DNA of 61,566 bases from Acidimicrobiia bacterium (GTDB lineage: Bacteria; Actinomycetota; Acidimicrobiia; Acidimicrobiales; AC-14), in NCBI GenBank assembly GCA_023264995.1, contig JAHFUR010000024.1, forward strand, positions 1 to 61,566, in the 5' to 3' direction. The translations under genes and the position numbers were made by a program. The notes beneath the pieces are model-generated. The model saw only the letters and a list, made by a program, of their open reading frames with translations, was not told the origin of the DNA and searched no databases. Positions 1 to 61,566 of the stretch are shown here, piece after piece. Within the stretch, counting starts at the first letter, position 1. Each line of letters starts with the position of its first letter.

Positions 1-270
1 TTCGTGCCGCCCTCGATGCTCAGGTCAAGGGGACCGTCTCACCCCGATGCGATGATGGGGAAGTAGCCGCCTGAACAAGTGGGGCCGCCGCCGAAGTTCC
101 ACGGAACTCGGGACATCCTCGATGCAGACGCGGTCCGGCACTGTCGAGATCGAGACTTCATTATGAGGAAAGTCGGTCAGTCATCGTAATTCTCGGACGT
201 CCTCGGCACTATGGCGATCCAGACGGTTGGTCGCCTCTCCGCCGACTGCACTCGACAGTTGGCGACTACG

Positions 271-333
271 ATCCGTCCCACATCCGTCCCACGCGGGCTG
301 ACGAGCAGTGGTCCAAATCGGTCATCAGTGGTC
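271..333. repeat. Paired direct repeats, candidate integrase arm sites
   Basis: ATCCGTCCCAC occurs twice in perfect tandem (271-281 and 282-292). CAGTGGTC then occurs at 306-313 and 326-333, spaced 20 bp apart. Short direct repeats next to a tRNA-derived core resemble the arm-binding sites of tyrosine integrases. The repeats are seen directly; the function is inferred. Confidence 0.4.
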
Positions 334-398
334 ATGCATACCTAGCCTCTGACCTGGGCTTTTGCTGCGACGTGCAGGTCGTCGAAATGGACACGAAG

Positions 399-445
399 AC
401 GTTCGCAACGTGGAAGTCGGCGGTTCGAATCCGCTCACCTCCACC
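399..445 (+). other. tRNA 3' fragment, candidate attachment-site core
   Basis: Bases 399-411 form a small hairpin (ACGTT, loop CGC, AACGT) like the variable arm of a class II tRNA. Bases 419-435 form a T arm with the loop TTCGAAT. Bases 436-442 (CACCTCC) would be the 3' acceptor strand, followed by A and CC. The matching 5' acceptor strand GGAGGTG, a D arm and an anticodon arm are absent upstream, so this is not a complete tRNA. The discriminator A and long variable arm would fit tRNA-Tyr better than Ser or Leu, but this is a guess. Confidence 0.55.
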
Positions 446-486
446 GGCCGGCCGGCAAGAGTGCAGCGTCCTGCCCCACGGACCTT

Positions 487-837
487 GTGTCGCTGGCAAA
501 CACCTGGTTCCCGGTCTTCAACGGGCTGCACATGGCCACGGGGCACTCGGGCACCAGCACGGCCGACGCACTCGACAGCTCCGATCGGGGCTCGCAGTTC
601 GCGGCCCGCATCGCCGGCCTGCCCTCCCCGTTCGACTGGCTCTTCCCCCAACACGGCGTGGGCGACGCATGGATGGACACCGGGACAATCGATATCCAGT
701 CCGGGTGCTCGGCGGTCGCCATCGCCGCGGGAGCCAACCGCAACGAGGCCATTGACCGCAGGGAGAACGAGCGCATCACCGACGGCCGCTCGCGCCCCAC
801 CCCCAACTGGTTCGCCTGGAAATGGCGGACGGCGTAA
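487..837 (+). CDS. Truncated hypothetical protein (DUF6345-like C-terminus)
   Basis: The frame is open from base 346 and has no good start. GTG at 487 gives 116 residues, but the sequence reads plausibly upstream of it (residues DLVSLANTWFP run across the GTG). This suggests a C-terminal piece of a longer protein cut at or near the tRNA fragment. The residues FNGLHMATGHSG and the ending NWFAWKW recall DUF6345 proteins from memory; this was not searched. The next gene starts 15 bp downstream on the same strand. It may be a remnant rather than a functional gene. Confidence 0.45.
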   Translation: MSLANTWFPVFNGLHMATGHSGTSTADALDSSDRGSQFAARIAGLPSPFDWLFPQHGVGDAWMDTGTIDIQSGCSAVAIAAGANRNEAIDRRENERITDGRSRPTPNWFAWKWRTA

Positions 838-852
838 CCGTCGGACGATCGC

Positions 853-1665
853 ATGCCTGAACCCCAGCACTCCCAGCGGTTCCTTCACCGGACCGAGGCC
901 CCCGAGCTCATCGAGGCGGCGACGCAAGTGGCCGGGTTCGACCTGGGCAAGCGCCCGGAGTTCGCCTTCGCTGCCAACGTCTCCGGCGTCCGAAACCGCA
1001 CGTTCACGTTCAGCCGGCGGCGGGACAGTCGCACCATCTTTGCCGGCGACACCAGGTACGGCATCGCCGGCAAGGCCGGTGCCTGGCAGGGTGGCGACCG
1101 TGAGGTCATTGGCGCCCTACGGGGAGCCCTCAAGGCCGCCGGCGTGCCCTCCAAGGAGGTCGTCGGCGTCAACGTGCTGTCCGAGTTCGGGGCGGCCGGC
1201 GAGGTGGTCGACGGCGAGGTGCGCGCCGAGCAGCCGACGCTGTTGCGCAAGATCGGCGCCGCCCGGCGCGCCGTCGAACAGCTCCCCGTATGGTCCTCCT
1301 ACGCCAAAGTCGGCCTCACCGCCGATGGTCGGGTCGGCTGGTTGGAGTTGCACTGGCCCGTCGTCGGGCCCGAGGTTCTCAAGGAGGCCCATCTCCTTCG
1401 GAGCCTCGTCGAGCGTGGGTTTCCAGTTCCGGACGTGCGCGGAGCACGGCTCCAGTCGGTTGAGGCCGGCGTTCTGCACTCACCCGCCATCGGCTTCTTC
1501 ATGGACGTCACCCCTGCGGCTCGGGCGGTCTTTGCACCCGAGGACCCGGAGATGGGACGGCTGGCGACGCTCTACGTCGACCGCCACGGCGAGTTCGTCG
1601 ACCTCCCTCGCGACATCCGGCCGGCAAAGCCTGACGATCGCAAACGGGAGGCGTCCGCCGACTAG
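853..1665 (+). CDS. Hypothetical protein
   Basis: This 270-residue ORF starts at ATG and has actinobacterial codon use. No signal peptide, membrane helix or family motif is recognised. The middle (residues about 120-200) is mixed alpha/beta with repeated GW(L)ELHWP-type hydrophobic strands, and the C-terminus is charged. It lies 15 bp after the truncated ORF at 487-837 and may have been co-transcribed with it. Function unknown. Confidence 0.6.
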   Translation: MPEPQHSQRFLHRTEAPELIEAATQVAGFDLGKRPEFAFAANVSGVRNRTFTFSRRRDSRTIFAGDTRYGIAGKAGAWQGGDREVIGALRGALKAAGVPSKEVVGVNVLSEFGAAGEVVDGEVRAEQPTLLRKIGAARRAVEQLPVWSSYAKVGLTADGRVGWLELHWPVVGPEVLKEAHLLRSLVERGFPVPDVRGARLQSVEAGVLHSPAIGFFMDVTPAARAVFAPEDPEMGRLATLYVDRHGEFVDLPRDIRPAKPDDRKREASAD

Positions 1666-1926
1666 CCCGCATCGCCGCTGCTCCTGAGCGACGATCAACC
1701 TCGCGCCGCACGTCCGGGTGCCCAGGAGGAACGACTTACAGCCCGCAGCCGGGCCAACGACCAGCGGTGCCGCAGGGCGAACCGCTTGCGGGCAGGTCGC
1801 TTGTCGCTGCTGCGCGGCGTGTTGAACATGGTGGCCAATGTCCGGGGTGCCTCATCGCATGCACACCCGTGGAGGCATTGAGGACCCGCCGGTCGGAGGA
1901 CGGAAAGCGTCGGTCGCGAGGAGTCG

Positions 1927-3141
1927 TCAGTGGCGCTTCTTCTTGTGGACGGTGGTGGTCGTCGTCGACACGCTGGTAGTAGTCGTGGGCCGAACGGTTG
2001 TCGTGGTCGTAGGCGAGACCGTGGTGGTCGTGGTGGGGCCTACCGTCGTGGTCGTTGTCGAGCCGGCCAGCGCGGCGAGGTGGTCGCGGAAGCCGGCCCC
2101 GAACGCGGTTGGCGTGCCGTTGTAGGACGTGATGAGCGCGGGCCCAGAGGAGCAGTCCCACACGTCCCACGTCCAGCCCAGATAGGAGACGCCGTGGGCG
2201 TCGGCCCACGCCATGTAGGCAGCGATGAAGCTCGACGCGCAGTCGTTCTCGCCGACCTCGCCGGTGACGACCGGCACGCTGGCGGCGACGGCCCCGGCCT
2301 GCGCGTTCCAGCAGGTGGTGGTCACACAGCCGCCGAAGTTGTAGACATGGACGCTCGCGACCACCTGGTTCGCTGGGTCGGTGGGCCGGTAGGTGAGCCA
2401 CGAGGTCAGGTCGCCCGACCAGCCGAGCCCGCCCACCAGCACCGGCTGGGTGGCGCCGGTCGCGCGTACGGCGTTCACCAGCGACTGCATCCCGGCGGCC
2501 TGCCACCCGCCGGAGGTGGTGCACCCGTCGCGCCAGCACGCCCAGGAGATGTCGTGCGGTTCGTTGTACAGGTCGAACACGACCGCCGGGTCGCTCCTGA
2601 AGTAGGTGGCGACCGACGACCAGAACGCCGGCGAATGGTCGGCATCGGCCATCACCTGCTGGCCGGTGGCCAACGTCGCGCCGGGCGCGTTCCAATGCAG
2701 GTCGAGGATGGCGTACATGCCGGCGGCGTGCAGCGCCGATACGTAGGATCCGACGGCGGACTGGTAACTGGCACCGCCGTACGCCGGGTTGACCCCGTTG
2801 ATGCCGAGCCAGCAGTCTTCGTTCAAGGGGATGCGGACGGCGTTGGTGTGCCAGGAGGCGATCGCCGCGATCGATGTTGCATCCGAGGGCCCGTCGAAGA
2901 GACCCCAGCCCTGGGCGCAGGCGTACTCCAAGCCGGAGCGGTTCACGCCGAGCAAGCGGATGGGCGAGCCGTTGCCGTCAACCAGCGCGTTCCCCCGGAC
3001 CGTGAGGGACAGGCCGGCAGCGTGGGCCTCGGGCGCGGCACCGAAGCCGGTCAGGAGGAGGCCCGCCACCACGGTGGCGAGTGCTGCGCCGAAGCTGACC
3101 CGGCGCGTCGCCGGCTGGAGCTGGAGTCGCGGAGCGATCAT
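1927..3141 (-). CDS. Secreted GH5 family glycoside hydrolase (endoglucanase-like)
   Basis: The 404-residue protein has a signal peptide (hydrophobic stretch about residues 18-35, AHA cleavage site near 42) and a GH5 TIM barrel from about 45 to 360. The acid/base is E194 in DLYNEPH and the probable nucleophile is E295 in VVTGEVGE; the family cleaves beta-1,4-glucans or related glycans outside the cell. Residues 361-400 are five blocks of threonine runs (TTTTTV with G/S/R and P) ending in KKKRH, likely a linker or wall-proximal tail. The basic end shows that no further carbohydrate-binding module follows. It is transcribed alone, divergent from the vapBC module at 3506. The exact substrate cannot be read from the sequence. 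Confidence 0.88.
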   Translation of the reverse strand: MIAPRLQLQPATRRVSFGAALATVVAGLLLTGFGAAPEAHAAGLSLTVRGNALVDGNGSPIRLLGVNRSGLEYACAQGWGLFDGPSDATSIAAIASWHTNAVRIPLNEDCWLGINGVNPAYGGASYQSAVGSYVSALHAAGMYAILDLHWNAPGATLATGQQVMADADHSPAFWSSVATYFRSDPAVVFDLYNEPHDISWACWRDGCTTSGGWQAAGMQSLVNAVRATGATQPVLVGGLGWSGDLTSWLTYRPTDPANQVVASVHVYNFGGCVTTTCWNAQAGAVAASVPVVTGEVGENDCASSFIAAYMAWADAHGVSYLGWTWDVWDCSSGPALITSYNGTPTAFGAGFRDHLAALAGSTTTTTVGPTTTTTVSPTTTTTVRPTTTTSVSTTTTTVHKKKRH

Positions 3142-3456
3142 CCGATCATTGTCGGCATGAGCTGGCGCCGGCTGAAGCCCCCTTCAGATGTTCGCCGCCA
3201 GCGCCTGAACAGTCATCGGGTCCGCACGGGTAAACGAGTGCCAATCCTTCCCGCACACCGCCGGGCCGGTGATGGGCGATGACGACAGCGAGCGCTGTTC
3301 CCGTCCACCGCCGGTGAGGGGCGCCGGCGAGCGAACGATCACAATGCGGGAGGGCTCCGCGGCGCGAGCTGCCTCCTATCCACGAGCCGCGCTGGTCCGC
3401 CAGCGTCCACCCTGATCGCCGGTAGTCGGCCACGCCCGGACCTGCCATTGGCTTTG

Positions 3457-3484
3457 TGGCGCCAAACTAGATGTCCTGGCGCCA
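3457..3484. promoter_or_regulatory. Twin palindromic operator upstream of vapBC-1
   Basis: The perfect palindrome TGGCGCCA occurs at 3457-3464 and 3477-3484, 20 bp apart centre to centre (about two helix turns). The second copy lies between the expected -35 and -10 positions of the vapB promoter. VapB proteins of this kind are dimeric ribbon-helix-helix repressors that bind such paired sites. The sites are seen; the repressor is inferred. Confidence 0.55.
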
Positions 3485-3493
3485 GAACGGCGC

Positions 3494-3499
3494 TAACCT
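3494..3499 (+). promoter_or_regulatory. -10 box of vapBC-1, leaderless
   Basis: TAACCT lies exactly 6 nt before the GTG at 3506, so transcription should start on the start codon. This supports GTG 3506 over the out-of-frame ATG at 3504. Confidence 0.55.
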
Positions 3500-3505
3500 G
3501 GCCAT

Positions 3506-3736
3506 GTGCCCAGCATCCAAGTCAAGGACGTACCCGACGACGTTCACGCCACACTCCGGCGTCGCGCTGCGGTGGCCGGTCAGTCGCTGCAGGAGTACCT
3601 CCTGAACCGCCTCGTCGAGGAGGCACACACCCCGACGCTCGACGAGCTTCTCGATCGAGCAGGGGGTCGAGCGGGCGGTCGGGTCGGCCTTCAGGCCGCT
3701 GCGTCCGCTGTGCGTGCTGACCGCGACGCCCGTTGA
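3506..3736 (+). CDS. vapB: VapB-type antitoxin (FitA-like ribbon-helix-helix)
   Basis: The 76-residue protein begins VPSIQVKDVPDDVHATLRRR and continues with a helix ending QEYLLNRLVEEA, the arrangement of FitA/VapB ribbon-helix-helix antitoxins. It should bind its own promoter as a dimer and occupy the active site of the VapC toxin through its C-terminal half. Start is GTG, chosen because the -10 box sits 6 nt upstream. Its stop overlaps the toxin start in TTGA. This antitoxin family differs from the three minus-strand modules downstream. Confidence 0.82.
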   Translation: MPSIQVKDVPDDVHATLRRRAAVAGQSLQEYLLNRLVEEAHTPTLDELLDRAGGRAGGRVGLQAAASAVRADRDAR

Positions 3737-4125
3737 TCGTTGTCGATGCGAGCGTCATCGTGACCGCCCTCGCAGACGACGGGCCCGACGGCGATCGCGC
3801 AAGAGATCGGCTCCGTGGTGAGCGCCTGGCCGCGCCCCACTTCCTCGATCTGGAGGTGACCTCGGCGTGGCGCCGCCTCGTTGCTGGCGGCGAACTCGAC
3901 GAGCGTCGTGCTCGCCTGGCCCTCGCTGACCTCCAGGGGCTGCGTGTCGACCGTGTGCGGCATGGAGCGCTGCTTGATCGATGCTGGGAGCTTCGAGACA
4001 ACCTCACCGTGTATGACGCCGCGTATGTGGCGCTCGCCGAGCTGCTCGACGTCACGCTCCTCACCGCCGACGGCACGCTCGCCAAGGCTCCAGGCCCTCG
4101 TTGCCTGATCGAGGTGCTTCGGTAA
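3733..4125 (+). CDS. vapC: VapC-type PIN-domain ribonuclease toxin
   Basis: The 130-residue PIN domain has the acidic metal-binding set D5, E41, D95 and D113. VapC toxins are Mg/Mn-dependent endoribonucleases, often cutting tRNA or rRNA. The start is TTG at 3733 within the TTGA overlap with vapB, so translation is probably coupled. The full-length acidic set and intact frame suggest an active toxin. The RNA target is unknown. Confidence 0.85.
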   Translation: MIVVDASVIVTALADDGPDGDRARDRLRGERLAAPHFLDLEVTSAWRRLVAGGELDERRARLALADLQGLRVDRVRHGALLDRCWELRDNLTVYDAAYVALAELLDVTLLTADGTLAKAPGPRCLIEVLR

Positions 4126-4285
4126 TGACATGGAGGGGCGATCCCAAGGGGCTGCGTTCGTCGAAGTCGACTGAAGCATCCCCGAATCACGGCTCGACGA
4201 CGAGCTTCCTCCTGCTACCAACCGCCGGCCCTGAGGCCGAAAGCAGCCCTCCCAGGGTCTACGGCGCCGGGCGCCGTGGTGGGAA

Positions 4286-4291
4286 TACGCT
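4286..4291 (+). promoter_or_regulatory. -10 box of the alpha/beta hydrolase gene, leaderless
   Basis: TACGCT lies 6 nt before the ATG at 4298, and no Shine-Dalgarno sequence is seen. Confidence 0.5.
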
Positions 4292-4297
4292 TCAGCC

Positions 4298-5110
4298 ATG
4301 ACGACGGTTGTATCGACCGTCACGCTGCCTGGGGGACTCTCGCTTTCCTACGCCGAGCAGGGCGAGCAGTCGGGCCCTGCGCTGGTGCTGCTGCCAGGAC
4401 CGACAGATTCTTGGCGGTCCTATGAGCCGGTTCTAGAAGCGATCCCACTATCGGTCCGCACCATCGCGGTATCCCAACGCGGACATGGGGACTCCGACAA
4501 GCCGCGCACCGGGTATCGAGTGCAGGATTTCGCCGGCGACGTGGTTCCCCTGCTCGATGCCCTTCGCGTCGAACGAGCCGTGCTCGCCGGCCATTCGGGA
4601 TCGTGCCTGGTCGTGCGCCGAGTCGCGATCGATCGCCCCGAGCGGATCGCCGGGCTGGTACTCGAGGCGTCACCGACGACGCTCCGGGGCCACCCCGGGT
4701 TGGCTGCCTTTGTCTCGTCGGTGGTGTCCGGTCTGCAAGACCCGATCGACCCCGACTTCGCGAGGTCCTTCGTGGTCCACACGTCGTCAGGTCAGATCGG
4801 ACCGGAGGTAGTTGACCGGTTGGCCGGCGAACTTCTCAAAGTTCCGGCACAAGTGTGGCAGGAGTGCTTCGCCGCCTTGTTGGACTACGACGACCTCGAC
4901 GAACTCGGGCGCATCACTGCACCGACGATGCTGATCTGGGGCGATGGCGACGGGATTGTCGGACGACACATGCAGCAGCAGTTGGCGGAGCTGATCCCCA
5001 ACGCGGACCTGCTCGTGTATTCCGGCATCGGGCATACCCCGAGATGGGAGGATGGATCGCGCTTCGCCTCGGACGTGGCCGCCTTCGTCGAGCAACTGGG
5101 CGCCGCCTGA
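4298..5110 (+). CDS. Alpha/beta-fold hydrolase
   Basis: The 270-residue protein is a single alpha/beta hydrolase domain. The nucleophile elbow is GHSGS with S100; the acid is D216 or D218 in WGDGDG, and the histidine is H246 in GIGHTPRWE. The oxyanion region is LLPGPTDSW instead of the usual HG motif. RGHGDSDKP is typical of the haloalkane dehalogenase/epoxide hydrolase branch, but the nucleophile is serine, so an esterase or C-C hydrolase is more likely. There is no signal peptide, so it is cytoplasmic. It is transcribed alone from a leaderless promoter. Substrate unknown. Confidence 0.85.
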   Translation: MTTVVSTVTLPGGLSLSYAEQGEQSGPALVLLPGPTDSWRSYEPVLEAIPLSVRTIAVSQRGHGDSDKPRTGYRVQDFAGDVVPLLDALRVERAVLAGHSGSCLVVRRVAIDRPERIAGLVLEASPTTLRGHPGLAAFVSSVVSGLQDPIDPDFARSFVVHTSSGQIGPEVVDRLAGELLKVPAQVWQECFAALLDYDDLDELGRITAPTMLIWGDGDGIVGRHMQQQLAELIPNADLLVYSGIGHTPRWEDGSRFASDVAAFVEQLGAA

Positions 5111-5230
5111 GTGTTGAGCGGCGGTCCGGCTCGGGACGCGGGTATCCCTGAAGAACGGCGATTCGGAGATCCGCGACCGCCACGTAACGCCGGTCTGCGC
5201 CCAACCCGGTTCTCCCGGGGTCTCTCGGGT

Positions 5231-5641
5231 TCAGATCGATCCGTTCGGAACGACCCACTCGTGGTCCGCACCGCCGGCTGCGGCAATCCGCTCGAAGTCG
5301 GCGTCGTAGTGGAGCACGACGAGACCGGCCGACTGGGCGGCCGCGGAGATCACCAGATCCGGGATCGGCAGGCGGTGCTGGCCACGCCGGGCCAACTCGT
5401 GCTGCAATTCGATGGCTCTTTCCATGACGTCCGGGGTGATGTGGGCGGAGTCCAAGCTGCGACGCTCGTCGAGCACTTCTTCGTAGTCGCTCAGGGTCCG
5501 GCTGCTATAGAGCACCTCGAGATCGACGATCGCACACGTGGCGATCAGGCCTTCCTCCAGGAGCGGGCGAAGCCGTCGGGATACCTCCGGCACACGGAAC
5601 CGGGCCAGCGCGCTCTTGTCCGCCAAGAAGCGTGCGATCAG
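5231..5641 (-). CDS. vapC: VapC-type PIN-domain toxin, module 2
   Basis: The PIN protein carries the conserved acids in LADKSA, DLEVLYSS, PIPDLVISA and HYDADF, and ends EWVVPNGSI. The only standard start, TTG at 5626, would remove the first beta strand and leave the catalytic Asp as residue 3. CTG at 5641 gives 136 residues beginning LIARFLADKS and overlaps the vapB stop as CTGA, so I use it. It is a paralogue of the toxins at 9024 and 10341, which share the C-terminal EW-[IV]-[VL]-P-x-G. It is expected to be an Mg-dependent endoribonuclease neutralised by the adjacent VapB. Confidence 0.82.
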   Translation of the reverse strand: MIARFLADKSALARFRVPEVSRRLRPLLEEGLIATCAIVDLEVLYSSRTLSDYEEVLDERRSLDSAHITPDVMERAIELQHELARRGQHRLPIPDLVISAAAQSAGLVVLHYDADFERIAAAGGADHEWVVPNGSI

Positions 5642-5844
5642 CGCCAGGCCCCTGACATCACCTGCGGGTCGTCGAGGTCGATGCCTCGCATGTCCTGGAG
5701 CCGCTCAGCATGGCGACGGCGGCGGGCGCCGGCGACGACGGACTCGAGAGATCGGTTGACGGCTTCCTTCATGGTCGATGCTCCGAGGATGGTGGTGGCC
5801 TCCACCAAGAGGTCGTCGTCGATGTCAACCAGCCGCTTGCTCAT
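5638..5844 (-). CDS. vapB: VapB-type antitoxin, module 2
   Basis: The 68-residue protein starts MSKRLVDIDDDLLVEATTIL and continues ASTMKEAVNRSLESV, the ribbon-helix-helix pattern of the DUF2191/VapB family. The second half (RRRRHAERLQDM to MSGAWR) is the toxin-binding tail. It has the same length (68) as the antitoxins at 9437 and 10761. ATG start 6 nt after a -10 box; stop overlaps the toxin start. Confidence 0.83.
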   Translation of the reverse strand: MSKRLVDIDDDLLVEATTILGASTMKEAVNRSLESVVAGARRRRHAERLQDMRGIDLDDPQVMSGAWR

Positions 5845-5850
5845 CGATCA

Positions 5851-5856
5851 AGTATA
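5851..5856 (-). promoter_or_regulatory. -10 box of vapBC-2, leaderless
   Basis: On the minus strand TATACT lies 6 nt before the ATG at 5844. It is embedded in the left arm of the operator at 5852-5882. Confidence 0.55.
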
Positions 5857-5882
5857 TCGCCTGGTGACTCCGTTGGATATAC
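5852..5882. promoter_or_regulatory. Inverted-repeat operator of vapBC-2
   Basis: GTATATC (5852-5858) and GATATAC (5876-5882) are a perfect inverted repeat with a 17-bp spacer. The left arm overlaps the -10 box, so a VapB-VapC complex bound here would block transcription. Confidence 0.5.
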
Positions 5883-5968
5883 ATCGAGAGCAGCGCCTTG
5901 GCCAGCGGGCGTCTTGCCCGAGCACTCAGGGCGCAGGCCCTCGTCCCGGGGGTCGTGAGCCGTCCTCT

Positions 5969-6670
5969 TCACTTGCCGCCATCCCGACCGCCATCGTCGT
6001 CGGCGGTATGACCGGGCACGAACGAGGCGAGGAGCAGGCGGGCCGACGTTTCGAACAGCCATTCCTCGTACCCGGCCGGCGTGTAGCCCCGCTCGCAGGT
6101 CAGTAGGCGGTAGAGGTCGTGTGCGCTGAGCGTCCACAGCGTGTCGGCGGCCGCCGCCCGCGCAAGCTCGGAGCGTAGGCCTCCAGTGGCGGCGATCCAG
6201 TCGACTACGTCTCGTTGCCCGCGATAACGGCGGGCCTCCCCCTCGGCCCACACCGCGGCGATGTCGGCCTGCGTTTCGCCGAGTTGGCGCACGAGCTCCA
6301 GGACATCCCAGCCCGCCTCCGAGTAGAGCCGGGAGATGTGCGCCGACTGGCGTAGAAGCTCGAGCGGGTCGTGGGCGCCACGAGACATCTCGTCGAACAG
6401 GGAGGGAAGGTCGATCTCCTCCTTCACGCGCAGGATGAGCCCTTCGACGATGGCCGACTTGGACCCCCAGGATTGATAGAGCGTCTGCACCGACACCCCG
6501 GCCGTATCGGCGATCGCCCGCACCGAGGTGGACGCGTAGCCCCGCTCGCGGAACAGCGAGAGGGCAGCGTCCAGGACTCGCACCCGTGTTGCCGCGGCCT
6601 GCTCGCGGCGCAACGGCGAGTGGTAAGGCCGCTGGGGGCTCGGTGGCCTGGGGTTGACATGCGCCGGCAT
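5969..6670 (-). CDS. TetR family transcriptional regulator
   Basis: The 233-residue protein has an N-terminal TetR helix-turn-helix (residues about 25-70) containing GYASTSVRAIADTAGVSVQT and LYQSWGSKSAI, followed by an alpha-helical ligand domain. TetR proteins repress as dimers and release DNA on ligand binding. It is divergent from the SnoaL-like gene at 6728, with a palindrome between them that abuts its own start codon, so it should control itself and that gene. No Shine-Dalgarno is possible upstream; the transcript looks leaderless. Ligand unknown. Confidence 0.9.
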   Translation of the reverse strand: MPAHVNPRPPSPQRPYHSPLRREQAAATRVRVLDAALSLFRERGYASTSVRAIADTAGVSVQTLYQSWGSKSAIVEGLILRVKEEIDLPSLFDEMSRGAHDPLELLRQSAHISRLYSEAGWDVLELVRQLGETQADIAAVWAEGEARRYRGQRDVVDWIAATGGLRSELARAAAADTLWTLSAHDLYRLLTCERGYTPAGYEEWLFETSARLLLASFVPGHTADDDGGRDGGK

Positions 6671-6695
6671 ATGAGTAGAGTATCATTCTACTCAT
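6671..6695. promoter_or_regulatory. TetR operator and leaderless -10 box
   Basis: ATGAGTAGA (6671-6679) and TCTACTCAT (6687-6695) are perfect 9-bp inverted arms around a 7-bp centre. On the minus strand TACTCT (6677-6682) is a -10 box 6 nt before the TetR ATG, so the palindrome covers the promoter. It also lies just upstream of the divergent gene at 6728. Confidence 0.7.
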
Positions 6696-6727
6696 AGGAA
6701 CGTGGTTCTATCGAATGGGAGAAGGCA

Positions 6728-7123
6728 GTGTCACCTCACAAGCACATCGCCGGGCGCTTTCTCGAAGAGATCCTCGGCGGCGGCCACTTCGAGCGGCTCG
6801 GCGAGCTGGTCACCGACGACTACGCCGACCGGTCGCTGCCATCGGGCGTCACCCCCCGGGCGGCGATCGAGATGTTCCGAGCCGGCTTCCCCGACGCGTC
6901 GGTCCGCATCGACAGCCAGATCGAGGAAGGCAGCCAGGTCGTCACACGTTGGACGCTGAGCGCCACCCATGCCGGGGAGTTCTTCGGTCTCGCGCCGACC
7001 GGCCGGCCAGTCTTGATGACGGGGTTTTCCCAGTACCGCTTCGATGGGGACCGCATGGCTGAAGCCTGGGTCGACTACGACCTCCTCGGCCTCCTCCGAC
7101 AGATCGGCGCCGTCGCAGCCTGA
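6728..7123 (+). CDS. SnoaL-like/ester cyclase family protein
   Basis: The 131-residue protein has the NTF2-like cone fold of SnoaL polyketide cyclases and related proteins: an N-terminal helix (GRFLEEILGGGHFERLGELV), then D-YADR, GVTPRAAIEMFRAGFPD, and the strand VTRWTLSATHAGEFFGLAPTG. Members act as aldol cyclases, isomerases or binding proteins. GTG start is preceded by GGGAGAAGG. It is controlled by the divergent TetR gene. There is no polyketide pathway nearby, so a detoxification or uncharacterised role is more likely. Confidence 0.82.
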   Translation: MSPHKHIAGRFLEEILGGGHFERLGELVTDDYADRSLPSGVTPRAAIEMFRAGFPDASVRIDSQIEEGSQVVTRWTLSATHAGEFFGLAPTGRPVLMTGFSQYRFDGDRMAEAWVDYDLLGLLRQIGAVAA

Positions 7124-7362
7124 GCCGGCGCCGGCCCAACGGCGCCTCCGACGCCCCCGGCCGAAGCGCCTGCGTGAGGCTCACCCGCGTCGCGAGAGTG
7201 AAGCTGCAGACAGCCGACGAGGACCCGGTCGACGGCTAGGTCTGGTCGACTTGCAGCCACACGGCCCAGAGATCGATGGCGGCCCGGGGGCGCCACCTGT
7301 CCCGCACATACAAGGTGTCCCGGTACGCCGGCTGGGGTGACGCAGGACCGCGAGCGGCGTCC

Positions 7363-8007
7363 CTACTCGCGGGTGAACGAGACATGGGTGACGCCGCTGG
7401 GGCTGCTCACGGCCTCGACAGCGAAGTCCTGCTCAAGCCCCTCCAGGCCATCCCAGACGCGCTCGCCGCGCCCGAGCACGATGGGCACGATCACGAGGTG
7501 CAGGTGGTCGATCAGCCCCGCGGCGAGAAACTGTCGGATGGTCGACGGCCCGCCGCCGATCCGCACGTCGAGGCCGCCAGCGGCCTCACGCGCTCGCTCC
7601 AGGGCCTCGGCGGGGCTGGCGGCGATGAAGTGGAACGTCGTCCCCCCTGCCATCTCGATCGACGGCCGCGGTTGGTGGGTGAGAACGAACACCGGCGTGT
7701 GGAATGGCGGGTCCTCGCCCCACCATCCCCTCCATTCCGTCTCGCCAGGTCGGCCTGAGACCGGCTCGAACTTGTTGCGCCCCATGATCTCCGCACCGAT
7801 GCCGGAGCCCCACTTGCTGGCGAAGGAGTCGTCGACCCCGGTGCTCCCCCCGGGCTCGCCCAGCATCTGCTGGAACGTGCGGGTGGCGAAGAACCATTCG
7901 TTGAGCCTGTGACCCGCGTGCCCGAACGGCGCCTCCAGGCTTTGGCCCTCGCCGGTACCGAAGCCGTCAAGGGACACGGAGAAGTTGTGGACGCGAACAC
8001 GTGACAT
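7363..8007 (-). CDS. Dihydrofolate reductase/RibD C-terminal family protein
   Basis: The 214-residue protein begins with the strand VRVHNFSVSLDGF typical of the RibD-C/YyaP family. IMGRNKFEP and RIGGGPSTIRQFLAAGLIDHL are the family's NADPH-binding segments. Members are NAD(P)H-dependent reductases of unsettled substrate and are not the housekeeping FolA. A GAGGAG Shine-Dalgarno precedes the ATG. It is transcribed alone. Substrate unknown. Confidence 0.87.
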   Translation of the reverse strand: MSRVRVHNFSVSLDGFGTGEGQSLEAPFGHAGHRLNEWFFATRTFQQMLGEPGGSTGVDDSFASKWGSGIGAEIMGRNKFEPVSGRPGETEWRGWWGEDPPFHTPVFVLTHQPRPSIEMAGGTTFHFIAASPAEALERAREAAGGLDVRIGGGPSTIRQFLAAGLIDHLHLVIVPIVLGRGERVWDGLEGLEQDFAVEAVSSPSGVTHVSFTRE

Positions 8008-8172
8008 TGGGCGATCTCCTCGGCGACTCGGGTACTGATGGCCGCGCCAGCTTCACAGGCTGGGGGTTGATCCCTGTAGACGACTCGGGCAACTGGAAAT
8101 CATCGCCGCGTGCTGACATGGATCGCCCCATCCGGTTGCCATTGAGGGGAGCCGGCGGCCATCGTCTTTCGA

Positions 8173-8928
8173 ATGAAGAGCGTGCGGGCCCACGAGGAGC
8201 AACTGGCGATCGGTGATGCCTTCGGCGAGGTGCTCCTCGCCTGCCAGCAAGCGGGCGGGGCCGCCGGCGTGGCATACGAACTGATCGAGCGATCGGACGG
8301 CTTCCTGGCGGTGGTGGACGCAGCGAGGTACTTCTCCACCGATCCCGACTCTGCCTTCGAACTCGCCCGGGGTCGCGTGCTCGACATCGGCGCCGGTGCG
8401 GGTAGGGCGAGCCTCGCCCTACACGACCGCGGACAAGACGTCGTCGCCCTCGACATCTCGCCGGGGGCGACCGCGGTGTGCCGCGATCGCGGCGTACCGG
8501 CCACGTTCACCGGATCCGTGTACGAACTGGCTGCATCGGGACCGGCGCCGTTCGATACCTTCCTCATGTTGGGCAACAATCTCGGGCTGCTGGGTGGGCC
8601 GGCCGAGGCCCCTTTGGTCCTGGAGGTGCTCGGGGCCATGGCCGCCCCCGGAGCCCGCATCGTGGGCGAGACGGCCGACCCGTACACGACGACCAGGCCG
8701 CTCCACCTCGACTACCACGAGCAGAACCGGAGGTCTGGACGGCTGCCGGGCCAGCTGCGTCTTCGCATTCGTCATGAGCGGACGGTCACGCCGTGGTGGG
8801 ACTACCTGTTCTGCACCCCCGACGAACTCGAGGAGGTCATCGCTCCGACGGCGTGGACCTTGGTGGGCGTGCAGCCACGGCCTAGCCCATCCCCCCAGTG
8901 GGTTGCGACGTTGCTGCTTGGCGGATAG
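8173..8928 (+). CDS. Class I SAM-dependent methyltransferase
   Basis: The 251-residue protein has the SAM motif I VLDIGAGAGRASLAL at about residues 69-83, motif II acid in VVALDISPGA, and LGNNLGLLGG in motif IV position. The C-terminal half has strands ending WVATLLLGG. Methyl acceptor unknown. No partner genes are nearby; it sits between the DHFR-like gene and vapBC-3. Confidence 0.85.
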   Translation: MKSVRAHEEQLAIGDAFGEVLLACQQAGGAAGVAYELIERSDGFLAVVDAARYFSTDPDSAFELARGRVLDIGAGAGRASLALHDRGQDVVALDISPGATAVCRDRGVPATFTGSVYELAASGPAPFDTFLMLGNNLGLLGGPAEAPLVLEVLGAMAAPGARIVGETADPYTTTRPLHLDYHEQNRRSGRLPGQLRLRIRHERTVTPWWDYLFCTPDELEEVIAPTAWTLVGVQPRPSPSPQWVATLLLGG

Positions 8929-9023
8929 CTCCGCTGGACCTGCCCGCCGTTGGCCCGCTCGCCGACGACGCACCCCCTCACAACGACGATCCGGAGTGCC
9001 ACCACCGTCACGTCGCTCGTCGC

Positions 9024-9446
9024 TTACGAGACAGCGCCCGCGGGCAGGATCCACTCCGTCGGTTGGCCGGTGATCTCGGCGATGAGGTCGAAGTCGTGGT
9101 CGTAGTGGAGCACGACGAGTCCAGCGGCTTCGGCGGCCGCGGCGATCAACAGGTCGGCGATCTTCGCGCCCCGCTGCTGGCTCCGCTCAGCGAGGGCGTC
9201 CTGAACGGCGACGGCACGGTCGAGAGTCTGTTGGGTCATCTCGACGAACGGCCAGGCCGAGCGCTCCTGCCGCATGGCCCGGTGTGACCCCGGGCTCGTC
9301 GAAGAGAAGCCAGCCTCGAGGTCCGTCGGTGTGCAGCGGGCCACCAGTCCGCTCTCCAACAACGGCGTGAGCCGGTCGATGATCAAGGGCTGGCCGCGAC
9401 GAGCCAACGCCGAGGTGTCTCCGAGGTAGAAGGGCTTCAGCCCCAC
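9024..9446 (-). CDS. vapC: VapC-type PIN-domain toxin, module 3
   Basis: About 140 residues beginning (V)GLKPFYLGDTSALARR, with PIN acids in GDTSA, TDLEAGFSS, KIADLLIAA and HYDHDF, and the ending EWILPAGAVS. GTG at 9446 (used here) and CTG at 9440 are both in frame; CTG would overlap the vapB stop as CTGA, exactly as in module 2. It is paralogous to the toxins at 5231 and 10341. Confidence 0.84.
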   Translation of the reverse strand: MGLKPFYLGDTSALARRGQPLIIDRLTPLLESGLVARCTPTDLEAGFSSTSPGSHRAMRQERSAWPFVEMTQQTLDRAVAVQDALAERSQQRGAKIADLLIAAAAEAAGLVVLHYDHDFDLIAEITGQPTEWILPAGAVS

Positions 9447-9643
9447 GCGTCGCGCCGGGCCTCGGGATCGGCCAGCGCTTCGGAGACGACCCCGTGCTCG
9501 GCCAGCAGTGCCCGCCGGCGCTGCGCAAGGGCGAGGACCTCGTTGAAGGCATCGTCGACCGTCGCCTTCAGCGTCCGCGTCCCGAGCAGCGCGCGCACCG
9601 CCTCCAACTTGTCGTCGTCGACTTCGATCAGTCTCTTCGTCAC
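9437..9643 (-). CDS. vapB: VapB-type antitoxin, module 3
   Basis: The 68-residue ribbon-helix-helix antitoxin has VTKRLIEVDDDKLEAVRALL followed by GTRTLKATVDDAFNEV. The GTG start at 9643 follows a -10 box by 6 nt. The frame is open further upstream, but those starts would lie in front of the promoter. It overlaps the toxin gene. Confidence 0.82.
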   Translation of the reverse strand: MTKRLIEVDDDKLEAVRALLGTRTLKATVDDAFNEVLALAQRRRALLAEHGVVSEALADPEARRDAWG

Positions 9644-9649
9644 CCAGCC

Positions 9650-9655
9650 AAGATA
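9650..9655 (-). promoter_or_regulatory. -10 box of vapBC-3, leaderless
   Basis: On the minus strand TATCTT lies 6 nt before the GTG at 9643. It overlaps the palindrome AGATATCT (9651-9658), a possible operator half. Confidence 0.5.
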
Positions 9656-9791
9656 TCTCAGAGTCGTTCCATGGATAGCCTGCGTCCTGCCGGAAGCCGA
9701 CATGCGCGGCCTGCCCCCAGACCGTTGCGCTCCGAGGGGTGCCCCAGTACGCCGGCTCCGGCGGCGGCCAACCCCCGTGTAAACCGGTGAG

Positions 9792-10178
9792 ATGGAAGGC
9801 GACGAGCTCGACCAAGTGCGCAAGATCGTCCTGGCCTTGCCCGGCGTCACGGAGCGCATCAGCCATGGCGAGCCGTGCTTCTTCGTGCAGCGCAAGCGGG
9901 CGCTCTGCTACTTCCACGACAACCACCGCGACGACGGCCGCATCTCGCTGTGGTGCCCCGCCCCGCCTGGCGTCCCTGCCGACCTCACGGCGAGCGAACC
10001 AAACCGGTTCTTTCATCCGACGCCTTCGGCGTCGGGCGTGTTCGCCACCTGGCTCGGCGTCTACCTCGACACCGATGGTGATGACCGCGTCGATTGGGGC
10101 GAGATCGCCGGCGTCGTCGAAGACGCCTTCCGGACTGTCGCGCCGCAGACGCTCATCGATCAGCTCGACCACCGCTGA
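9792..10178 (+). CDS. MmcQ/YjbR family DNA-binding-fold protein
   Basis: The 128-residue protein matches the MmcQ/YjbR (CyaY-like fold) family: VRKIVLALPGVTERISHGEPCFFV at the N-terminus, then a W-C-PAPPG turn and the late helix of DLDH type. The fold binds double-stranded DNA, but the biological role is not established. ATG start; transcribed alone between two vapBC modules. Confidence 0.85.
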   Translation: MEGDELDQVRKIVLALPGVTERISHGEPCFFVQRKRALCYFHDNHRDDGRISLWCPAPPGVPADLTASEPNRFFHPTPSASGVFATWLGVYLDTDGDDRVDWGEIAGVVEDAFRTVAPQTLIDQLDHR

Positions 10179-10340
10179 TTCCGTGCGTCGGACCTCATCC
10201 CATCTGAACGGCCTGCCCCGTGGACCGACCGTCCCCCAACGCCGGCGGTGGCGTAGCCCTCGGCGAGGAGGTGCGCTGGAGACCTCGCCAAACACAGGGA
10301 GGTCCAATGCCAACCGCCGGATCCTGGACGGGTCAGAATG

Positions 10341-10760
10341 TCAGTCTGCCGTCCCGCGTGGGACGATCCATTCGTGCGGCTGGCCCGTCACCCCGGCGAT
10401 GAGTTCGAAATCCGAGTCGTAGTGCAGGACGACGAGATCCCGCGCCTCGGCGGACGCGGCCACGAGCGCGTCAACGAGCGAGAGGGCCCGATGCAGGCTG
10501 CGGGCGGCAAGAGCCGCCTGGACCTCCAGGGCGCGCCGGTGGTCAGCGTCCGTCGTGGGCACCGCCGCATAGGAGGACAAGCCGTCGGCCAGCGCCTGAT
10601 AGTCGGCCGGGTTGCGAGCCGAGTAGCCGAGTTCGAGCGCCACGGGCGCACATACACCCACGAGCCCAGCGGCGGCCAACGGCCCGAATGCAGCGGTCAC
10701 CGACTGCTTCGAGAGGCGAGCGAAAACGCTCGTGTCGGCGAGGTAGCGGGCGCGCGCCAT
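10341..10760 (-). CDS. vapC: VapC-type PIN-domain toxin, module 4
   Basis: The 139-residue PIN protein has D9 in YLADTSVFARL, E43 in ALELGYSARN, and later acids in LVDALVAA and HYDSDF; it ends HEWIVPRGTAD. The ATG follows the vapB TAG stop with no gap, so the genes are co-transcribed. It is the closest in layout to modules 2 and 3 and is probably an active endoribonuclease. Confidence 0.87.
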   Translation of the reverse strand: MARARYLADTSVFARLSKQSVTAAFGPLAAAGLVGVCAPVALELGYSARNPADYQALADGLSSYAAVPTTDADHRRALEVQAALAARSLHRALSLVDALVAASAEARDLVVLHYDSDFELIAGVTGQPHEWIVPRGTAD

Positions 10761-10967
10761 CTACCCGTCCGCGCCCCAAGCCGCATCCGCGGCGTCGAAG
10801 TCGAACCTCCCCTCCTCGCCCAGCAGCGCGATGAGCTCGAGGCGCCGCTTGGCGTGCACGACCTCCCGGAGGGCGGCGTCGATGGTCTCCCGCAACGTCC
10901 GGGTTCCCAGGATGGCAGCGGCCTGCCGCACGATATCCTGATCAACCTCAACAGAGGTCTTCGACAC
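10761..10967 (-). CDS. vapB: VapB-type antitoxin, module 4
   Basis: The 68-residue antitoxin begins VSKTSVEVDQDIVRQAAAIL and continues GTRTLRETIDAALREVV; the tail is rich in acidic and aromatic residues (GRFDFDAADAAW). GTG at 10967 was chosen over an upstream ATG (11039) because a -10 box lies 6 nt before it and the length then equals its two paralogues. Confidence 0.83.
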   Translation of the reverse strand: MSKTSVEVDQDIVRQAAAILGTRTLRETIDAALREVVHAKRRLELIALLGEEGRFDFDAADAAWGADG

Positions 10968-10973
10968 GTTCCT

Positions 10974-10979
10974 AGGATA
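10974..10979 (-). promoter_or_regulatory. -10 box of vapBC-4, leaderless
   Basis: On the minus strand TATCCT lies 6 nt before the GTG at 10967, the same geometry as in the other three modules. Confidence 0.5.
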
Positions 10980-11191
10980 TCTCGCCAAGCCTTCGGCCCT
11001 CAGCTCCCCCTCCCCGGCTTCAGCGAACGGGCCGGTCATTCCCCAGGAGCTGGCCGGTGATGCCCGCCCCGGCGCCGCTCGGCCCTCGACGCCGGGCTGG
11101 ATGACAATCGGCGTTCGTGGAGGGTGTTCACCCCGCCCGGGCCAACGAACCCGGGGCCCACCCTTGACGGACGATTGCCCGGCCGATCACA

Positions 11192-11407
11192 ATGCCAGCC
11201 ATGGCATTCGGTCGAAAGAACAAGGACGCAGCTCCCCAGCAGTCCGTACCCCAATCAAGCTCACAGCCGGGCACACCCTGGCAGTCCTACACCGGCAGCG
11301 GCGGCTACCTGGTTACCGAGTTGCCCTACTACGACAAGGGCAAGCGCAAGGTCATGATCTACACGTCCGACTCCTCCGGAAAGATCATCAAGACCTTCAA
11401 GAAGTAG
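11192..11407 (+). CDS. Small hypothetical protein
   Basis: The 71-residue protein has a basic start (FGRKNKD), a Q/S/P-rich middle, and a beta-rich second half with LVTELPYYDKGKRKVMIYTS and DSSGKIIKTFKK. ATG at 11201 is an alternative start. A hairpin follows 33 bp downstream. Codon use and the ordered C-terminal half suggest a real gene; the function is unknown. Confidence 0.6.
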   Translation: MPAMAFGRKNKDAAPQQSVPQSSSQPGTPWQSYTGSGGYLVTELPYYDKGKRKVMIYTSDSSGKIIKTFKK

Positions 11408-11439
11408 CGCGTCAGCGCTTACCTCACCACGGTGCGTGA

Positions 11440-11462
11440 CCTCGGCCTGTCAGGGGCCGAGG
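11440..11462. terminator. Bidirectional hairpin terminator
   Basis: CCTCGGCC and GGCCGAGG form a perfect 8-bp stem around a 7-nt loop, placed between the convergent ends of the genes at 11407 and 11570. No long T run follows. Confidence 0.5.
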
Positions 11463-11569
11463 GCTTGTGTGACGCGAGCGCGTCCCGGCGGATCCCGACC
11501 ACTTCAGCCGCCGGCGGGAGGCACGCGCCGCTCTTCGCCGGCCGTCGGCCAGAGGTGGCCCGCGCCGGG

Positions 11570-11902
11570 CTATTTGTCGTTGAGCCCGCACGGGACGTCG
11601 CCCATGAGGTTGCACGCCCCGTCGCGGGGGCACGACGTATCGCCCTCGTCGCAGGTGAAGCACACGATGTCGTGCTGCTTGTTGCAGGTGAAGTCGGAGG
11701 CGTCGCAGGACGTGCACGCGTCCTGCGGGCTGTCGCAGAGCACGCACGTGTCCGCCGATCCACCTGCCGGGGGCCGACCGGCCCCGAGCCGCTCGGCCGA
11801 TAGCTCGAAACCGGGCCCGAACCGGGCCGTGAGGGCGGCCAGCAGGGCCTCGGCCTGGTGGGCTCCCTCCGCAGGGCCGGCGGCCTTAACAGTGTCGGTC
11901 AC
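11570..11902 (-). CDS. Candidate Cys-rich RiPP precursor peptide
   Basis: From GTG 11902 the product is 110 residues. Residues 1-50 look like a leader with an amphipathic helix (AEALLAALTARFG). Residues 53-110 hold ten cysteines at 53, 56, 63, 66, 73, 81, 84, 91, 97 and 105: three CxxC pairs plus singles, with C-D-x5-C repeated three times (CDSPQDAC, CDASDFTC, CDEGDTSC). AGAGGG precedes the GTG; an upstream ATG would overlap the enzyme gene by 59 bp. The gene follows a radical SAM/SPASM gene by 61 bp on the same strand. Such pairs make thioether-bridged RiPPs (ranthipeptide or sactipeptide type). A small metal-binding protein is the main alternative. I do not recognise the family. Confidence 0.65.
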   Translation of the reverse strand: MTDTVKAAGPAEGAHQAEALLAALTARFGPGFELSAERLGAGRPPAGGSADTCVLCDSPQDACTSCDASDFTCNKQHDIVCFTCDEGDTSCPRDGACNLMGDVPCGLNDK

Positions 11903-11963
11903 TGGCCCACCCTCTTCGAGGGATGGCCCACTGAATGCAAGATGGACCGGCCTCCCGGGCCGG

Positions 11964-13205
11964 TCACTGGTCCCCCTCGACGGCAGGCGTGCGACATGGA
12001 TCGAAGTGGCTCCCGTGTGCACCCGAGCTCTGTAGGCTGGCCGCCGCCTCGATCTGAGCCAGGACCCGGTTGATGGGCGGAGGCACGGTGGGATCGCCGG
12101 TCATGTACTCGTTGACGGCCATGCAGTTGCTCCCGCACACGCTCAGCAGGGAACAGTTGCCGCATCGGCGTTCTTCGGCACCGATGTCGTCGCGGAACAG
12201 GCCGTGGCCGCAGCCCGCGTGCGATGACGAGTGGTTGGCCACGATGTACTGCTCGCGGGCGTCGACATCGAAGCCGCGGTCCACGTGACCGACCCGCTGC
12301 CCGGGCCCGTTGCGGAAGTACCCAACGAACCGGTGACAGGGGTACAGGTAGCCCTCGGCATCGACGGCCACGAAGCTCCGGGCCGCGCCGCAGCCCCAGC
12401 GCTCGCCCGAGGACTCCAACGCCTGGCCGGTCCTGGCCAGGGAGCCGATGCGCACCCCTGGCCATTCCGCCTGCATGCGGTGCAGTTCACCGAGGGCGGC
12501 GTAGAGGTGGGCCAGGTCATCCTCGGACCAGGCCGCTTCGATCACGGGCGAGAAGCTGATCGACCGGAAGCCCCGCTCGCCAAGCCACGCGATGGAGCCC
12601 GGCAGGTCGACGGCGGTCTCGGGCGACACGGTCAGGCGGACCGACACCGACGGTAGCGCCGCCGCCCGCTCGAGATGCCGGGCGATGAGCGCAAACGAGC
12701 CACGACCAGCCCGGGTGCGCCGGTGCCGGTCGTGCGCGTCACCGATACCGTCAAGGCTGAGCCGCACCGAGATCCCGAGGCGCTCGATCATCTCGACGTT
12801 GGCCGCCGAGAGCAACGTGGCATTGGACGTCATGCTGAACGCGACGGGCCGGTCCTGGCCGGCGGCGAGTGCCGTGGCCTCGGCGTGGACCAGTTCGATC
12901 AGGCCGGGCTCGAGCAACGGCTCGCCGCCGAAGAAGGTGATCGACAACGCGGCCGGAGGGGGCGGGGCGTGCTCGAACAGGAACCCCGCCGATCGCCGGG
13001 CGATCGCCTGGCTCATGGTCCGGGGCTGCTTGCGGATGTAGCAGTAGTCGCACCGCAGGTTGCATTCCTCGGTGATCAGCATCACGACGTTGAGGATCGG
13101 GTGCCGCTCCGACCGGAAGCCATCGCCGACGTCGAGCCGCTTCCGGCCCCGTTCACCCTTGGTACCCAGACGGACGGGCACCGCGTCGACCAGGTCGATG
13201 GTCAC
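11964..13205 (-). CDS. Radical SAM/SPASM peptide-maturase-like enzyme
   Basis: The 413-residue protein has the SAM cluster motif C48-x3-C52-x2-C55 (CNLRCDYCY), the GGEP motif at about 93-96 (FFGGEPLL), and a C-terminal SPASM region: C272, C290, C332 and then C348-x2-C351-x5-C357-x3-C361. SPASM proteins carry auxiliary 4Fe-4S clusters and mostly modify ribosomal peptides; the class also includes anaerobic sulfatase maturases. There is no sulfatase nearby, but a ten-cysteine small protein follows directly, so peptide maturation is the best reading. No RiPP recognition element is evident at the N-terminus. GTG start at 13205, with TACGGT 8 nt upstream. Confidence 0.88.
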   Translation of the reverse strand: MTIDLVDAVPVRLGTKGERGRKRLDVGDGFRSERHPILNVVMLITEECNLRCDYCYIRKQPRTMSQAIARRSAGFLFEHAPPPPAALSITFFGGEPLLEPGLIELVHAEATALAAGQDRPVAFSMTSNATLLSAANVEMIERLGISVRLSLDGIGDAHDRHRRTRAGRGSFALIARHLERAAALPSVSVRLTVSPETAVDLPGSIAWLGERGFRSISFSPVIEAAWSEDDLAHLYAALGELHRMQAEWPGVRIGSLARTGQALESSGERWGCGAARSFVAVDAEGYLYPCHRFVGYFRNGPGQRVGHVDRGFDVDAREQYIVANHSSSHAGCGHGLFRDDIGAEERRCGNCSLLSVCGSNCMAVNEYMTGDPTVPPPINRVLAQIEAAASLQSSGAHGSHFDPCRTPAVEGDQ

Positions 13206-13213
13206 GGCCGGCG

Positions 13214-13219
13214 ACCGTA
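13214..13219 (-). promoter_or_regulatory. -10 box of the radical SAM operon
   Basis: On the minus strand TACGGT lies 8 nt before the GTG at 13205, predicting a leader of zero to two bases. Confidence 0.4.
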
Positions 13220-13283
13220 CCAGCTCACCGGCTCAGCCGCTCGGGCCCCAGGTACGCCGGCGGCTCACCCGGGCCCGCCCTTG

Positions 13284-13289
13284 TAGGAT
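13284..13289 (+). promoter_or_regulatory. -10 box of the membrane protein gene at 13297
   Basis: TAGGAT lies 7 nt before the ATG at 13297; no Shine-Dalgarno in between. Confidence 0.4.
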
Positions 13290-13296
13290 CTCCTCG

Positions 13297-13692
13297 ATGC
13301 CGCTTCGGCGCTCGCGCACCTGGTCGTTCCTTGGCGTCATCGCCATTGTCATCGCCGCCGGTATCGGCGTCGGATCGCGTGCCGGGACCGACCACCCCTT
13401 CGCCGGCGCCGGCGCCGCCACGTTGGCCCGGCCAGTTTCGCCGGCCCCGCTCGACCCGGTCATGATCCGCGAGTCCGACCGGATCGAGAGCGCCCTGTCG
13501 GCTGCCTCGACATCGAACGCCCGGCACGCGTTGCTGCTCGCCGCGCTCTTGGTCGGGTTCATGCTCAAGGTGGCTCCCGCGCCTGCGTGCCGCACGACGC
13601 CAGCCGGCGGCCGTCCATCGGCCATGCGGCTCCGGCGGTGGGTCAACCGCCGCGGCCCGCCCTCCTCCCCGTTCGTCTCGATCACTCGCTGA
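13297..13692 (+). CDS. Small membrane protein, unknown function
   Basis: 131 residues with a first membrane helix at about 10-28 (SFLGVIAIVIAAGIGVGS), an external segment of about 45 residues, and a second helix at about 78-95 (HALLLAALLVGFMLKVA); the tail is basic and proline-rich. It is divergent from the radical SAM operon with 91 bp between. It could be an immunity or export helper for that operon, but nothing in the sequence proves it. Confidence 0.55.
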   Translation: MPLRRSRTWSFLGVIAIVIAAGIGVGSRAGTDHPFAGAGAATLARPVSPAPLDPVMIRESDRIESALSAASTSNARHALLLAALLVGFMLKVAPAPACRTTPAGGRPSAMRLRRWVNRRGPPSSPFVSITR

Positions 13693-13889
13693 CGATCGCC
13701 CTTCGGGGCAACTGGAGGGACTATGTCAACCCCTTGTGCCGAGCCCGATCGGGCGCGGCGCACCACCTGGTCGGGTTCCTGGTGACCGCCGGGTTGAAGA
13801 CGGGCGGATCGGACCGGGTGCGCCACGTGGCCCTCCGGCGGAAGCAGGCCGGCCAGCGCGGCCACCGCACCCTCGGCGCGATCGGTCGG

Positions 13890-14291
13890 GTGGAGGACGG
13901 CATGCACATGGCCGTGTGCCTCGTGCTGGTGGTCGTGAGCATCCTCGTGCTCGTCCACTCGACCGCCGACTTCTTCGGCGGCAAGAACACCTTCGCCGAA
14001 CGGGTGACGGCGCTGGTCAACGGGGTCCTGTTCGTCGTCATCGTCATGGAGATCCTGCGGACGGTCATGGCCCACTTCGACGACGCCGGCCTCCAGCTCA
14101 AGCCGTTCCTGGTCATCGGCACCATCTCCGCGGTCCGCCACATCCTCACCGTCGGCGCCAAGACGTCCCTGGGCGCCACGGCGGCCGCCACCGAGTTCCG
14201 CCACACCGAGGTCGAGCTGGCGGTGAACGCGGCAATCGCCGTGGTGCTCGTCGTCGGCCTGGTGATGGTCCGCCGCAGCGAGCGAGGTTGA
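13890..14291 (+). CDS. PsiE-like membrane protein
   Basis: About 133 residues with four hydrophobic helices. HSTADFF, VNGVLFVVIVMEILRTV, LKPFLVIGTISAVRHIL and the final AAIAVVLVVGLVMV match the phosphate-starvation-inducible PsiE family, whose function is unknown. The start is uncertain: GTG 13890 is used because it places the first helix as in the family, but the frame is open far upstream. It is followed by hypA after 73 bp. Confidence 0.72.
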   Translation: MEDGMHMAVCLVLVVVSILVLVHSTADFFGGKNTFAERVTALVNGVLFVVIVMEILRTVMAHFDDAGLQLKPFLVIGTISAVRHILTVGAKTSLGATAAATEFRHTEVELAVNAAIAVVLVVGLVMVRRSERG

Positions 14292-14351
14292 CCCGTCTGG
14301 CGCCGGCGGGGTGCCCGGGGCCGGGCCGGCGCTCCGGCAACGACAACCCGG

Positions 14352-14357
14352 TAGGGT
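14352..14357 (+). promoter_or_regulatory. -10 box of hypAB
   Basis: TAGGGT lies 7 nt before the GTG at 14365, supporting that start and a leaderless hypAB transcript. Confidence 0.4.
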
Positions 14358-14364
14358 CGGGCGG

Positions 14365-14703
14365 GTGCACGAGCTGTCGCTGTGCGAGGCCATCGCCGCC
14401 ACGGTCACCAAGCACGCCGGCGAGCGCACGGCCGCCGGCGTCGTGGTGCGCATCGGCCATTTCCGCCAGGTGGTGCCCGACGCCCTCTCGTTCTGCTGGA
14501 CCATGCTCACCGAGGGCACCGACCTCAAAGGGTGCGCGCTCGAGATCGAGCAGGTGCCGGCGGTGGTCCGTTGCAACGCGTGCGGGTCGGAGACCACGCT
14601 CGACGTCCCGATCATGATCTGCGGCGCGTGCGAGGGCGACGATGTCACCCTCGTCTCGGGCGAAGAGTTCCAGGTCGTCTCGCTCGACCTGTCGGAGGTT
14701 TGA
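14365..14703 (+). CDS. hypA: Hydrogenase nickel incorporation protein HypA
   Basis: 112 residues starting (M)HELSLCEAI, the universal HypA N-terminus whose His2 and Glu3 bind nickel. The zinc site is CNAC and CGAC at about residues 70-90. HypA delivers Ni to [NiFe]-hydrogenase large subunits together with HypB. Start GTG 14365 is fixed by the family N-terminus. hypB follows 3 bp after the stop. No hydrogenase genes are in the window. Confidence 0.94.
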   Translation: MHELSLCEAIAATVTKHAGERTAAGVVVRIGHFRQVVPDALSFCWTMLTEGTDLKGCALEIEQVPAVVRCNACGSETTLDVPIMICGACEGDDVTLVSGEEFQVVSLDLSEV

Positions 14704-14706
14704 GGC

Positions 14707-15477
14707 ATGGGCCGGTTCCACCGCCACGACGACGGCACCACCCACGAGGACCACGACCACGACGTCAGCCATGCGCATGACCTCGGGGACCACAGCGGCT
14801 ACACCGCCACCGCCACGTCGCGCGTCTCGGTGCTCGAGGACATCTTCTCGGAGAACGACCGCATCGCCGGCGAGAACCGGCGCGACTTCGCCCGCCATGG
14901 GGTGCGGACCGTCAACCTCATGTCGTCGCCAGGCGCCGGGAAGACCACCCTCCTGAAGCGCACACTCGCCCAGCTCGCCGCCACCAAGCGGATCGGGATC
15001 CTCGAGGGCGACATCGCCACCAGCATCGACGCCGACCAGCTCGAAGGGTACGGGGCCGCGGTCGCCCTGGTGAACACCGCTGCCGGTTTCGGGGGTGAAT
15101 GCCACCTGGACGCGGTCATGGTGCGGTCGGGCCTCCAGCGGCTGCCCCTCGCCGACCTCGAACTGCTCATCATCGAGAACGTCGGCAACCTGGTGTGCCC
15201 GGCGGAGTTCAACGTCGGCGAGCATGCCAAGGCCATGGTGTACGCCGTCACCGAGGGCGAGGAGAAGCCGCTCAAGTACCCGGTCATGTTCCGGGCCGTC
15301 GACACCGTCGTCGTCAACAAGGTCGACCTGCTCCCCCACCTCGACTTCGACCTCGATCTGTTCCTGTCCAACCTGCACGACGTGAACCCCACCGCCACCG
15401 TCATCCAGGCCAGTGCCCGCACCGGCGCCGGCGTCGACGAGTGGTGCGCCTGGCTGGTGGGGCAGTCCGAGGCGTAG
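14707..15477 (+). CDS. hypB: Hydrogenase nickel incorporation GTPase HypB
   Basis: 256 residues. The first 30 contain eight histidines (nickel storage). The G domain has the P-loop SSPGAGKT at 73-80, the metal-binding CH at 132-133 in GGECHLDA, ENVGNLVCP, and NKVDL as G4. HypB couples GTP hydrolysis to Ni insertion with HypA. It is in an operon with hypA and convergent with the cupin gene, 3 bp from its end. Confidence 0.95.
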   Translation: MGRFHRHDDGTTHEDHDHDVSHAHDLGDHSGYTATATSRVSVLEDIFSENDRIAGENRRDFARHGVRTVNLMSSPGAGKTTLLKRTLAQLAATKRIGILEGDIATSIDADQLEGYGAAVALVNTAAGFGGECHLDAVMVRSGLQRLPLADLELLIIENVGNLVCPAEFNVGEHAKAMVYAVTEGEEKPLKYPVMFRAVDTVVVNKVDLLPHLDFDLDLFLSNLHDVNPTATVIQASARTGAGVDEWCAWLVGQSEA

Positions 15478-15480
15478 GCG

Positions 15481-16002
15481 CTACACCGGGCAGGCGGCCG
15501 GCGCCGGCAGCCGGCGGGTGGGGCCAGCCCCCGTGGTCGGGCTCAGGTACGTGACGGACATGACGACCGGGGCGTCGGACTCGTTGCGGACCAGGTGGAG
15601 ATCCTGGCCGCCGACGTAGGGACGGCCGGGTTCGAAGGTCTGGGGCCGGCACTGTGCGTCGTAGACGGTCAGCACGCCAGAGAGGACGGCGACGGCGTGG
15701 ATGCCGGAGTGGGCATGCCAGCCGCTGGCCTCGCCCGGGGCGTAGACCTGGGTGACGACGGAGATGTCGCGGGCCGACAACGTGATGGCCGTCGGGTCCC
15801 CGCCGACGACGGGCGCCGGCGACGTGCGGGTGCCGGCCAGGATGGCGCCGGCCACGGCCAGCACCACCAGCCCGCTCACCATGGCCAGCGCCGGCGCGGC
15901 GCGGCGGCCCCCTCCGGTCCCCCCGACCGGCCCGGCCGGGCCGGCGCCGCTCTCGGTCGTGTCGATGACTGGTTCGTCGGGTGCCAGGGTCTCGGTACGC
16001 AT
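15481..16002 (-). CDS. Membrane-anchored cupin domain protein
   Basis: 173 residues from ATG 16002, chosen because GAGGAGG lies 5 bp upstream; an in-frame ATG at 16050 lacks this. A glycine/proline-rich N-terminus is followed by one membrane helix (APALAMVSGLVVLAVAGAIL, about 40-60) and an external cupin domain. The cupin motif includes GWHAHSGIHAVAVLSG; two histidines could bind metal. Substrate unknown. Confidence 0.78.
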   Translation of the reverse strand: MRTETLAPDEPVIDTTESGAGPAGPVGGTGGGRRAAPALAMVSGLVVLAVAGAILAGTRTSPAPVVGGDPTAITLSARDISVVTQVYAPGEASGWHAHSGIHAVAVLSGVLTVYDAQCRPQTFEPGRPYVGGQDLHLVRNESDAPVVMSVTYLSPTTGAGPTRRLPAPAACPV

Positions 16003-16111
16003 CTCGCCTCCTCGGACCGCCTCCGCCGTCGGAAGGCCGTCCACCTTCACTGAGCAGGTCAGGCGCCCGAAAAATGCAGCGGGGCGAGCAGGGAACGGGC
16101 ATCATCCTTCG

Positions 16112-16813
16112 ATGCCGTCGCTGACCGAGGCTCGGGCCGGCGCCAGCGCGGCCGCGCCCATGCTCCTCGGCGTCATCCCCTTCGGCTTGGTGGCCGGTGC
16201 CGCGCCCGTTTCCCACGGGTTCAGCGGGTGGTCCGCCGTCGGGCTCTCCACCCTCGTGTTCGCCGGCGCCTCGCAACTGGCCATCGTCGACGTCTTGTCG
16301 CACGGCGGCTCGGCCGTGGTGGCCATCCTGGCCGCCTGGACCATCAACCTCCGGATGGTCCTGTACTCGGCGTCGCTGGCGCCCTACCTGGGCCACGAAT
16401 CGACCCGCCGGCGCCTTGGTGCCGCCTACCTCCTGGTCGACCAGGTGTACGCCCTGTCCATCACCCGCTGGGCCGGCGACGAGCGGGCCGACCGCCGGCT
16501 CTCGTTCTACGCGGGCGCCGGCCTCCTCCTTTGGACGACGTGGGTCACCTCCACCATCGTCGGCACCCTCCTCGGATCCGCGCTCGCGGACGCCCTGCCC
16601 CTGGACTTCGCCGTGCCTCTCGTGTTCCTCGTCCTCCTGGTCCCGGTGCTGGTCGACCGGCCGGCGGTCGTGGCCGCCGTGTGCGGCGGGGTCGCCGCCG
16701 TGGTCGCCGCCGAGGCCGGCGCCGGCCCCCTGTCCACCATCGTCGGCGCGGTCGCCGGCATTGCCGGCGGCACGCTGGTCGACGCCCGCCGCCCCCAAAG
16801 CCTGGACCAGTGA
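16112..16813 (+). CDS. azlC: AzlC family amino-acid exporter, large subunit
   Basis: 233 residues with seven to eight membrane helices. LLGVIPFGLVAGAAPVSHGFS, VFAGASQLAIVDVL and NLRMVLYSASLAPYL are AzlC family hallmarks. With AzlD it forms a branched-chain amino-acid export system (the Corynebacterium homologue is BrnF). azlD overlaps its stop as GTGA, so the two are translationally coupled. Confidence 0.92.
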   Translation: MPSLTEARAGASAAAPMLLGVIPFGLVAGAAPVSHGFSGWSAVGLSTLVFAGASQLAIVDVLSHGGSAVVAILAAWTINLRMVLYSASLAPYLGHESTRRRLGAAYLLVDQVYALSITRWAGDERADRRLSFYAGAGLLLWTTWVTSTIVGTLLGSALADALPLDFAVPLVFLVLLVPVLVDRPAVVAAVCGGVAAVVAAEAGAGPLSTIVGAVAGIAGGTLVDARRPQSLDQ

Positions 16814-17121
16814 CTCCCATCTGGCCGGTCATCGTGGTCGCCGGCGCCGGCACCTACGCCATGCGGGCGTCGTTCCTGGCCATCGCCCACCGCATGGCCA
16901 CGGTGCCGCCCGGCGTCGCCCGCATGCTCCGGCAGATCCCGCCCGCCGCGCTCGCCGCCATCATCCTGCCCGCGCTGGTGCGGCCCGAGGGCCATCTCGA
17001 CCTGGCCCAGCCCCGCCTGCTGGCCGGTGCCCTCGCCGCGCTCGTCGCCTGGCGGACCCGCAACGTCGGCGCCACCCTGATCGTCGGCATGGGCGCCCTG
17101 GTCCTCCTGCAGCACCTATGA
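16810..17121 (+). CDS. azlD: AzlD family amino-acid exporter, small subunit
   Basis: 103 residues with three to four membrane helices; TYAMRASFLAIAHRM and the PPAALAAIILPALV segment match AzlD/BrnE. GTG start in the GTGA overlap with azlC. The transported amino acid cannot be told from the sequence; branched-chain residues or methionine are known substrates of the family. Confidence 0.9.
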   Translation: MTPIWPVIVVAGAGTYAMRASFLAIAHRMATVPPGVARMLRQIPPAALAAIILPALVRPEGHLDLAQPRLLAGALAALVAWRTRNVGATLIVGMGALVLLQHL

Positions 17122-17140
17122 CCACTACGGTCGACGGGAG

Positions 17141-18055
17141 ATGGCGAGCATCGTCCGGGCCCACGGCCTGACCAAGCGGTACCCAGGAGTCACGGCGCTC
17201 GACGCTGTCGACCTCGACCTGCCGGCCGGCCGGGTCGGGCTGGTCGGGGCGAACGGGGCCGGCAAGACCACCCTCTTCCGCCTGCTCCTCGGCCTGAGCA
17301 CGCCCGACGCCGGCTCCGTGGAGGTCTGCGGCATCTCGGTGGCGGACAACCCGATCGGGGTGCGCAGCCTCATCGGCTACATGCCCGAGCACGACTGCCT
17401 GCCCCTCGACCAGACCGCGGCCGACGTCGTGTCGACCTTCGGTGAGCTGGGCGGGCTGCCGGTGCGGGCTGCCCGCCAGCGGGCGTCGGAGGTGCTCGAC
17501 CTGGTCGGCCTCGACGAGGCCCGCTTCCGTCCTGTCGGTGGCTTCTCCACCGGCATGCGCCAGCGGACCAAGCTGGCCCAGGCCATCGTGGCCGACCCCA
17601 AGCTGGTCCTCCTCGACGAGCCCACCGCCGGCCTCGACCCGTCGGGACGCCAGGAGATGCTGGCCCTCGTCGACCGGCTGGGCAGCTTCGGCATCGCCGT
17701 CGTGCTGGCCACCCACCTGCTCGACGACGTGGCCCAGGTGTGCGACCACGTCGTCATGCTCGACGGCGGGCGGCTGGTCACTGACGCCCCCACCGACACC
17801 CTCCTCCACCAGACGGGCACGGTGACGGTCGACGTCGGCCCCAACGCCGTGGCCCAGCTCGCCGCCGCCCTCGGCGCCCGGGGCCTGGCGGTGACCACCG
17901 ACGACAGCGGGATGCTCGAGGTCACCGTCGCCGGGGACACCGACCTCGACACGATCCGCGACGTGGTCGCCGACCTGGGCCTTCCTCTCCACCGGCTCAC
18001 CAACCGGCTGACGTCCCTCGACGACGTGTTCGTCCACCGGGCGCCGGCGCCATGA
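17141..18055 (+). CDS. ABC transporter ATP-binding protein
   Basis: 304 residues with Walker A GANGAGKT (about 37-44), the signature FSTGMRQR, Walker B LVLLDEP and the switch histidine in ATHLLDD. The C-terminal 80 residues are a regulatory extension typical of ABC-2 exporters. First gene of a four-gene operon (ATPase, permease, ATPase, permease) with 4-bp overlaps throughout. Start ATG after GACGGGAG. Confidence 0.92.
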   Translation: MASIVRAHGLTKRYPGVTALDAVDLDLPAGRVGLVGANGAGKTTLFRLLLGLSTPDAGSVEVCGISVADNPIGVRSLIGYMPEHDCLPLDQTAADVVSTFGELGGLPVRAARQRASEVLDLVGLDEARFRPVGGFSTGMRQRTKLAQAIVADPKLVLLDEPTAGLDPSGRQEMLALVDRLGSFGIAVVLATHLLDDVAQVCDHVVMLDGGRLVTDAPTDTLLHQTGTVTVDVGPNAVAQLAAALGARGLAVTTDDSGMLEVTVAGDTDLDTIRDVVADLGLPLHRLTNRLTSLDDVFVHRAPAP

Positions 18056-18960
18056 GCGCTCGCGCCGCCACCGGGGCGGTCTACGACCGGGGCTACCGGC
18101 CCTACGACGGCCCGCGTGGGGGCCGGCGGGCAGCCACGGCCGCCCTGTACCGGACCTCGCTGCGCCGGGCCATCGGGCTGCGCCGGCCGTGGCGGCAGAA
18201 AGTCGCGCCTGCCGTCCTCCTGGCCATCGCCGTCATCCCCGCCGTCGTCAACGTGGGTGTCGGCTACCTCACCCGGAACACCCCGGCGGAGGGGTTCGAG
18301 TTCATCACCTACCGGGAGTACCTGGGGGTCTCGAGCGCGCTGCTCCTGTTCGTCGCCCTGGTCGCCCCCGACATCGTGTGCCCCGACCGCCGCCAGCGCG
18401 TGCTGCCCCTCATCTTCGCCCGGCCCATCACCGGCCCGGACTACGCCCTGGCCAAGGTCGGGGCCATCTTCACCTGTGTGTTCTCCTTCTCGTTCCTGCC
18501 CCAGGTGGTGCTGTACGTGGGCCAGATGCTGGTCACCAAGGGAGGCGCGCTCGCCTACCTCCGCCACAACACCGCCGTCCTGTGGCAGGTGCCGGTGGCG
18601 GCGGCCATCCTGGCCCTCTTCTATGCCGTGCTCGGCATCGCCGTGGCCTCGCTCAGCGGCCGGCGCATGGTGGCCGGCGCCAGCATGCTCGGCGTCACCC
18701 TTGTGACCTCGACCATCTCGGGCATCCTGGTGCGGGCCGACGGGGGCCGGCCTGGCAGTGGCGGCCACCCGGCCGCCCTGCTCAACGTGCTGGCCCTGCC
18801 CCTGCGGATCCGGGACCTCGTCTTCCTCGGGCACCTCCACCGGGATTCGCCGCTCTCGGGGGTGGCCGGCGGGGGGGCCCTGGCGGTCGGCGCCTACGTG
18901 GCCGTGGTCGGCGGCTGCATCGCCGTCATCCTGAGCCGCTACCGCTCGGTGGAAGCATGA
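18052..18960 (+). CDS. ABC-2 type transporter permease
   Basis: 302 residues. The N-terminus YDRGYRPYDGPRGGRR is a signature of this ABC-2 permease subgroup. About six membrane helices follow, with the cytoplasmic segment CPDRRQRVLPLIFARPITG between helices 2 and 3. It overlaps both neighbours by ATGA. Exported substrate unknown. Confidence 0.87.
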   Translation: MSARAATGAVYDRGYRPYDGPRGGRRAATAALYRTSLRRAIGLRRPWRQKVAPAVLLAIAVIPAVVNVGVGYLTRNTPAEGFEFITYREYLGVSSALLLFVALVAPDIVCPDRRQRVLPLIFARPITGPDYALAKVGAIFTCVFSFSFLPQVVLYVGQMLVTKGGALAYLRHNTAVLWQVPVAAAILALFYAVLGIAVASLSGRRMVAGASMLGVTLVTSTISGILVRADGGRPGSGGHPAALLNVLALPLRIRDLVFLGHLHRDSPLSGVAGGGALAVGAYVAVVGGCIAVILSRYRSVEA

Positions 18961-19904
18961 GCGACCGGGGCGACCACGCCGACCCGGCGTTCGTCGCCGA
19001 CGCCACCGTCGAGGTCGAGAACGCATCCGTCTGGTTCGGCCAGAAGGTGGCGCTTTCCGAGCTGACCTGCTCGTTCGGGCCCGGTGTCACCGGGCTGCTC
19101 GGCCCGAACGGCGCCGGCAAGAGCACGCTCATGCGGGCGGTCGTGGGGCTCATCGGCGTCAATGCCGGCCACGTCACGGTCGAAGGCCGCGACCCGCGCA
19201 CCGACCGCGACGTCCACCGCCGCATCGCGCTGGTCCCCGAGGACGAAGCCGTCCCCGCCCAGCTCACCGCCCGCCAGCTCGTCCAGTACGTCGCCGACCT
19301 CCACGGCGTGCGCGACGCCGGCGCGGCCGAGCGCGCCCTGGACCAGGTCGACATGATGCCGGCCGCCGACCGGAAACTCCGGGGCTTCAGCAAGGGCATG
19401 CGCCAGCGGGCCAAGGTGGCCGCCGCCCTGGTCACCGACCCGCCGGTGCTGGTGCTCGACGAACCCCTGAACGGCGCCGACCCGGTGCAGCGGGCCAGCC
19501 TCATCGACCTGTTCCGGGGCCTGGGTGCCGAAGGGCGTACGGTCATCGTCAGCTCCCACGTGCTCTCCGAGGTCGAGCGCCTGGCCGACCGGGTGCTGGT
19601 GCTCATCCACGGCCGGCTGGCTGCGGCCGGCAACCAGCGAGCCATCCGCGATGCCATGGACGACCGGCCCCGCCACGTGCTCATCCGGTCCGAGGAGCCC
19701 CGCCGTCTGGGCGCCGCCCTCCTGCGCATGGGCACCGTCGCCGGTGTCAGCCTCACCGACGCCGGCCTGGTGGTCACCACGGATCGGGCTGGCGACCTGG
19801 CCGTGGCCGTGGCCCCGGCAGCCCGCAAGCTCGGGATCCGCCTGCGCGAGGTCCGCCCGCTCGACGATTCGCTGGAAAGCCTGTTCCAGGAGCTGGTCCG
19901 GTGA
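18957..19904 (+). CDS. ABC transporter ATP-binding protein
   Basis: 315 residues. Walker A GPNGAGKS, signature FSKGMRQR, Walker B VLVLDEP followed by LNGADPVQR, and the H-loop in SSHVLSEVE. The C-terminal region resembles the first ATPase of the operon, but the two proteins differ enough to suggest a heterodimeric transporter. ATG start in the ATGA overlap. Confidence 0.92.
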   Translation: MSDRGDHADPAFVADATVEVENASVWFGQKVALSELTCSFGPGVTGLLGPNGAGKSTLMRAVVGLIGVNAGHVTVEGRDPRTDRDVHRRIALVPEDEAVPAQLTARQLVQYVADLHGVRDAGAAERALDQVDMMPAADRKLRGFSKGMRQRAKVAAALVTDPPVLVLDEPLNGADPVQRASLIDLFRGLGAEGRTVIVSSHVLSEVERLADRVLVLIHGRLAAAGNQRAIRDAMDDRPRHVLIRSEEPRRLGAALLRMGTVAGVSLTDAGLVVTTDRAGDLAVAVAPAARKLGIRLREVRPLDDSLESLFQELVR

Positions 19905-20659
19905 GCGAAGCCCCCGCCACTGGTCGATCCACGACCTCGGCCCTCAGCGCCGTCGTCCGGTACACGGTACGGGCCTGCATCCCGGCGCAACGGATCCTGC
20001 TCCTCCTGCCGGTCGTCGGGGCCGTGCTCTTCGGGCTCCTCTCCCGCCTGTCCGACGAGGACGTCACGACCGCATTCGTCCGCGTCGGCGGCACGGCGAT
20101 GCACACCCTGGTGCTGCCGATCACCTGCCTGGTGATCGGCGACGCCCTTCTCGGCGCCGAGATCCGCTCCGGCGTCTTCGCGTTCACCTGGCTGAGCCCG
20201 GTGCGCTACTCCACCATCGTCGCCGGCCGCTGGCTCGGCGGCTGCCTGATCGCGACGGTGCTCCTGGTCCCTGCGGCAGTCGGCTCGGCCCTCGCCGCCG
20301 GCGCCCCGTCGGCCGCTGGGGCGGCCGCGGTCGCCGCGGTGGCCGGCGCCGGCGCCTACCTGGCCCTCTTCCTGGCCATCGGGGCCAGCTTCAAACGGCC
20401 CGTCGTCTGGTCGTTGGTCCTCGTCGTCCTGGTCGAACGCCTGCTCGGGGCCGCGCTGGCCGGGATCGCCCAGCTGTCGCCGGGCTGGCTGGCCCAGGCC
20501 ACCCTCGTCGGCCTGACCCACCCGGCCGCCGATCTGCACCGCGAGGGCATTCCCGACGGGTGGGCGGCCGTCGGCCGGCTCGTCGTCGTGTCCCTTGTCG
20601 GCCTGGCCATCGCCACCCGCCGGCTGCGCTCGCTCAAGCCGGCGTCCTCCGCCGACTGA
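19901..20659 (+). CDS. ABC transporter permease
   Basis: 252 residues with about six membrane helices and no ATPase motifs. It is last in the operon, GTGA-overlapping the second ATPase, and is followed by a hairpin. It is shorter than the first permease, consistent with a two-permease, two-ATPase complex. Confidence 0.83.
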   Translation: MSEAPATGRSTTSALSAVVRYTVRACIPAQRILLLLPVVGAVLFGLLSRLSDEDVTTAFVRVGGTAMHTLVLPITCLVIGDALLGAEIRSGVFAFTWLSPVRYSTIVAGRWLGGCLIATVLLVPAAVGSALAAGAPSAAGAAAVAAVAGAGAYLALFLAIGASFKRPVVWSLVLVVLVERLLGAALAGIAQLSPGWLAQATLVGLTHPAADLHREGIPDGWAAVGRLVVVSLVGLAIATRRLRSLKPASSAD

Positions 20660-20667
20660 CCACCCGC

Positions 20668-20717
20668 GAACTGGTGACACGAACGGGGACCGCCACCCCC
20701 GGATCCGTCACCAGTTC
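20668..20717. terminator. Bidirectional terminator-like inverted repeat
   Basis: GAACTGGTGAC (20668-20678) and GTCACCAGTTC (20707-20717) are a perfect 11-bp inverted repeat; the 28-nt interior can itself pair GGGG with CCCC. It lies between the convergent ABC operon and the oxidoreductase gene. Confidence 0.6.
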
Positions 20718-20734
20718 GAGAAGCGGTGAGGGTG

Positions 20735-22279
20735 CTACGCCGGCGGCGCCGGCCGGTGGACGGGGTGGTCCTCGGGGTAGTGCTCCCGGTGGATCACCGG
20801 TGCATCCCGGCCCGTCCCCCGGGCTCCCACCGAGGTGTCGCTGTCCGACGACTCCTCGTGGTACTCCTCCTCAACGTTGACGCTCCACACGTCGTGGGTC
20901 GAGCCAGTGGCGATGTTCTCGGCCGTGAGCATGGCCGTGTACATCGAGTGGTCCTGGTTGTTGTAGCGGTGCATCCCGTTCCGGCCGACGGGGTGGACGT
21001 TGGGGGCACACGCGTCGAGCCAGTCGACGATCTTGGCCACGTTGGCCTTGTAGTTCTGGTCGTAGAACGGGTACGCCTTGGGCATGCGCACGACGTAGCC
21101 GGCTTCCACCTTGGAGGGGTCCACCAGGTTCAGGATGCCGAGCTCACGGGTGCCCTGGGCGATCAGCTCCTCGTCGGGCTTGTTCCACGTCTGGTCGCCC
21201 TCGAACACGAAGAACTCGAGGCCGAGGCAGGTGCGGCCCTCCTTGATGAGGTACGGCGACCACGAGCCGAAGTTCTGGATGCGGCCCACCTGAACGGCCT
21301 GGGCGTGCACGTAGATCCAGTTGTCGGGGAAGCTGTACTTCTCGGGGACGACGAGGGCGACGGTGATGAAGTCGCGGTAGCGCAGGTCGTCGGCCGCCCG
21401 CACGGCCACGTCGGACGCCGGCGGCTCGACCGCCTTGAGGAGCTGTGAGATCGGCATCGACGAGATCACGTGGTCGCAGGGGAACTCGGTGCGGGTGCCG
21501 TCGGCGGCCTCGGCGACGACCGCCACCGCCTTCCCGTCCTCGTGGCGGATGCCAACGACCCGGGTCTTCATGTGCACGGTGCAGCCGGCGGCCACCACCT
21601 TCTCGGTACAGCGCTCCCACATCATCCCCGGGCCGTACTTGGGGTACTGGAACTCCTCGATGAGGGACGTGATGTCCTTCTGGTTGCGCTTCGGCAGGAT
21701 GGCGTTGAGGATGGCGTTCGACAGCGACAGGTTCTTGATGCGCTGGGCGGCGAAGTCGGCCGGCAGCTTGTTGACCGGGACGCCCCACAGCTTCTCGTTG
21801 TAGGTCTTGAAGAAGTGCTTGTAGAGGCGCCAGCCGAAGCGGGCGACGATCCAGCCCTCCAGCGTGGACTGGTCCTTCGGCGGGCGGGCCCGGGCCCATA
21901 CGTAGGACATCACGCACAGGAGCGCTTCCCAGACCCCCAGGTTCTTGAGCGCGTTGGACGCCTTGAGGGGGTAGTCGTAGTACTTGCCCTCGTAGTAGAT
22001 GCGGCTCATGCGGGGCCGGAGCATGAAGTCGTCGTCGTCGAGGATCTCGTGCCAGAGCGCCTCGACCTCCTTCACCTTGGTGAAGAAGCGGTGGCCACCG
22101 ATGTCGAACCGCCAGCCGTCGCGCTCGACGGTACGGCTGATGCCGCCGACCACTGAGTCGGACTCCAGGATCGTCGAGGTGATCCCGTAACGCGTGACCA
22201 GCTGGTACGCGGCGGTGAGCCCGGCCGGGCCGGCGCCGATGATGACGACCTTCGGCGTCGGATGCACTGTCTCTGTCAT
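20735..22279 (-). CDS. FAD-dependent oxidoreductase (amine oxidase/UGM-like superfamily)
   Basis: 514 residues from ATG 22279; an upstream in-frame ATG adds 14 basic residues. The dinucleotide fold is VVIIGAGPAGLTAAYQL at about 11-27 with E at the end of strand 2. GGISRT and FDIGGHRFFTK are signatures of the group that includes UDP-galactopyranose mutase and protoporphyrinogen-oxidase-like proteins. Homologues often occur with cell-surface glycan genes, but there are none here. The C-terminus is acidic and disordered (EEEYHEESSDSD). Reaction unknown. Confidence 0.85.
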   Translation of the reverse strand: MTETVHPTPKVVIIGAGPAGLTAAYQLVTRYGITSTILESDSVVGGISRTVERDGWRFDIGGHRFFTKVKEVEALWHEILDDDDFMLRPRMSRIYYEGKYYDYPLKASNALKNLGVWEALLCVMSYVWARARPPKDQSTLEGWIVARFGWRLYKHFFKTYNEKLWGVPVNKLPADFAAQRIKNLSLSNAILNAILPKRNQKDITSLIEEFQYPKYGPGMMWERCTEKVVAAGCTVHMKTRVVGIRHEDGKAVAVVAEAADGTRTEFPCDHVISSMPISQLLKAVEPPASDVAVRAADDLRYRDFITVALVVPEKYSFPDNWIYVHAQAVQVGRIQNFGSWSPYLIKEGRTCLGLEFFVFEGDQTWNKPDEELIAQGTRELGILNLVDPSKVEAGYVVRMPKAYPFYDQNYKANVAKIVDWLDACAPNVHPVGRNGMHRYNNQDHSMYTAMLTAENIATGSTHDVWSVNVEEEYHEESSDSDTSVGARGTGRDAPVIHREHYPEDHPVHRPAPPA

Positions 22280-22341
22280 TGGGCGGTCCCCACCGTACCG
22301 GCCGCGACGCTCGTGTCCCAAACTCGGCCGCGTGCAGCTCC

Positions 22342-22347
22342 TATGCT
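22342..22347 (+). promoter_or_regulatory. -10 box of the PPOX gene, leaderless
   Basis: TATGCT lies exactly 6 nt before the ATG at 22354. Confidence 0.5.
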
Positions 22348-22353
22348 CGGCCC

Positions 22354-22782
22354 ATGGCCCAGATGACGCCGGACGAGTGGCGGGCCTTCCTCCAGGACCC
22401 GGTGCGGCCGGCCATGCTGGCCACCGTCCGGCCCGACGGCCGGCCCCACGTGGCGCCCATCTGGGTCACCTTCGACGAGGATGGCGCGGTGGTGTTCACC
22501 ACCGGCGCCACCACCGTCAAGGGACGGTCCATCCAGGCCGATCCCCGGGTGTCGATCTGCGTCGACGACGACCAGCCACCGTTCGCCTTCGTGCTCATCG
22601 AGGGGACGGCCGAGGTGAGCACCGACCTCGACGAGCTGCTGCTGTGGGCGACCCGCATCGGCGGCCGGTACATGGGCCCGGACCGGGCCGAGGCCTTCGG
22701 CCGGCGCAATGCCGTCCCCGGCGAGCTGCTGGTGCGGGTGGCGCCGACCCGTGTCGTGGCTCGCAAGAACATCTCCGACTAG
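22354..22782 (+). CDS. Pyridoxamine 5'-phosphate oxidase-fold protein, F420/FMN type
   Basis: 142 residues of split-barrel fold. LATVRPDGRPHVAPIWVTFD and the TTVKGRSIQADPRVSICVDD block are typical of the Rv1155-type PPOX family in actinobacteria, which bind F420 or FMN and reduce small molecules. The ATG is fixed by the leaderless promoter. It precedes the amine oxidase gene by 10 bp and is likely co-transcribed with it. Confidence 0.87.
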   Translation: MAQMTPDEWRAFLQDPVRPAMLATVRPDGRPHVAPIWVTFDEDGAVVFTTGATTVKGRSIQADPRVSICVDDDQPPFAFVLIEGTAEVSTDLDELLLWATRIGGRYMGPDRAEAFGRRNAVPGELLVRVAPTRVVARKNISD

Positions 22783-22792
22783 GCCTGTCCGG

Positions 22793-23872
22793 GTGGACGT
22801 CGTCATCGTCGGTGCCGGCCTGGCCGGGCTCACCGCCGCCGACGCGCTTCACGCCGCCGGCCGCACCGTGACCGTCGTCGAGGCCCGGCCGTCCGTCGGC
22901 GGCCGCATGAAGACGCTGGTCGACGGTGCCCAGGCCCTCGATCTGGGGGCGACGTGGCACTGGGCCGACCAGCCCGCCGTGCGGGCGCTGGCGGCCGAGC
23001 TGGGCATCGAGACGTTCGTCCAGTACCGCGCCGGCCAGGCCGTAATCGAAGGCCGGGACGACGGCACACGCCGGGTCGACGTGCCGGAGCCCGTTCCCGC
23101 CGAGCTGCGCGTCGTCGGCGGCGTCCAGCAGCTGGTCCACCGGCTGGCCGCCCGACTTCCTGACGGCGCCGTCGTGCTGGAGCACGACGTCACCGACCTG
23201 TCCGCCGGGAGCGCGGGTGTGACGGTGTCGATGGTCGACGCCGCCGACCGCGAGCGCCAGGTCTCCTGCGAATGCGTCGTCGTCGCCATCCCTCCCCGGC
23301 TGGCTTGGGCGGGCATCACCTTCAGCCCGGCCCTTCCCCCGGCGCTGGCCGACGTCATGCAGGCCACGCCGACGTGGATGGCCAACGCGGTGAAGTGCAT
23401 CGCCGTCTACGAGTCGCCGTTCTGGCGCGACGCCGGCCTCTCGGGCCTGGCCTTCAGCCAGGCCGGGCCGCTGTTCGAGGTCCATGACGGGTGCTCGGCC
23501 GACGGGTCGACGGCCGCCCTGTGGGGCTTCCTCTCCCCCAGCCACGACGTGCGCGACCTCGGCGTCGACCGCCGGCGGGAGCTGGTGTTCGAGCAGCTCG
23601 GCCGGCTCTTCGGCCCCGCGGCCGCCGACCCGGTCCAGTACCTGGAACGCGACTGGTCCGACGACCCCTACACCAACGACGCGGTGGTGTGGCTGGGCGA
23701 CCTCAGCGCCCTCGGCCACCCGGCCTTCTCCGAGCCGCGGTTCGACGGGCGGCTGGTATGGGCCGGCGCCGAGACGTCGGCCGCCGGTGCCGGCCACATG
23801 GAGGGGGCGGTCCGGTCCGGGCAGCGGGCCGCGGCGCAGGTGCTGGCCCGCCTCACCGGTGGAACGCCGTAA
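22793..23872 (+). CDS. FAD-dependent amine oxidase family protein
   Basis: 359 residues from GTG. The FAD motif VVIVGAGLAGLTAADAL is at residues 3-19, followed by VVEARPSVGGRM (the RxGGR family signature in modified form) and a C-terminal FAD-contact segment LVWAGAETS-AGAGHMEGAV. It is shorter than typical monoamine oxidases (about 450). Oxidation of a primary amine is inferred from the family only. Its last 20 bp overlap the end of the convergent gene at 23853. Confidence 0.87.
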   Translation: MDVVIVGAGLAGLTAADALHAAGRTVTVVEARPSVGGRMKTLVDGAQALDLGATWHWADQPAVRALAAELGIETFVQYRAGQAVIEGRDDGTRRVDVPEPVPAELRVVGGVQQLVHRLAARLPDGAVVLEHDVTDLSAGSAGVTVSMVDAADRERQVSCECVVVAIPPRLAWAGITFSPALPPALADVMQATPTWMANAVKCIAVYESPFWRDAGLSGLAFSQAGPLFEVHDGCSADGSTAALWGFLSPSHDVRDLGVDRRRELVFEQLGRLFGPAAADPVQYLERDWSDDPYTNDAVVWLGDLSALGHPAFSEPRFDGRLVWAGAETSAAGAGHMEGAVRSGQRAAAQVLARLTGGTP

Positions 23873-24887
23873 GGCGGGCCGCCTCGTCGTCGACCTCGGC
23901 CTGGACGGCCGGCGTCAACGGCTCGAACGGCGTGACCCGGACCTCGCCCTTCTCGTACCGCCACGTGCCGGCCACCGCGCCGTCAACCAGGAACGTGCAC
24001 ATTGAGTGGGGCGTCTTGGTGTTGAAGACCAGCGGGCGGTGGTGCTCGGCGATGACCCCCTTGCGCCGGGCGTGCACCAGCAGGCTGGCGTCCCAGGTGG
24101 GCAGGAAGCGCACGGGCGCCGGCGTGCCGGCGTCGGGGAGAGGGCCGTCGGGCACGTCAAAGAGGGCCAAGGCGTCGGCGGTGGTGAACCGGCGCAGGTC
24201 GAGCCGGTCGAGGGCGGCTGACACGTCGGCCGGCCGCAGGCCGCCCCAGTCGGCGATGTCGGCCGCCGTGGCCGGCCCGAAGCCGGTCAGGTAGCGGCGC
24301 ACAAGGTGCTCGGTGGCCATGGCGAGCGTGAGGCCGGTGGGGGGCGGGCCGAGCCAGTCCTCGGCCACGCCGTACAGGTCCGCCCGCCGGCGCTCCCACG
24401 TCCCCGATGGCGGCACCCGGACCAGGTCGACCCAGAGGCCGACGCCGATCGACCGGTCCCGGCCTACCAGGGCATCCAGCTCGCTCCGGCGGATGGGCCC
24501 CTCGCCGGCCCGTTCCCGCACCAATGCGGCGGCGACCTCCATGTCGCCGGCGGTGGCCACGTGGCGGGACGCCCGCAGCCACAGCGCCCGCCGGGCCTCG
24601 CGAACGGCGATCGACAGCGGCCAGTAGTCGCCGGCGGAGACCAGGTGAATGGTGGTCCGCATGACCGTGCCCTGGACCACCGTTCGTGCGTCGAGGGCCT
24701 GGGTGAGGTCCTGGCGGCGGAACCCCTCGACCCGTGACCAGAGGCCGACGTACATCGACGGCGCGTACTGGGCCTGGAGGCAGCCCATCTGGTCGAGGGC
24801 CTCCGGCACCGCCGCCGGCGCCCGCTCCAGCAGGAGCTGCCGGGCCAGGAGAGCCCGGTTCAGCTCCCGCTCGGTCAAGGCTCGCAC
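23853..24887 (-). CDS. AlkZ-like winged-helix DNA glycosylase family (HTH_42) protein
   Basis: 344 residues. The family signature QAQYAPS near the N-terminus gives Q38-A-Q40, matching the QxQ catalytic motif of AlkZ/AlkX DNA glycosylases. Three winged-helix repeats are expected; RTTIHLVSAGDYWPL and FLPTWDASLLVH are conserved blocks. Characterised members remove interstrand crosslinks or alkylated bases, often for self-protection against a genotoxin. GTG start. Convergent with the amine oxidase gene. Confidence 0.82.
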   Translation of the reverse strand: MRALTERELNRALLARQLLLERAPAAVPEALDQMGCLQAQYAPSMYVGLWSRVEGFRRQDLTQALDARTVVQGTVMRTTIHLVSAGDYWPLSIAVREARRALWLRASRHVATAGDMEVAAALVRERAGEGPIRRSELDALVGRDRSIGVGLWVDLVRVPPSGTWERRRADLYGVAEDWLGPPPTGLTLAMATEHLVRRYLTGFGPATAADIADWGGLRPADVSAALDRLDLRRFTTADALALFDVPDGPLPDAGTPAPVRFLPTWDASLLVHARRKGVIAEHHRPLVFNTKTPHSMCTFLVDGAVAGTWRYEKGEVRVTPFEPLTPAVQAEVDDEAARLTAFHR

Positions 24888-24948
24888 GGGCCTTGACTAC
24901 CACGGGCCAGGCCCCGGGCGCGGCCGATCCGACCTACCGTGACCCACG

Positions 24949-25200
24949 ATGAAGAAGCTGGCCGACTACGGCACCGACGACCACCCCGCCGACGACCCCG
25001 AGCGGGCCCAGGCCGCCTGGTCGGTGGTCCTGATGGACGACTGCGAGGCGTGCGACGACCTGCGCGTCGAGCTGACGCTGGAGGAGGCCGGCCAGGCCGG
25101 GCGGGGCGTCGTGGCCCACCTGGCGCCGGCCACGGCCCGCCGGCTGCGGGCCGCGCTGGCCGCCGCCCTGAAGGACATGGGCGAGGCGCCCGGGCCCTGA
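24949..25200 (+). CDS. Small hypothetical protein
   Basis: 83 residues, acidic N-terminal half (GTDDHPADDPERAQ) and a C-x2-C pair (CEAC) at about 32-35. LRVELTLEEAGQ, then HLAPATARRLRAALAAALKDM suggests a beta strand and a long helix. ATG at 24949 lies 8 nt after TACCGT. Convergent with the DUF1501 gene. Function unknown. Confidence 0.6.
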   Translation: MKKLADYGTDDHPADDPERAQAAWSVVLMDDCEACDDLRVELTLEEAGQAGRGVVAHLAPATARRLRAALAAALKDMGEAPGP

Positions 25201-25213
25201 CCGGCCCGGCGGC

Positions 25214-26668
25214 CTACTTCCGCATCGTCGTGGTGGTCGTCCCGCCCGGCATGGTCGTGGTGGTCGACGCCGGGGGCTTCGTGGTCGTGGTGGTGGTCGT
25301 CTCCGCCGGCCTGGTCGTGGTGGTCGTGCTCCCGCCGGGCACGGTGGTCGTGGTGGTCGACGCCGGCGGGGGCGTCCCACCGCCGGCGGGCACCTGCGGC
25401 CCGCTGAAGATGCCGAGGTCGGCGAACGGCTGGCCGAGGACCGTGGCCCCGGTCCCCGCGTCACGGGCCAGCCGGTTGAGGGCGGTGGCGTAGACCGAGC
25501 GGAAGTCGACGGTGGGGACCAGGGCGTCGTTGAGCCGGTGGGCCGGGTCGGTGAGCGGCGCCTGCCCGTACATGCGGCCGGAGACGCCGCCGCCCAGGAC
25601 GATGTTCACGCCGGCCTGCCCGTGGTCGCAGCCGGCCGAGGCGTTCGCCGTCTGCTGGCGGCCGAACTCGCTGGTCACGAGCACGAACACGTCGTTGGCC
25701 CGGGGGCCGGCGTTGATGATGGCGAAGAACGCCTTCAACGCGTCGTCGAGCTTCTTCAGCAGGTCGGCGTGGTTCCACGCCTCGCTCCCGTGGGTGTCGT
25801 AACCGGAGGTGGCCGCCACGTACGTCTGGCTCGGGAACCCGGCCTGGATGAGCATGGCGGCCTGCGCCAACTGCCGGCCCAGGCCCGGGGCGAACGTCGA
25901 GTTGTAGGTCGGGTTGTTGGTCTTGACCACCGCGGCCTGGGTGGCAAAGGAGTCGGCGATGTTCTGGGTGGCCGCGGCCAGCATCGACCCGCCGGCCGAC
26001 CCGCCGCCGGCGCCCATGGCCTGCCAGGCGCCGAGGAACCCGGTCCGCCAGCGGTAGTCGACCCCGAAGGAGAACGACGCCACATCGGCGATGGTGAGCA
26101 CGGGCGTCTGGGCGCCGATCAGCGCCGGGTGGACCCCGTTGAGCGACACCGACGCGAAGGGTGAACCCGGCCCCACGATGTCGTTGTAGCGCCCCAGCCA
26201 CCCCCGGCCCTCGGAGCCGGAGAAGTCGGCCACGTTGCGGTAGTAGCTGGCGGCGAAGTGGGAGAACTCCTGTTTCACGTTCTCACCGGAGCCCTGGACG
26301 AACGCCAGGTCGCCGTTGTTGGCCCACCGGCTGGCCAGCCAGGTCAGGCTCGGATGGAGGCCGTAGGCGGTGCCGGCCAGCGGCAGGATGGTGGACTGCT
26401 TGATCGAGATGTTGCCGTGGCCCCGGGCGATGTCGTAGTACCAGGGGTCGCTCGGGTTGATCAGCATGTTGACCGCGTCGTTGCCGCCCTGGAGGTCGAT
26501 CAGCACCAGGATCGGGGTGCCGGTGGGCAGCGGGCCGGCGCCGGGCAGGGCGGCGGCGAGCGCCGACCGCCCGAGCGGGGTGAACACGTCGAGGCCGATG
26601 TTGCCCGATGCGGTGGCCGCCACCAGGATGCCGCACCGCCTCAGGAAGCTGCGTCGGTCGAGTTCCAT
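25214..26668 (-). CDS. DUF1501 domain protein, Tat-exported
   Basis: 484 residues. A twin-arginine signal (RRSFLRR at 5-11) begins a DUF1501 domain (about 50-430) of the sulfatase/alkaline-phosphatase-like superfamily, with ILVLIDLQGGNDAVNML near the start and SGYDTHG and TSEFGR blocks. The last 50 residues are threonine runs separated by PP and GG, like the tail of the GH5 protein at 1927. The ATG follows the DUF1800 stop by 8 bp; these two families are regularly paired. Function unknown. Confidence 0.88.
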   Translation of the reverse strand: MELDRRSFLRRCGILVAATASGNIGLDVFTPLGRSALAAALPGAGPLPTGTPILVLIDLQGGNDAVNMLINPSDPWYYDIARGHGNISIKQSTILPLAGTAYGLHPSLTWLASRWANNGDLAFVQGSGENVKQEFSHFAASYYRNVADFSGSEGRGWLGRYNDIVGPGSPFASVSLNGVHPALIGAQTPVLTIADVASFSFGVDYRWRTGFLGAWQAMGAGGGSAGGSMLAAATQNIADSFATQAAVVKTNNPTYNSTFAPGLGRQLAQAAMLIQAGFPSQTYVAATSGYDTHGSEAWNHADLLKKLDDALKAFFAIINAGPRANDVFVLVTSEFGRQQTANASAGCDHGQAGVNIVLGGGVSGRMYGQAPLTDPAHRLNDALVPTVDFRSVYATALNRLARDAGTGATVLGQPFADLGIFSGPQVPAGGGTPPPASTTTTTVPGGSTTTTTRPAETTTTTTTKPPASTTTTMPGGTTTTTMRK

Positions 26669-26676
26669 GCGGGCTC

Positions 26677-27978
26677 CTAGTTGACGAAGAACTCGGGCGA
26701 GACGACGACCAGCGCCAGCGTGCCGGCGGCGCGGTCGAGGTTCCAGGGGGCGGACGTGACGAAGCTGGCCAACCCAGAAGCAGTCGCCGGCGTGAGGTCG
26801 GTGATCCCGCACATGCGGGCGGCGACGGCCGGGGCGGTGGCCGGCGTAGCCGTCGCCAGCAGTTGGGCGACGACACCCCCGGTGGTGTTCCGGGACGTGG
26901 CCACGAACTGCTGGACGATGGCGCACCAGGTCATGACCACGCTCGTGTTCAGCCATCGCCTCCCCGCCGGCCACCCGGACACGTTGGGGGGCAGGAACGG
27001 GTGCTGGCCGAAGAGGTCGCGGAGCTGCCAGCTCAGGTCGACGGTCGAGAGGTCGATCCCGAGGGCCTTGGCCCCGCTGACCACCAGCTCGATGGGCGTC
27101 TTGGCCTTGGCGCCGATCGCCGCGTCCGAGAGGAACGAGGGGTGGTGGACGATGGCCGACACCACGGCCCGTACGTCGCCCGCCGGCCCGAACGCCGCGG
27201 CCAGGGTGTCGAGGGTGGCGGTGTCAGGCTCAAGACCGACGAGCTCCCGGTAGAGCCGCCGGGGCACGTAGTAGCCCCACGACGGGTGGGCGACGATGGC
27301 GTTGAGCACCTCGGGGATGCCCGCGTTGCCGCGCTCCTGGCCGAGGAATGTCTTGGTGCCGGAATCGAACAGGCTGGAGTTGAAGAAGATGGCACCGGTC
27401 GTCCAGTTCAGGGCGAACCCGGTCAGGGCCCGGGCCACCTCCCGGACGTCGTTCTCGGTGTAGTTGGCGGTGCCGGTCACGGGATGGGTGCGCCCGAGGG
27501 AGAACAGCTCCATCAGCTCCCGGGCGTAGTTCTGGTTGGGGTGCTGGCGGGAGTTCTGGTAGCCGCTGAGGTACTTCATCATCCCGGTCATGGGGGTGAC
27601 GTCGGCCAGCAACTGCTTGTAGGACGCGAAGGGGTTGCCCCGCAGCCGCATGATGTGGGCCACGAGGTCCGGGAAGTAGACGGTCCCGTCGATGCCCACC
27701 ACGACCAGGCCTTGCAGGATCCAGGCCAGCCGTTCCTGGGCCGGGTTGGCCGACGTGCCCATGAGGCGGAGCTGCTGGCCGAGGAAGGTGTTCTGGCCCA
27801 CCCAGTCGGTGGCCGTCGTGAAGTTCCAGTTCGCCGGCGTGGTGAGCGGCCGGCTCAGGAGGTCATCGACCAACGCCTGGGGGCCGGCGGCGACCCCCCT
27901 GTCGATGTCGGCGCCGGTCGGCCCGAACCCGAGCCGCTTCCAGATGTGGGCGACCTGGCGCTCGGCGACGGTCCCCAT
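26677..27978 (-). CDS. DUF1800 domain protein
   Basis: 433 residues from ATG 27978; an upstream start would add 46 arginine-rich residues with no family match. The helical DUF1800 fold has KRLGFGPT near residue 15, QNYARELMELFSLG, YTENDVREVARALTGF and PNVSGWPAGRRWLN. The family is of unknown function and typically encoded with DUF1501 proteins, as here. No signal peptide is evident from this start, so export may depend on the Tat partner (inference). Confidence 0.88.
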   Translation of the reverse strand: MGTVAERQVAHIWKRLGFGPTGADIDRGVAAGPQALVDDLLSRPLTTPANWNFTTATDWVGQNTFLGQQLRLMGTSANPAQERLAWILQGLVVVGIDGTVYFPDLVAHIMRLRGNPFASYKQLLADVTPMTGMMKYLSGYQNSRQHPNQNYARELMELFSLGRTHPVTGTANYTENDVREVARALTGFALNWTTGAIFFNSSLFDSGTKTFLGQERGNAGIPEVLNAIVAHPSWGYYVPRRLYRELVGLEPDTATLDTLAAAFGPAGDVRAVVSAIVHHPSFLSDAAIGAKAKTPIELVVSGAKALGIDLSTVDLSWQLRDLFGQHPFLPPNVSGWPAGRRWLNTSVVMTWCAIVQQFVATSRNTTGGVVAQLLATATPATAPAVAARMCGITDLTPATASGLASFVTSAPWNLDRAAGTLALVVVSPEFFVN

Positions 27979-28175
27979 CACACCCGTCCCGGCCACATTG
28001 CTGGCACCCGCTCGGGCATCGTCACGCTCCTCAGGGAACGACCGTCGGCGGCGATCGCGTCCACCCCTGTCGGCACGACCAGCCCGAGGCTTGAGCCATT
28101 CCCCGGGCAAACCCAAGGGGTGTCGGTACCCTGGGACTGCCGGCCTGACCCCCCGGTCAAGGAGGTACCCCGACC

Positions 28176-29558
28176 ATGTTCTTCCGCCAGTACGACTTGG
28201 CCTGCCTCTCCCTGTACAGCTACCTGATCGGCGATACCGGCACCGGGCGGGCCGTGGTGGTCGACCCGCAACGCGATATCAGCGAGTACCTGGCCGATGC
28301 CGAGGCCAACGACCTGCGGATCGAACGGGTCATCGAGACCCACTTCCACGCCGATTTCCTCTCCGGGCACCTCGAGCTGGCCAAGGCCACCGGCGCAGTG
28401 GTCTCCTACGGCGACGTCGCCGAGGCCGATTTCCCGATCGAGCCCCTCGCCCACGGCCAGCGGCTCTCCCTGGGCGAGGTCACCCTCGAGATCCGCCACA
28501 CGCCCGGCCACACCCCCGAGTCGATCTCCGTCGTCGTGCGCGACCAGCCGGACGCCCCGCCCTGGGCCGTCCTGACCGGCGACACCCTGTTCATCGGCGA
28601 CGTCGGCCGGCCCGACCTGCTCACCTCCGTCGGTCGCACCGCCGACAGCCTGGCCCGCGACCTCCACCGGTCGCTCCAGGAGCAATTGCTCACCCTTCCC
28701 GACGCCACTCTGGTGTTCCCGGCCCACGGGGCCGGTTCGGCGTGCGGCAAGCACCTGTCGACGGCGGCGTCGTCCACCATCGGGGAGCAGCGGGCCACCA
28801 ACTACGCCCTGCGGCCCATGACTGACGACGACTTCGTCCAGGCCGTCACCGACGGCCAGGGGGTGGCGCCGCTGTACTTCGCCTTCGCCGCCGACGCCAA
28901 CCGCCACGTCCACGGGCTGCTCGACGACCACGAGCCGCCGACGGCCCTGACCCTCGACCAGGCGCTGGACCTGGCCGGCGCCGGCGCCGTGCTCCTCGAC
29001 ACCCGCGCCCCGGAGGCCTTCGCATCGGGCCACCTGCGCGGTTCGGTGAACGTCGGCCTCGACGGGCGGTTCGCCGAGTACGCCGGTGACGTGATCCGGC
29101 CCAACCAGCGGGTCGTCCTCCTCGACGAGGCCGGGCGGGGCACCGAGGCCAAGGTGCGCCTGGCCCGCATCGGCTTCGACGACGTGGCCGGCGAGGTCGC
29201 CGGGATCGAGGCCCTCCTGGCCGAGCGGCCGGAACTGGCCACCGCCGCCCGGCGCCTGCCCGCCACCGACGTCGCGGCCTGGATCGCCTCCGACCCCGAC
29301 GTGCAGGTCGTCGACGTGCGCAACCCGGGCGAGACCGGCGCCGGCGCCCTCCCGGAGGCGAGGAACCTCCCCCTCCCCCAGCTCCTCGACCACCTCGAGG
29401 AGCTCGACCCCTCCCGACCGACGATCGTCTACTGCGCCGGCGGCTACCGCTCATCGGTGGCGGCATCGACCCTGCGGGCCCACGGCTTTGCCATCGTCGC
29501 CGACATGATCGGCGGCTACAGGGCGTGGTCGGCGCTGACCACGGTGCCCGCCACCTGA
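28176..29558 (+). CDS. MBL-fold hydrolase with two rhodanese domains (persulfide dioxygenase-like)
   Basis: 460 residues. The metallo-beta-lactamase domain (1-250) carries the ETHE1-type motif THFHADFLSGH with H56, H58, D60 and H65. Two rhodanese domains follow (about 265-350 and 370-455). The second has the catalytic Cys in YCAGGYRSS. The first has LLDEAGRGTE in that place, with no Cys, so it is probably structural. Such proteins oxidise glutathione-type persulfides or transfer sulfane sulfur. A strong AAGGAGG precedes the ATG by 9 bp. Confidence 0.9.
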   Translation: MFFRQYDLACLSLYSYLIGDTGTGRAVVVDPQRDISEYLADAEANDLRIERVIETHFHADFLSGHLELAKATGAVVSYGDVAEADFPIEPLAHGQRLSLGEVTLEIRHTPGHTPESISVVVRDQPDAPPWAVLTGDTLFIGDVGRPDLLTSVGRTADSLARDLHRSLQEQLLTLPDATLVFPAHGAGSACGKHLSTAASSTIGEQRATNYALRPMTDDDFVQAVTDGQGVAPLYFAFAADANRHVHGLLDDHEPPTALTLDQALDLAGAGAVLLDTRAPEAFASGHLRGSVNVGLDGRFAEYAGDVIRPNQRVVLLDEAGRGTEAKVRLARIGFDDVAGEVAGIEALLAERPELATAARRLPATDVAAWIASDPDVQVVDVRNPGETGAGALPEARNLPLPQLLDHLEELDPSRPTIVYCAGGYRSSVAASTLRAHGFAIVADMIGGYRAWSALTTVPAT

Positions 29559-29644
29559 CCCAGCCGCGGGACCGAGCCGGCCTCCTCTGCTCTCCCGACG
29601 GACGTGGCCTCAAGCCCTCCGAAGGATCTGCCGATGGCCGCGCT

Positions 29645-32600
29645 GTGAGGCGTCGACAGGTAGGCGAACGCCGGGCCGTCGTCGTGGCACTGGCCGTCGT
29701 GTTCGCCGGCACCTCGCTCCACGCCGGTTCGCCGGCCCTCGCCACCCCGGGTCGCGCCGGCCCGACCTTCGGTGACGGCGGCACCGTCGTCCTCCAGGTC
29801 CGTCCGTCCTCCGACGACTTCGGTACTGCGCTCGCGATGCAGGACGACGACCAGGTCATCGTCGCCGCCGGCGCCGGCGGTGACTTCGGCTTGGTCCGGC
29901 GCAACGAGTACCTCTGGGACGGCGTCGCCTTCGGGCCGGTTGACGGCCACGTCACCACCGACTTCGGAGGCACGGACGACGTGGCCCGAGCCGTCACCGT
30001 CACCGGCTCCGGGGAGGTCGTGGCCGCCGGGTCCGCCGGCGGCGACCTCGCCGTTGCCCGGTACCAGCCCGGCGGGGTCCTCGACCGGTCCTTCGACGGC
30101 GACGGCCGCCTGACCGTCGACCTCGGCGGGCCCGCCGACTCGGCGTTCGCCGTCGCCGCCCTCCCCGACGGGCGCCTTCTCGTGGTCGGCGGTACGGGGT
30201 CGGCCGTCTCCGTCCTTCGGGTGCTGTCCGGGGGCGGCCTCGATCCCGGTTTCGGTGACGCCGGCCGGGCCACGGTCGCAGCCCCCGGCCCGGGCCGGGC
30301 GGCCGTGTTGCAGCCCGACGGGAAGCTCCTCGTCGCCGGCGGGGGCGACCGCATGACCGTCTACCGCTTCCTCGCCGACGGAGGCCTGGACCCGTCCTAC
30401 GGGGCCGGCGGCATGGCCTCGGTCCCGGCCGGCCAGCCGGGGACGGCATACGCCCTGGTGCTGGGGCCGGACGGCAGTGCAACCGTCGCCGGCAACGTCG
30501 GGCCCGACGTCGCCATCGCCCGGCTCGACGCCACCGGCCGGCTCGACCCCGGCTTCGGGACCGCCGGCACGACCGTCACACGGCTTGGCGTGCCCGCGAC
30601 GGGCTACGGCATCGCCCAGCGGGCCGATGGGGCCCTCGTCGTGGTCGGCGACGCCGGCGACCGCGGCCTCGCAGTTCGCTACACGCCCGGCGGCGTGGTC
30701 GACACCTCCTTCGGTACCGCCGGCCACCTCGTCACGTCGCCCAGCCCCATCGACGGCTCCCTGGTCACCCACCTCCGCGCCGTCGTGGCCCACCCTGACG
30801 ACGGGTGGATCGTGGCCGGCACCCTCGGGACCGACGCGGTCGTCGCCCGTCTGTACGAGACCGGCGCGCTAGGGCGAGAGCCGGTGGACTTCGGTCACGA
30901 GTACCAGCGGACCAGGGCCAGCGCGGTCCAGGCCGACGGCCGGATCGTCGCCGTCGCCGAGGCCGGCGGCGACGTCGCCCTGGCCCGGTTCTACCCCGAT
31001 GGTTCACGTGACGGGTCCTTCGGGGCGTCGGGCCTCGTCGTCTCCGACCGCGCCGAATACCCCAGTGCCGTCGCCGTGCAACCGAGCGGGCGGATCATCG
31101 TGGCAGCCGGCGCGTCGACGGGCCCGTCACGAGCGACGCTCCTCGGGTTCCGGGCCGACGGCTCGACCGACCCCTCGTTCGGCGTCGACGGTCGAGCCGA
31201 CGTGGACCTGACCGGCGGTTCCCAACTTTCGAGCGGGCTGGCCGTTCAGCCGGACGGCCGCCTCGTGGTGGTCGGGTTCGGGAGCGCCGGCACGACGCTG
31301 GCCCGCCTCACCGAGAACGGGTCGCCCGACCCGACCTTCGGCGCCGGCGGGCGCATCGTCGGCGCCCTCATCGGTTACCCGGTCAGCGGAGCCCCGGTAC
31401 TGGTGCAGCCAGACGGCCGCATCGTGTTCCTCGCCGCGGAACGGCAGCTGGCCTCATCGCCCGACCGTCGGGACGAGCTGCCGGCGGTCGTCCGCTTCAA
31501 CGCCGATGGCTCGGCCGACAACACGTTCGGCGTCGGCGGCAAGGTGCATTTCGAGCGCATGACCCTTTCGCTGCCGACCGCCGTCGCCCTCCAGGCCGAC
31601 GGCCGGATCGTGGTCGCTGGCCTGGGGCAAGCGTCGGTCCCCGAGATGACCGCTCTCCGCCTCCGGCCCGACGGTTCCCCAGACCCGACGTGGACCATGG
31701 AGCCATCCCGGTTCGCAGCCACGTTCCCGTACATCACATCCGCGGCCGAGGTCTCCGCCATCAGCATCCAGGCCGACGGGCGCGTCCTCGTCGGCGGGCT
31801 GGTGAACGGCGGCCTGGCGCTGACCCGCCGGCTACCCGACGGTCGCCACGACGACACGTTCGGAGTCCACGGCCTGCTCCCGGTCCCACGCACGCCCGGC
31901 GCGGTCCCGGTGGCGATCGTCGTGACGAACGGGGCGGGCCTGGTCATGGTGGGCACCGAAGGTGTGTCGGCCTGGCCGAGCACCGGCTTCCTCCTCGCCC
32001 GGGTCGCCACCGGCCAGCTCGGCGTACCGACAGCGGTCGTCGCCGTCGCCGGCAATGGGTCGGCCCGGGTGCGCTGGGCTCGCCCGCCGCTCTTCGACGA
32101 CAGCCCGATCACGGCCTACCGGGTCACCGCCTCTGACGGCGTCCACGGGGTGACCACGTCGGACCTCGACCGACGCGAGGTGGTCGTCAAGGGCCTGGCT
32201 CCCGGACGGCCGTACACCTTCACCGTCCAGGCCGTCCGCGTCACCGGCGACGGCCCCCGGTCAGCGCCTTCGAACCCCATCACGACCGGCCTGGCCAGCC
32301 CGACGTCGGCATGGGGTGGGAACGCCGGCAACCAGCTCGGCGCCGGGCCCGGCACAGACCGCCTCGCTCCCGTTGTCGGGGCAGGGGTCCCCGGTGCGGT
32401 CGCCCTCGCCGCCGGCGCCTTCCACAGCATCGCCCTGCGGGCCGACGGCACGGTGTGGACCTGGGGATGGGGCGGCCTGGGCCAGCTCGGCGACGGCACT
32501 CGAGCCACGCGACCGACGCCGGCGCCGGTGCCCGGGATGACCAACGTGGTGGCCATCGCCGCCGGCGCGTTCCACAGCATGGCCCTGAAGGCCGACGGCA

Positions 32601-33337
32601 CGGTATGGGTCTGGGGCTGGAACGGCCTCGGCCAGCTCGGCACCGGCACCATCGGCGACGCCATCATCCCGGTGCAGCCGCAGGGCCTGACGGGCATTGC
32701 CGCGTTCGCCGCCGGCTTCCACCACAGCCTGGCCGTGCGGACCGACGGCACGGTGATGGCGTGGGGATGGAACCTCTACGGCATGCTGGGCGACGGGTCC
32801 ACCGCCGACAGCCCCATCCCCAAGCCCGTGCCAGGCCTCACCGGTATTGCCAGCGTGTCAGGCGGCGCCCTCCACAGCATGGCCCTGGGCCGGGACGGCC
32901 GGATGTGGACATGGGGATGGAACGGCGCCGGCCAGCTCGGCACGTACGACCTCGTCGACCATCGCACGCCGGTCCTGGCCTTGGCCGGTGAGCGCGTCAC
33001 CGCCATTGCCGCCGGCGCCTACCACAGCTTCGCATTGCAGCCGGATGGCACCGTCCGCTCCTTCGGGTGGAACGCCTTCGGCCAGCTGGGGAACCCCTCG
33101 ACCGACCTGGGCCCGGGGATCCTCAACGTCTGGCACCTCGACGACGTGGTGTCGATCGCATCGGGCTGGTACCACGGGCTGGCGGTGAAGCACGACGGCA
33201 CCGTCATGGCCTGGGGCGCCAACAGCTCCGGGCAGCTGGGTGACGGCACGCGGACCGATCGCTCCACCGTCGCTCCGGTCCGGGTGCCCGGCGCCGTGGC
33301 GGTCGCTGGCGGCGCCTTCCACAGCCTGAGCTCCTGA
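29645..33337 (+). CDS. Secreted delta-60 / FN3 / seven-bladed RCC1 repeat protein
   Basis: 1,230 residues from GTG 29645, which starts a signal peptide (RRRQVGERRAVVVALAVVFAG, cleavage after ALA near 33). Residues about 35-800 contain at least ten delta-60 repeats of the type LDPGFGDAGRATV. A fibronectin type III domain (about 795-885, YRVTASDG to APSNPI) follows. The C-terminal 340 residues hold seven RCC1 units, each with WGW-x2-xGQLG and FHS-ALxxDGTV, the number needed for one closed propeller. Likely an extracellular binding or surface protein. It begins 87 bp after the MBL gene. Confidence 0.87.
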   Translation: MRRRQVGERRAVVVALAVVFAGTSLHAGSPALATPGRAGPTFGDGGTVVLQVRPSSDDFGTALAMQDDDQVIVAAGAGGDFGLVRRNEYLWDGVAFGPVDGHVTTDFGGTDDVARAVTVTGSGEVVAAGSAGGDLAVARYQPGGVLDRSFDGDGRLTVDLGGPADSAFAVAALPDGRLLVVGGTGSAVSVLRVLSGGGLDPGFGDAGRATVAAPGPGRAAVLQPDGKLLVAGGGDRMTVYRFLADGGLDPSYGAGGMASVPAGQPGTAYALVLGPDGSATVAGNVGPDVAIARLDATGRLDPGFGTAGTTVTRLGVPATGYGIAQRADGALVVVGDAGDRGLAVRYTPGGVVDTSFGTAGHLVTSPSPIDGSLVTHLRAVVAHPDDGWIVAGTLGTDAVVARLYETGALGREPVDFGHEYQRTRASAVQADGRIVAVAEAGGDVALARFYPDGSRDGSFGASGLVVSDRAEYPSAVAVQPSGRIIVAAGASTGPSRATLLGFRADGSTDPSFGVDGRADVDLTGGSQLSSGLAVQPDGRLVVVGFGSAGTTLARLTENGSPDPTFGAGGRIVGALIGYPVSGAPVLVQPDGRIVFLAAERQLASSPDRRDELPAVVRFNADGSADNTFGVGGKVHFERMTLSLPTAVALQADGRIVVAGLGQASVPEMTALRLRPDGSPDPTWTMEPSRFAATFPYITSAAEVSAISIQADGRVLVGGLVNGGLALTRRLPDGRHDDTFGVHGLLPVPRTPGAVPVAIVVTNGAGLVMVGTEGVSAWPSTGFLLARVATGQLGVPTAVVAVAGNGSARVRWARPPLFDDSPITAYRVTASDGVHGVTTSDLDRREVVVKGLAPGRPYTFTVQAVRVTGDGPRSAPSNPITTGLASPTSAWGGNAGNQLGAGPGTDRLAPVVGAGVPGAVALAAGAFHSIALRADGTVWTWGWGGLGQLGDGTRATRPTPAPVPGMTNVVAIAAGAFHSMALKADGTVWVWGWNGLGQLGTGTIGDAIIPVQPQGLTGIAAFAAGFHHSLAVRTDGTVMAWGWNLYGMLGDGSTADSPIPKPVPGLTGIASVSGGALHSMALGRDGRMWTWGWNGAGQLGTYDLVDHRTPVLALAGERVTAIAAGAYHSFALQPDGTVRSFGWNAFGQLGNPSTDLGPGILNVWHLDDVVSIASGWYHGLAVKHDGTVMAWGANSSGQLGDGTRTDRSTVAPVRVPGAVAVAGGAFHSLSS

Positions 33338-33356
33338 GCCGCAGCCGCCGGAGGGG

Positions 33357-34202
33357 TCAGGCCAGACGGGTCAGCTCGACCGACACGCCCAGGGCCTTGG
33401 CCGGGCCGCCGTGGAAGATCCCGTTCAGCGGGGCCAGGTCGGCGTAGTCCCGCGCCCGGCCGACCACGACATGGCGCTCCCCCACGGGGCTGCCGTTGGT
33501 GGGGTCGAACGGCATCCACTCGCCGACCCACGCCTCCACCCAGGCGTGGCTCTGGCCGGCTACGACCGCGCCGGTCTCCGCCGCGGACGACGGGTGGAGG
33601 TACCCCGACACGTACCGCGCAGGGATGCCCCGGGCGCGCAGCAGGCCCAAGGCGACGTGGGCGAAGTCCTGGCAGACGCCACTGCCGATCTCGAGCGCGT
33701 CCGCGGCGGTGGTGGACACCGTGGTCGTGCCGCGCTCATAGCGCAGCCGGTCGCGCACTGTCGCAACCACGGCCTGGCAGGTCTCGAGCGGGTCGAGCCC
33801 GGGGTCGAGCTCGGCCGCGGCGCCGGCGACGACGTCGGTCAGCGCCACGTACCGGCTGGAGCCCAGGAGCTCGGAGAACCGGTCGCGCACCGCCGCGCCG
33901 GCCAGGTCGCCCCAGGTCGCCGGCGAGTCTGGCGGGCCGACGCTGCCACTTGTCTCGACAACCGACGTGCCGACGATCGACAGCTCGTCGTGGGGCTCCT
34001 GGAGGTCGAAGGAGTGCACGAGCGTGCCCCACCAGTCCCAGTAGCGGTACACCGACGCCGGCGGGGAGACGTCGACCGTCGACTCCAACACGAGCTGGCG
34101 ATCGTTGGAGATGGGCGTGATGCGGGCCTCGTTGTACGACGAGGTGACCGGCCGCTTGTACACGTACCCGGTGACGTGGCGGATGCCGATGCGCCAGGTC
34201 AC
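33357..34202 (-). CDS. Transglutaminase-like cysteine protease family protein
   Basis: 281 residues. The N-terminal bacterial transglutaminase-like strand domain (HVTGYVYKRPVTSSYNEARI) precedes the catalytic core with Cys in GVCQDFAHVAL, His in SHAWVEAW and Asp in FDPTNGS. Third gene of the ATP-grasp/alpha-E/transglutaminase operon; its GTG overlaps the alpha-E stop as GTGA. Such proteins are thought to cleave or remodel the peptide bonds made by the operon's ATP-grasp ligase. Confidence 0.9.
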   Translation of the reverse strand: MTWRIGIRHVTGYVYKRPVTSSYNEARITPISNDRQLVLESTVDVSPPASVYRYWDWWGTLVHSFDLQEPHDELSIVGTSVVETSGSVGPPDSPATWGDLAGAAVRDRFSELLGSSRYVALTDVVAGAAAELDPGLDPLETCQAVVATVRDRLRYERGTTTVSTTAADALEIGSGVCQDFAHVALGLLRARGIPARYVSGYLHPSSAAETGAVVAGQSHAWVEAWVGEWMPFDPTNGSPVGERHVVVGRARDYADLAPLNGIFHGGPAKALGVSVELTRLA

Positions 34203-35146
34203 AGCCGGTCGCCGGCCACTTCAAGGCTCCATTCCTGGGGGGCGCTCTGGCGGAAGAACCGCCGGGCGACGGCGTCGCCGGCGTCGGAGCACGACACCTG
34301 GAGGGAGCCGAGGTAGGCCGGGAGGTCGGCGAGCAGCTCCTGGACGCGGCGGAACTCCAGCTCGGTCCGGGCCCGGCCCAGGATGCGGCGGGCCTCGTCG
34401 TCGAGGCCGGCCCGGCCCGCGCCCGGCTGGAGCTGGGCCAGGCACTCCTCGGCCTGGCCGATGGCGTGGAACGCCGAGCGGGGGAAGAGCCGGTCGAGCA
34501 GCAGGAACTCGGCCACCAGGTCGGGCTCCACCCGCCGGCGGTAGGTGCGCAGGAACGCCTCGTGGGCCGAGCAGCACCGGAGGGTGGTCACCAGCTCCGC
34601 CGAGCCCGTCCCGTCGCCGAAGCTGGCCGACAGGAGCCGGGCCGTCATGTCGACCCGCTCCAGGCTGCGGCCGAGGACGAGGAACAACCAACCGTCGTCG
34701 CGGCTCATGGTGGAGTCGGCCAGGCCGGCGAGGATGGCCGCCCGCTCCTTGACGTAGGCGAAGAACGCATGGGGCGACCCGCCGGCCACCCGGGCGATGG
34801 CGCCCGGCAGGGCGTTGTAGGTGGCGTTCAGGCACTCCCACATCTCCGAGGAGATCGAGTCGCGAGCGCTCCGGGCGTTCTCCCGGGCTGCGACCATGCT
34901 GCCGGCGATCGACGAGGTGCTGGCCGTGTCGAAGGCCAGGATGTCCAGCAGGTCGGCGCTGTCGAGCGGCTCCGCCGGCGCCTCGACGCCCATGACAGCC
35001 AGGAGGCCGCGGCACGCCGCGTCCTCCTCCACGGCTGGGTCTTCCAACGTGCGGTGGACGTGGACGTCGAGGATGCGGGCCGTGTCCTCGGCCCGTTCGA
35101 CGTACCGCCCCACCCAGTACAGGGACTCGGCGATCCGGCTCAGCAC
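34199..35146 (-). CDS. Alpha-E domain protein
   Basis: 315 residues, nearly all helical. LSRIAESLYWVGRYVERAED at the N-terminus is the alpha-E signature, and an internal repeat of helical pairs follows (SLERVDMTARLL, FRRVQELLADL). Biochemical role unknown; it always accompanies circularly permuted ATP-grasp enzymes. GTG start 7 bp inside the ATP-grasp gene end. Confidence 0.9.
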   Translation of the reverse strand: MLSRIAESLYWVGRYVERAEDTARILDVHVHRTLEDPAVEEDAACRGLLAVMGVEAPAEPLDSADLLDILAFDTASTSSIAGSMVAARENARSARDSISSEMWECLNATYNALPGAIARVAGGSPHAFFAYVKERAAILAGLADSTMSRDDGWLFLVLGRSLERVDMTARLLSASFGDGTGSAELVTTLRCCSAHEAFLRTYRRRVEPDLVAEFLLLDRLFPRSAFHAIGQAEECLAQLQPGAGRAGLDDEARRILGRARTELEFRRVQELLADLPAYLGSLQVSCSDAGDAVARRFFRQSAPQEWSLEVAGDRL

Positions 35147-36711
35147 GCCCGGCCCTCCTCTTGCTGTTGCTGGGCGGCCTGGACCACGGCCGGCCCCGGG
35201 TCGAGGGGCGCGCTCGCCGTCGTGGGCGCCAGCACCCTGGGCGCGGCCGGACGGGCCTGCACCACCGCCCGGGTGGCTCCGGGCTCGGCCAGCACCCACG
35301 TGTCCTTGCTCCCGCCCCCCTGGCTCGAGTTGACGACCAGGCTCCCCTCGGGCAGCGCCACCCGGGTCAGGCCGCCGGGCACGACCCACACCCGGTCGCC
35401 GTCGTTCACCGCGAACGGGCGGAGGTCGACGTGGCGGGGCAGGAGCCGGTCGCCGATCTGGGTCGGCGACGTCGAGAGCTGCACCACCTCCTGGGCGATC
35501 CACCCGCGGGGGTCGGCCATGAGCACGTGGCGCATCCGTTCCAGCTCGGACGGCGGGGCCGCCGGCCCGATCACCAGGCCGTAGCCCCCGGAGCCGGCCA
35601 CGGGCTTCAGCACCAGCTCGTGGAGGCGGCCGAGGGCAGCTTCGAGCTGGTCGGGCTCCTCGAGCCGGTAGGTGTCGACGTTGGCCAGGATGGGGTCCTC
35701 GTCCAGGTAGTACCGGATGATGTCGGGGACGTAGGTGTACAGGAGCTTGTCGTCGGCCACGCCGTTCCCGACCGCATTGGCGATGGTGACGTTGCCGGCC
35801 CGGGCGGCGTTGACGATGCCGGGGCAGCCGACCACCGACCCGGCCCGGAACTGGAGGGGGTCGAGGAACTCGTCGTCGACCCGCCGGTAGACCACGTCGA
35901 CGCGCTGCTCGCCCTCGGTGCTGCGCATGTACACGACGTTGCCCCGGCACACCAGGTCGCGGCCCTCGACCAGCTCCACGCCCATCTGGCGGGCCAAGAA
36001 GGCGTGCTCGAAATACGCCGCGTTGTAGACGCCGGGGGTGAGGACCACCACGGTCGGGTCGGCGACGCCGGCCGGCGTAGCCGCCCGGAGGGCTTCGAGG
36101 AGGCGGGCCGGGTAGCTGTCGACCGGGCGCACCCGGTGGCTGGCGAACAGTTCGGGGAACACCCGGGCCATGGTCCGGCGGTTCTCGATGACATAGGAGA
36201 TGCCCGAAGGTGTCCGCAGGTTGTCCTCGAGGACACGGAACCCGCCGTCGGCCCCGCGCACCAGGTCGATACCGGCCACCACCACCCGCACCCCGTTGGG
36301 GGGATCGATGCCGGCGGCCGTGCGGTGGAAGTGCTCACAGCTCGTGACCAGGCGCCGGGGGACGATGCCGGCGTCGAGGATCCGGCCCGCCCCGTACACG
36401 TCGGCGAGGAACGCCTCCAAGGCCCGCACCCGCTGGCCGACGCCGGCCTCGATCGTCGGCCAGATGTTGGCGGACAGGATGCGGGGCACCAGGTCGAGGG
36501 GGAACGGCCGCTCCTCGCCCGAGTGGGAGAACGTGATGCCCTGGTCGCGGAAGGCCCGGTCGCGGGCCGTGCACCGGCTGACGAAGTCCTCGGCCGAGAG
36601 CGACTGGAGCACCTCGTGGAGCGCCTTGTACGGCGCCCTGGGCTGGCCTGACGGGTCGAACATCTCGTCCCACCCCGGGCCCACCGGGTAGCCGTCCATG
36701 AAGTCGCCCAC
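35140..36711 (-). CDS. Circularly permuted ATP-grasp family ligase
   Basis: 523 residues from GTG 36711; the longer frame upstream adds 46 unrelated residues. The circularly permuted ATP-grasp domain includes DGYPVGPGWDEMFD, GRILDAGIVPRRLVTSCEHF, NAVGNGVADDK and LVLKPVAGSGGYGLVIG (ATP-binding loop). The C-terminal tail is Q- and A-rich. The family is predicted to make amide bonds in small peptides. First gene of the three-gene operon; divergent from the hemoglobin cluster. Confidence 0.9.
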   Translation of the reverse strand: MGDFMDGYPVGPGWDEMFDPSGQPRAPYKALHEVLQSLSAEDFVSRCTARDRAFRDQGITFSHSGEERPFPLDLVPRILSANIWPTIEAGVGQRVRALEAFLADVYGAGRILDAGIVPRRLVTSCEHFHRTAAGIDPPNGVRVVVAGIDLVRGADGGFRVLEDNLRTPSGISYVIENRRTMARVFPELFASHRVRPVDSYPARLLEALRAATPAGVADPTVVVLTPGVYNAAYFEHAFLARQMGVELVEGRDLVCRGNVVYMRSTEGEQRVDVVYRRVDDEFLDPLQFRAGSVVGCPGIVNAARAGNVTIANAVGNGVADDKLLYTYVPDIIRYYLDEDPILANVDTYRLEEPDQLEAALGRLHELVLKPVAGSGGYGLVIGPAAPPSELERMRHVLMADPRGWIAQEVVQLSTSPTQIGDRLLPRHVDLRPFAVNDGDRVWVVPGGLTRVALPEGSLVVNSSQGGGSKDTWVLAEPGATRAVVQARPAAPRVLAPTTASAPLDPGPAVVQAAQQQQEEGRAC

Positions 36712-36822
36712 TGCTCCATCGTGCCAAGGCTGCGTTTCGGGGACATTTCGCCCGTCAGGTGTTCGTGTCAACGTTGGGTCAACCCTGGAGTGAGCCTGTC
36801 GTCGCTCGACGTTCCCCGGGCG

Positions 36823-36843
36823 GAAACCCGCCCGAAACCCGCC
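36823..36843. repeat. Tandem GAAACCCGCC repeat before the hemoglobin operon
   Basis: GAAACCCGCC occurs at 36823-36832 and 36834-36843 (11-bp period), 18 bp before the ATG at 36861. One helical turn of spacing suits a transcription-factor site. No factor is recognised. Confidence 0.35.
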
Positions 36844-36860
36844 GGGAGCCAACTGTCCCT

Positions 36861-37097
36861 ATGGTGCCTATCGAAGCCTTCGCCGCCGGCGGTTGGTGGG
36901 TGGGACTGAGCGTGGCGTCGGCGCTGATCGCTGTGCTCGCCGCGCTGGTCACCACGGTTATCGCCCTGGTCAACCGGATCGAGCGCCAGGCCGCGTCGAT
37001 CCTCGACAACCTCGCCGCCTCCGGCGAGCGCACCCGACCGCTGCTCGACCTGGTGGAGGCCAACGTCCACCTCGAGGCCATCGCAGGAGGCAGGTAA
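36861..37097 (+). CDS. Small single-helix membrane protein (hemoglobin operon gene 1)
   Basis: 78 residues. One membrane helix at about 12-38 (WWVGLSVASALIAVLAALV), followed by the positive segment NRIERQ and a helix to the C-terminus. The positive charge after the helix predicts the C-terminal part in the cytoplasm. Its TAA shares one base with the next ATG. No family recognised; overall design matches the four other small proteins of this operon. Confidence 0.72.
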   Translation: MVPIEAFAAGGWWVGLSVASALIAVLAALVTTVIALVNRIERQAASILDNLAASGERTRPLLDLVEANVHLEAIAGGR

Positions 37098-37327
37098 TGG
37101 CGCACGAGACCGAGGTTCTCTGGATCGTCTCCCTCGGGACCGGCACCGCCGTGCTCGGCGTCGTCGTCCTGCTGCTGGGGCTGCTGCGGGAGTCGGTGCG
37201 GTCCCTGAGAGATCTGGTGTCGGCCGTGTGGTCCTCGGCGGTGAGCGTGTTCGTGCACACCGTCACCGCCGGCCCCCAGCTCGACCGGGCGGCGCTCACC
37301 CTCCGCGCTATGCGAGTGGACCAGTGA
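37097..37327 (+). CDS. Small single-helix membrane protein (hemoglobin operon gene 2)
   Basis: 76 residues: a membrane helix at about 8-30 (LWIVSLGTGTAVLGVVVLLL), then RESVRSLRD and an amphipathic helix. AGGAGG lies 8 nt before the ATG. The stop overlaps gene 3 as GTGA. Function unknown. Confidence 0.7.
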   Translation: MAHETEVLWIVSLGTGTAVLGVVVLLLGLLRESVRSLRDLVSAVWSSAVSVFVHTVTAGPQLDRAALTLRAMRVDQ

Positions 37328-37545
37328 CGGCACTGCTTGTCACCCTCACGGTGGGCGCCGTCATCGCCCTCCTCCTCGTTGTCGTCGGCTACTTGCGGGT
37401 CGTTGGCGGGATGGTGACGACGATCGAGGAGACCTTGGCCGAGAAGGTGGCGCCAGGAGCCCGTGAGGTCGCCGGTCACCTGGCCGCCACGTCACGGGCG
37501 GGTGCCGCCCTGCAGTCCGAGTTCGACGCACTCCTGCGTTCCTGA
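37324..37545 (+). CDS. Small single-helix membrane protein (hemoglobin operon gene 3)
   Basis: 73 residues from GTG: membrane helix about 3-24, then YLRVVGG and a helix MVTTIEETLAEKVAPGAREV continuing to the C-terminus. The hemoglobin ATG follows 15 bp later. Function unknown. Confidence 0.7.
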   Translation: MTALLVTLTVGAVIALLLVVVGYLRVVGGMVTTIEETLAEKVAPGAREVAGHLAATSRAGAALQSEFDALLRS

Positions 37546-37560
37546 CAAAGGAGGTTCCCG

Positions 37561-37941
37561 ATGCGGACCACCATCTATGACGAGATCGGCGGCGCGCCGG
37601 CGGTCACCGTCGTCGTCGACGCCTTCTACGAACGCCTGGTCGCCGACCCCGACCTGACGTCGTACTTCGCCGGACGAGACATGGCCCGGCTCAAGGCCCA
37701 CCAGCGCGCCTTGGTCACCGTGGCCCTGGGCGGCACGTCCGAGCAGTACAACGGCCGGATGATGCACCCGGCCCATGCGGGACTGAGCATCACCGACGCC
37801 GCGTTCGACAAGGTGCTCGACCACCTGCTCGCCGTGCTGACGGCCGCCGGCGTCCCACCCGTCACCTCCGCCAAGATCTTGGCCATTCTCCAGCCCCTCC
37901 GGTCAGACGTGGTGCAGCCGTCGCTGACGGCAGCGCGGTGA
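37561..37941 (+). CDS. glbN: Truncated hemoglobin, GlbN (group I) type
   Basis: 126 residues, close in sequence to mycobacterial trHbN across its length (IYDEIGGAPAVTVVVDAFYE; AGVPP near the end). By alignment from memory, proximal His F8 is H72 (HAGLSI), B10 Tyr is Y23 and E11 Gln is Q49, the residues that stabilise bound O2 in NO-dioxygenating GlbN. Expected activity is NO oxidation to nitrate, or O2 binding. AAAGGAGG precedes the ATG. It is embedded between five tiny membrane proteins; its stop overlaps the next gene as GTGA. Confidence 0.92.
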   Translation: MRTTIYDEIGGAPAVTVVVDAFYERLVADPDLTSYFAGRDMARLKAHQRALVTVALGGTSEQYNGRMMHPAHAGLSITDAAFDKVLDHLLAVLTAAGVPPVTSAKILAILQPLRSDVVQPSLTAAR

Positions 37942-38159
37942 TCGCCTGGTGGGTGGCCAACGCGGTGCTGGCCTTCGTCGCCCTGCCCGTCGTGCTGGTC
38001 GAGGCCCTCCGTATCATCCGCTCGCTCACCGTCGTGACGACCGCCGCCCGAGACATCGCCGCCTCCGCGCAGTCCGTCGCCGCGGCGGTCCCAACGGTCG
38101 CCACCACCGTGTCCGCCATCGCCGCCGGATGCGGCCAGCTCGAGTCCGCGGTCGGCTGA
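37938..38159 (+). CDS. Small single-helix membrane protein (hemoglobin operon gene 5)
   Basis: 73 residues from GTG: membrane helix about 3-24 (WWVANAVLAFVALPVVLV), then ALRIIRS and an alanine/valine/serine-rich helix (AAVPTVATTVSAIAAG). It is translationally coupled to the hemoglobin gene by GTGA, which links it to hemoglobin function. No family recognised. Confidence 0.7.
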   Translation: MIAWWVANAVLAFVALPVVLVEALRIIRSLTVVTTAARDIAASAQSVAAAVPTVATTVSAIAAGCGQLESAVG

Positions 38160-38183
38160 TCCCCCGGACAGGAAGGAACGATC

Positions 38184-38420
38184 ATGCCCCTTGCCGGTGC
38201 AACGACCATCGTGCTGGGCATCGTGGCCGCGCTCGCCATCGCCGGCTGCGTCGCCGTCATTGCCGTCCAGCTCTGGCAGGCCAGCGCCGCCCTCGCCGAG
38301 GTCGACACGGCGTTGGCCGCACTGCCGCCCGGGCTGGCCGGGCTGGAACCGGCCATGGGCGCCATCACCGCATCCCTGGCCAGGATCGCCGAGGTGACAG
38401 CGCGACCGGCGCTCCGGTAG
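38184..38420 (+). CDS. Small single-helix membrane protein (hemoglobin operon gene 6)
   Basis: 78 residues: membrane helix about 6-30 (TTIVLGIVAALAIAGCVAVI), then an amphipathic alanine/leucine-rich helix. AGGAAGGA lies before the ATG. Last gene of the cluster, 9 bp from the convergent zinc-ribbon gene. Function unknown. Confidence 0.7.
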   Translation: MPLAGATTIVLGIVAALAIAGCVAVIAVQLWQASAALAEVDTALAALPPGLAGLEPAMGAITASLARIAEVTARPALR

Positions 38421-38429
38421 CGACGACCC

Positions 38430-39239
38430 TCAGTCGAAGGGCGAGCCCTCGACATCGGGCCGCGCCGCAGGTAGCTGGTCGGGCCAGGCCCGGCCCAGCA
38501 GGACCTTGGCGGCCAGGACGAGGCCCACGGCGCCAAGGGTTCGCACCGGCAGGTGGCGCGCGCCGGGCGCCGGCTGCAGCCACCACTGGTCGTCGACCCA
38601 TCCGTCGAGCTCCACGTCCGAGGAGCCGACGCCGGCCAGGGCCCCGCCACCGGTCTCAATCAGGTCGAAACCGTCGCGAGACCGGCGAAGGGTGGCCACC
38701 GGTGCACTGGTCTCGTCCCGTACGTCGAGACCGGTGCCCGCCCGCAGGTACGTGGCGAGCGGTGCGCCGTCGGCCCCGAAGGCCACGAGGGCGTCAGGGG
38801 CCGGTTCGTAGGTCACCAGCCGGAACAGCACCGAGCCGTCGTGGTCCTCGCAGGTCAGCGGCGGCCGGGCCCGCCCGCCGGCGCTGGCGATACCCGCCTC
38901 GACCAGGCCGGTGGGGCCAGCCACCACCAGCGGGCCGCGTGCCGACAGGCGCAGCACGGTGCAGGCCGGGCCGTCGGCGAACGCCGGCGTGCCCTCGGGC
39001 CGGAACAGCCGGCCGCCGGCGGCCAGGATGTCGCCCAGCGCCTCCGTCGCCGCCTCCGGGTCAGGCCGCAGTTCGGCCAGACAGACGGGGCAGGACTGCA
39101 TGTGCGCCGGCCAGTCCCGCCCGCAGTGCCGGCAGCGAACCGTGGCCCCCAGGTCGTCGACCAGCTCGACCAGGCAGTCGGGACAGACGGCCCGGTCCGC
39201 CGGCCACAGCCTCCGGCACGAGGGGCACCCGCGCGTCAT
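38430..39239 (-). CDS. Zinc-ribbon membrane-anchored protein
   Basis: 269 residues from ATG 39239. The N-terminal 60 residues contain four CxxC knuckles (CPSC, CPDC, CRHC, CPVC), enough for two zinc ribbons. A beta-rich domain follows (about 75-220) and a C-terminal hydrophobic helix (LGAVGLVLAAKVLLG, near 245). It is divergent from the NuoF-like gene by 31 bp and convergent with the hemoglobin operon. Function unknown. Confidence 0.72.
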   Translation of the reverse strand: MTRGCPSCRRLWPADRAVCPDCLVELVDDLGATVRCRHCGRDWPAHMQSCPVCLAELRPDPEAATEALGDILAAGGRLFRPEGTPAFADGPACTVLRLSARGPLVVAGPTGLVEAGIASAGGRARPPLTCEDHDGSVLFRLVTYEPAPDALVAFGADGAPLATYLRAGTGLDVRDETSAPVATLRRSRDGFDLIETGGGALAGVGSSDVELDGWVDDQWWLQPAPGARHLPVRTLGAVGLVLAAKVLLGRAWPDQLPAARPDVEGSPFD

Positions 39240-39270
39240 GTCCGGTCGCCAAAGAGGAAAGACTGCATGC

Positions 39271-40749
39271 ATGACCATCGTGCACCGTGTGCTGTTCCCA
39301 CACCCCATCGTGGACCTCGACGAGTACCTGGCCCGGGGCGGGGGCAAGGGACTGGAGGCGGCCCGCCAGTCCGGCCCCGAGACGCTGATCGCCGAGCTCG
39401 AGGCCGCCGGCCTCCGGGGCCGGGGCGGCGCCGGCTTCCCCACCGGCACCAAGTGGCGCACCGTGGCCGCGAACCGGTCATCGATGTTCCCGACAACGGT
39501 CGTCGTCAACGGTGCCGAGGGCGAGCCGGGCACCTTCAAGGACCGCACGATCCTGCGCAACGACCCGTACCAGGTGGTCGAAGGCGCGCTCATCGCCGCC
39601 CAGGCCGTCGGCGCCAACACCGTCATCTTCGGGCTCAAGCGCTCCTTCGGCGAGGAGGTGGCTCGCCTGCAGTCGGCGATCGACGAGATCGTCGCCGCCG
39701 GCTGGGCCCAGGGCATCGAGATCGAGGTGTTCGAGGGGCCGAACGAGTACCTCTACGGCGAGGAGACGGCGCTGCTGGAAACGATCGACGGGCGCTACCC
39801 CTTCCCCCGCATCGCGCCGCCCTTCCGGCGGGGGGTGACCGAGGTGGTGGCGACCGTCGGCGACACGACCTCGGGCAGTGGGCTCTCGGCCCACGTGGAG
39901 ATGGCCGGCGCCGGCAGCGACCAGGTGGCCCCGCCGACGCTCGTCGACAACGTGGAGACGCTGGCCAACGTCCCCCGCATCATCGCCCGCGGCGCAGCCT
40001 GGTTCCGCACGGAAGGCACCGAGAAGTCGCCGGGGACGATCGTGTGCACCGTGACCGGGAGCACCCGCCGCCACGGCGTGGGCGAGGTCCAGATGGGCAC
40101 CCCGCTGCGCGAGGTCATCGAGGCCATCGGCGGCGGTCCCCACCCGGGCCGCCGCATCCGCGCCGTACTCCCCGGCACGGCCCAGGGCTTCATCACCGAG
40201 GACCAGCTCGACACCCCGGTCAGCTACGAGGCCATGGCCGCCATCGGCAGCGGGCTCGGCTCGGCCGGCTTCATCGTGTTCGACGACACCGACGACCTGG
40301 TGGCCGCCGCCGCCGGCGTGTCGCGTTTCCTGTCCATCGAGTCCTGTGGCCAGTGCACGCCCTGCAAGCAGGACGGCCTGCAACTGGCCGGCGTCATGGA
40401 CAAGCTGTCACGTTCCCAGGCCGGCGCCCACGACATGGCCATCCTCCACAAGCGGGTGGGCACGGTGGCCGACGGCGCCCGCTGCTACCTGGCCACCCAG
40501 CACCAGAACGTCCTGAGCAGCCTGCTGGCCGCCTATCCGGACGAGGTGGAGGCCCACGTCGCCGGGACGGCGACAGGCGTAACGCCGGCGTTGATCGCCG
40601 AGCTGGTCGATGTGGACGGCGGCCAGGCCACCTGGGACGAGCGCCACCGGGAGAAGCAGCCCGACTGGACCTATGACGCCGAGTACTCGGGCAAGGTGCC
40701 CGCCGAGCGCTACGGGGAGCACCGGGCCCACCAGACGTTGCCGGAGTAG
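39271..40749 (+). CDS. NuoF-like NADH-binding flavoprotein
   Basis: 492 residues. LRGRGGAGFPTGTKW (FMN/NADH site) and NGAEGEPGTFKDR are NuoF/HoxF signatures. The 4Fe-4S motif ESCGQCTPCK plus a later Cys in GARCYLAT is complete. It is longer than NuoF (about 430) with a 60-residue charged tail, and there is no nuoE or nuoG nearby. It may pass electrons between NAD(H) and ferredoxin made by the pyruvate:ferredoxin oxidoreductase encoded 5 kb away (inference). AAAGAGGAAAG precedes the ATG. Confidence 0.88.
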   Translation: MTIVHRVLFPHPIVDLDEYLARGGGKGLEAARQSGPETLIAELEAAGLRGRGGAGFPTGTKWRTVAANRSSMFPTTVVVNGAEGEPGTFKDRTILRNDPYQVVEGALIAAQAVGANTVIFGLKRSFGEEVARLQSAIDEIVAAGWAQGIEIEVFEGPNEYLYGEETALLETIDGRYPFPRIAPPFRRGVTEVVATVGDTTSGSGLSAHVEMAGAGSDQVAPPTLVDNVETLANVPRIIARGAAWFRTEGTEKSPGTIVCTVTGSTRRHGVGEVQMGTPLREVIEAIGGGPHPGRRIRAVLPGTAQGFITEDQLDTPVSYEAMAAIGSGLGSAGFIVFDDTDDLVAAAAGVSRFLSIESCGQCTPCKQDGLQLAGVMDKLSRSQAGAHDMAILHKRVGTVADGARCYLATQHQNVLSSLLAAYPDEVEAHVAGTATGVTPALIAELVDVDGGQATWDERHREKQPDWTYDAEYSGKVPAERYGEHRAHQTLPE

Positions 40750-40766
40750 CGAGGGCAGACTCAGCC

Positions 40767-41402
40767 ATGGTCTCCGGACAGGTCGGCTCGACGGGGCGCC
40801 TCTTCCTGGAGGCGCTTGTGACCATCCTGGTGATCATGGACCCCCTGGCCAACGCTCCGGTCTTCCTGTCGCTGACCGCCGACTTCGACAGTGGCCGGCG
40901 CCGGCAAGCCGCCCTCCAGGCGACGGTGGTGGCGGCCACCGTCATCCTGGCTTTCGCTCTCTTCGGCCAGGGGATCCTCGCCCTGCTCGGCATCTCCCTC
41001 CCGGCGCTGGAGGTGGCCGGCGGCCTCCTGCTCGTGCTCGTCGCCCTGGAACTGCTGCGGCCCCCGCCGGCCGGGGCGGCGGCGGCGACGGGCCGGCCCG
41101 GCCAGAACCCGGCGCTCGTCCCTCTCGGCACCCCTCTCCTCGCCGGACCGGGCGCCATCGCCGCCACAATGGTTTTCATGAGCGCGGCGAACGGCGCCGG
41201 CCAGGTGGCCGCGGTGGTCGGCGCCCTCCTCCTGGCGCTCGGCGTGGTCTATGTCGTCCTGCGGGGCGCCGGCCGGCTGGCCGGCGTGTTGCACCCCAAT
41301 GGCATCGACCTGCTGTCACGGGTCGTCGGGGTCTTGCTCGCCGCCATCGCCGTGCAGCTCGTCGCCACCGGCATCCAGGAATGGGCGCGGCACGGGGTGT
41401 GA
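40767..41402 (+). CDS. MarC family integral membrane protein
   Basis: 211 residues with six membrane helices. VTILVIMDPLANAPVFLSLT and the second-half LLAGPGAIAATMVF are MarC family motifs. The family is of uncertain function; the old link to antibiotic resistance is not supported. It starts 17 bp after the NuoF-like gene and is probably co-transcribed. Confidence 0.9.
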   Translation: MVSGQVGSTGRLFLEALVTILVIMDPLANAPVFLSLTADFDSGRRRQAALQATVVAATVILAFALFGQGILALLGISLPALEVAGGLLLVLVALELLRPPPAGAAAATGRPGQNPALVPLGTPLLAGPGAIAATMVFMSAANGAGQVAAVVGALLLALGVVYVVLRGAGRLAGVLHPNGIDLLSRVVGVLLAAIAVQLVATGIQEWARHGV

Positions 41403-41408
41403 CGCAGC

Positions 41409-42446
41409 TCAGCTCCCCGGCGCCACCAGCCCCGGCGGCGCCGACCAGGAGTGCAGCGTCTGCATGTAGTTGGCCCGCTCGAACGCTGACGGGTCCTCGG
41501 CGTGGTCCTGGGTGGCGCACCCCCGGAGCTGGTCGACCGACGCATAGCCGTGGCGGACCATCCACAGGCGGAGGTCGGCCTCCACCGCGGCGAAGTGCGC
41601 CGGCCCTTCCCGCAGCGCCGCGGACGTCATCATGGCCACGTCGGCGCCCACCATCAGCGCCTTGACCACGTCGACCGCGGCCCGGATGCCGGAGGTGGCC
41701 GCCAGCGAGACGGCCGGGCCGAGCTGGGGCCGGAGGATGGCGGTCCAGCGCATCGGCAAGCGCAGCTCCCAGGGCTGGCTCAGGTCCAGCCGGACCACGA
41801 CGCCGAGGTTCTCCAGGTCGAGGTCGGGCTGATAGAAGCGGTTGAAAAGCACCAGACCGTCGGCCCCGGCGCGGACGACCTCCCGGGCCACGTTGGCAAA
41901 GGCCGAGTAGTAGGGGCTCAGCTTCACCGCGAGGGGCACGCTGATGGCGGCCCGGACGGCGGCGACCAGGTCGAGGTCGCGAGCCTCCATGGCGGCGCCG
42001 GTGAGGTCGGGGTCGGCGGCCACGTGGTACAGGTTCAGCTCGACCGCGTCGGCGCCGGCGTCCTGGAGTGCCTTGGCCCAGCGCACCCAGCCACCCCTGG
42101 TGGTGGCGTTCAGGCTGGCGATGACCGGCACCGAGGCCTGGGCCTTGATCCGTTCGAGGGCGCGGACGTAGCGCTCGCCGGCGCCGGCCAGCTCCGGTAC
42201 AGCGGGAAAATAGTCGAGGGCCTCGGCGAAGTGGCCCGACCCGGCTTCGAGGGCCTGGTTGAGCTGGAGCTCCTCGTGCAGGATCTCCTCCTCGAACAGC
42301 GACGGCAGGACGATGGCCGCGGCGCCGCCCTCCTCGACCATGCGGGCCGTCTCCGGGTCGCCGTTCAGGGGGGAGGCCGAGGCCACGAGCGGCGATCGCA
42401 GCGGGAGCCCGAGATAGGTGGTGCTGAGGTCCACGGCCGCGCCCAT
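41409..42446 (-). CDS. Dihydroorotate dehydrogenase-like flavoprotein
   Basis: 345 residues of FMN-binding TIM-barrel fold. STTYLGLPLRSPLVASASPL, VIASLNATT, AVELNLYHV, VKLSPYY and GADGLVLFNRFYQPDLD follow the class 1 DHOD pattern. Proteins of this branch are regularly encoded next to pyruvate:ferredoxin oxidoreductase and are not the pyrimidine enzyme of the cell. The ATG shares one base with the nifJ stop (TGATG). Likely electron acceptor or partner is ferredoxin (inference). Confidence 0.87.
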   Translation of the reverse strand: MGAAVDLSTTYLGLPLRSPLVASASPLNGDPETARMVEEGGAAAIVLPSLFEEEILHEELQLNQALEAGSGHFAEALDYFPAVPELAGAGERYVRALERIKAQASVPVIASLNATTRGGWVRWAKALQDAGADAVELNLYHVAADPDLTGAAMEARDLDLVAAVRAAISVPLAVKLSPYYSAFANVAREVVRAGADGLVLFNRFYQPDLDLENLGVVVRLDLSQPWELRLPMRWTAILRPQLGPAVSLAATSGIRAAVDVVKALMVGADVAMMTSAALREGPAHFAAVEADLRLWMVRHGYASVDQLRGCATQDHAEDPSAFERANYMQTLHSWSAPPGLVAPGS

Positions 42447-45400
42447 CACTCGGCCCCGCCGTCGTGGTCGGGCTGCACGTCGGGCGACGGGACGATCGGG
42501 GGCGAGAGGTGGGGAACCGTGCGCAGCACGCCGGCGAGCTGCTCGTAGTAGCGCCACCGTTCGTCGGCGTCGGCCTGGGCCAGCCCGGCCAGTTCGGCGG
42601 CCCGCTCGGGATGGGTGCGGGCAAGGACGGCGAAGCGGGTCTCGGTGGCCACGAAGTCGCGGACCGGGATCGAGGGCTTGTGCGAGTCGAGCTTGAACGG
42701 GCGGCCCTCGTCGATCTCGCTGGGCTGGTACCGGTACAGCGGCCAGTAGCCGCTCTTCACCGCGTCCTTCTGGTGGGTCATGGACTTGGACATGTCGATG
42801 CCATGGGCGATGCAGGTGCTGTAGGCGATCACCAGCGAGGGGCCCGGCCAGGCATCGGCTTCCAGCAGGGCCTTGGTGGTCTGCAGGTCGTTGGCACCCA
42901 TGGCCACCTGGGCGACGTACACGTTGCCGTAGGCCCGGGCGATGGCCCCGAGATCCTTCTTCCCCGTCGCCTTCCCCGCGGCGGCGAACTTCGCCACCGC
43001 GCCCCGGGGGGTCGACTTCGACGCCTGGCCGCCGGTGTTCGAGTACACCTCGGTGTCGAGCACGAGCACGTTGACGTTGCGGCCCGACGACAGCACGTGG
43101 TCGAGCCCCCCGAACCCGATGTCGTAGGCCCAGCCGTCGCCGCCAATGATCCACACGCCCTGGCGAACGAGCGTGCCGGCCAGGGCGAGGAGCGACCGGG
43201 CCTCGGGGCTGTCGGTGCCGGCCAGCACCTCGCGCAGGCGGGCCACCAGCCGGCGCTGCTCGACGACGCCGGCCTCGTCGGCGGTGGCGTCGAGCAGGCC
43301 GCGGACGACCTCGTCGCCGAGCACCGGGCCCAGGCCGACGAGCAACGCCCGGGCGTGCTCGCCGAGGGTGTCGAGCGCCAGGCGCATGCCGAGGCCGAAC
43401 TCGGCATTGTCCTCGAAGAGGGAGTTGTTCCAGGCCGGCCCCCGGCCGTCGCCGTTGACCGTCCAGGGCGTCGTCGGCAGGTTGGCGCCGTAGATCGACG
43501 AGCAGCCGGTGGCGTTGGCCACGATCATCCGGTCGCCGAAGAGCTGGCTGACCAGCTTGAGGTAGGGCGTCTCGCCGCAGCCCCCGCACGCGCCGGAGAA
43601 CTCGAAGAGGGGTTCGAGCACCTGCGAGCCCTTGACCGAGTCGTGGGCCAGCAGGCTGCGGTCGAGGGGGGCGATGGTCTGGAAGTAGTCCCAGCGCCGG
43701 CGCTCGAGGTCGCGGTGCTCGCCCACCGGCGCCATGTTGATGGCCTTGCGGCTGATGTCGGTCTTGCTCTTGGCCGGGCACACGTCGACGCACACGCCGC
43801 ACCCGGTGCAGTCGTCGGGCGCCACCTGGATGGTCAGCAGGTGGCCGGCCAGGTCCTTCGACCGGAAGCCTTTGCTCACAAAGTCGGCCGGCGCACCGGC
43901 GACGGCCTCCGGCGCGAAGACCTTCATCCGGATCGTCGAGTGCGGGCACACGATGGCGCACTTGCCGCAGTCGATGCAGATGTCGGGATCCCAAATGGGG
44001 ATCTCCTGGGCGATCGCCCGCTTCTCGTACTTCGCCGTCGCGGTGGGGAACGTACCGTCGACCGGGAAGGCGCTGACGGGCAGCAGATCGCCATCGCCGG
44101 CCATGAGCAGGTTCGTGACCCGCTGGACGAACTCGGGCGCGTCACCGGGGACGGCCGGGCCGACGCCAGGCCGGCCGGTGACCTCACCGAGGGGCACCTG
44201 GACCAGCCGTTCGAGGGAGCGGTCGATGGCCGCGAAGTTCCGGTCGACGATGGCCTGGCCTCGGCGGGCGTAGGTCTTCTCGACGAACGCCTTGATGTGG
44301 GCGACCGCCTCGTCAGCCGGCAACACCCCCGACAGCTTGAAGAAGCACGGCTGCATCACGGTGTTGATCCGGTTGCCCATCCCGGCCTCGCCGGCCACGG
44401 CGAAGGCATCGATGACCCACAGGTCGATGTGCTTGTCGACGAGCTGCTGCTGGACCTCGCGGGGCAGATGGTCCCAGACCCGTTCCGGGGCATACGGGGA
44501 GTTCAGCAGGAACGTCGCCCCCGGCTTGGCCACGTCGAGCACCCGCATCTTCTCCAGCAACCCGAACTGGTGGCAGGCGACGAAGTCGGCGTCGCCCACG
44601 AGGTACGTCGACCGGATGGGCTCGGGCCCGAAGCGCAGGTGCGACACCGTGACCGACCCCGACTTCTTCGAGTCGTAGACGAAGTAGCCCTGAGCCCACA
44701 GGTCGGTGTTCTCGCCGATGATCTTCACCGAGGCCTTGTTGGCGCCCACGGTGCCGTCGGAGCCGAGCCCGTAGAACACGGCCTGCACCTCGCCGGCGGG
44801 GCGCCGGTGGCCGAACGCGGCGTCGACCGGGAGGCTGAGCCGGGTGACGTCGTCGTAGATGCCGACGGTGAAATGGCGGCGGGGCCGGTCGGAGGCGAGG
44901 TCGTCCAGCACGGCCTTCACCATCGCCGGCGTGAACTCCTTCGACGACAGGCCGTACCGCCCGCCCGTGACCCGAGGCATCGTGGCGAACGGCGGGGCAT
45001 CGACGTCCATGGCCTCGGTGAGCGCGGCCACCACGTCGAGGTAGAGCGGCTCGCCGACGGCGCCGGGCTCCTTGGTGCGGTCGAGCACGGCGATCGCCCG
45101 CACCGTCGGCGGCAGGGCGGCGACGAGCTCGTCGACCGGGAAGGGGTTGAACAGCCGGACCCGGAGCATCCCGACCGGCTCGCCCGCGGCGACGAGGGCG
45201 TCGACCGCCTCCTCGGCCGCACCGGCTCCCGAGCCCATGAGCACGACCACCCGGTCGGCATCGGGCGCGCCGTGGTAGTCGACCAGGCCGTACCGGCGGC
45301 CGGTCCGCGCCGCCAGCTCGTCCATGACCCCCCGGACGATGCCGGGCAGGGCCAGGTAGTAGGGGTTGGCCGCCTCCCGGCCCTGGAAGAACACGTCGGG

Positions 45401-46069
45401 GTTCTGGGCCGTGCCCCGCACGACCGGGGCGTCGGGCGACATGGCCCGGCCGCGATGGGCGATCACGTCCGGCTCGCGCACCAGTGCCCGCAGGTCGTCG
45501 GCGTCGAGCAGGGCGATCTTGTCGACCTCGTGCGACGTGCGGAAGCCGTCGAAGAAGTGCAGGAACGGCACCCGCGACCGAAGGGTGGCGGCGTGGGCCA
45601 CGAGCGCGAAGTCGTGGGCCTCCTGGACCGAGCCGGCGGCGAGCATGGCCCAGCCCGTGGTGCGGGCGTGCATGACGTCGCTGTGGTCGCCGAAGATCGA
45701 GAGGGCGTGGGTGGCGATGGTGCGGGCCGCCACGTGGACCACCGCCGGCGTCAGCTCGCCCGCGATCTTGAACATGTTCGGGACCATGAGCAGCAGGCCC
45801 TGCGATGCGGTGAAGGTCGTCGCCAGCGCGCCGAGCTGCAACGCCCCGTGCAGCGCGCCGGCGGCGCCGGCCTCGGACTGCATCTCGATCACATCGGGCA
45901 CGGCGCCCCAGAGGTTGGGCCGGTCCGCCGCCGACCAGTCGTCACAGTGCTCCGCCATGGGCGAGGCCGGGGTGATCGGGTAGATGGCGATGACCTCGCT
46001 CAAGGCGTACGCCACCCGAGCCGCCGCCTCGTTGCCGTCCATGCACTCCCACTGCCGGTCCATCGCCAT
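42446..46069 (-). CDS. nifJ: Pyruvate:ferredoxin (flavodoxin) oxidoreductase
   Basis: 1,207 residues, full length for the single-chain enzyme. It oxidises pyruvate to acetyl-CoA and CO2, reducing ferredoxin. The N-terminus reads EVIAIYPITPASPMAEHCDDW (pyruvate/TPP domain I). Two ferredoxin-type 4Fe-4S sites lie near residues 700 (CIDCGKCAIVCP) and 760 (CTGCGVCVDVCP). The TPP domain begins near 830 with CGGCGETPYLKL and GDGWAYDIGFGGLDH. GGAGGA precedes the ATG. Overlaps the DHOD-like gene. The enzyme is oxygen-sensitive in most organisms. Confidence 0.96.
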   Translation of the reverse strand: MAMDRQWECMDGNEAAARVAYALSEVIAIYPITPASPMAEHCDDWSAADRPNLWGAVPDVIEMQSEAGAAGALHGALQLGALATTFTASQGLLLMVPNMFKIAGELTPAVVHVAARTIATHALSIFGDHSDVMHARTTGWAMLAAGSVQEAHDFALVAHAATLRSRVPFLHFFDGFRTSHEVDKIALLDADDLRALVREPDVIAHRGRAMSPDAPVVRGTAQNPDVFFQGREAANPYYLALPGIVRGVMDELAARTGRRYGLVDYHGAPDADRVVVLMGSGAGAAEEAVDALVAAGEPVGMLRVRLFNPFPVDELVAALPPTVRAIAVLDRTKEPGAVGEPLYLDVVAALTEAMDVDAPPFATMPRVTGGRYGLSSKEFTPAMVKAVLDDLASDRPRRHFTVGIYDDVTRLSLPVDAAFGHRRPAGEVQAVFYGLGSDGTVGANKASVKIIGENTDLWAQGYFVYDSKKSGSVTVSHLRFGPEPIRSTYLVGDADFVACHQFGLLEKMRVLDVAKPGATFLLNSPYAPERVWDHLPREVQQQLVDKHIDLWVIDAFAVAGEAGMGNRINTVMQPCFFKLSGVLPADEAVAHIKAFVEKTYARRGQAIVDRNFAAIDRSLERLVQVPLGEVTGRPGVGPAVPGDAPEFVQRVTNLLMAGDGDLLPVSAFPVDGTFPTATAKYEKRAIAQEIPIWDPDICIDCGKCAIVCPHSTIRMKVFAPEAVAGAPADFVSKGFRSKDLAGHLLTIQVAPDDCTGCGVCVDVCPAKSKTDISRKAINMAPVGEHRDLERRRWDYFQTIAPLDRSLLAHDSVKGSQVLEPLFEFSGACGGCGETPYLKLVSQLFGDRMIVANATGCSSIYGANLPTTPWTVNGDGRGPAWNNSLFEDNAEFGLGMRLALDTLGEHARALLVGLGPVLGDEVVRGLLDATADEAGVVEQRRLVARLREVLAGTDSPEARSLLALAGTLVRQGVWIIGGDGWAYDIGFGGLDHVLSSGRNVNVLVLDTEVYSNTGGQASKSTPRGAVAKFAAAGKATGKKDLGAIARAYGNVYVAQVAMGANDLQTTKALLEADAWPGPSLVIAYSTCIAHGIDMSKSMTHQKDAVKSGYWPLYRYQPSEIDEGRPFKLDSHKPSIPVRDFVATETRFAVLARTHPERAAELAGLAQADADERWRYYEQLAGVLRTVPHLSPPIVPSPDVQPDHDGGAE

Positions 46070-46117
46070 GGTCCTCCGCTGTCGGTGTCCTCCGCCAAGC
46101 CCAGGCCCTGGCCGAGC

Positions 46118-46555
46118 CTAGGAGGAACGGTCCTCGGACCGTCGACCGTCAAGCGCGGCGCGGCGCAGGACGTCGATCTGCCCGGTCACCGACGCCGCCG
46201 CCGGCAGCACCTCGAGCCCTTCGGGATCGAACCCCGGCGGGACGGTCCGAAGGACCACTGGCGCCGCGCCGCGAAGCTGGCGGGTGGCCTCCAGCACGTC
46301 GGCACCCGAGGCGACCAGGTCGAACAGGACGACGTCAGCCCCGGCCGCCAGGGCGCACGACTCGCCCCGGACGGCCGGGCACTCGGTGGGGTGATCGACC
46401 GGCCCGTGGCACAGGGCCACGTCGATCCCGGCGTTCGCGAACGCGCCGAAGTCCGACACGGCCAGCACCGGGTCGGCGCTCTCGATCAGCACCCGAAGCC
46501 TCGTCCCGCGGGCAGCGCCCCGTCCGGCCCAGCTCGTCGTCTGCCTCTGCCTCAC
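46118..46555 (-). CDS. Hypothetical protein, receiver-like fold
   Basis: 145 residues from GTG with GGAGGA upstream. Alternating strands and helices (LRVLIESADP, IDVALCHGPV, DVVLFDLVASG, PVVLRTVPPG) resemble a response-regulator-like Rossmann fold, and DVVLFD sits where the phospho-Asp strand would be, but no kinase is nearby. HPTECPA contributes a conserved-looking cysteine. It lies 48 bp downstream-facing into the nifJ start region. Function unknown. Confidence 0.6.
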   Translation of the reverse strand: MRQRQTTSWAGRGAARGTRLRVLIESADPVLAVSDFGAFANAGIDVALCHGPVDHPTECPAVRGESCALAAGADVVLFDLVASGADVLEATRQLRGAAPVVLRTVPPGFDPEGLEVLPAAASVTGQIDVLRRAALDGRRSEDRSS

Positions 46556-46655
46556 GGGGATCCTCCTCAGAACCGTTGGGTCGATTCTGCGCGCCCGCCC
46601 CCCGGGGCGACCAGGGCCGAACGGCCCGCCGTCCGGCCCCCCGTCCGGCCCGGTG

Positions 46656-47207
46656 CTACGGGCGCCGGCCGATGAACGCCAGCAGCCGCGTCTGCTCGTC
46701 GGCGTCAGCGGGCACCGCCACCTTCGGGCCGTAGTGGCCGCTCTGGCGCAGGGCGTCGTCCATCGGCTCGATCCCGGCGAGCATGCGGTGGACCTCGTCG
46801 GGGTCGAGGCGCTCGTCGAGGCCGGCGGCGCGGGCCAGATCCCAGGTGTGGAGGAACACGTCGCTGGTCACGAACATGTCGACGGCCTGCTCGACGACGT
46901 ACCGCGCACCGTGCAGGTCGAGCGCCGACGACGCGGTGCTGGCGTCGTCGAGCACGGCTTGGAGGCCGGAACGGAGCGCTCCCCAGGCGCCGGCCGGGTC
47001 GTCGGCGACGGCGGGACCGCCCGGGACGTCGATGCCGGCGTAGGTCCGCAGGAACGCCGGCACCCACTCGACCAGGTGGCCGACGACGTCACGAGCCACC
47101 CACCCCTCGCAGGGCGCCAGGCTCTCCCAGGCGCTGGCGGGCACCGCGTCGACCCGGCGACCGAACTCCCCCGCGACCCTGGCGAACCGTGCCCCGTACC
47201 CGCTCAT
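46656..47207 (-). CDS. Maleylpyruvate isomerase/DinB-fold (TIGR03086-type) protein
   Basis: 183 residues from ATG 47207. The motif CEGWVARDVVGHLVEW gives the first histidine of the DinB-like metal site; TSDVFLHTWDLARAAGLDERL gives another. The family uses mycothiol or related thiols in actinobacteria. The ATG overlaps the TauE/SafE stop (ATGA), so it is the second gene of that pair. Substrate unknown. Confidence 0.85.
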   Translation of the reverse strand: MSGYGARFARVAGEFGRRVDAVPASAWESLAPCEGWVARDVVGHLVEWVPAFLRTYAGIDVPGGPAVADDPAGAWGALRSGLQAVLDDASTASSALDLHGARYVVEQAVDMFVTSDVFLHTWDLARAAGLDERLDPDEVHRMLAGIEPMDDALRQSGHYGPKVAVPADADEQTRLLAFIGRRP

Positions 47208-47959
47208 CCCACGAGCAACCGTACGGCGACGGCGGTCCCGACGACAACGATCCCGGCCCGCAACCACGCCGGCGGGATGCGCCGGCCGATGGAGGCCCCG
47301 ACCTGGCCGCCGGCGATGGCGCCGGCCGCCAGCAGGCCGGCCACGGCCCAGTCGACGTCGGCGAACACGATGAACAGGATGGCCGCGACGCCGTTGACCA
47401 GCCCGGCCAGCACGTTCTTGGCCGCGTTGAGGCGCTGCAGTGAATCGTCGAGGAAGATGCCCAGCAGGGCGATGAGCATCACGCCCTGGGCGGCCCCGAA
47501 GTACCCGCCGTAGACCCCCGTGGCGTACACGCCGACGAACAGCAGCGGCCCGCCGTGCGCCGGCACCGCTCCGTCACGGGCGACCCGCCGGCGAGCCAGG
47601 CGGGGCTGGGCGGCCACCAGCCCGCACGCCACCAGGATGAGGGCGGGTACCACGGCGCGGAAGACCGTTGCCGGCAGGGCCAGCAGCAGCACGCCACCCG
47701 TCAGGCCGCCGGCGGCGGAGGCGGCGCCGAGCATGCGCAGCCGCCTCCGCTGGCCGGCCAGCTCCCGTCGGTAGCCGATGGCCCCGCTGACCGACCCGGT
47801 GACCAGGCCGACGGTGTTCGACACGTTGGCCACGACCGGCGGGTAGCCCAGGGCGAGGAGGGTCGGGAAGGTGATCAGCGACCCCGACCCGACGATGGTG
47901 TTCAGCGTGCCGGCGGCCAACCCGGCGGCGAGAATGGCGAGGGCGGCGAGGGGGGACAC
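47204..47959 (-). CDS. TauE/SafE family anion exporter
   Basis: 251 residues from GTG 47959, eight membrane helices. AAGLAAGTLNTIVGSGSLITFP and GVYATGVYGGYFGAAQGVMLI are the two half-repeat signatures of TauE/SafE permeases, which move sulfite, sulfoacetate or other organic anions. The start is uncertain by up to 12 residues. Operon with the DinB-fold gene. Confidence 0.88.
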   Translation of the reverse strand: MSPLAALAILAAGLAAGTLNTIVGSGSLITFPTLLALGYPPVVANVSNTVGLVTGSVSGAIGYRRELAGQRRRLRMLGAASAAGGLTGGVLLLALPATVFRAVVPALILVACGLVAAQPRLARRRVARDGAVPAHGGPLLFVGVYATGVYGGYFGAAQGVMLIALLGIFLDDSLQRLNAAKNVLAGLVNGVAAILFIVFADVDWAVAGLLAAGAIAGGQVGASIGRRIPPAWLRAGIVVVGTAVAVRLLVG

Positions 47960-48019
47960 GTCGGGCCAGAGATCGTACCCGGCGGGAATAAACACAGTTC
48001 GGGCTTGGTCTAACCGACC

Positions 48020-48715
48020 ATGCCGACCGCCATCATCACCGGAGCGTCGCGCGGCCTCGGCCTCGCCTTCGCTCGCGCCCTCGCCGGACGAGGTTGGAGC
48101 CTGGTCCTCGACGCCCGGGGGGCCGACGCCCTGCAGGCCGTAGCCAGCGAGCTGGCGGCCACCACCGGCGTCGTGGCCGTGCCCGGCGACGTCTCCGACG
48201 ACCGCCACCTCCTCGCCCTGGTCGACGCGGCGCGGCGCCTGGGCGGGATCGACATGCTGGTCAACAACGCCAGCCTGCTCGGGCCCAGCCCCCAGCCCCG
48301 CCTGGCCGACTACCCCCTCGACGTCTTCGAGGCGGTGTACGCGGTCAACGTGACCGCCCCGTTGGCTCTCATCCAGCTCGCCCTCCCCCTGCTCGGCGAA
48401 GCGCCTCGGGGCCGGATCCTCAACGTGACGTCCGACGCCGGCGTGGAGGGGTACGAGGGATGGGGCGGGTACGGGTCGTCGAAGGCGGCGCTGGAGCAGC
48501 TCTCCCGGGTGCTGGCCGCCGAGCATCCCGACCTGCGGGTGTGGTGGGTGGACCCGGGGGACATGAACACCCAGATGCACCAGGAGGCCTTCCCCGGCGA
48601 GGACATCACCGACCGGCCCCCTCCCGAGGAGAGCGTGCCCGGGCTGCTCAGGCTCCTCGACGACGACGCACCGAGCGGCCGCTACCAGGCCCGGCCCGCC
48701 GTTCCCGAGCCGTGA
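48020..48715 (+). CDS. Short-chain dehydrogenase/reductase
   Basis: 231 residues. Cofactor motif TGASRGLGLAFARAL (TGxxxGxG) at about 7-21, NNAS at about 85-88, the catalytic Ser in NVTSDAG and YGSSK with Tyr and Lys spaced correctly. VLDARGADAL suggests NADP(H) or NAD(H) use without a clear choice. Stop overlaps the queA-like gene as GTGA. Substrate unknown. Confidence 0.9.
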   Translation: MPTAIITGASRGLGLAFARALAGRGWSLVLDARGADALQAVASELAATTGVVAVPGDVSDDRHLLALVDAARRLGGIDMLVNNASLLGPSPQPRLADYPLDVFEAVYAVNVTAPLALIQLALPLLGEAPRGRILNVTSDAGVEGYEGWGGYGSSKAALEQLSRVLAAEHPDLRVWWVDPGDMNTQMHQEAFPGEDITDRPPPEESVPGLLRLLDDDAPSGRYQARPAVPEP

Positions 48716-49764
48716 CCGCCACGCTCACCACCCGCCCGCCGATCGTCTTCGACCTCCCCCGGGAGCTCGAAGCGCACGAGCCGCCGGAGGCCCGGGGCCT
48801 GGCTCGTGACGACGTCCGGCTCCTGGTGTCCCGGCCCGACGAGGCGCCGGTGCACGCCGGCTTCCGCGACCTCCCCGACATCCTTCAGCCCGGCGACCTG
48901 CTGGTCATCAACACTTCGGCCACCTTGCCGGCCTCGCTCGACGCGGTCCGCCCCGGCGGTGACGTCGTCGAGCTCCACCTGTCGACGCCCCTCCCGGCCG
49001 GCCTCTGGGTCGTCGAGCTGCGCCAACCGGCCCAGCCCGGCACCCTGCCCTTCCGGGCCGACGTCACGGGCGAGACGCTGGCCGTGCCCGGCGGCGGGCG
49101 GGTCGAGCTGCTGGCCCGCTACCCCCGCTCCGGGCGCCTCTGGGTGGCGGTCCTGCACCTCCCGTCCCCGCTGCTGGTCTACCTGGCCGAGCACGGGCGC
49201 CCGATCCGCTACGGCCACGTCGACCACGACTGGCCCCTGGACGCCTACCAGACCGTCTACGCCAACGAGCCCGGCAGCGCGGAGATGCCCAGCGCCGGCC
49301 GGGCGTTCACCACCGACCTGATCACCGCCCTCGTGGCCCGCGGCGTGGGCGTGACGCCCATCGTGCTCCACGCCGGCGTCGGGTCGCTCGAGACCGGCGA
49401 GCTGCCGGCGCCTGAGCCGTTCCGGGTCCCAGCCCCGACCGCCGAGCGGGTGAACGCCACCCGGGCCAACGGGGGCCGGGTCATTGCCGTCGGCACGACG
49501 GTGGTCCGGGCCCTGGAGACCGTGGGCGACGCCGGCGGCGTGGCCCACCCCGGTGAAGGGTGGACTGAGGTCATCATCACCGCCGAGCGGGGGATCCGGG
49601 TGGTCGACGGCCTGCTCACCGGCTGGCACGAGCCGGCCGCGTCCCACCTCCTCATGCTGGAGGCGGTGGCCGGGCGGCAGATGCTCGACGACGCCTACCG
49701 GGCCGCCCTCGCCGGCGGCTACCTGTGGCACGAGTTCGGCGACCTCCACCTCCTCCTGCCGTGA
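48712..49764 (+). CDS. QueA-like S-adenosylmethionine:tRNA ribosyltransferase-isomerase
   Basis: 350 residues. FDLPRELEAHEPPEARG, VINTSATLPASL, GRPIRYGHVDHDWPLDAYQTVYANEPGSAEMPSAGRAFT and HAGVGSLETGE match QueA, which makes epoxyqueuosine. Actinobacterial copies of this branch occur in genomes lacking other queuosine genes, so a changed role is possible. GTG start; overlaps both neighbours by four bases. Confidence 0.87.
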   Translation: MTATLTTRPPIVFDLPRELEAHEPPEARGLARDDVRLLVSRPDEAPVHAGFRDLPDILQPGDLLVINTSATLPASLDAVRPGGDVVELHLSTPLPAGLWVVELRQPAQPGTLPFRADVTGETLAVPGGGRVELLARYPRSGRLWVAVLHLPSPLLVYLAEHGRPIRYGHVDHDWPLDAYQTVYANEPGSAEMPSAGRAFTTDLITALVARGVGVTPIVLHAGVGSLETGELPAPEPFRVPAPTAERVNATRANGGRVIAVGTTVVRALETVGDAGGVAHPGEGWTEVIITAERGIRVVDGLLTGWHEPAASHLLMLEAVAGRQMLDDAYRAALAGGYLWHEFGDLHLLLP

Positions 49765-50399
49765 ACGGCACCAGGATCTCCGCCCGGGCCACCGAGCTCG
49801 TCACCACCCTCAAGCACGCCGGCGAGGCCAGCGCCGACGACCTGGCTGCCAGCCTCGGGGTCACGGTCAGCGCGGTGCGCCAGCAGCTCGACGGCCTGGC
49901 CGCCGACGGGCTGGTGGCGTGGCGGCCCTTGGCCCGGGGCCGGGGCCGCCCGACCCACGTCTACCGCCTCACCCGAGCCGCCGAGCCCCTCTTCCCCAAG
50001 GCCTACGGCGGCCTCACCACCGAGCTGCTCGGGTACGTCGCCGACACTGACCCGTCGCTCCTCGACGACGTCTTCGACCGCCGGCGGCAACGCCGCCTGG
50101 ACGCGGCCCGGGCCCGGCTGGCCGCGGCCGGGGCCGACCTGGCCGCCCGCGTCGCCGAGCTGGCCCACATCCTCGACGAGGACGGGTACCTGGCCGCGTG
50201 GGAGGCCCGCCCCGACGGGTCCTTCCGCGTGGTCGAGCACAACTGCGCCGTCCTCGACGTGGCCGAGCGCTACGGGCAGGCCTGCACCAGCGAGATGGCC
50301 TTCCTGCGCCAGGCCCTCCCCGACGCCCGGATCGAGCGGGTCAGCCACATGATCGCCGGCGCCCACTCCTGCGCCTACGAGATCACACCCACCGACTGA
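49761..50399 (+). CDS. SufR-like winged-helix regulator with Cys cluster motif
   Basis: 212 residues. N-terminal winged helix (LVTTLKHAGEASADDLAASL, GVTVSAVRQQLDGL) and a C-terminal region with EHNCAVLDVAERYGQACTSE and a third Cys in GAHSCAYEI, the three-cysteine layout by which SufR-type repressors hold a 4Fe-4S cluster. It may sense iron-sulfur or redox state. Encoded in an operon with SDR and QueA-like genes rather than sufBCD. Its last 25 bp overlap mtnA. Confidence 0.85.
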   Translation: MNGTRISARATELVTTLKHAGEASADDLAASLGVTVSAVRQQLDGLAADGLVAWRPLARGRGRPTHVYRLTRAAEPLFPKAYGGLTTELLGYVADTDPSLLDDVFDRRRQRRLDAARARLAAAGADLAARVAELAHILDEDGYLAAWEARPDGSFRVVEHNCAVLDVAERYGQACTSEMAFLRQALPDARIERVSHMIAGAHSCAYEITPTD

Positions 50400-51355
50400 A
50401 GGGCGAACGGCGGGCGGAGCACGCCGGCCTCGGTGACGATGGCGGTGACCAGCGCGGCCGGCGTGACGTCGAACGCCCGGTTCTCGGCCGGGAAACCGGC
50501 CGGGGCGGTGACCAACCCGCCGAACGACGTGACCTCGGCCGGCGACCGCCGCTCGATCGGGATGCTGGCGCCGGTCGGGCACTGCCCGTCCACCGTCGAC
50601 AGTGGGGCCGCCACGTAGAAGGGGATGCCGTGGTAGCGGGCGAGCACCGCCAGCCCGTAGGTGCCCACCTTGTTGGCCACGTCGCCGTTGGCGGCGATCC
50701 GGTCGGCGCCCACGATCACGCAGTCGACCTCGCCGCCGGCCATGAGCGGGCCGGCCATGACGTCGGCCACCAGCCGGCCAGGGATCCCCAACCGGTCGAG
50801 CTCCCACGCCGTCAGCCGGGCCCCCTGCAGCACCGGGCGGGTCTCGTCGACCCACACGGTCGGCCGCCGGCCGGCTTCGTGGGCGGCCCGGACCACGCCC
50901 AGGGCCGTCCCGTAGCCGGCGCACGCCAGCGCACCGGCGTTGCAGTGGGTGAGCACCCGGCCACCGACCGGGATGAGGGGGGCGCCGTGGGCGCCCAGCC
51001 GGCGGTTGCGGGCGACGTCGTCGCTGGCCAGGCGCACGGCCTCGGCCACGGGGTCCTCGGCCCGCCGGCCCCGGGCCACCCCCCACGCCAGGTTGACCGC
51101 CGTCGGCCGGGTGGCCAGGAGCCGGTGGGCGGCGTCGTCAGGCGGCTCGCCGGTGACGGCGGCCAGCGCCATCCCCATGGCGCCGGCGACCCCCAGCGCC
51201 GGTGCGCCCCTGATGGCCAGCGTGCGGATGGCATCGCACAGCTCGTCGACGGTACGGGCATCGACGAACGCCAACCGGCCGGGCAGCAGCCGCTGGTCGA
51301 TCATGCGCACGGTGCCGCCCTCCAGCCACTCGATGGTGGGCGGGATACCAGTCAC
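50375..51355 (-). CDS. mtnA: S-methyl-5-thioribose-1-phosphate isomerase
   Basis: 326 residues. The catalytic Cys lies in THCNAGALACAGYGTALGV and the catalytic Asp in VGADRIAANGDVANKVGTY. It converts methylthioribose-1-phosphate to methylthioribulose-1-phosphate in methionine or methylthio-sugar salvage. GTG 51355 places the family start IEWLEGG correctly. The RuBisCO-like gene ends 12 bp upstream on the same strand. Confidence 0.93.
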   Translation of the reverse strand: MTGIPPTIEWLEGGTVRMIDQRLLPGRLAFVDARTVDELCDAIRTLAIRGAPALGVAGAMGMALAAVTGEPPDDAAHRLLATRPTAVNLAWGVARGRRAEDPVAEAVRLASDDVARNRRLGAHGAPLIPVGGRVLTHCNAGALACAGYGTALGVVRAAHEAGRRPTVWVDETRPVLQGARLTAWELDRLGIPGRLVADVMAGPLMAGGEVDCVIVGADRIAANGDVANKVGTYGLAVLARYHGIPFYVAAPLSTVDGQCPTGASIPIERRSPAEVTSFGGLVTAPAGFPAENRAFDVTPAALVTAIVTEAGVLRPPFALQSVGVIS

Positions 51356-51366
51356 GGGCCGGCCGG

Positions 51367-52335
51367 TCAAAGGGAGCGGACCGCCCGGCCGACGGCCGCT
51401 TCGAGCCCGGCGGGGTCGGCGTGGGCCCGGGAACCGAGGAGCACCAGCAGCCCGCCGGCGCCCCCGGCGGCGTCGACCTGGGCGCGCACGTCGTCCGGGC
51501 CCAGCCCGCCGCCAAGGGCGGCTACGGCCGGCCGGGCCGAGCCGCACGGCCCGTGGGCGGCGCCGATGTTGGCCCGTACCTCCTCGTCGGCTTCGAACAG
51601 CGTCCCGCCGAACCCGCCGGCGACCACGTAGTCGGCCCCGCAGAGGCGCAGGAGCCGGGCCAGGACCGCGCCGGTCGGACCAAAATCCGGGTTACGGGCC
51701 CAGGGCCCCGACCCGGCCCGGTGGGCGAACAGCGGCACGCCGAGGCCGGCATCGCGGAGGGCGAGAAGGCCGTCGAGCCCCTGGGCGAAGGGGTCGACGA
51801 GGAGCCCGGAGGCACCCAGGTCGACGGCCATGCGGGCCCGGTCGAGCAGGGTGAGGGACGGCCCGGTGACGTTCGGGCAGTAGACCACCTCCGGGCCTAT
51901 CACCCTTGCCACCGCCCGCACCCGTTCGGCAAGCGGGCACCAGGCCGGGTCGCCCAACGTCTCGTCGTCCTTCACGAACCGGGCGCCGCCGGCCATCGCC
52001 GCCCGGGCCACCTCGGCCACGCCGGCCGGCGCCAGCCCGAGCGGGGGCTTCACGATCACGCCGACGGTGACGCCGGCGCCGGCACCGAACGCCGGCCCCG
52101 GCAGGAGCTCATCGGGCAGCTCGAGGTCGATGAGCCGGCAGCGGGCCAGCTCGCCCAGCTCCATCACCTCGCCGGCGACGATCGCGGCAACCAGCAGGTT
52201 GACGTCACGGCCCCAGTTGTCGTCGGGGAACTCGACGACCACGGTCGAGCCGTCGCCGCCCACCACCCGGCCCCGCAACGCGCCGAAGGCCCGGCTCGAG
52301 CCCGGCGGGCTCACCTCGTACGTGGCCCGCAGCAC
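51367..52335 (-). CDS. RuBisCO-like protein with a short N-terminal domain
   Basis: 322 residues against about 400 or more for most RuBisCO-like proteins. The barrel keeps K96 of the KPxLGL motif (VIVKPPLGL), but the second lysine of KPK is P98. The carbamylated-lysine metal site K122-D123-D124-E125 (VKDDE) is intact, as is H204-R205, and the phosphate loop is LGGGLGP. Only about 90 residues precede the barrel, so the N-terminal domain is reduced. Next to mtnA, an enolase or isomerase acting on a methylthioribulose-derived sugar is likely. GTG start 7 nt after TAGGCT. Confidence 0.87.
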   Translation of the reverse strand: MLRATYEVSPPGSSRAFGALRGRVVGGDGSTVVVEFPDDNWGRDVNLLVAAIVAGEVMELGELARCRLIDLELPDELLPGPAFGAGAGVTVGVIVKPPLGLAPAGVAEVARAAMAGGARFVKDDETLGDPAWCPLAERVRAVARVIGPEVVYCPNVTGPSLTLLDRARMAVDLGASGLLVDPFAQGLDGLLALRDAGLGVPLFAHRAGSGPWARNPDFGPTGAVLARLLRLCGADYVVAGGFGGTLFEADEEVRANIGAAHGPCGSARPAVAALGGGLGPDDVRAQVDAAGGAGGLLVLLGSRAHADPAGLEAAVGRAVRSL

Positions 52336-52342
52336 GGCCGCG

Positions 52343-52348
52343 AGCCTA
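52343..52348 (-). promoter_or_regulatory. -10 box of the RuBisCO-like/mtnA operon
   Basis: On the minus strand TAGGCT lies 7 nt before the GTG at 52335, supporting that start and thus the short N-terminus. Confidence 0.4.
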
Positions 52349-52365
52349 GGGCGGCGGCCGGCGGG

Positions 52366-52632
52366 TCAGGCCGCCCGGCGAGCCGCGTCCTGCCGGCGCC
52401 GGCGAAGGCGCCGGCGCTCGTTCTCGTCGAGGCCGCCCCACACGCCGTCGTCCTGGCGGGTGACGAGGGCGAACTCGAGGCAGGCGCCCCGCACCGGGCA
52501 TGCGGCACAGACCGCCTTGGCGACAGCCGCCCCGTCCTCGGACTCCGGGAAGAAGACCGCGGTGTCGAGGTCACGGCACGCCGCGCCGAGGCGCCAGTCG
52601 TCCGGGTCGTACGTCATCACTGTTTCAGGCAT
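52366..52632 (-). CDS. WhiB family iron-sulfur transcription regulator
   Basis: 88 residues. Cysteines C19, C42, C45 and C51 (CxxC x5 C) bind a 4Fe-4S cluster; GVWGGLDE (63-70) is the sigma-contact turn, followed by the basic DNA-binding tail RRRLRRRRQ. WhiB proteins are actinobacterial, NO- and redox-responsive. GGAGGA precedes the ATG. The paralogue group (WhiB1/WblE-like by size) is a guess. Confidence 0.94.
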   Translation of the reverse strand: MPETVMTYDPDDWRLGAACRDLDTAVFFPESEDGAAVAKAVCAACPVRGACLEFALVTRQDDGVWGGLDENERRRLRRRRQDAARRAA

Positions 52633-52719
52633 GGCGTTCCTCCAACAACCGTATCGGCGAGGACATTCCAGACCTGAAACCTCAATGCAGCCCGGCCCGC
52701 GGCGGCCGGCCCGGACCGC

Positions 52720-53028
52720 TCAGTCGGCCGCCGGCCGCGCCCCTACCGGCCGCTTCGGAAGGCGGAGGCGGGCCGGCACCCCCGAGGCCATCGCCGGCGT
52801 CTTCGGGACACGGACCTCGTGGAGCTGCAGCGGCTGTGACTCCGGCACCGTCGGCGCCGGCCACTGGGCCGCCATCGCCCGGTCCAGCTCGGCGAGCCGG
52901 GCCTCGAGGGGGGCCCAGTCCTCGGCGGGCGGGCGGCCGAGGCCCACCCGGGCATCGATGGCCTCCTGCGCCTGGCGCTCGATCTCCTCGCGGGAATAGC
53001 GCGGCTCACGCCCAAAATACTTGCCCAT
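52720..53028 (-). CDS. Hypothetical charged protein
   Basis: 102 residues. YSREEIERQAQEAIDARVGL and WAPLEARLAELDRAMAA are helical and charged; the C-terminal 45 residues are proline-rich and likely disordered. GAAAGG precedes the ATG by 9 bp. Transcribed toward whiB. No family recognised. Confidence 0.68.
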   Translation of the reverse strand: MGKYFGREPRYSREEIERQAQEAIDARVGLGRPPAEDWAPLEARLAELDRAMAAQWPAPTVPESQPLQLHEVRVPKTPAMASGVPARLRLPKRPVGARPAAD

Positions 53029-53187
53029 GTCGGCGACCTTTCGTGGAAAGAAGGCTTCGGCGTCGGTCCGCCTTGTTGTTCCCCAAGGAAGTCTCGCGTC
53101 ACCTCGGACACCGCCGCAATGAATGTTTGTTGCCTACAGTGCCCCCGACGGTTGCCGCCCCCTGTGCCACAATCCGATGTCGTGCCC

Positions 53188-54177
53188 ATGGCCGAGCTCA
53201 CCGACGGTTCGGCGGCCGACTTCGCCGCCGGCACGACCGACGCCGGGGCCTACATCGCCCACACCCGGGCCGGCGAGGTAATCCTTCTGCCAAAGGTCGC
53301 CGGCGAGTTCACCGGCGACACCATGCCCGCCGGCTGGACGGTCACCCCCCTGCGCGACGGAGGCTCCGCCACCCTCGCCGGCGGGATGCTCACCCTCGAT
53401 GCCGCCCGGGTCGGGTGCGAGCCGCTCCTCCTCAGCCCGAGGTCCCTCGAGATGTCGGCCGTATTCGCGGCCCGACCCGACCAGCACGTCGGGCTCGGCA
53501 CCAACTTCGTCGACGTGCCCTGGGTCAAGTTCAGCACCAAGTGGGGCCGACGGCTCTACGCCCGGACCCACCTCCTCACCGTCGAGGACAAGCGGCTCGC
53601 CGGCGACTTCTTCGACGCCCCCCACCGGTACCGGATCGACTGGAACGTCCTCGACCTGATCTTCTGGGTGGACGGCGAGAAGGTGGCCCACCTGATGATC
53701 CCGATGCCGGGCCACATGCGGGCCATGGCCGCCAACGAGCGGCTCGGGGCCCAACCGCTGGGGCTGGAGTGGGTGCGCCTCTCGCCCTACCCGCCGGCCG
53801 GGCGGTTCACCTCACGGGTCCTCGACGCCGGCGCGCCGGCCGACTGGCACAGCCTCACCTGGCGGGCCGACGAGCCGAGGGCCACGGGCATCGCCATGCA
53901 GGTCCGCACCGGCGATGTCGCCCGGCCCGGGCGTACCTGGTCCTCGTGGCGGGCGGTGGCGGGCTCCGGCGGCGCCGTGGGCGCCACGTCCCGGTTCGTG
54001 CAGTACCGGGCGCTGCTGTCGACCACCGACCCGGCGTGGACGCCGGTCCTCCACGAGGTCCGCCTGCGCTACTCAGCCGCCGGTGCGCCGGGCGGCGGCT
54101 CCGCCGCCGCCGCCGGCGCCGGCGGTGGCGTGTCCTCGAGCAGCTTGGTCTCGGGCAGCGCCTTGGGGTGCCAGTGA
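53188..54177 (+). CDS. Hypothetical beta-sandwich (concanavalin/jelly-roll-like) protein
   Basis: 329 residues from ATG 53188; GTG 53182 and ATG 53119 are alternatives. Strand-rich sequence with LLSPRSLEMSAVFAARPDQH, VPWVKFSTKWGRRLYAR and YRIDWNVLDLIFWVDGEKVAHL has the look of a laminin-G/concanavalin-like glycan-binding domain, with a second beta domain (about 190-310) ending VLHEVRLRYS. No signal peptide. The glycine/alanine-rich tail overlaps the end of the convergent gene by 109 bp. Function unknown. Confidence 0.68.
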   Translation: MAELTDGSAADFAAGTTDAGAYIAHTRAGEVILLPKVAGEFTGDTMPAGWTVTPLRDGGSATLAGGMLTLDAARVGCEPLLLSPRSLEMSAVFAARPDQHVGLGTNFVDVPWVKFSTKWGRRLYARTHLLTVEDKRLAGDFFDAPHRYRIDWNVLDLIFWVDGEKVAHLMIPMPGHMRAMAANERLGAQPLGLEWVRLSPYPPAGRFTSRVLDAGAPADWHSLTWRADEPRATGIAMQVRTGDVARPGRTWSSWRAVAGSGGAVGATSRFVQYRALLSTTDPAWTPVLHEVRLRYSAAGAPGGGSAAAAGAGGGVSSSSLVSGSALGCQ

Positions 54178-55715
54178 CCGGGCACGAGGTCGGGGCCGAC
54201 CCGTTCTGCGTCCGTGCCCGGGTGGCTCACGTGCACCCCGTACCAGACCACGAGGTCGGCGCTATGGACGGGCTCGCCTGACACGAAGCGGTCGAGACCG
54301 GCCCGGGCCAGTGCCGGGTCGGTGGTGAACCCCTGACCGTCGTCCATCTCGTCGGGGCTGTAGCGGAGCACCCAAAGGTCGCCGGCGCCGAAGTCGTTGG
54401 CCGTCCCGTCGTCGGGACCGGGAAGGATCGAGTACTCCCGCCCGTCGCGGTCGTGGCGGACGAGCCAGTGCCGGCCGTGGGCGGCATGGCGCGGGCGCTT
54501 GACCTCGAAGCGCATGAAGTGCCAGCGGGTCTCGCCCCGGATCGGAGGTTCGTTGAACTCGCGTAGGACGTTGGAGCCGGGGGCCAGGATGTCGAAGTCG
54601 AGGCGCCAGTAGGCATGGTGGACGTGCGGCTTGCCCGTCGTCGAGTTCAGGCTCGCCGAGCACCCGAACCGGGGCTGGATCGTGCCGCTGGCCGCCAGCC
54701 GCCACTCGTTCACGTACCGGAACGGCCCGGCCTCGAGCTGGGTGACCAGGACGAGGTCCTCGCCATCGGCCCAGAGGGCGACGCCTCGGAACGGGCCTCC
54801 GTCGACCCCTGTCTCCAGGATCGTGCCCGGCCTCGACGCGCAGACCCGGAAGCCGGCGACGGGGTCCTCGCCCTCCGCCGTGAACGCCGCCTCCTCGTGA
54901 GCCCAGTGCCGCTCGGCCGGCGGGCTGCCGGCGTCGACCGCCTCCTGGCCGTACTCGACATTGACGATCGGCAGGTGGGCCCGCTGCAGCACCCGGGCAC
55001 CGAGGTAATCCACGGTCCGCAGCTCGATGCCCGACCCGTTCGTGCCCGACGACGCCGCCGGCCGCACGACCACGAACTGCCAGAGCAGCACCTCGCCCTG
55101 CCAGACCCGCACCCGAGCCTGCCGCGGCCCGGCGACGGCAGTCACCGACGCCTCGATGGGGGCGCCAACGTCGTCGGTGGACGGCAGGGGCACGCCACGA
55201 GGGGCACGGATGATCTCGCCGTCGGCGGTCCGCACCCCCACGACCCGGTGCTCGCCCGCTGCCGTCCGCAAGCCGACGGCGACGATCCGGTCGACGTTGC
55301 CGTCGGGATCAAAGAAGCTGGCCAGGGGGGGCATCGGCCGGTACGGCTGCAGCTCGCCGGCGAGGAGCGGTGGCCCGAGCTCCGGGTCCTCCTTCAGGCT
55401 GTCGACGGCCCAGCCGAACTCGTCGTCGAGCGGGGCCCGCTGCCAGTGGGCGTGGTTCAGGGTGGAGTAGTCGAGCTCGTCGAAGCGGCCGTCGGCGAGG
55501 AGCACCCGCCCGGTGTCCATGTCCTGGATCGTGGCCGTGAACCGCTGCCCGGCCTCGTCACCCTTGTCGACGACGTCGTGGGCCACCAGCCACAGGTCGC
55601 GGCCGGCAAAGTCGACCTGGACGACGTCATGCGCGAAGAGGGCCTTCGTGGCTCGGGCCATCTCCTCCTGGTAGACCACTTCGGGGACGACTTCGATTCG
55701 CAGAGGTTCCGGCAC
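54069..55715 (-). CDS. Copper-amine-oxidase-like protein, TPQ tyrosine apparently missing
   Basis: 548 residues from GTG 55715; the frame is open for 1.4 kb more upstream, but that part lies antisense to the SpoIIE gene. The region near residues 330-385 reads FRYVNEWRLAASGTIQPRFG then HVHHAYWRLDFDI, which aligns with the copper amine oxidase segment NYDY...W...GTI and the HxH copper site. In that alignment the tyrosine that becomes TPQ is Phe. Copper binding may persist; classical amine oxidation would not. The C-terminus is P/A-rich. Confidence 0.72.
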   Translation of the reverse strand: MPEPLRIEVVPEVVYQEEMARATKALFAHDVVQVDFAGRDLWLVAHDVVDKGDEAGQRFTATIQDMDTGRVLLADGRFDELDYSTLNHAHWQRAPLDDEFGWAVDSLKEDPELGPPLLAGELQPYRPMPPLASFFDPDGNVDRIVAVGLRTAAGEHRVVGVRTADGEIIRAPRGVPLPSTDDVGAPIEASVTAVAGPRQARVRVWQGEVLLWQFVVVRPAASSGTNGSGIELRTVDYLGARVLQRAHLPIVNVEYGQEAVDAGSPPAERHWAHEEAAFTAEGEDPVAGFRVCASRPGTILETGVDGGPFRGVALWADGEDLVLVTQLEAGPFRYVNEWRLAASGTIQPRFGCSASLNSTTGKPHVHHAYWRLDFDILAPGSNVLREFNEPPIRGETRWHFMRFEVKRPRHAAHGRHWLVRHDRDGREYSILPGPDDGTANDFGAGDLWVLRYSPDEMDDGQGFTTDPALARAGLDRFVSGEPVHSADLVVWYGVHVSHPGTDAERVGPDLVPGHWHPKALPETKLLEDTPPPAPAAAAEPPPGAPAAE

Positions 55716-55886
55716 ACTCCGAACGTAGCTGAGGGCGGACCGGGCCACGTCGGGCACGCCGGTGCTCTTGCCGGGCCACCTGGCGTGGTGGGAAAGTGGT
55801 GCAGGAGTTGGCGTCCCCGGACCCCGGACGTCAGGGCCTCTTCGAGTGAACGGAGCGGCCCAGTGGGCCGAGACAACGGGAGTCCG

Positions 55887-57269
55887 ATGACGATGCAGCC
55901 GGAACGCGGGCTTTGGCCTGCTCGTCACCTTGCGGTCGCCGAGGGGGGCACGTCCGCGCCGGCCGACGCCTTCCAAGTGCGCCGGCTGGCGGCAGTGGAA
56001 ACGACGGAGGAGGTCGCCGAGGCCAGCGAGGTGGCGTTTGCGCGGCTGACGCGGCTGGCCGCCCTTCTCCTCGACGCGCCGTTGGCCTTCGTCACCGTGG
56101 TGGACACGACCCGGTCCTGGTACAAGAGCTGCGTGGGGCTCGGCCCGCACGCGGAACGGTTCGCCGCGGTCGAGGAGGCCTTCTGCCGGTTCGTCGTCGA
56201 GCGAGATGCCCCGCTCGTCCTGGCCGACGCCAGAGCTGACCCGCGCACCAGGGCCAACCCGAGCATTCGCGCCATGGGGATCGTGGCCTGGGCCGGGTTC
56301 CCTATCAAGGCGCTCGACGGCGAGGTGGTGGGCACGTTCTGCGTCGTCGACACCGTTCCCCGCCAGTGGGATGGCCGCGACGTTCAGGTGATCGAGACGC
56401 TGGCCGACGCGGCGTCGAGCGAGATCGCGCTGCGCGCCGCCCTGGCGCTGGAGGCCGAGGCCCATGCCGAAGCGGAGGCGCGCGTGGTCGAGGCCGCCGA
56501 GCTGGCTCGTCTCGTCTCCGACCTCGCCCAACGGTCCGACACCCTCGCCCACGCCCTCCGCCAGAGCTTGCTGCCGCCGGCGCTCCCGGAGGTCGCCGGC
56601 CTCGACCTGGCGGCGCGCTACCAGCCGGCGCGCGGCGAGGAGGTGGTCGGGGACTTCTACGACGTCTTCAGTGCCGCCCGGTCGTCGTGGTGCGTCGTGA
56701 TGGGCGACGTCTGCGGGAAGGGCCCGGAGGCAGCCACTGTCACCGCCCTCGCCCACTACACCCTGCGGGCCGCCGCCGCCCGGAGCACCAGCCCAGCTCG
56801 CGTGCTGGGCCTGCTCAACGCCGCCCTGCTGCACCAGCGCCCCGGCGACGAGCGCTTCCTCACCGTCGCCCTGGCGAACGTGCGGGTGCTCAAGGGCCGG
56901 GTCATGGTCACGGTGAGCCTGGCCGGGCACCCTCCCCCGTTGCTCCGGCGCAGTGACGGCTCCGTCGTCGATGCCTGCTCGCCAGGCATGGCCCTGGGCC
57001 TCTTCGACAGCCCGCCGCTCTCGAACACCAAGCTCGTGCTCGGTCCCGGCGACGGGCTCGTCTTCTACACCGACGGCGTCACCGAGGCACGACAAGGTTC
57101 GGAGGAGCTCGGCATCGAGGGCCTGCGCGCGGTTGTCGCCGACGTCCCCCTTGGCAGCAGCGCCGCCCACCTGGGCAGCGTCATCGAGGCCTATGTCGGC
57201 GAGTACCGCGACGGGCTCCCGCGCGACGACACCGCGATCCTGGTCGTCCAGGTGCCGCTGGCGCCCTGA
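55887..57269 (+). CDS. GAF-SpoIIE (PP2C) serine phosphatase
   Basis: 460 residues. GAF domain at about 45-190 (AFVTVVDTTRSWYKSCVGL to GTFCVVDTVPRQW), a helical linker, and a PP2C/SpoIIE domain at about 230-458 with metal-binding acids in VVGDFYDVF, MGDVCGKG, YTDGVTEA and PRDDTAIL. Such proteins dephosphorylate anti-anti-sigma factors in stress or signalling switches. No anti-sigma partner is nearby. Convergent with the GGDEF gene fragment. Confidence 0.92.
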   Translation: MTMQPERGLWPARHLAVAEGGTSAPADAFQVRRLAAVETTEEVAEASEVAFARLTRLAALLLDAPLAFVTVVDTTRSWYKSCVGLGPHAERFAAVEEAFCRFVVERDAPLVLADARADPRTRANPSIRAMGIVAWAGFPIKALDGEVVGTFCVVDTVPRQWDGRDVQVIETLADAASSEIALRAALALEAEAHAEAEARVVEAAELARLVSDLAQRSDTLAHALRQSLLPPALPEVAGLDLAARYQPARGEEVVGDFYDVFSAARSSWCVVMGDVCGKGPEAATVTALAHYTLRAAAARSTSPARVLGLLNAALLHQRPGDERFLTVALANVRVLKGRVMVTVSLAGHPPPLLRRSDGSVVDACSPGMALGLFDSPPLSNTKLVLGPGDGLVFYTDGVTEARQGSEELGIEGLRAVVADVPLGSSAAHLGSVIEAYVGEYRDGLPRDDTAILVVQVPLAP

Positions 57270-57274
57270 GCCGG

Positions 57275-58495
57275 TCAGGCGTGGACGGCCCGCTGCTCCT
57301 GGCGCCGCCGGTACAGCTCGACGTCGGCTCGGGCGATCAGGTCCTCAGGCGAGTCTCCCCGCCGCAACCCGGCGAACCCCATCGTCACCGACCCGCCGTC
57401 GGGGCCCTCGGCAAGGGACGCATTGACGGCCGACAGCCGCTTGGCCGCGCCGGAGACGCTCAGGCCGGCGATGGCGCACACGAACTCGTCGCCGCCATAG
57501 CGAAAGATCAGGTCATGGGCCCGAAGCCTTCCGCGGAGGGTGCTGACGACCCTGGCCAGCATCCGGTCGCCGGCGGCATGACCATGCTCGTCGTTCACCA
57601 GCTTGAGGTGGTCGACATCGACGAAGGCCACCGCCAGGGCCTGGCCCGACCGCCCGGCGCTCTCGATCTCACGGGCCAGCTCCACGAACCCGGCACCGCG
57701 CACCTGGGCACCGGTGAGATCGTCCAGCGACGAGCCCCCTCGCTCGCGCGCCGAAGCCCCGCGGTCGGCCAGCGCCATGTCCCGGTCAAGCTCGGCCTCG
57801 GTCCGCTCGGAGGCGCCCGCCCGGCGGTCCTGCGATGACTGGCGACGGTCGGACGCCGCGTCGCGCCGGGCCAGGGCCAGGCGTTCCAGCAGGCCCCTTG
57901 CCGACCCGCCACCCTCCGGCGGGGCCGACCGCTCGGCAGCCTCGTCGCGCTCCTCGGCGTCCCGGTCCCGCTGCTCAGCGGACCGGTCCCGCTCGACGCC
58001 GGCCTGGTCCCGTTCGGCCCCGGCCTGGTCCCGCTCGACGCCCGCTTCCTCCCTCGGCCCAGAGGTCTGCCCGAGCTCAAGGCGCAGACCGTGCAGCTCC
58101 GCCCGCAAGGCCGCCACCTGCTGCTGGAGCAGCGCGACGACCCGCGAGCGAGCACCTGGGCCCTCGACCAGGGAGTAACCCTCGGCTGGGATCACCTCGG
58201 TGTGCTGGTCACACACCCTCCTGAACGCCGGCGCACTGGCCTCGTCGTCAAACGCATCCATGGGGTACCCGCACAGCAAGAGGAACTCCCTGGACTTCGC
58301 CAGGCCGTTCCAGAAGCCCTCGAGGGCGAGGGCCGAGATGGCCTCGCCGTCGTCAAACAGCACAGCCTTCATCTCGCTGTACACCCTGACGGCCCGACCG
58401 CCCTCGACCGCGAGGCTCAGAATGGAGCCGAGCGTCTCGCGAAAGGCGGTGGGTTCGATCCGCCCAGCGACCATGAGGGTGCCGAGCAGTACGGC
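57275..58495 (-). pseudogene. C-terminal part of IS-split MEDS-GGDEF gene
   Basis: The frame encodes the second half of a MEDS sensory domain (ending about HTEVIPAEGY), a coiled coil with near-repeats of ERDQAG-type units, and an intact GGDEF domain with RYGGDEF. It is the 3' part of the gene cut by the IS256-type element at 58496. Joining it to 59917-60177 and counting the 9-bp duplication once restores one frame of 491 codons. ATG at 58474 could give a 399-residue protein lacking the first third of MEDS. GGDEF domains make cyclic di-GMP; the intact protein probably responded to a small ligand. Confidence 0.85.
58487..58495. repeat. Target site duplication, left copy
   Basis: CAGTACGGC directly flanks the left IS end; the same nine bases flank the right end at 59917-59925. 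An 8-9 bp duplication is normal for IS256-family elements. Confidence 0.88.
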
Positions 58496-59916
58496 GAGTT
58501 ATAACCAGAACCTGTGGATCGACCACCCGTTCGGAGGCGCGGCGTACCTTCCTCGTTGACCAAAACGAGAGACACGCTGGCGGTGACACGCCGGCGGGAA
58601 GGAACGCCGATGTTGACAGTAGTCACCCCTGATGACGCCCGAGCGGACGCAGCTGCCGCCGGGCTTGATGAGATCGTCCGCGAGGGAGCACGACGGATGC
58701 TGGCCGCCGCCATTGAGGCCGAGGCGTCCGGCTACGTCGAGGCGCTTGTTGGCGAGCTCGACGAGGCGGGCCACCGCCTGGTCGTGCGCAACGGCCACGC
58801 CGCGCCCCGCACCATCACCACGGCCGCCGGCGCCATCGAGATCCAAGCGCCCCGGGTCGATGACCGCCGGGTCGACCCCGAGTCCGGCGAGCGTTGCCGG
58901 TTCCGCTCGGCCATCGTCCCGCCGTGGTCCCGAAAGAGCCCGAAGGTGGCCGAGGTGCTGCCGCTGATGTACCTGCACGGGATGTCGACCGGCGACTTCA
59001 CGCCCGCCCTGGCGGAGTTCTTCGGATCGGCTGCCGGCCTGTCGGCGTCGGTCATCACCCGCCTCACCAAGCAGTGGCAGGAGGAGCGGGCCGCCTTCGC
59101 CCGCCGGGACCTGTCCGGCGTCGACTACGTCTATGTCTGGGCCGACGGCATCCATTTCAACGTCCGCCTCGAGGAAGAGCGCCTGTGTGCGCTGGTCATC
59201 GTGGGTGTGCGGGCCGACGGGACCAAGGAGCTGGTGGCCATCGAGGACGGCTACCGGGAGTCCACCGAAAGCTGGGCTGACGTGCTTCGCGATCTGAAGC
59301 GCCGGGGGATGCGGGCGCCGGTCCTGGCCGTGGGCGACGGCGCCCTCGGGTTCTGGGGCGCCCTGCGGGAGGTTTTCCCGGCCACCGGTGCCCAGCGCTG
59401 CTGGGTGCACAAGGCGGCCAATGTGCTCTCGGCTCTGCCTCAGTCGGCCCAGCCCACGGCCCGACGGATGCTCTCGGAGATCCGTGACGCCGAGGACCGC
59501 GACCATGCGGTGATCGCCATCAAGGCTTTCGCCGAGGCCTACGCGGCTAAGTACCCCAAGGCCGTGGCCAAGATCGTCGACGACACCGAGACCCTGCTCG
59601 CCTTCTTCGACTTCCCGGCCGAGCACTGGATCCACCTCAAGACCACGAATCCGATCGAGTCGACCTTCGCCACCGTGCGGCTTCGGACGAAGGTCACCAA
59701 GGGCCCGGGATCCCGGGCCGCCGGGTTGGCCATGGCGTTCAAGCTCATCGAGGCCGCTCAGGGACGGTGGCGAGCGGTCAATGGATCGCACCTCGTCGCC
59801 CTGTGCGGGCCGGCGCCAAGTTCGAGAAGGGGGTGATGGTCGAGCGCAACGAGCCGGATCAGGAAGCCGCCGCGTGATCAGGCGGGAAGTTGATCCACAG
59901 GTCTTGACTATTTCTC
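58496..59916 (+). mobile_element. IS256-family insertion sequence, 1,421 bp
   Basis: The element begins GAGTTATAACCAGAACCTGT and, read from the other strand, ends GAGAAATAGTCAAGACCTGT; both continue GGATC, giving imperfect inverted repeats of about 33 bp with a perfect core ACCTGTGGATC. It is flanked by 9-bp direct repeats CAGTACGGC. Inside is one transposase gene. The target is a MEDS-GGDEF gene on the opposite strand. Confidence 0.92.
58610..59836 (+). CDS. IS256-family (mutator-type) transposase, C-terminus frameshifted
   Basis: 408 residues from ATG 58610 (GGAAGG upstream). DDE residues fall in YVWADGIHF, LAVGDGALGFW and NPIESTFATVR. After HLVAL the frame reads CGPAPSSRRG and stops. The neighbouring frame continues VRAGAKFEKGVMVERNEPD to a stop at 59875-59877, the usual family ending. 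One base lost near 59802-59804 explains this. The catalytic core is intact, so activity is uncertain rather than excluded. Confidence 0.92.
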   Translation: MLTVVTPDDARADAAAAGLDEIVREGARRMLAAAIEAEASGYVEALVGELDEAGHRLVVRNGHAAPRTITTAAGAIEIQAPRVDDRRVDPESGERCRFRSAIVPPWSRKSPKVAEVLPLMYLHGMSTGDFTPALAEFFGSAAGLSASVITRLTKQWQEERAAFARRDLSGVDYVYVWADGIHFNVRLEEERLCALVIVGVRADGTKELVAIEDGYRESTESWADVLRDLKRRGMRAPVLAVGDGALGFWGALREVFPATGAQRCWVHKAANVLSALPQSAQPTARRMLSEIRDAEDRDHAVIAIKAFAEAYAAKYPKAVAKIVDDTETLLAFFDFPAEHWIHLKTTNPIESTFATVRLRTKVTKGPGSRAAGLAMAFKLIEAAQGRWRAVNGSHLVALCGPAPSSRRG

Positions 59917-59925
59917 CAGTACGGC
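59917..59925. repeat. Target site duplication, right copy
   Basis: CAGTACGGC, identical to 58487-58495. Removing the IS and one copy gives a continuous MEDS reading frame (DAAVLLGTLMVAG). Confidence 0.88.
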
Positions 59926-60177
59926 CGCATCGAACACGAGGTAGCGACCCTCCCGCCGCGCCGCACCGACGTCGACCCCCGCATCGGTGAGCGCCGCCTC
60001 GAACCGCATCCCGTGGGCGGGAGTGGCGATGATGACTGCGGCGTCGCCTGCCCGCAGAGCGGGGGCCAGGACGCGGCACACGGTGTCGACGAGGAACACC
60101 TCGGTCTCGTAGAACTCCACGACATGCCCATGCCGGTGCCCCGGATCCGTCGACAGGCCCAGGCTGGCACGTTCCAT
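59917..60177 (-). pseudogene. N-terminal part of IS-split MEDS-GGDEF gene
   Basis: From ATG 60177 (GGGGG upstream) the frame encodes HGHVVEFYETEVFLVDTVCR and further MEDS residues to GRYLVFDAAVL, then runs into the IS and stops within 3 codons. MEDS domains are ligand-sensing domains named from methanogens and methylotrophs. The remainder lies at 57275-58495. The gene starts 28 bp after the methyltransferase stop and was probably its operon partner. Confidence 0.85.
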
Positions 60178-60205
60178 CTGCCCCCTGGATATCGGTCAGG
60201 GGCCG

Positions 60206-61099
60206 CTACAAGTTGAGCGGGGACCGGGTGGTCAGGCCGGTCCGCCCTGCCCCCGCCGGTCGTCGCCGGCCCGCCGGCCAGGAGATGATCGCCGCCGGCA
60301 CGGACTTGAGCGGCGCGCCGAGCAGGTCGCCCCGGGGGACCAGCCAATGCGAGAGCAAGCCGCGCAGCTCCCTGCGCACCTCAGCCGTGTCGGGAAGGCA
60401 CAGCTGGTCCCGGTACTCCTTGGCCGCCTCGGCGACCGTCTTGTAGCGCACTCGGCTCGCCACCTCCACGATCTCGATCTCGGGCCGGATCCCCAGCTCG
60501 CGCAGGACGCCGACGGCATCGAGGTAGGTGGCGCCCGGCTGGCGCGAGGAACCGTGGAAGTGGCGCCACAGCGGGTCGAGGACGGCGTCGGCGGTGTAGG
60601 CCCCGAGGTAGAGGAAGGCCCGGTCGGTGGCGGCCGCGTCGAGCTTGGCGAGGAACCCGGCGCCGTCGGCGACCAGGGTCACGACGTAGGAGGAGAACGC
60701 GACGTCGACGGCCGCGACCTCGACCTCGTCCCAACGCCCCTGCACGCAGGTCACGTTGTCCAGGCCGAGGCCCCGGGCCTGCCGCCGGCACAGGTCGAGC
60801 ATCCGGCCACTCGGGTCGACGGCGACGACCGAGGCGACGTGCGGGGCCAGACCGAGCGTGAAACGGCCCGGCCCCGACCCCACGTCGACCACGGTGCTGC
60901 GCCGGCGGGTGGCCCGGCGCAGGCGGCGGTAGAAGGGGTCGCCGGCGGCTGACGCCACACTCATGCGAGACGCGAACCGAGTGGCCCGGGCGTCCCAGAA
61001 GGCCGGCCCCAGCGCGCCCCGGCCAGGCTGGAGCCGCTCCATCTCATCCAGGCGGCCCTGGACGAGGTTGTGCCAACGGGCGGCGGCCGGGCCGGTCAT
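60206..61099 (-). CDS. Class I SAM-dependent methyltransferase
   Basis: 297 residues. SAM motif I VVDVGSGPGRFTLGL at about 70-84, acid in VVAVDPSGRML, and SSYVVTLVADG in motif IV position. The N-terminal 60 residues (WHNLVQGRLDEMERLQPGRG) and a helical C-terminal third (YKTVAEAAKEYRDQL) are probably substrate-binding. ATG start. The stop is 28 bp from the MEDS-GGDEF gene start. Methyl acceptor unknown. Confidence 0.85.
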   Translation of the reverse strand: MTGPAAARWHNLVQGRLDEMERLQPGRGALGPAFWDARATRFASRMSVASAAGDPFYRRLRRATRRRSTVVDVGSGPGRFTLGLAPHVASVVAVDPSGRMLDLCRRQARGLGLDNVTCVQGRWDEVEVAAVDVAFSSYVVTLVADGAGFLAKLDAAATDRAFLYLGAYTADAVLDPLWRHFHGSSRQPGATYLDAVGVLRELGIRPEIEIVEVASRVRYKTVAEAAKEYRDQLCLPDTAEVRRELRGLLSHWLVPRGDLLGAPLKSVPAAIISWPAGRRRPAGAGRTGLTTRSPLNL

Positions 61100-61147
61100 C
61101 TGGGCAAGTATGCAGGCCGGCGTGAGTCTCGGCTGCCGGCTCGGCGC

Positions 61148-61183
61148 GTAGAGGCCCGCCGGCGGGTGCCGGCGGGCCTCTAC
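61148..61183. terminator. Strong hairpin terminator
   Basis: GTAGAGGCCCGCCGGC (61148-61163) pairs perfectly with 61168-61183 around the loop GGGT: a 16-bp stem. It lies 22 bp beyond the stop of the minus-strand gene at 61205. There is no T run, as is common for actinobacterial terminators. Confidence 0.72.
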
Positions 61184-61204
61184 GGACTTCAGGTTGGTAC
61201 TGCC

Positions 61205-61566
61205 TTACGGAGCGGTTGCCTCCACGGCCGGCGAGCAGCGCTCGGGGCCGACGAGGCCCAGGGCCGTGCCGTTGCAGATGGCCACCGCGTGGCGGTCCAC
61301 CGACACCAGGGTGCCGAGGATGTTGGCCCTGCTTAGGTCGCTCTGGATGCCGCCGACGATCGGCAGCGCGTTCTGAGCCCGCATGTTGATGGCAGAAACG
61401 CCACCGGTCTGGGCATTGAACGTCCCGTCACCGTTGATGTTGCGGACCACCGGCAGCAGGGCGCTGGCCGTGGCGTTGATGCTGTGCACCGTGGTGTTGA
61501 TCTCACTGGCGTTGGTGAGGATCTTGCTCACGGTGCCGTCGATGCTCTTGGCCGTGTCGATGACCT
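61205..61566 (-). CDS. Partial protein with coiled-coil segment (5' end outside window)
   Basis: At least 120 C-terminal residues; the frame is open to the window edge. The first part (IDTAKSIDGTVSKILTNASE, then HSINATASALLPVVRNI) has a heptad-like helical pattern rich in N, S and T. The last part has two cysteines (ICNGTALG and ERCSPA). The pattern recalls membrane-tethered helical proteins such as MCP- or DUF948-like ones, but no family is recognised from this end. Confidence 0.6.
   Translation of the reverse strand, partial: VIDTAKSIDGTVSKILTNASEINTTVHSINATASALLPVVRNINGDGTFNAQTGGVSAINMRAQNALPIVGGIQSDLSRANILGTLVSVDRHAVAICNGTALGLVGPERCSPAVEATAP

Follow-up and report, generated by a model that had tools for sequence, protein, structure and literature searches.

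What does a radical SAM/SPASM enzyme make when the gene that follows its own encodes a small peptide crowded with cysteines? The question is posed by contig JAHFUR010000024.1 of an Acidimicrobiia bacterium (assembly GCA_023264995.1), of which we analysed a stretch of 61,566 nucleotides, here called the window. An original prediction, made from the DNA letters alone, had read the pair as a candidate new RiPP system. Comparison of both genes with their relatives suggests instead that they form a ranthipeptide cassette like that of freyrasin (PapA/PapB), divergent and enlarged, a reading to which we give a probability of about 0.8. The coordinates of its parts are collected in Table 1.

Table 1 Features of the putative cassette (window positions)
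Feature	Position	Strand	Remarks
Enzyme, putative PapB-family radical SAM/SPASM maturase	11964..13205	−	413 aa; GTG start; no fused RRE
CNLRCDYC, SAM-binding cluster ligands (residues 48–55)	13041..13064	−	Cys48, 52 and 55 in 43/43 rows of alignment
SPASM region, Cys272 to Cys361	12123..12392	−	Cys 272, 290, 348, 351, 357 and 361, each in 43/43 rows
Cys332, extra Cys before SPASM CxxC	12210..12212	−	3/43 rows; gap in other 40
Arg380, usual site of seventh SPASM Cys	12066..12068	−	Cys in 40/43 rows
MIRU-like repeat unit with 22-codon mini-ORF	11899..11967	−	GTGA overlaps with both flanking genes
Precursor peptide	11570..11902	−	110 aa; GTG start; homologue in L008
Leader, residues 1–52	11747..11902	−	No Cys; leader/core border and cleavage site predicted
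Leader segment EALLAALTARF, candidate recognition motif	11819..11851	−	Aligns with DLLAGLTSRF (L008) and EILKSLQKQH (L036); role predicted
Core, residues 53–110	11573..11746	−	Ten Cys, one Asp partner apiece at +3 to +5

Cysteine–aspartate pairs in the precursor and its relatives

Both open reading frames have coding-like composition, with a third-position G+C of 0.88 in the enzyme and 0.89 in the precursor. The 413-residue enzyme with its CNLRCDYC motif is present as originally described, as is the 110-residue frame that keeps all ten cysteines in its second half, among them three CxxC pairs (CVLC, CTSC and CFTC), with C-D-x5-C occurring three times. That description had passed over the aspartates: there are ten of them, one for each core cysteine, at offsets of 4, 5, 4, 4, 5, 4, 4, 3, 5 and 4, giving six CX3D, three CX4D and one CX2D spacings. 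Among 4,000 shuffles of the 59-residue core with the same letters, ten pairs were never reached (0/4,000) and six CX3D motifs were reached at a frequency of 0.0005. The six CX3D spacings match the Cys-X3-Asp/Glu motif of freyrasin precursors, and the freyrasin_like profile NF037957 is the sole NCBIfam match of the peptide, at 18.6 bits under a cut-off of 30; there was no match in Pfam.

The closest relative of the window enzyme, 61% identical, is encoded at L008, on a contig labelled Phycisphaerae that we suspect to be mis-binned, together with a precursor 44% identical to that of the window. The L008 precursor contains 11 cysteines and 11 aspartates, ten of which are paired within +3 to +5, and has no NF037957 match at E ≤ 0.1. 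Loss of cysteine conservation among homologues had been named as grounds for doubting a RiPP; in the stretch where the two cores overlap, conservation covers all 14 Cys and Asp residues of the window peptide but 9 of the remaining 23 (Fisher p = 0.0002), with 6 of the 14 encoded by different synonymous codons. Cysteine-rich homologues occurring without the enzyme, another such ground, did not appear in the searches made, three weak matches in the genome itself (E 0.07–0.31) aside. With both genes recurring together at L008, the original idea of a radical SAM/SPASM enzyme acting on a cysteine-rich precursor, very likely to yield a thioether RiPP, is upheld. A further pair, L036, lies on a plasmid of Methylocystis iwaonis (enzyme WP_281932655.1, peptide WP_350356532.1). 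Its peptide is annotated as a ‘freyrasin family ranthipeptide’, scores 70.8 bits on freyrasin_like, over the cut-off, and has seven cysteines and seven aspartates, all in CX3D motifs.

Since every core cysteine has an aspartate partner to itself, the enzyme probably makes up to ten rings. In freyrasin, PapB joins the cysteine sulfur to the β carbon of aspartate in six CX3D motifs (parts of PMC9413430, PMC8326336 and PMC11002830), and in vitro it accepts spacings of n = 0–6 (0 and 6 incompletely) and makes nested rings (part of PMC9413430). The window enzyme would form the same Cys-S to Asp-Cβ rings, up to ten instead of six: bound to an auxiliary [4Fe-4S] cluster, the thiolate of a substrate cysteine would add to give the thioether, and rings would overlap in CxxCDx(2-3)D blocks, the cysteine of one lying inside the next. 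We regard it as unlikely that the rings are fewer or of another kind, with only some cysteines (for example those of the six CX3D motifs) crosslinked and the rest in disulfides or bound to metal, or with acceptors other than aspartate. Only six of the ten motifs are CX3D, PapB prefers that spacing where alternatives exist (part of PMC9413430) and SCIFF peptides are reported with a single thioether despite six cysteines (part of PMC8326336), but all ten cysteines of the window peptide have an aspartate within +3 to +5, and cysteine and aspartate counts are equal in the window, L008 and L036 peptides alike.

The notion that the peptide is a plain metal-binding, cysteine-rich protein lying by chance beside a radical SAM gene is highly improbable: the three CxxC pairs and the lack of a Pfam match would suit it, yet the homologous pair at L008 and the related pair at L036 place enzyme and peptide together in three different surroundings, the Cys/Asp pairing lies far above that of shuffled cores, and the L036 peptide bears a freyrasin-family annotation.

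Family placement and anatomy of the enzyme

The top NCBIfam match of the window enzyme is PapB (NF047865), at 303.4 bits and E = 2e-90 with a cut-off of 340, and the second-best family reaches 146 bits. The L008 enzyme scores 321 bits on the same model and the L036 enzyme 411.8 bits. The three fall into one clade (support 98/97) of a 43-row tree, so that the window enzyme groups with a member that passes the NF047865 cut-off. Being itself below that cut-off, it is filed, on its sequence, as a divergent relative inside the PapB clade and not as a curated member. The alignment and tree comprised P0001, L008, L036 and 40 of 56 candidate sequences; the 16 others were 12 viral-contig sequences, L011, the near-duplicates L043 and L062, and a fragment (the first ORF of L085). 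A motif filter and skip list had earlier removed other ORFs (for example L012–L015, L042, L055, L067 and L083), L049, L078 and L084 are likewise outside the alignment, and P. polymyxa PapB itself is absent from the tree. The original statement that the pair matches no known family thus does not hold: the best enzyme match is PapB and the sole precursor match freyrasin_like, though both fall below cut-off, and the clade-mate L036 passes both. Because the pair joins the PapB/freyrasin clade, we reject a new RiPP class.

The L036 pair resembles that of the window in its clade, its lack of a fused RRE, its Cys332 equivalent, its missing seventh SPASM cysteine and its precursor directly downstream, and differs in an enzyme identity of 36% and in its shorter, all-CX3D set of pairs. 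Seven cysteines make up the usual pattern of a SPASM domain. The window enzyme has six of them, and the pattern had been called complete too readily: the seventh position is Arg, Arg and Gly in the three enzymes of the clade, Arg380 being that of the window enzyme. These three are also the only ones in the 43-row alignment to possess an equivalent of Cys332. Changing that residue in L036 lowers the score on the PapB-family model by 6.3 bits, just as much as changing an invariant SPASM cysteine does, and the equal penalty marks Cys332 as a trait of the PapB family. We had considered the lost cysteine and the gained one as a private invention of the window enzyme, and set this aside since the family model treats Cys332 as conserved. 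Cys332, which lies in a low-confidence loop (residues 328–338) of the predicted structure, may serve as a cluster ligand in place of the seventh SPASM cysteine.

The structure model, built on 35 sequences without L036 and seven others, has a pLDDT of 83.5 and a pTM of 0.84, with residues 1–27 disordered (pLDDT below 50). Its closest fold is CteB (5why), with a TM score of 0.72 by query, and this ranthipeptide synthase of thermocellin/SCIFF (5wgg, 5why) is the best Protein Data Bank match in both sequence and fold. The window enzyme nonetheless scores only 104 bits on the SCIFF model TIGR03974 against a cut-off of 425, and its precursor has ten cysteines, whereas SCIFF precursors have six in 45 residues and CteB links cysteine to threonine (parts of PMC8326336 and PMC11002830).

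Least probable of all is a QhpD/PeaB-like role, in which the enzyme would mature a quinohemoprotein amine dehydrogenase subunit and make no RiPP. QhpD forms Cys-Asp and Cys-Glu thioethers (parts of PMC8326336 and PMC11002830), chemistry of the kind predicted for the window enzyme, which also matches TIGR03906 at 141.5 bits; this score, however, is far below that of PapB and below the model's own cut-off of 453, the QhpD/PeaB substrate is an enzyme subunit, and the window neighbours scanned include no amine dehydrogenase genes.

The window enzyme also differs from PapB at its N terminus. Only 47 residues precede its first cluster cysteine, Cys48, compared with 118 ahead of Cys119 in PapB (part of PMC10470005). 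No RRE is fused there: the enzyme has no PqqD match, and residues 1–27 are the disordered ones. The short extension and its disorder imply leader binding without a fused RRE, as in L036. Ranthipeptides are listed among RRE-dependent classes (part of PMC7470986). Two PqqD-like genes on other contigs of the genome may help in trans, and we infer from the enzyme itself that the leader is recognized without an RRE.

Distribution, surroundings and the repeat between the genes

Close relatives of the window enzyme are rare. Of 148 relatives searched at E ≤ 1e-40, one has a match; of 396 same-phylum genomes searched at E ≤ 1e-50 (up to four candidates scored per genome), again one; both times it is the genome of the window itself. 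NF047865 reaches further: at E ≤ 1e-50 it matches 32 of 149 genomes of the nominal phylum of L008, at 42 places, none over cut-off. When 40 of the 42 planctomycete places were inspected for a peptide encoded nearby (same strand, no more than about 800 bp away), only the genome of L008 had one with at least four CX3D/E motifs, and L054 had one with three. A high NF047865 score was therefore rejected as a marker of CX3D substrates, since one planctomycete place of 40 has such a peptide. The protein adjoining the PapB-scoring enzyme at L054 (L054:736-1320, minus strand) has 194 residues and 18 cysteines, and another such enzyme adjoins a GGCTINQP-repeat protein of 128 residues and 12 cysteines (L083:1009-1395, minus strand).

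Within the same phylum, NF047865 at E ≤ 1e-45 matches 8 of 396 genomes at nine places, of which, besides the window, one (L079) has small peptides beside it: two adjacent six-cysteine peptides with Cys-x(2-4)-Asp motifs, with four and two CX3D/E (L079:823-1237, minus strand). The L079 enzyme has 139 residues before its first cluster cysteine and falls outside the clade of the window, L008 and L036 enzymes; its peptides are possibly Cys-Asp ranthipeptides of a second enzyme lineage.

Searches with the precursor profile and in mobile elements yielded little else. The freyrasin_like model, always under cut-off, matches 2 genomes in one set of 398 and 3 in another of 396, and the four matched loci besides the window hold no ORF shorter than 300 aa that has at least three CX3D/E, bar an unrelated-looking one of 287 aa at one locus. 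Viral contig scans gave relatives of 22–36% identity with queries A1 and A3 and no match with the precursor alignment A2. Enzyme matches in phage records reach at most 28% identity; among plasmids the enzyme matched 19 records, the best being the Methylocystis plasmid at 35.5%, and precursor queries returned nothing except the L036 record itself. Among the matches listed, in titles and abstract beginnings of the open-licence ranthipeptide and freyrasin literature, no report describes this enzyme/peptide pair.

By its gene content, the L008 pair lies in the early region of a prophage-like element with its insertion site at tRNA-Lys(ctt): it is about 6–8 kb from that tRNA gene, whose end is overlapped by a tyrosine integrase, and is surrounded (L008:86-12839) by D12 methyltransferase, HTH, Erf-like, RusA-like and O-like replication genes. 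The L036 pair adjoins an annotated ABC-three component system, a candidate defence system (L036:6632-9629, minus strand). In the window, a WhiB protein is encoded, WhiB being an actinobacterial marker, and two VapB/VapC-type toxin–antitoxin pairs lie less than 6 kb from the cassette (5231-5844 and 10341-11039, both minus strand). The divergent membrane protein at 13297, which had been suggested to serve in immunity or export, finds no support in either role, with no NCBIfam match at E ≤ 1, only CopD in Pfam (E = 0.33) and no counterpart in the ORF and feature lists beside the L008 or L036 pair. The neighbours scanned (window, L008) or annotated (L036) include no recognized exporter, protease or immunity gene, and window positions 10000–15000 have no Rfam match.

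The 61 bp between the genes (11903-11963), a length given correctly at the outset, turned out to be a repeat, a feature the first description lacked. The GTG of its mini-ORF overlaps the enzyme stop and the mini-ORF stop overlaps the precursor GTG, both as GTGA. The repeat has at least 50 matches in its own genome at E ≤ 0.001 (40 of 70 first-look candidates scored), with own-genome loci including L139, L141 and L147–L151, and copies in two same-genus genomes (L108–L114), some arranged in tandem at a 65–69-bp period. The window and 17 own-genome loci together hold 36 matches, 16 of them nearly full length, and the consensus of the mini-ORF (22–23 codons) reads MTGPGGRSIEHSLGHPSKRVDQ. In 15 of these 16 units the ORF starts within an ATGA or GTGA overlap and ends in GTGA; its length is 22–23 codons in 14 units, one runs into the next unit and the sixteenth has no start overlap. 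Units stand singly or in tandem, and the GTG with which the next gene starts belongs to the last unit; an ArgJ gene follows one copy, and another copy is placed between the ArgJ gene and an amino-acid kinase gene.

Mycobacterial MIRUs are short repeats that seemingly insert at start codons and couple their ORF to the following gene at −4 spacing (part of PMC12548453). The gap repeat has the same anatomy, the −4 spacing at start codons included; on this likeness in anatomy we call it MIRU-like and do not claim MIRU membership, and none of the literature matches listed on MIRU-like elements is evidently about this repeat. In an earlier state enzyme and precursor may have shared a GTGA overlap of their own, a history in favour of the precursor start and of a coupled operon, and translation of enzyme, mini-ORF and precursor is probably coupled.

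The predicted product and its significance

The freyrasin-type reading brings together a PapB-family enzyme by profile and clade, an adjacent precursor gene and Cys-Xn-Asp motifs, including nested ones, all as in the PapA/PapB system of Paenibacillus polymyxa. Against it stand the scores of both proteins, under the curated cut-offs, the mixed pattern of ten Cys and ten Asp in CX2D, CX3D and CX4D motifs (four of ten spacings not CX3D) where freyrasin has six rings, the absence of a fused RRE, the want of any recognized exporter, protease or immunity gene among the neighbours scanned, and the planctomycete places, where a high PapB score alone does not imply a CX3D substrate. Under the freyrasin-type reading we infer thioether chemistry, the closing of all ten rings and some biological role. 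What that role might be is a weak guess: a fitness trait carried by a prophage or plasmid, perhaps metal binding.

A fuller picture is possible, though we hold it doubtful as a whole: a PapB-type enzyme without an RRE, using Cys332 as a substitute ligand for the lost seventh SPASM cysteine, would make ten interlaced Cys-Asp rings with a carboxylate beside each thioether sulfur, the peptide would end up as a stiff and acidic rod that possibly chelates metal, and the cassette would be a cargo trait of prophages and plasmids with no exporter or immunity gene of its own.

PapB is in use as a peptide-stapling tool. A natural substrate whose ten cysteines and ten aspartates are matched singly and at mixed spacings would reveal whether nature uses the tolerance that PapB has in vitro (n = 0–6), and an enzyme without an RRE would show how a leader is found in its absence. 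As curated models score both genes below cut-off, further members of the family may be unannotated. The repeat between the two genes, in turn, suggests that MIRU-like coupling elements exist outside the mycobacteria.
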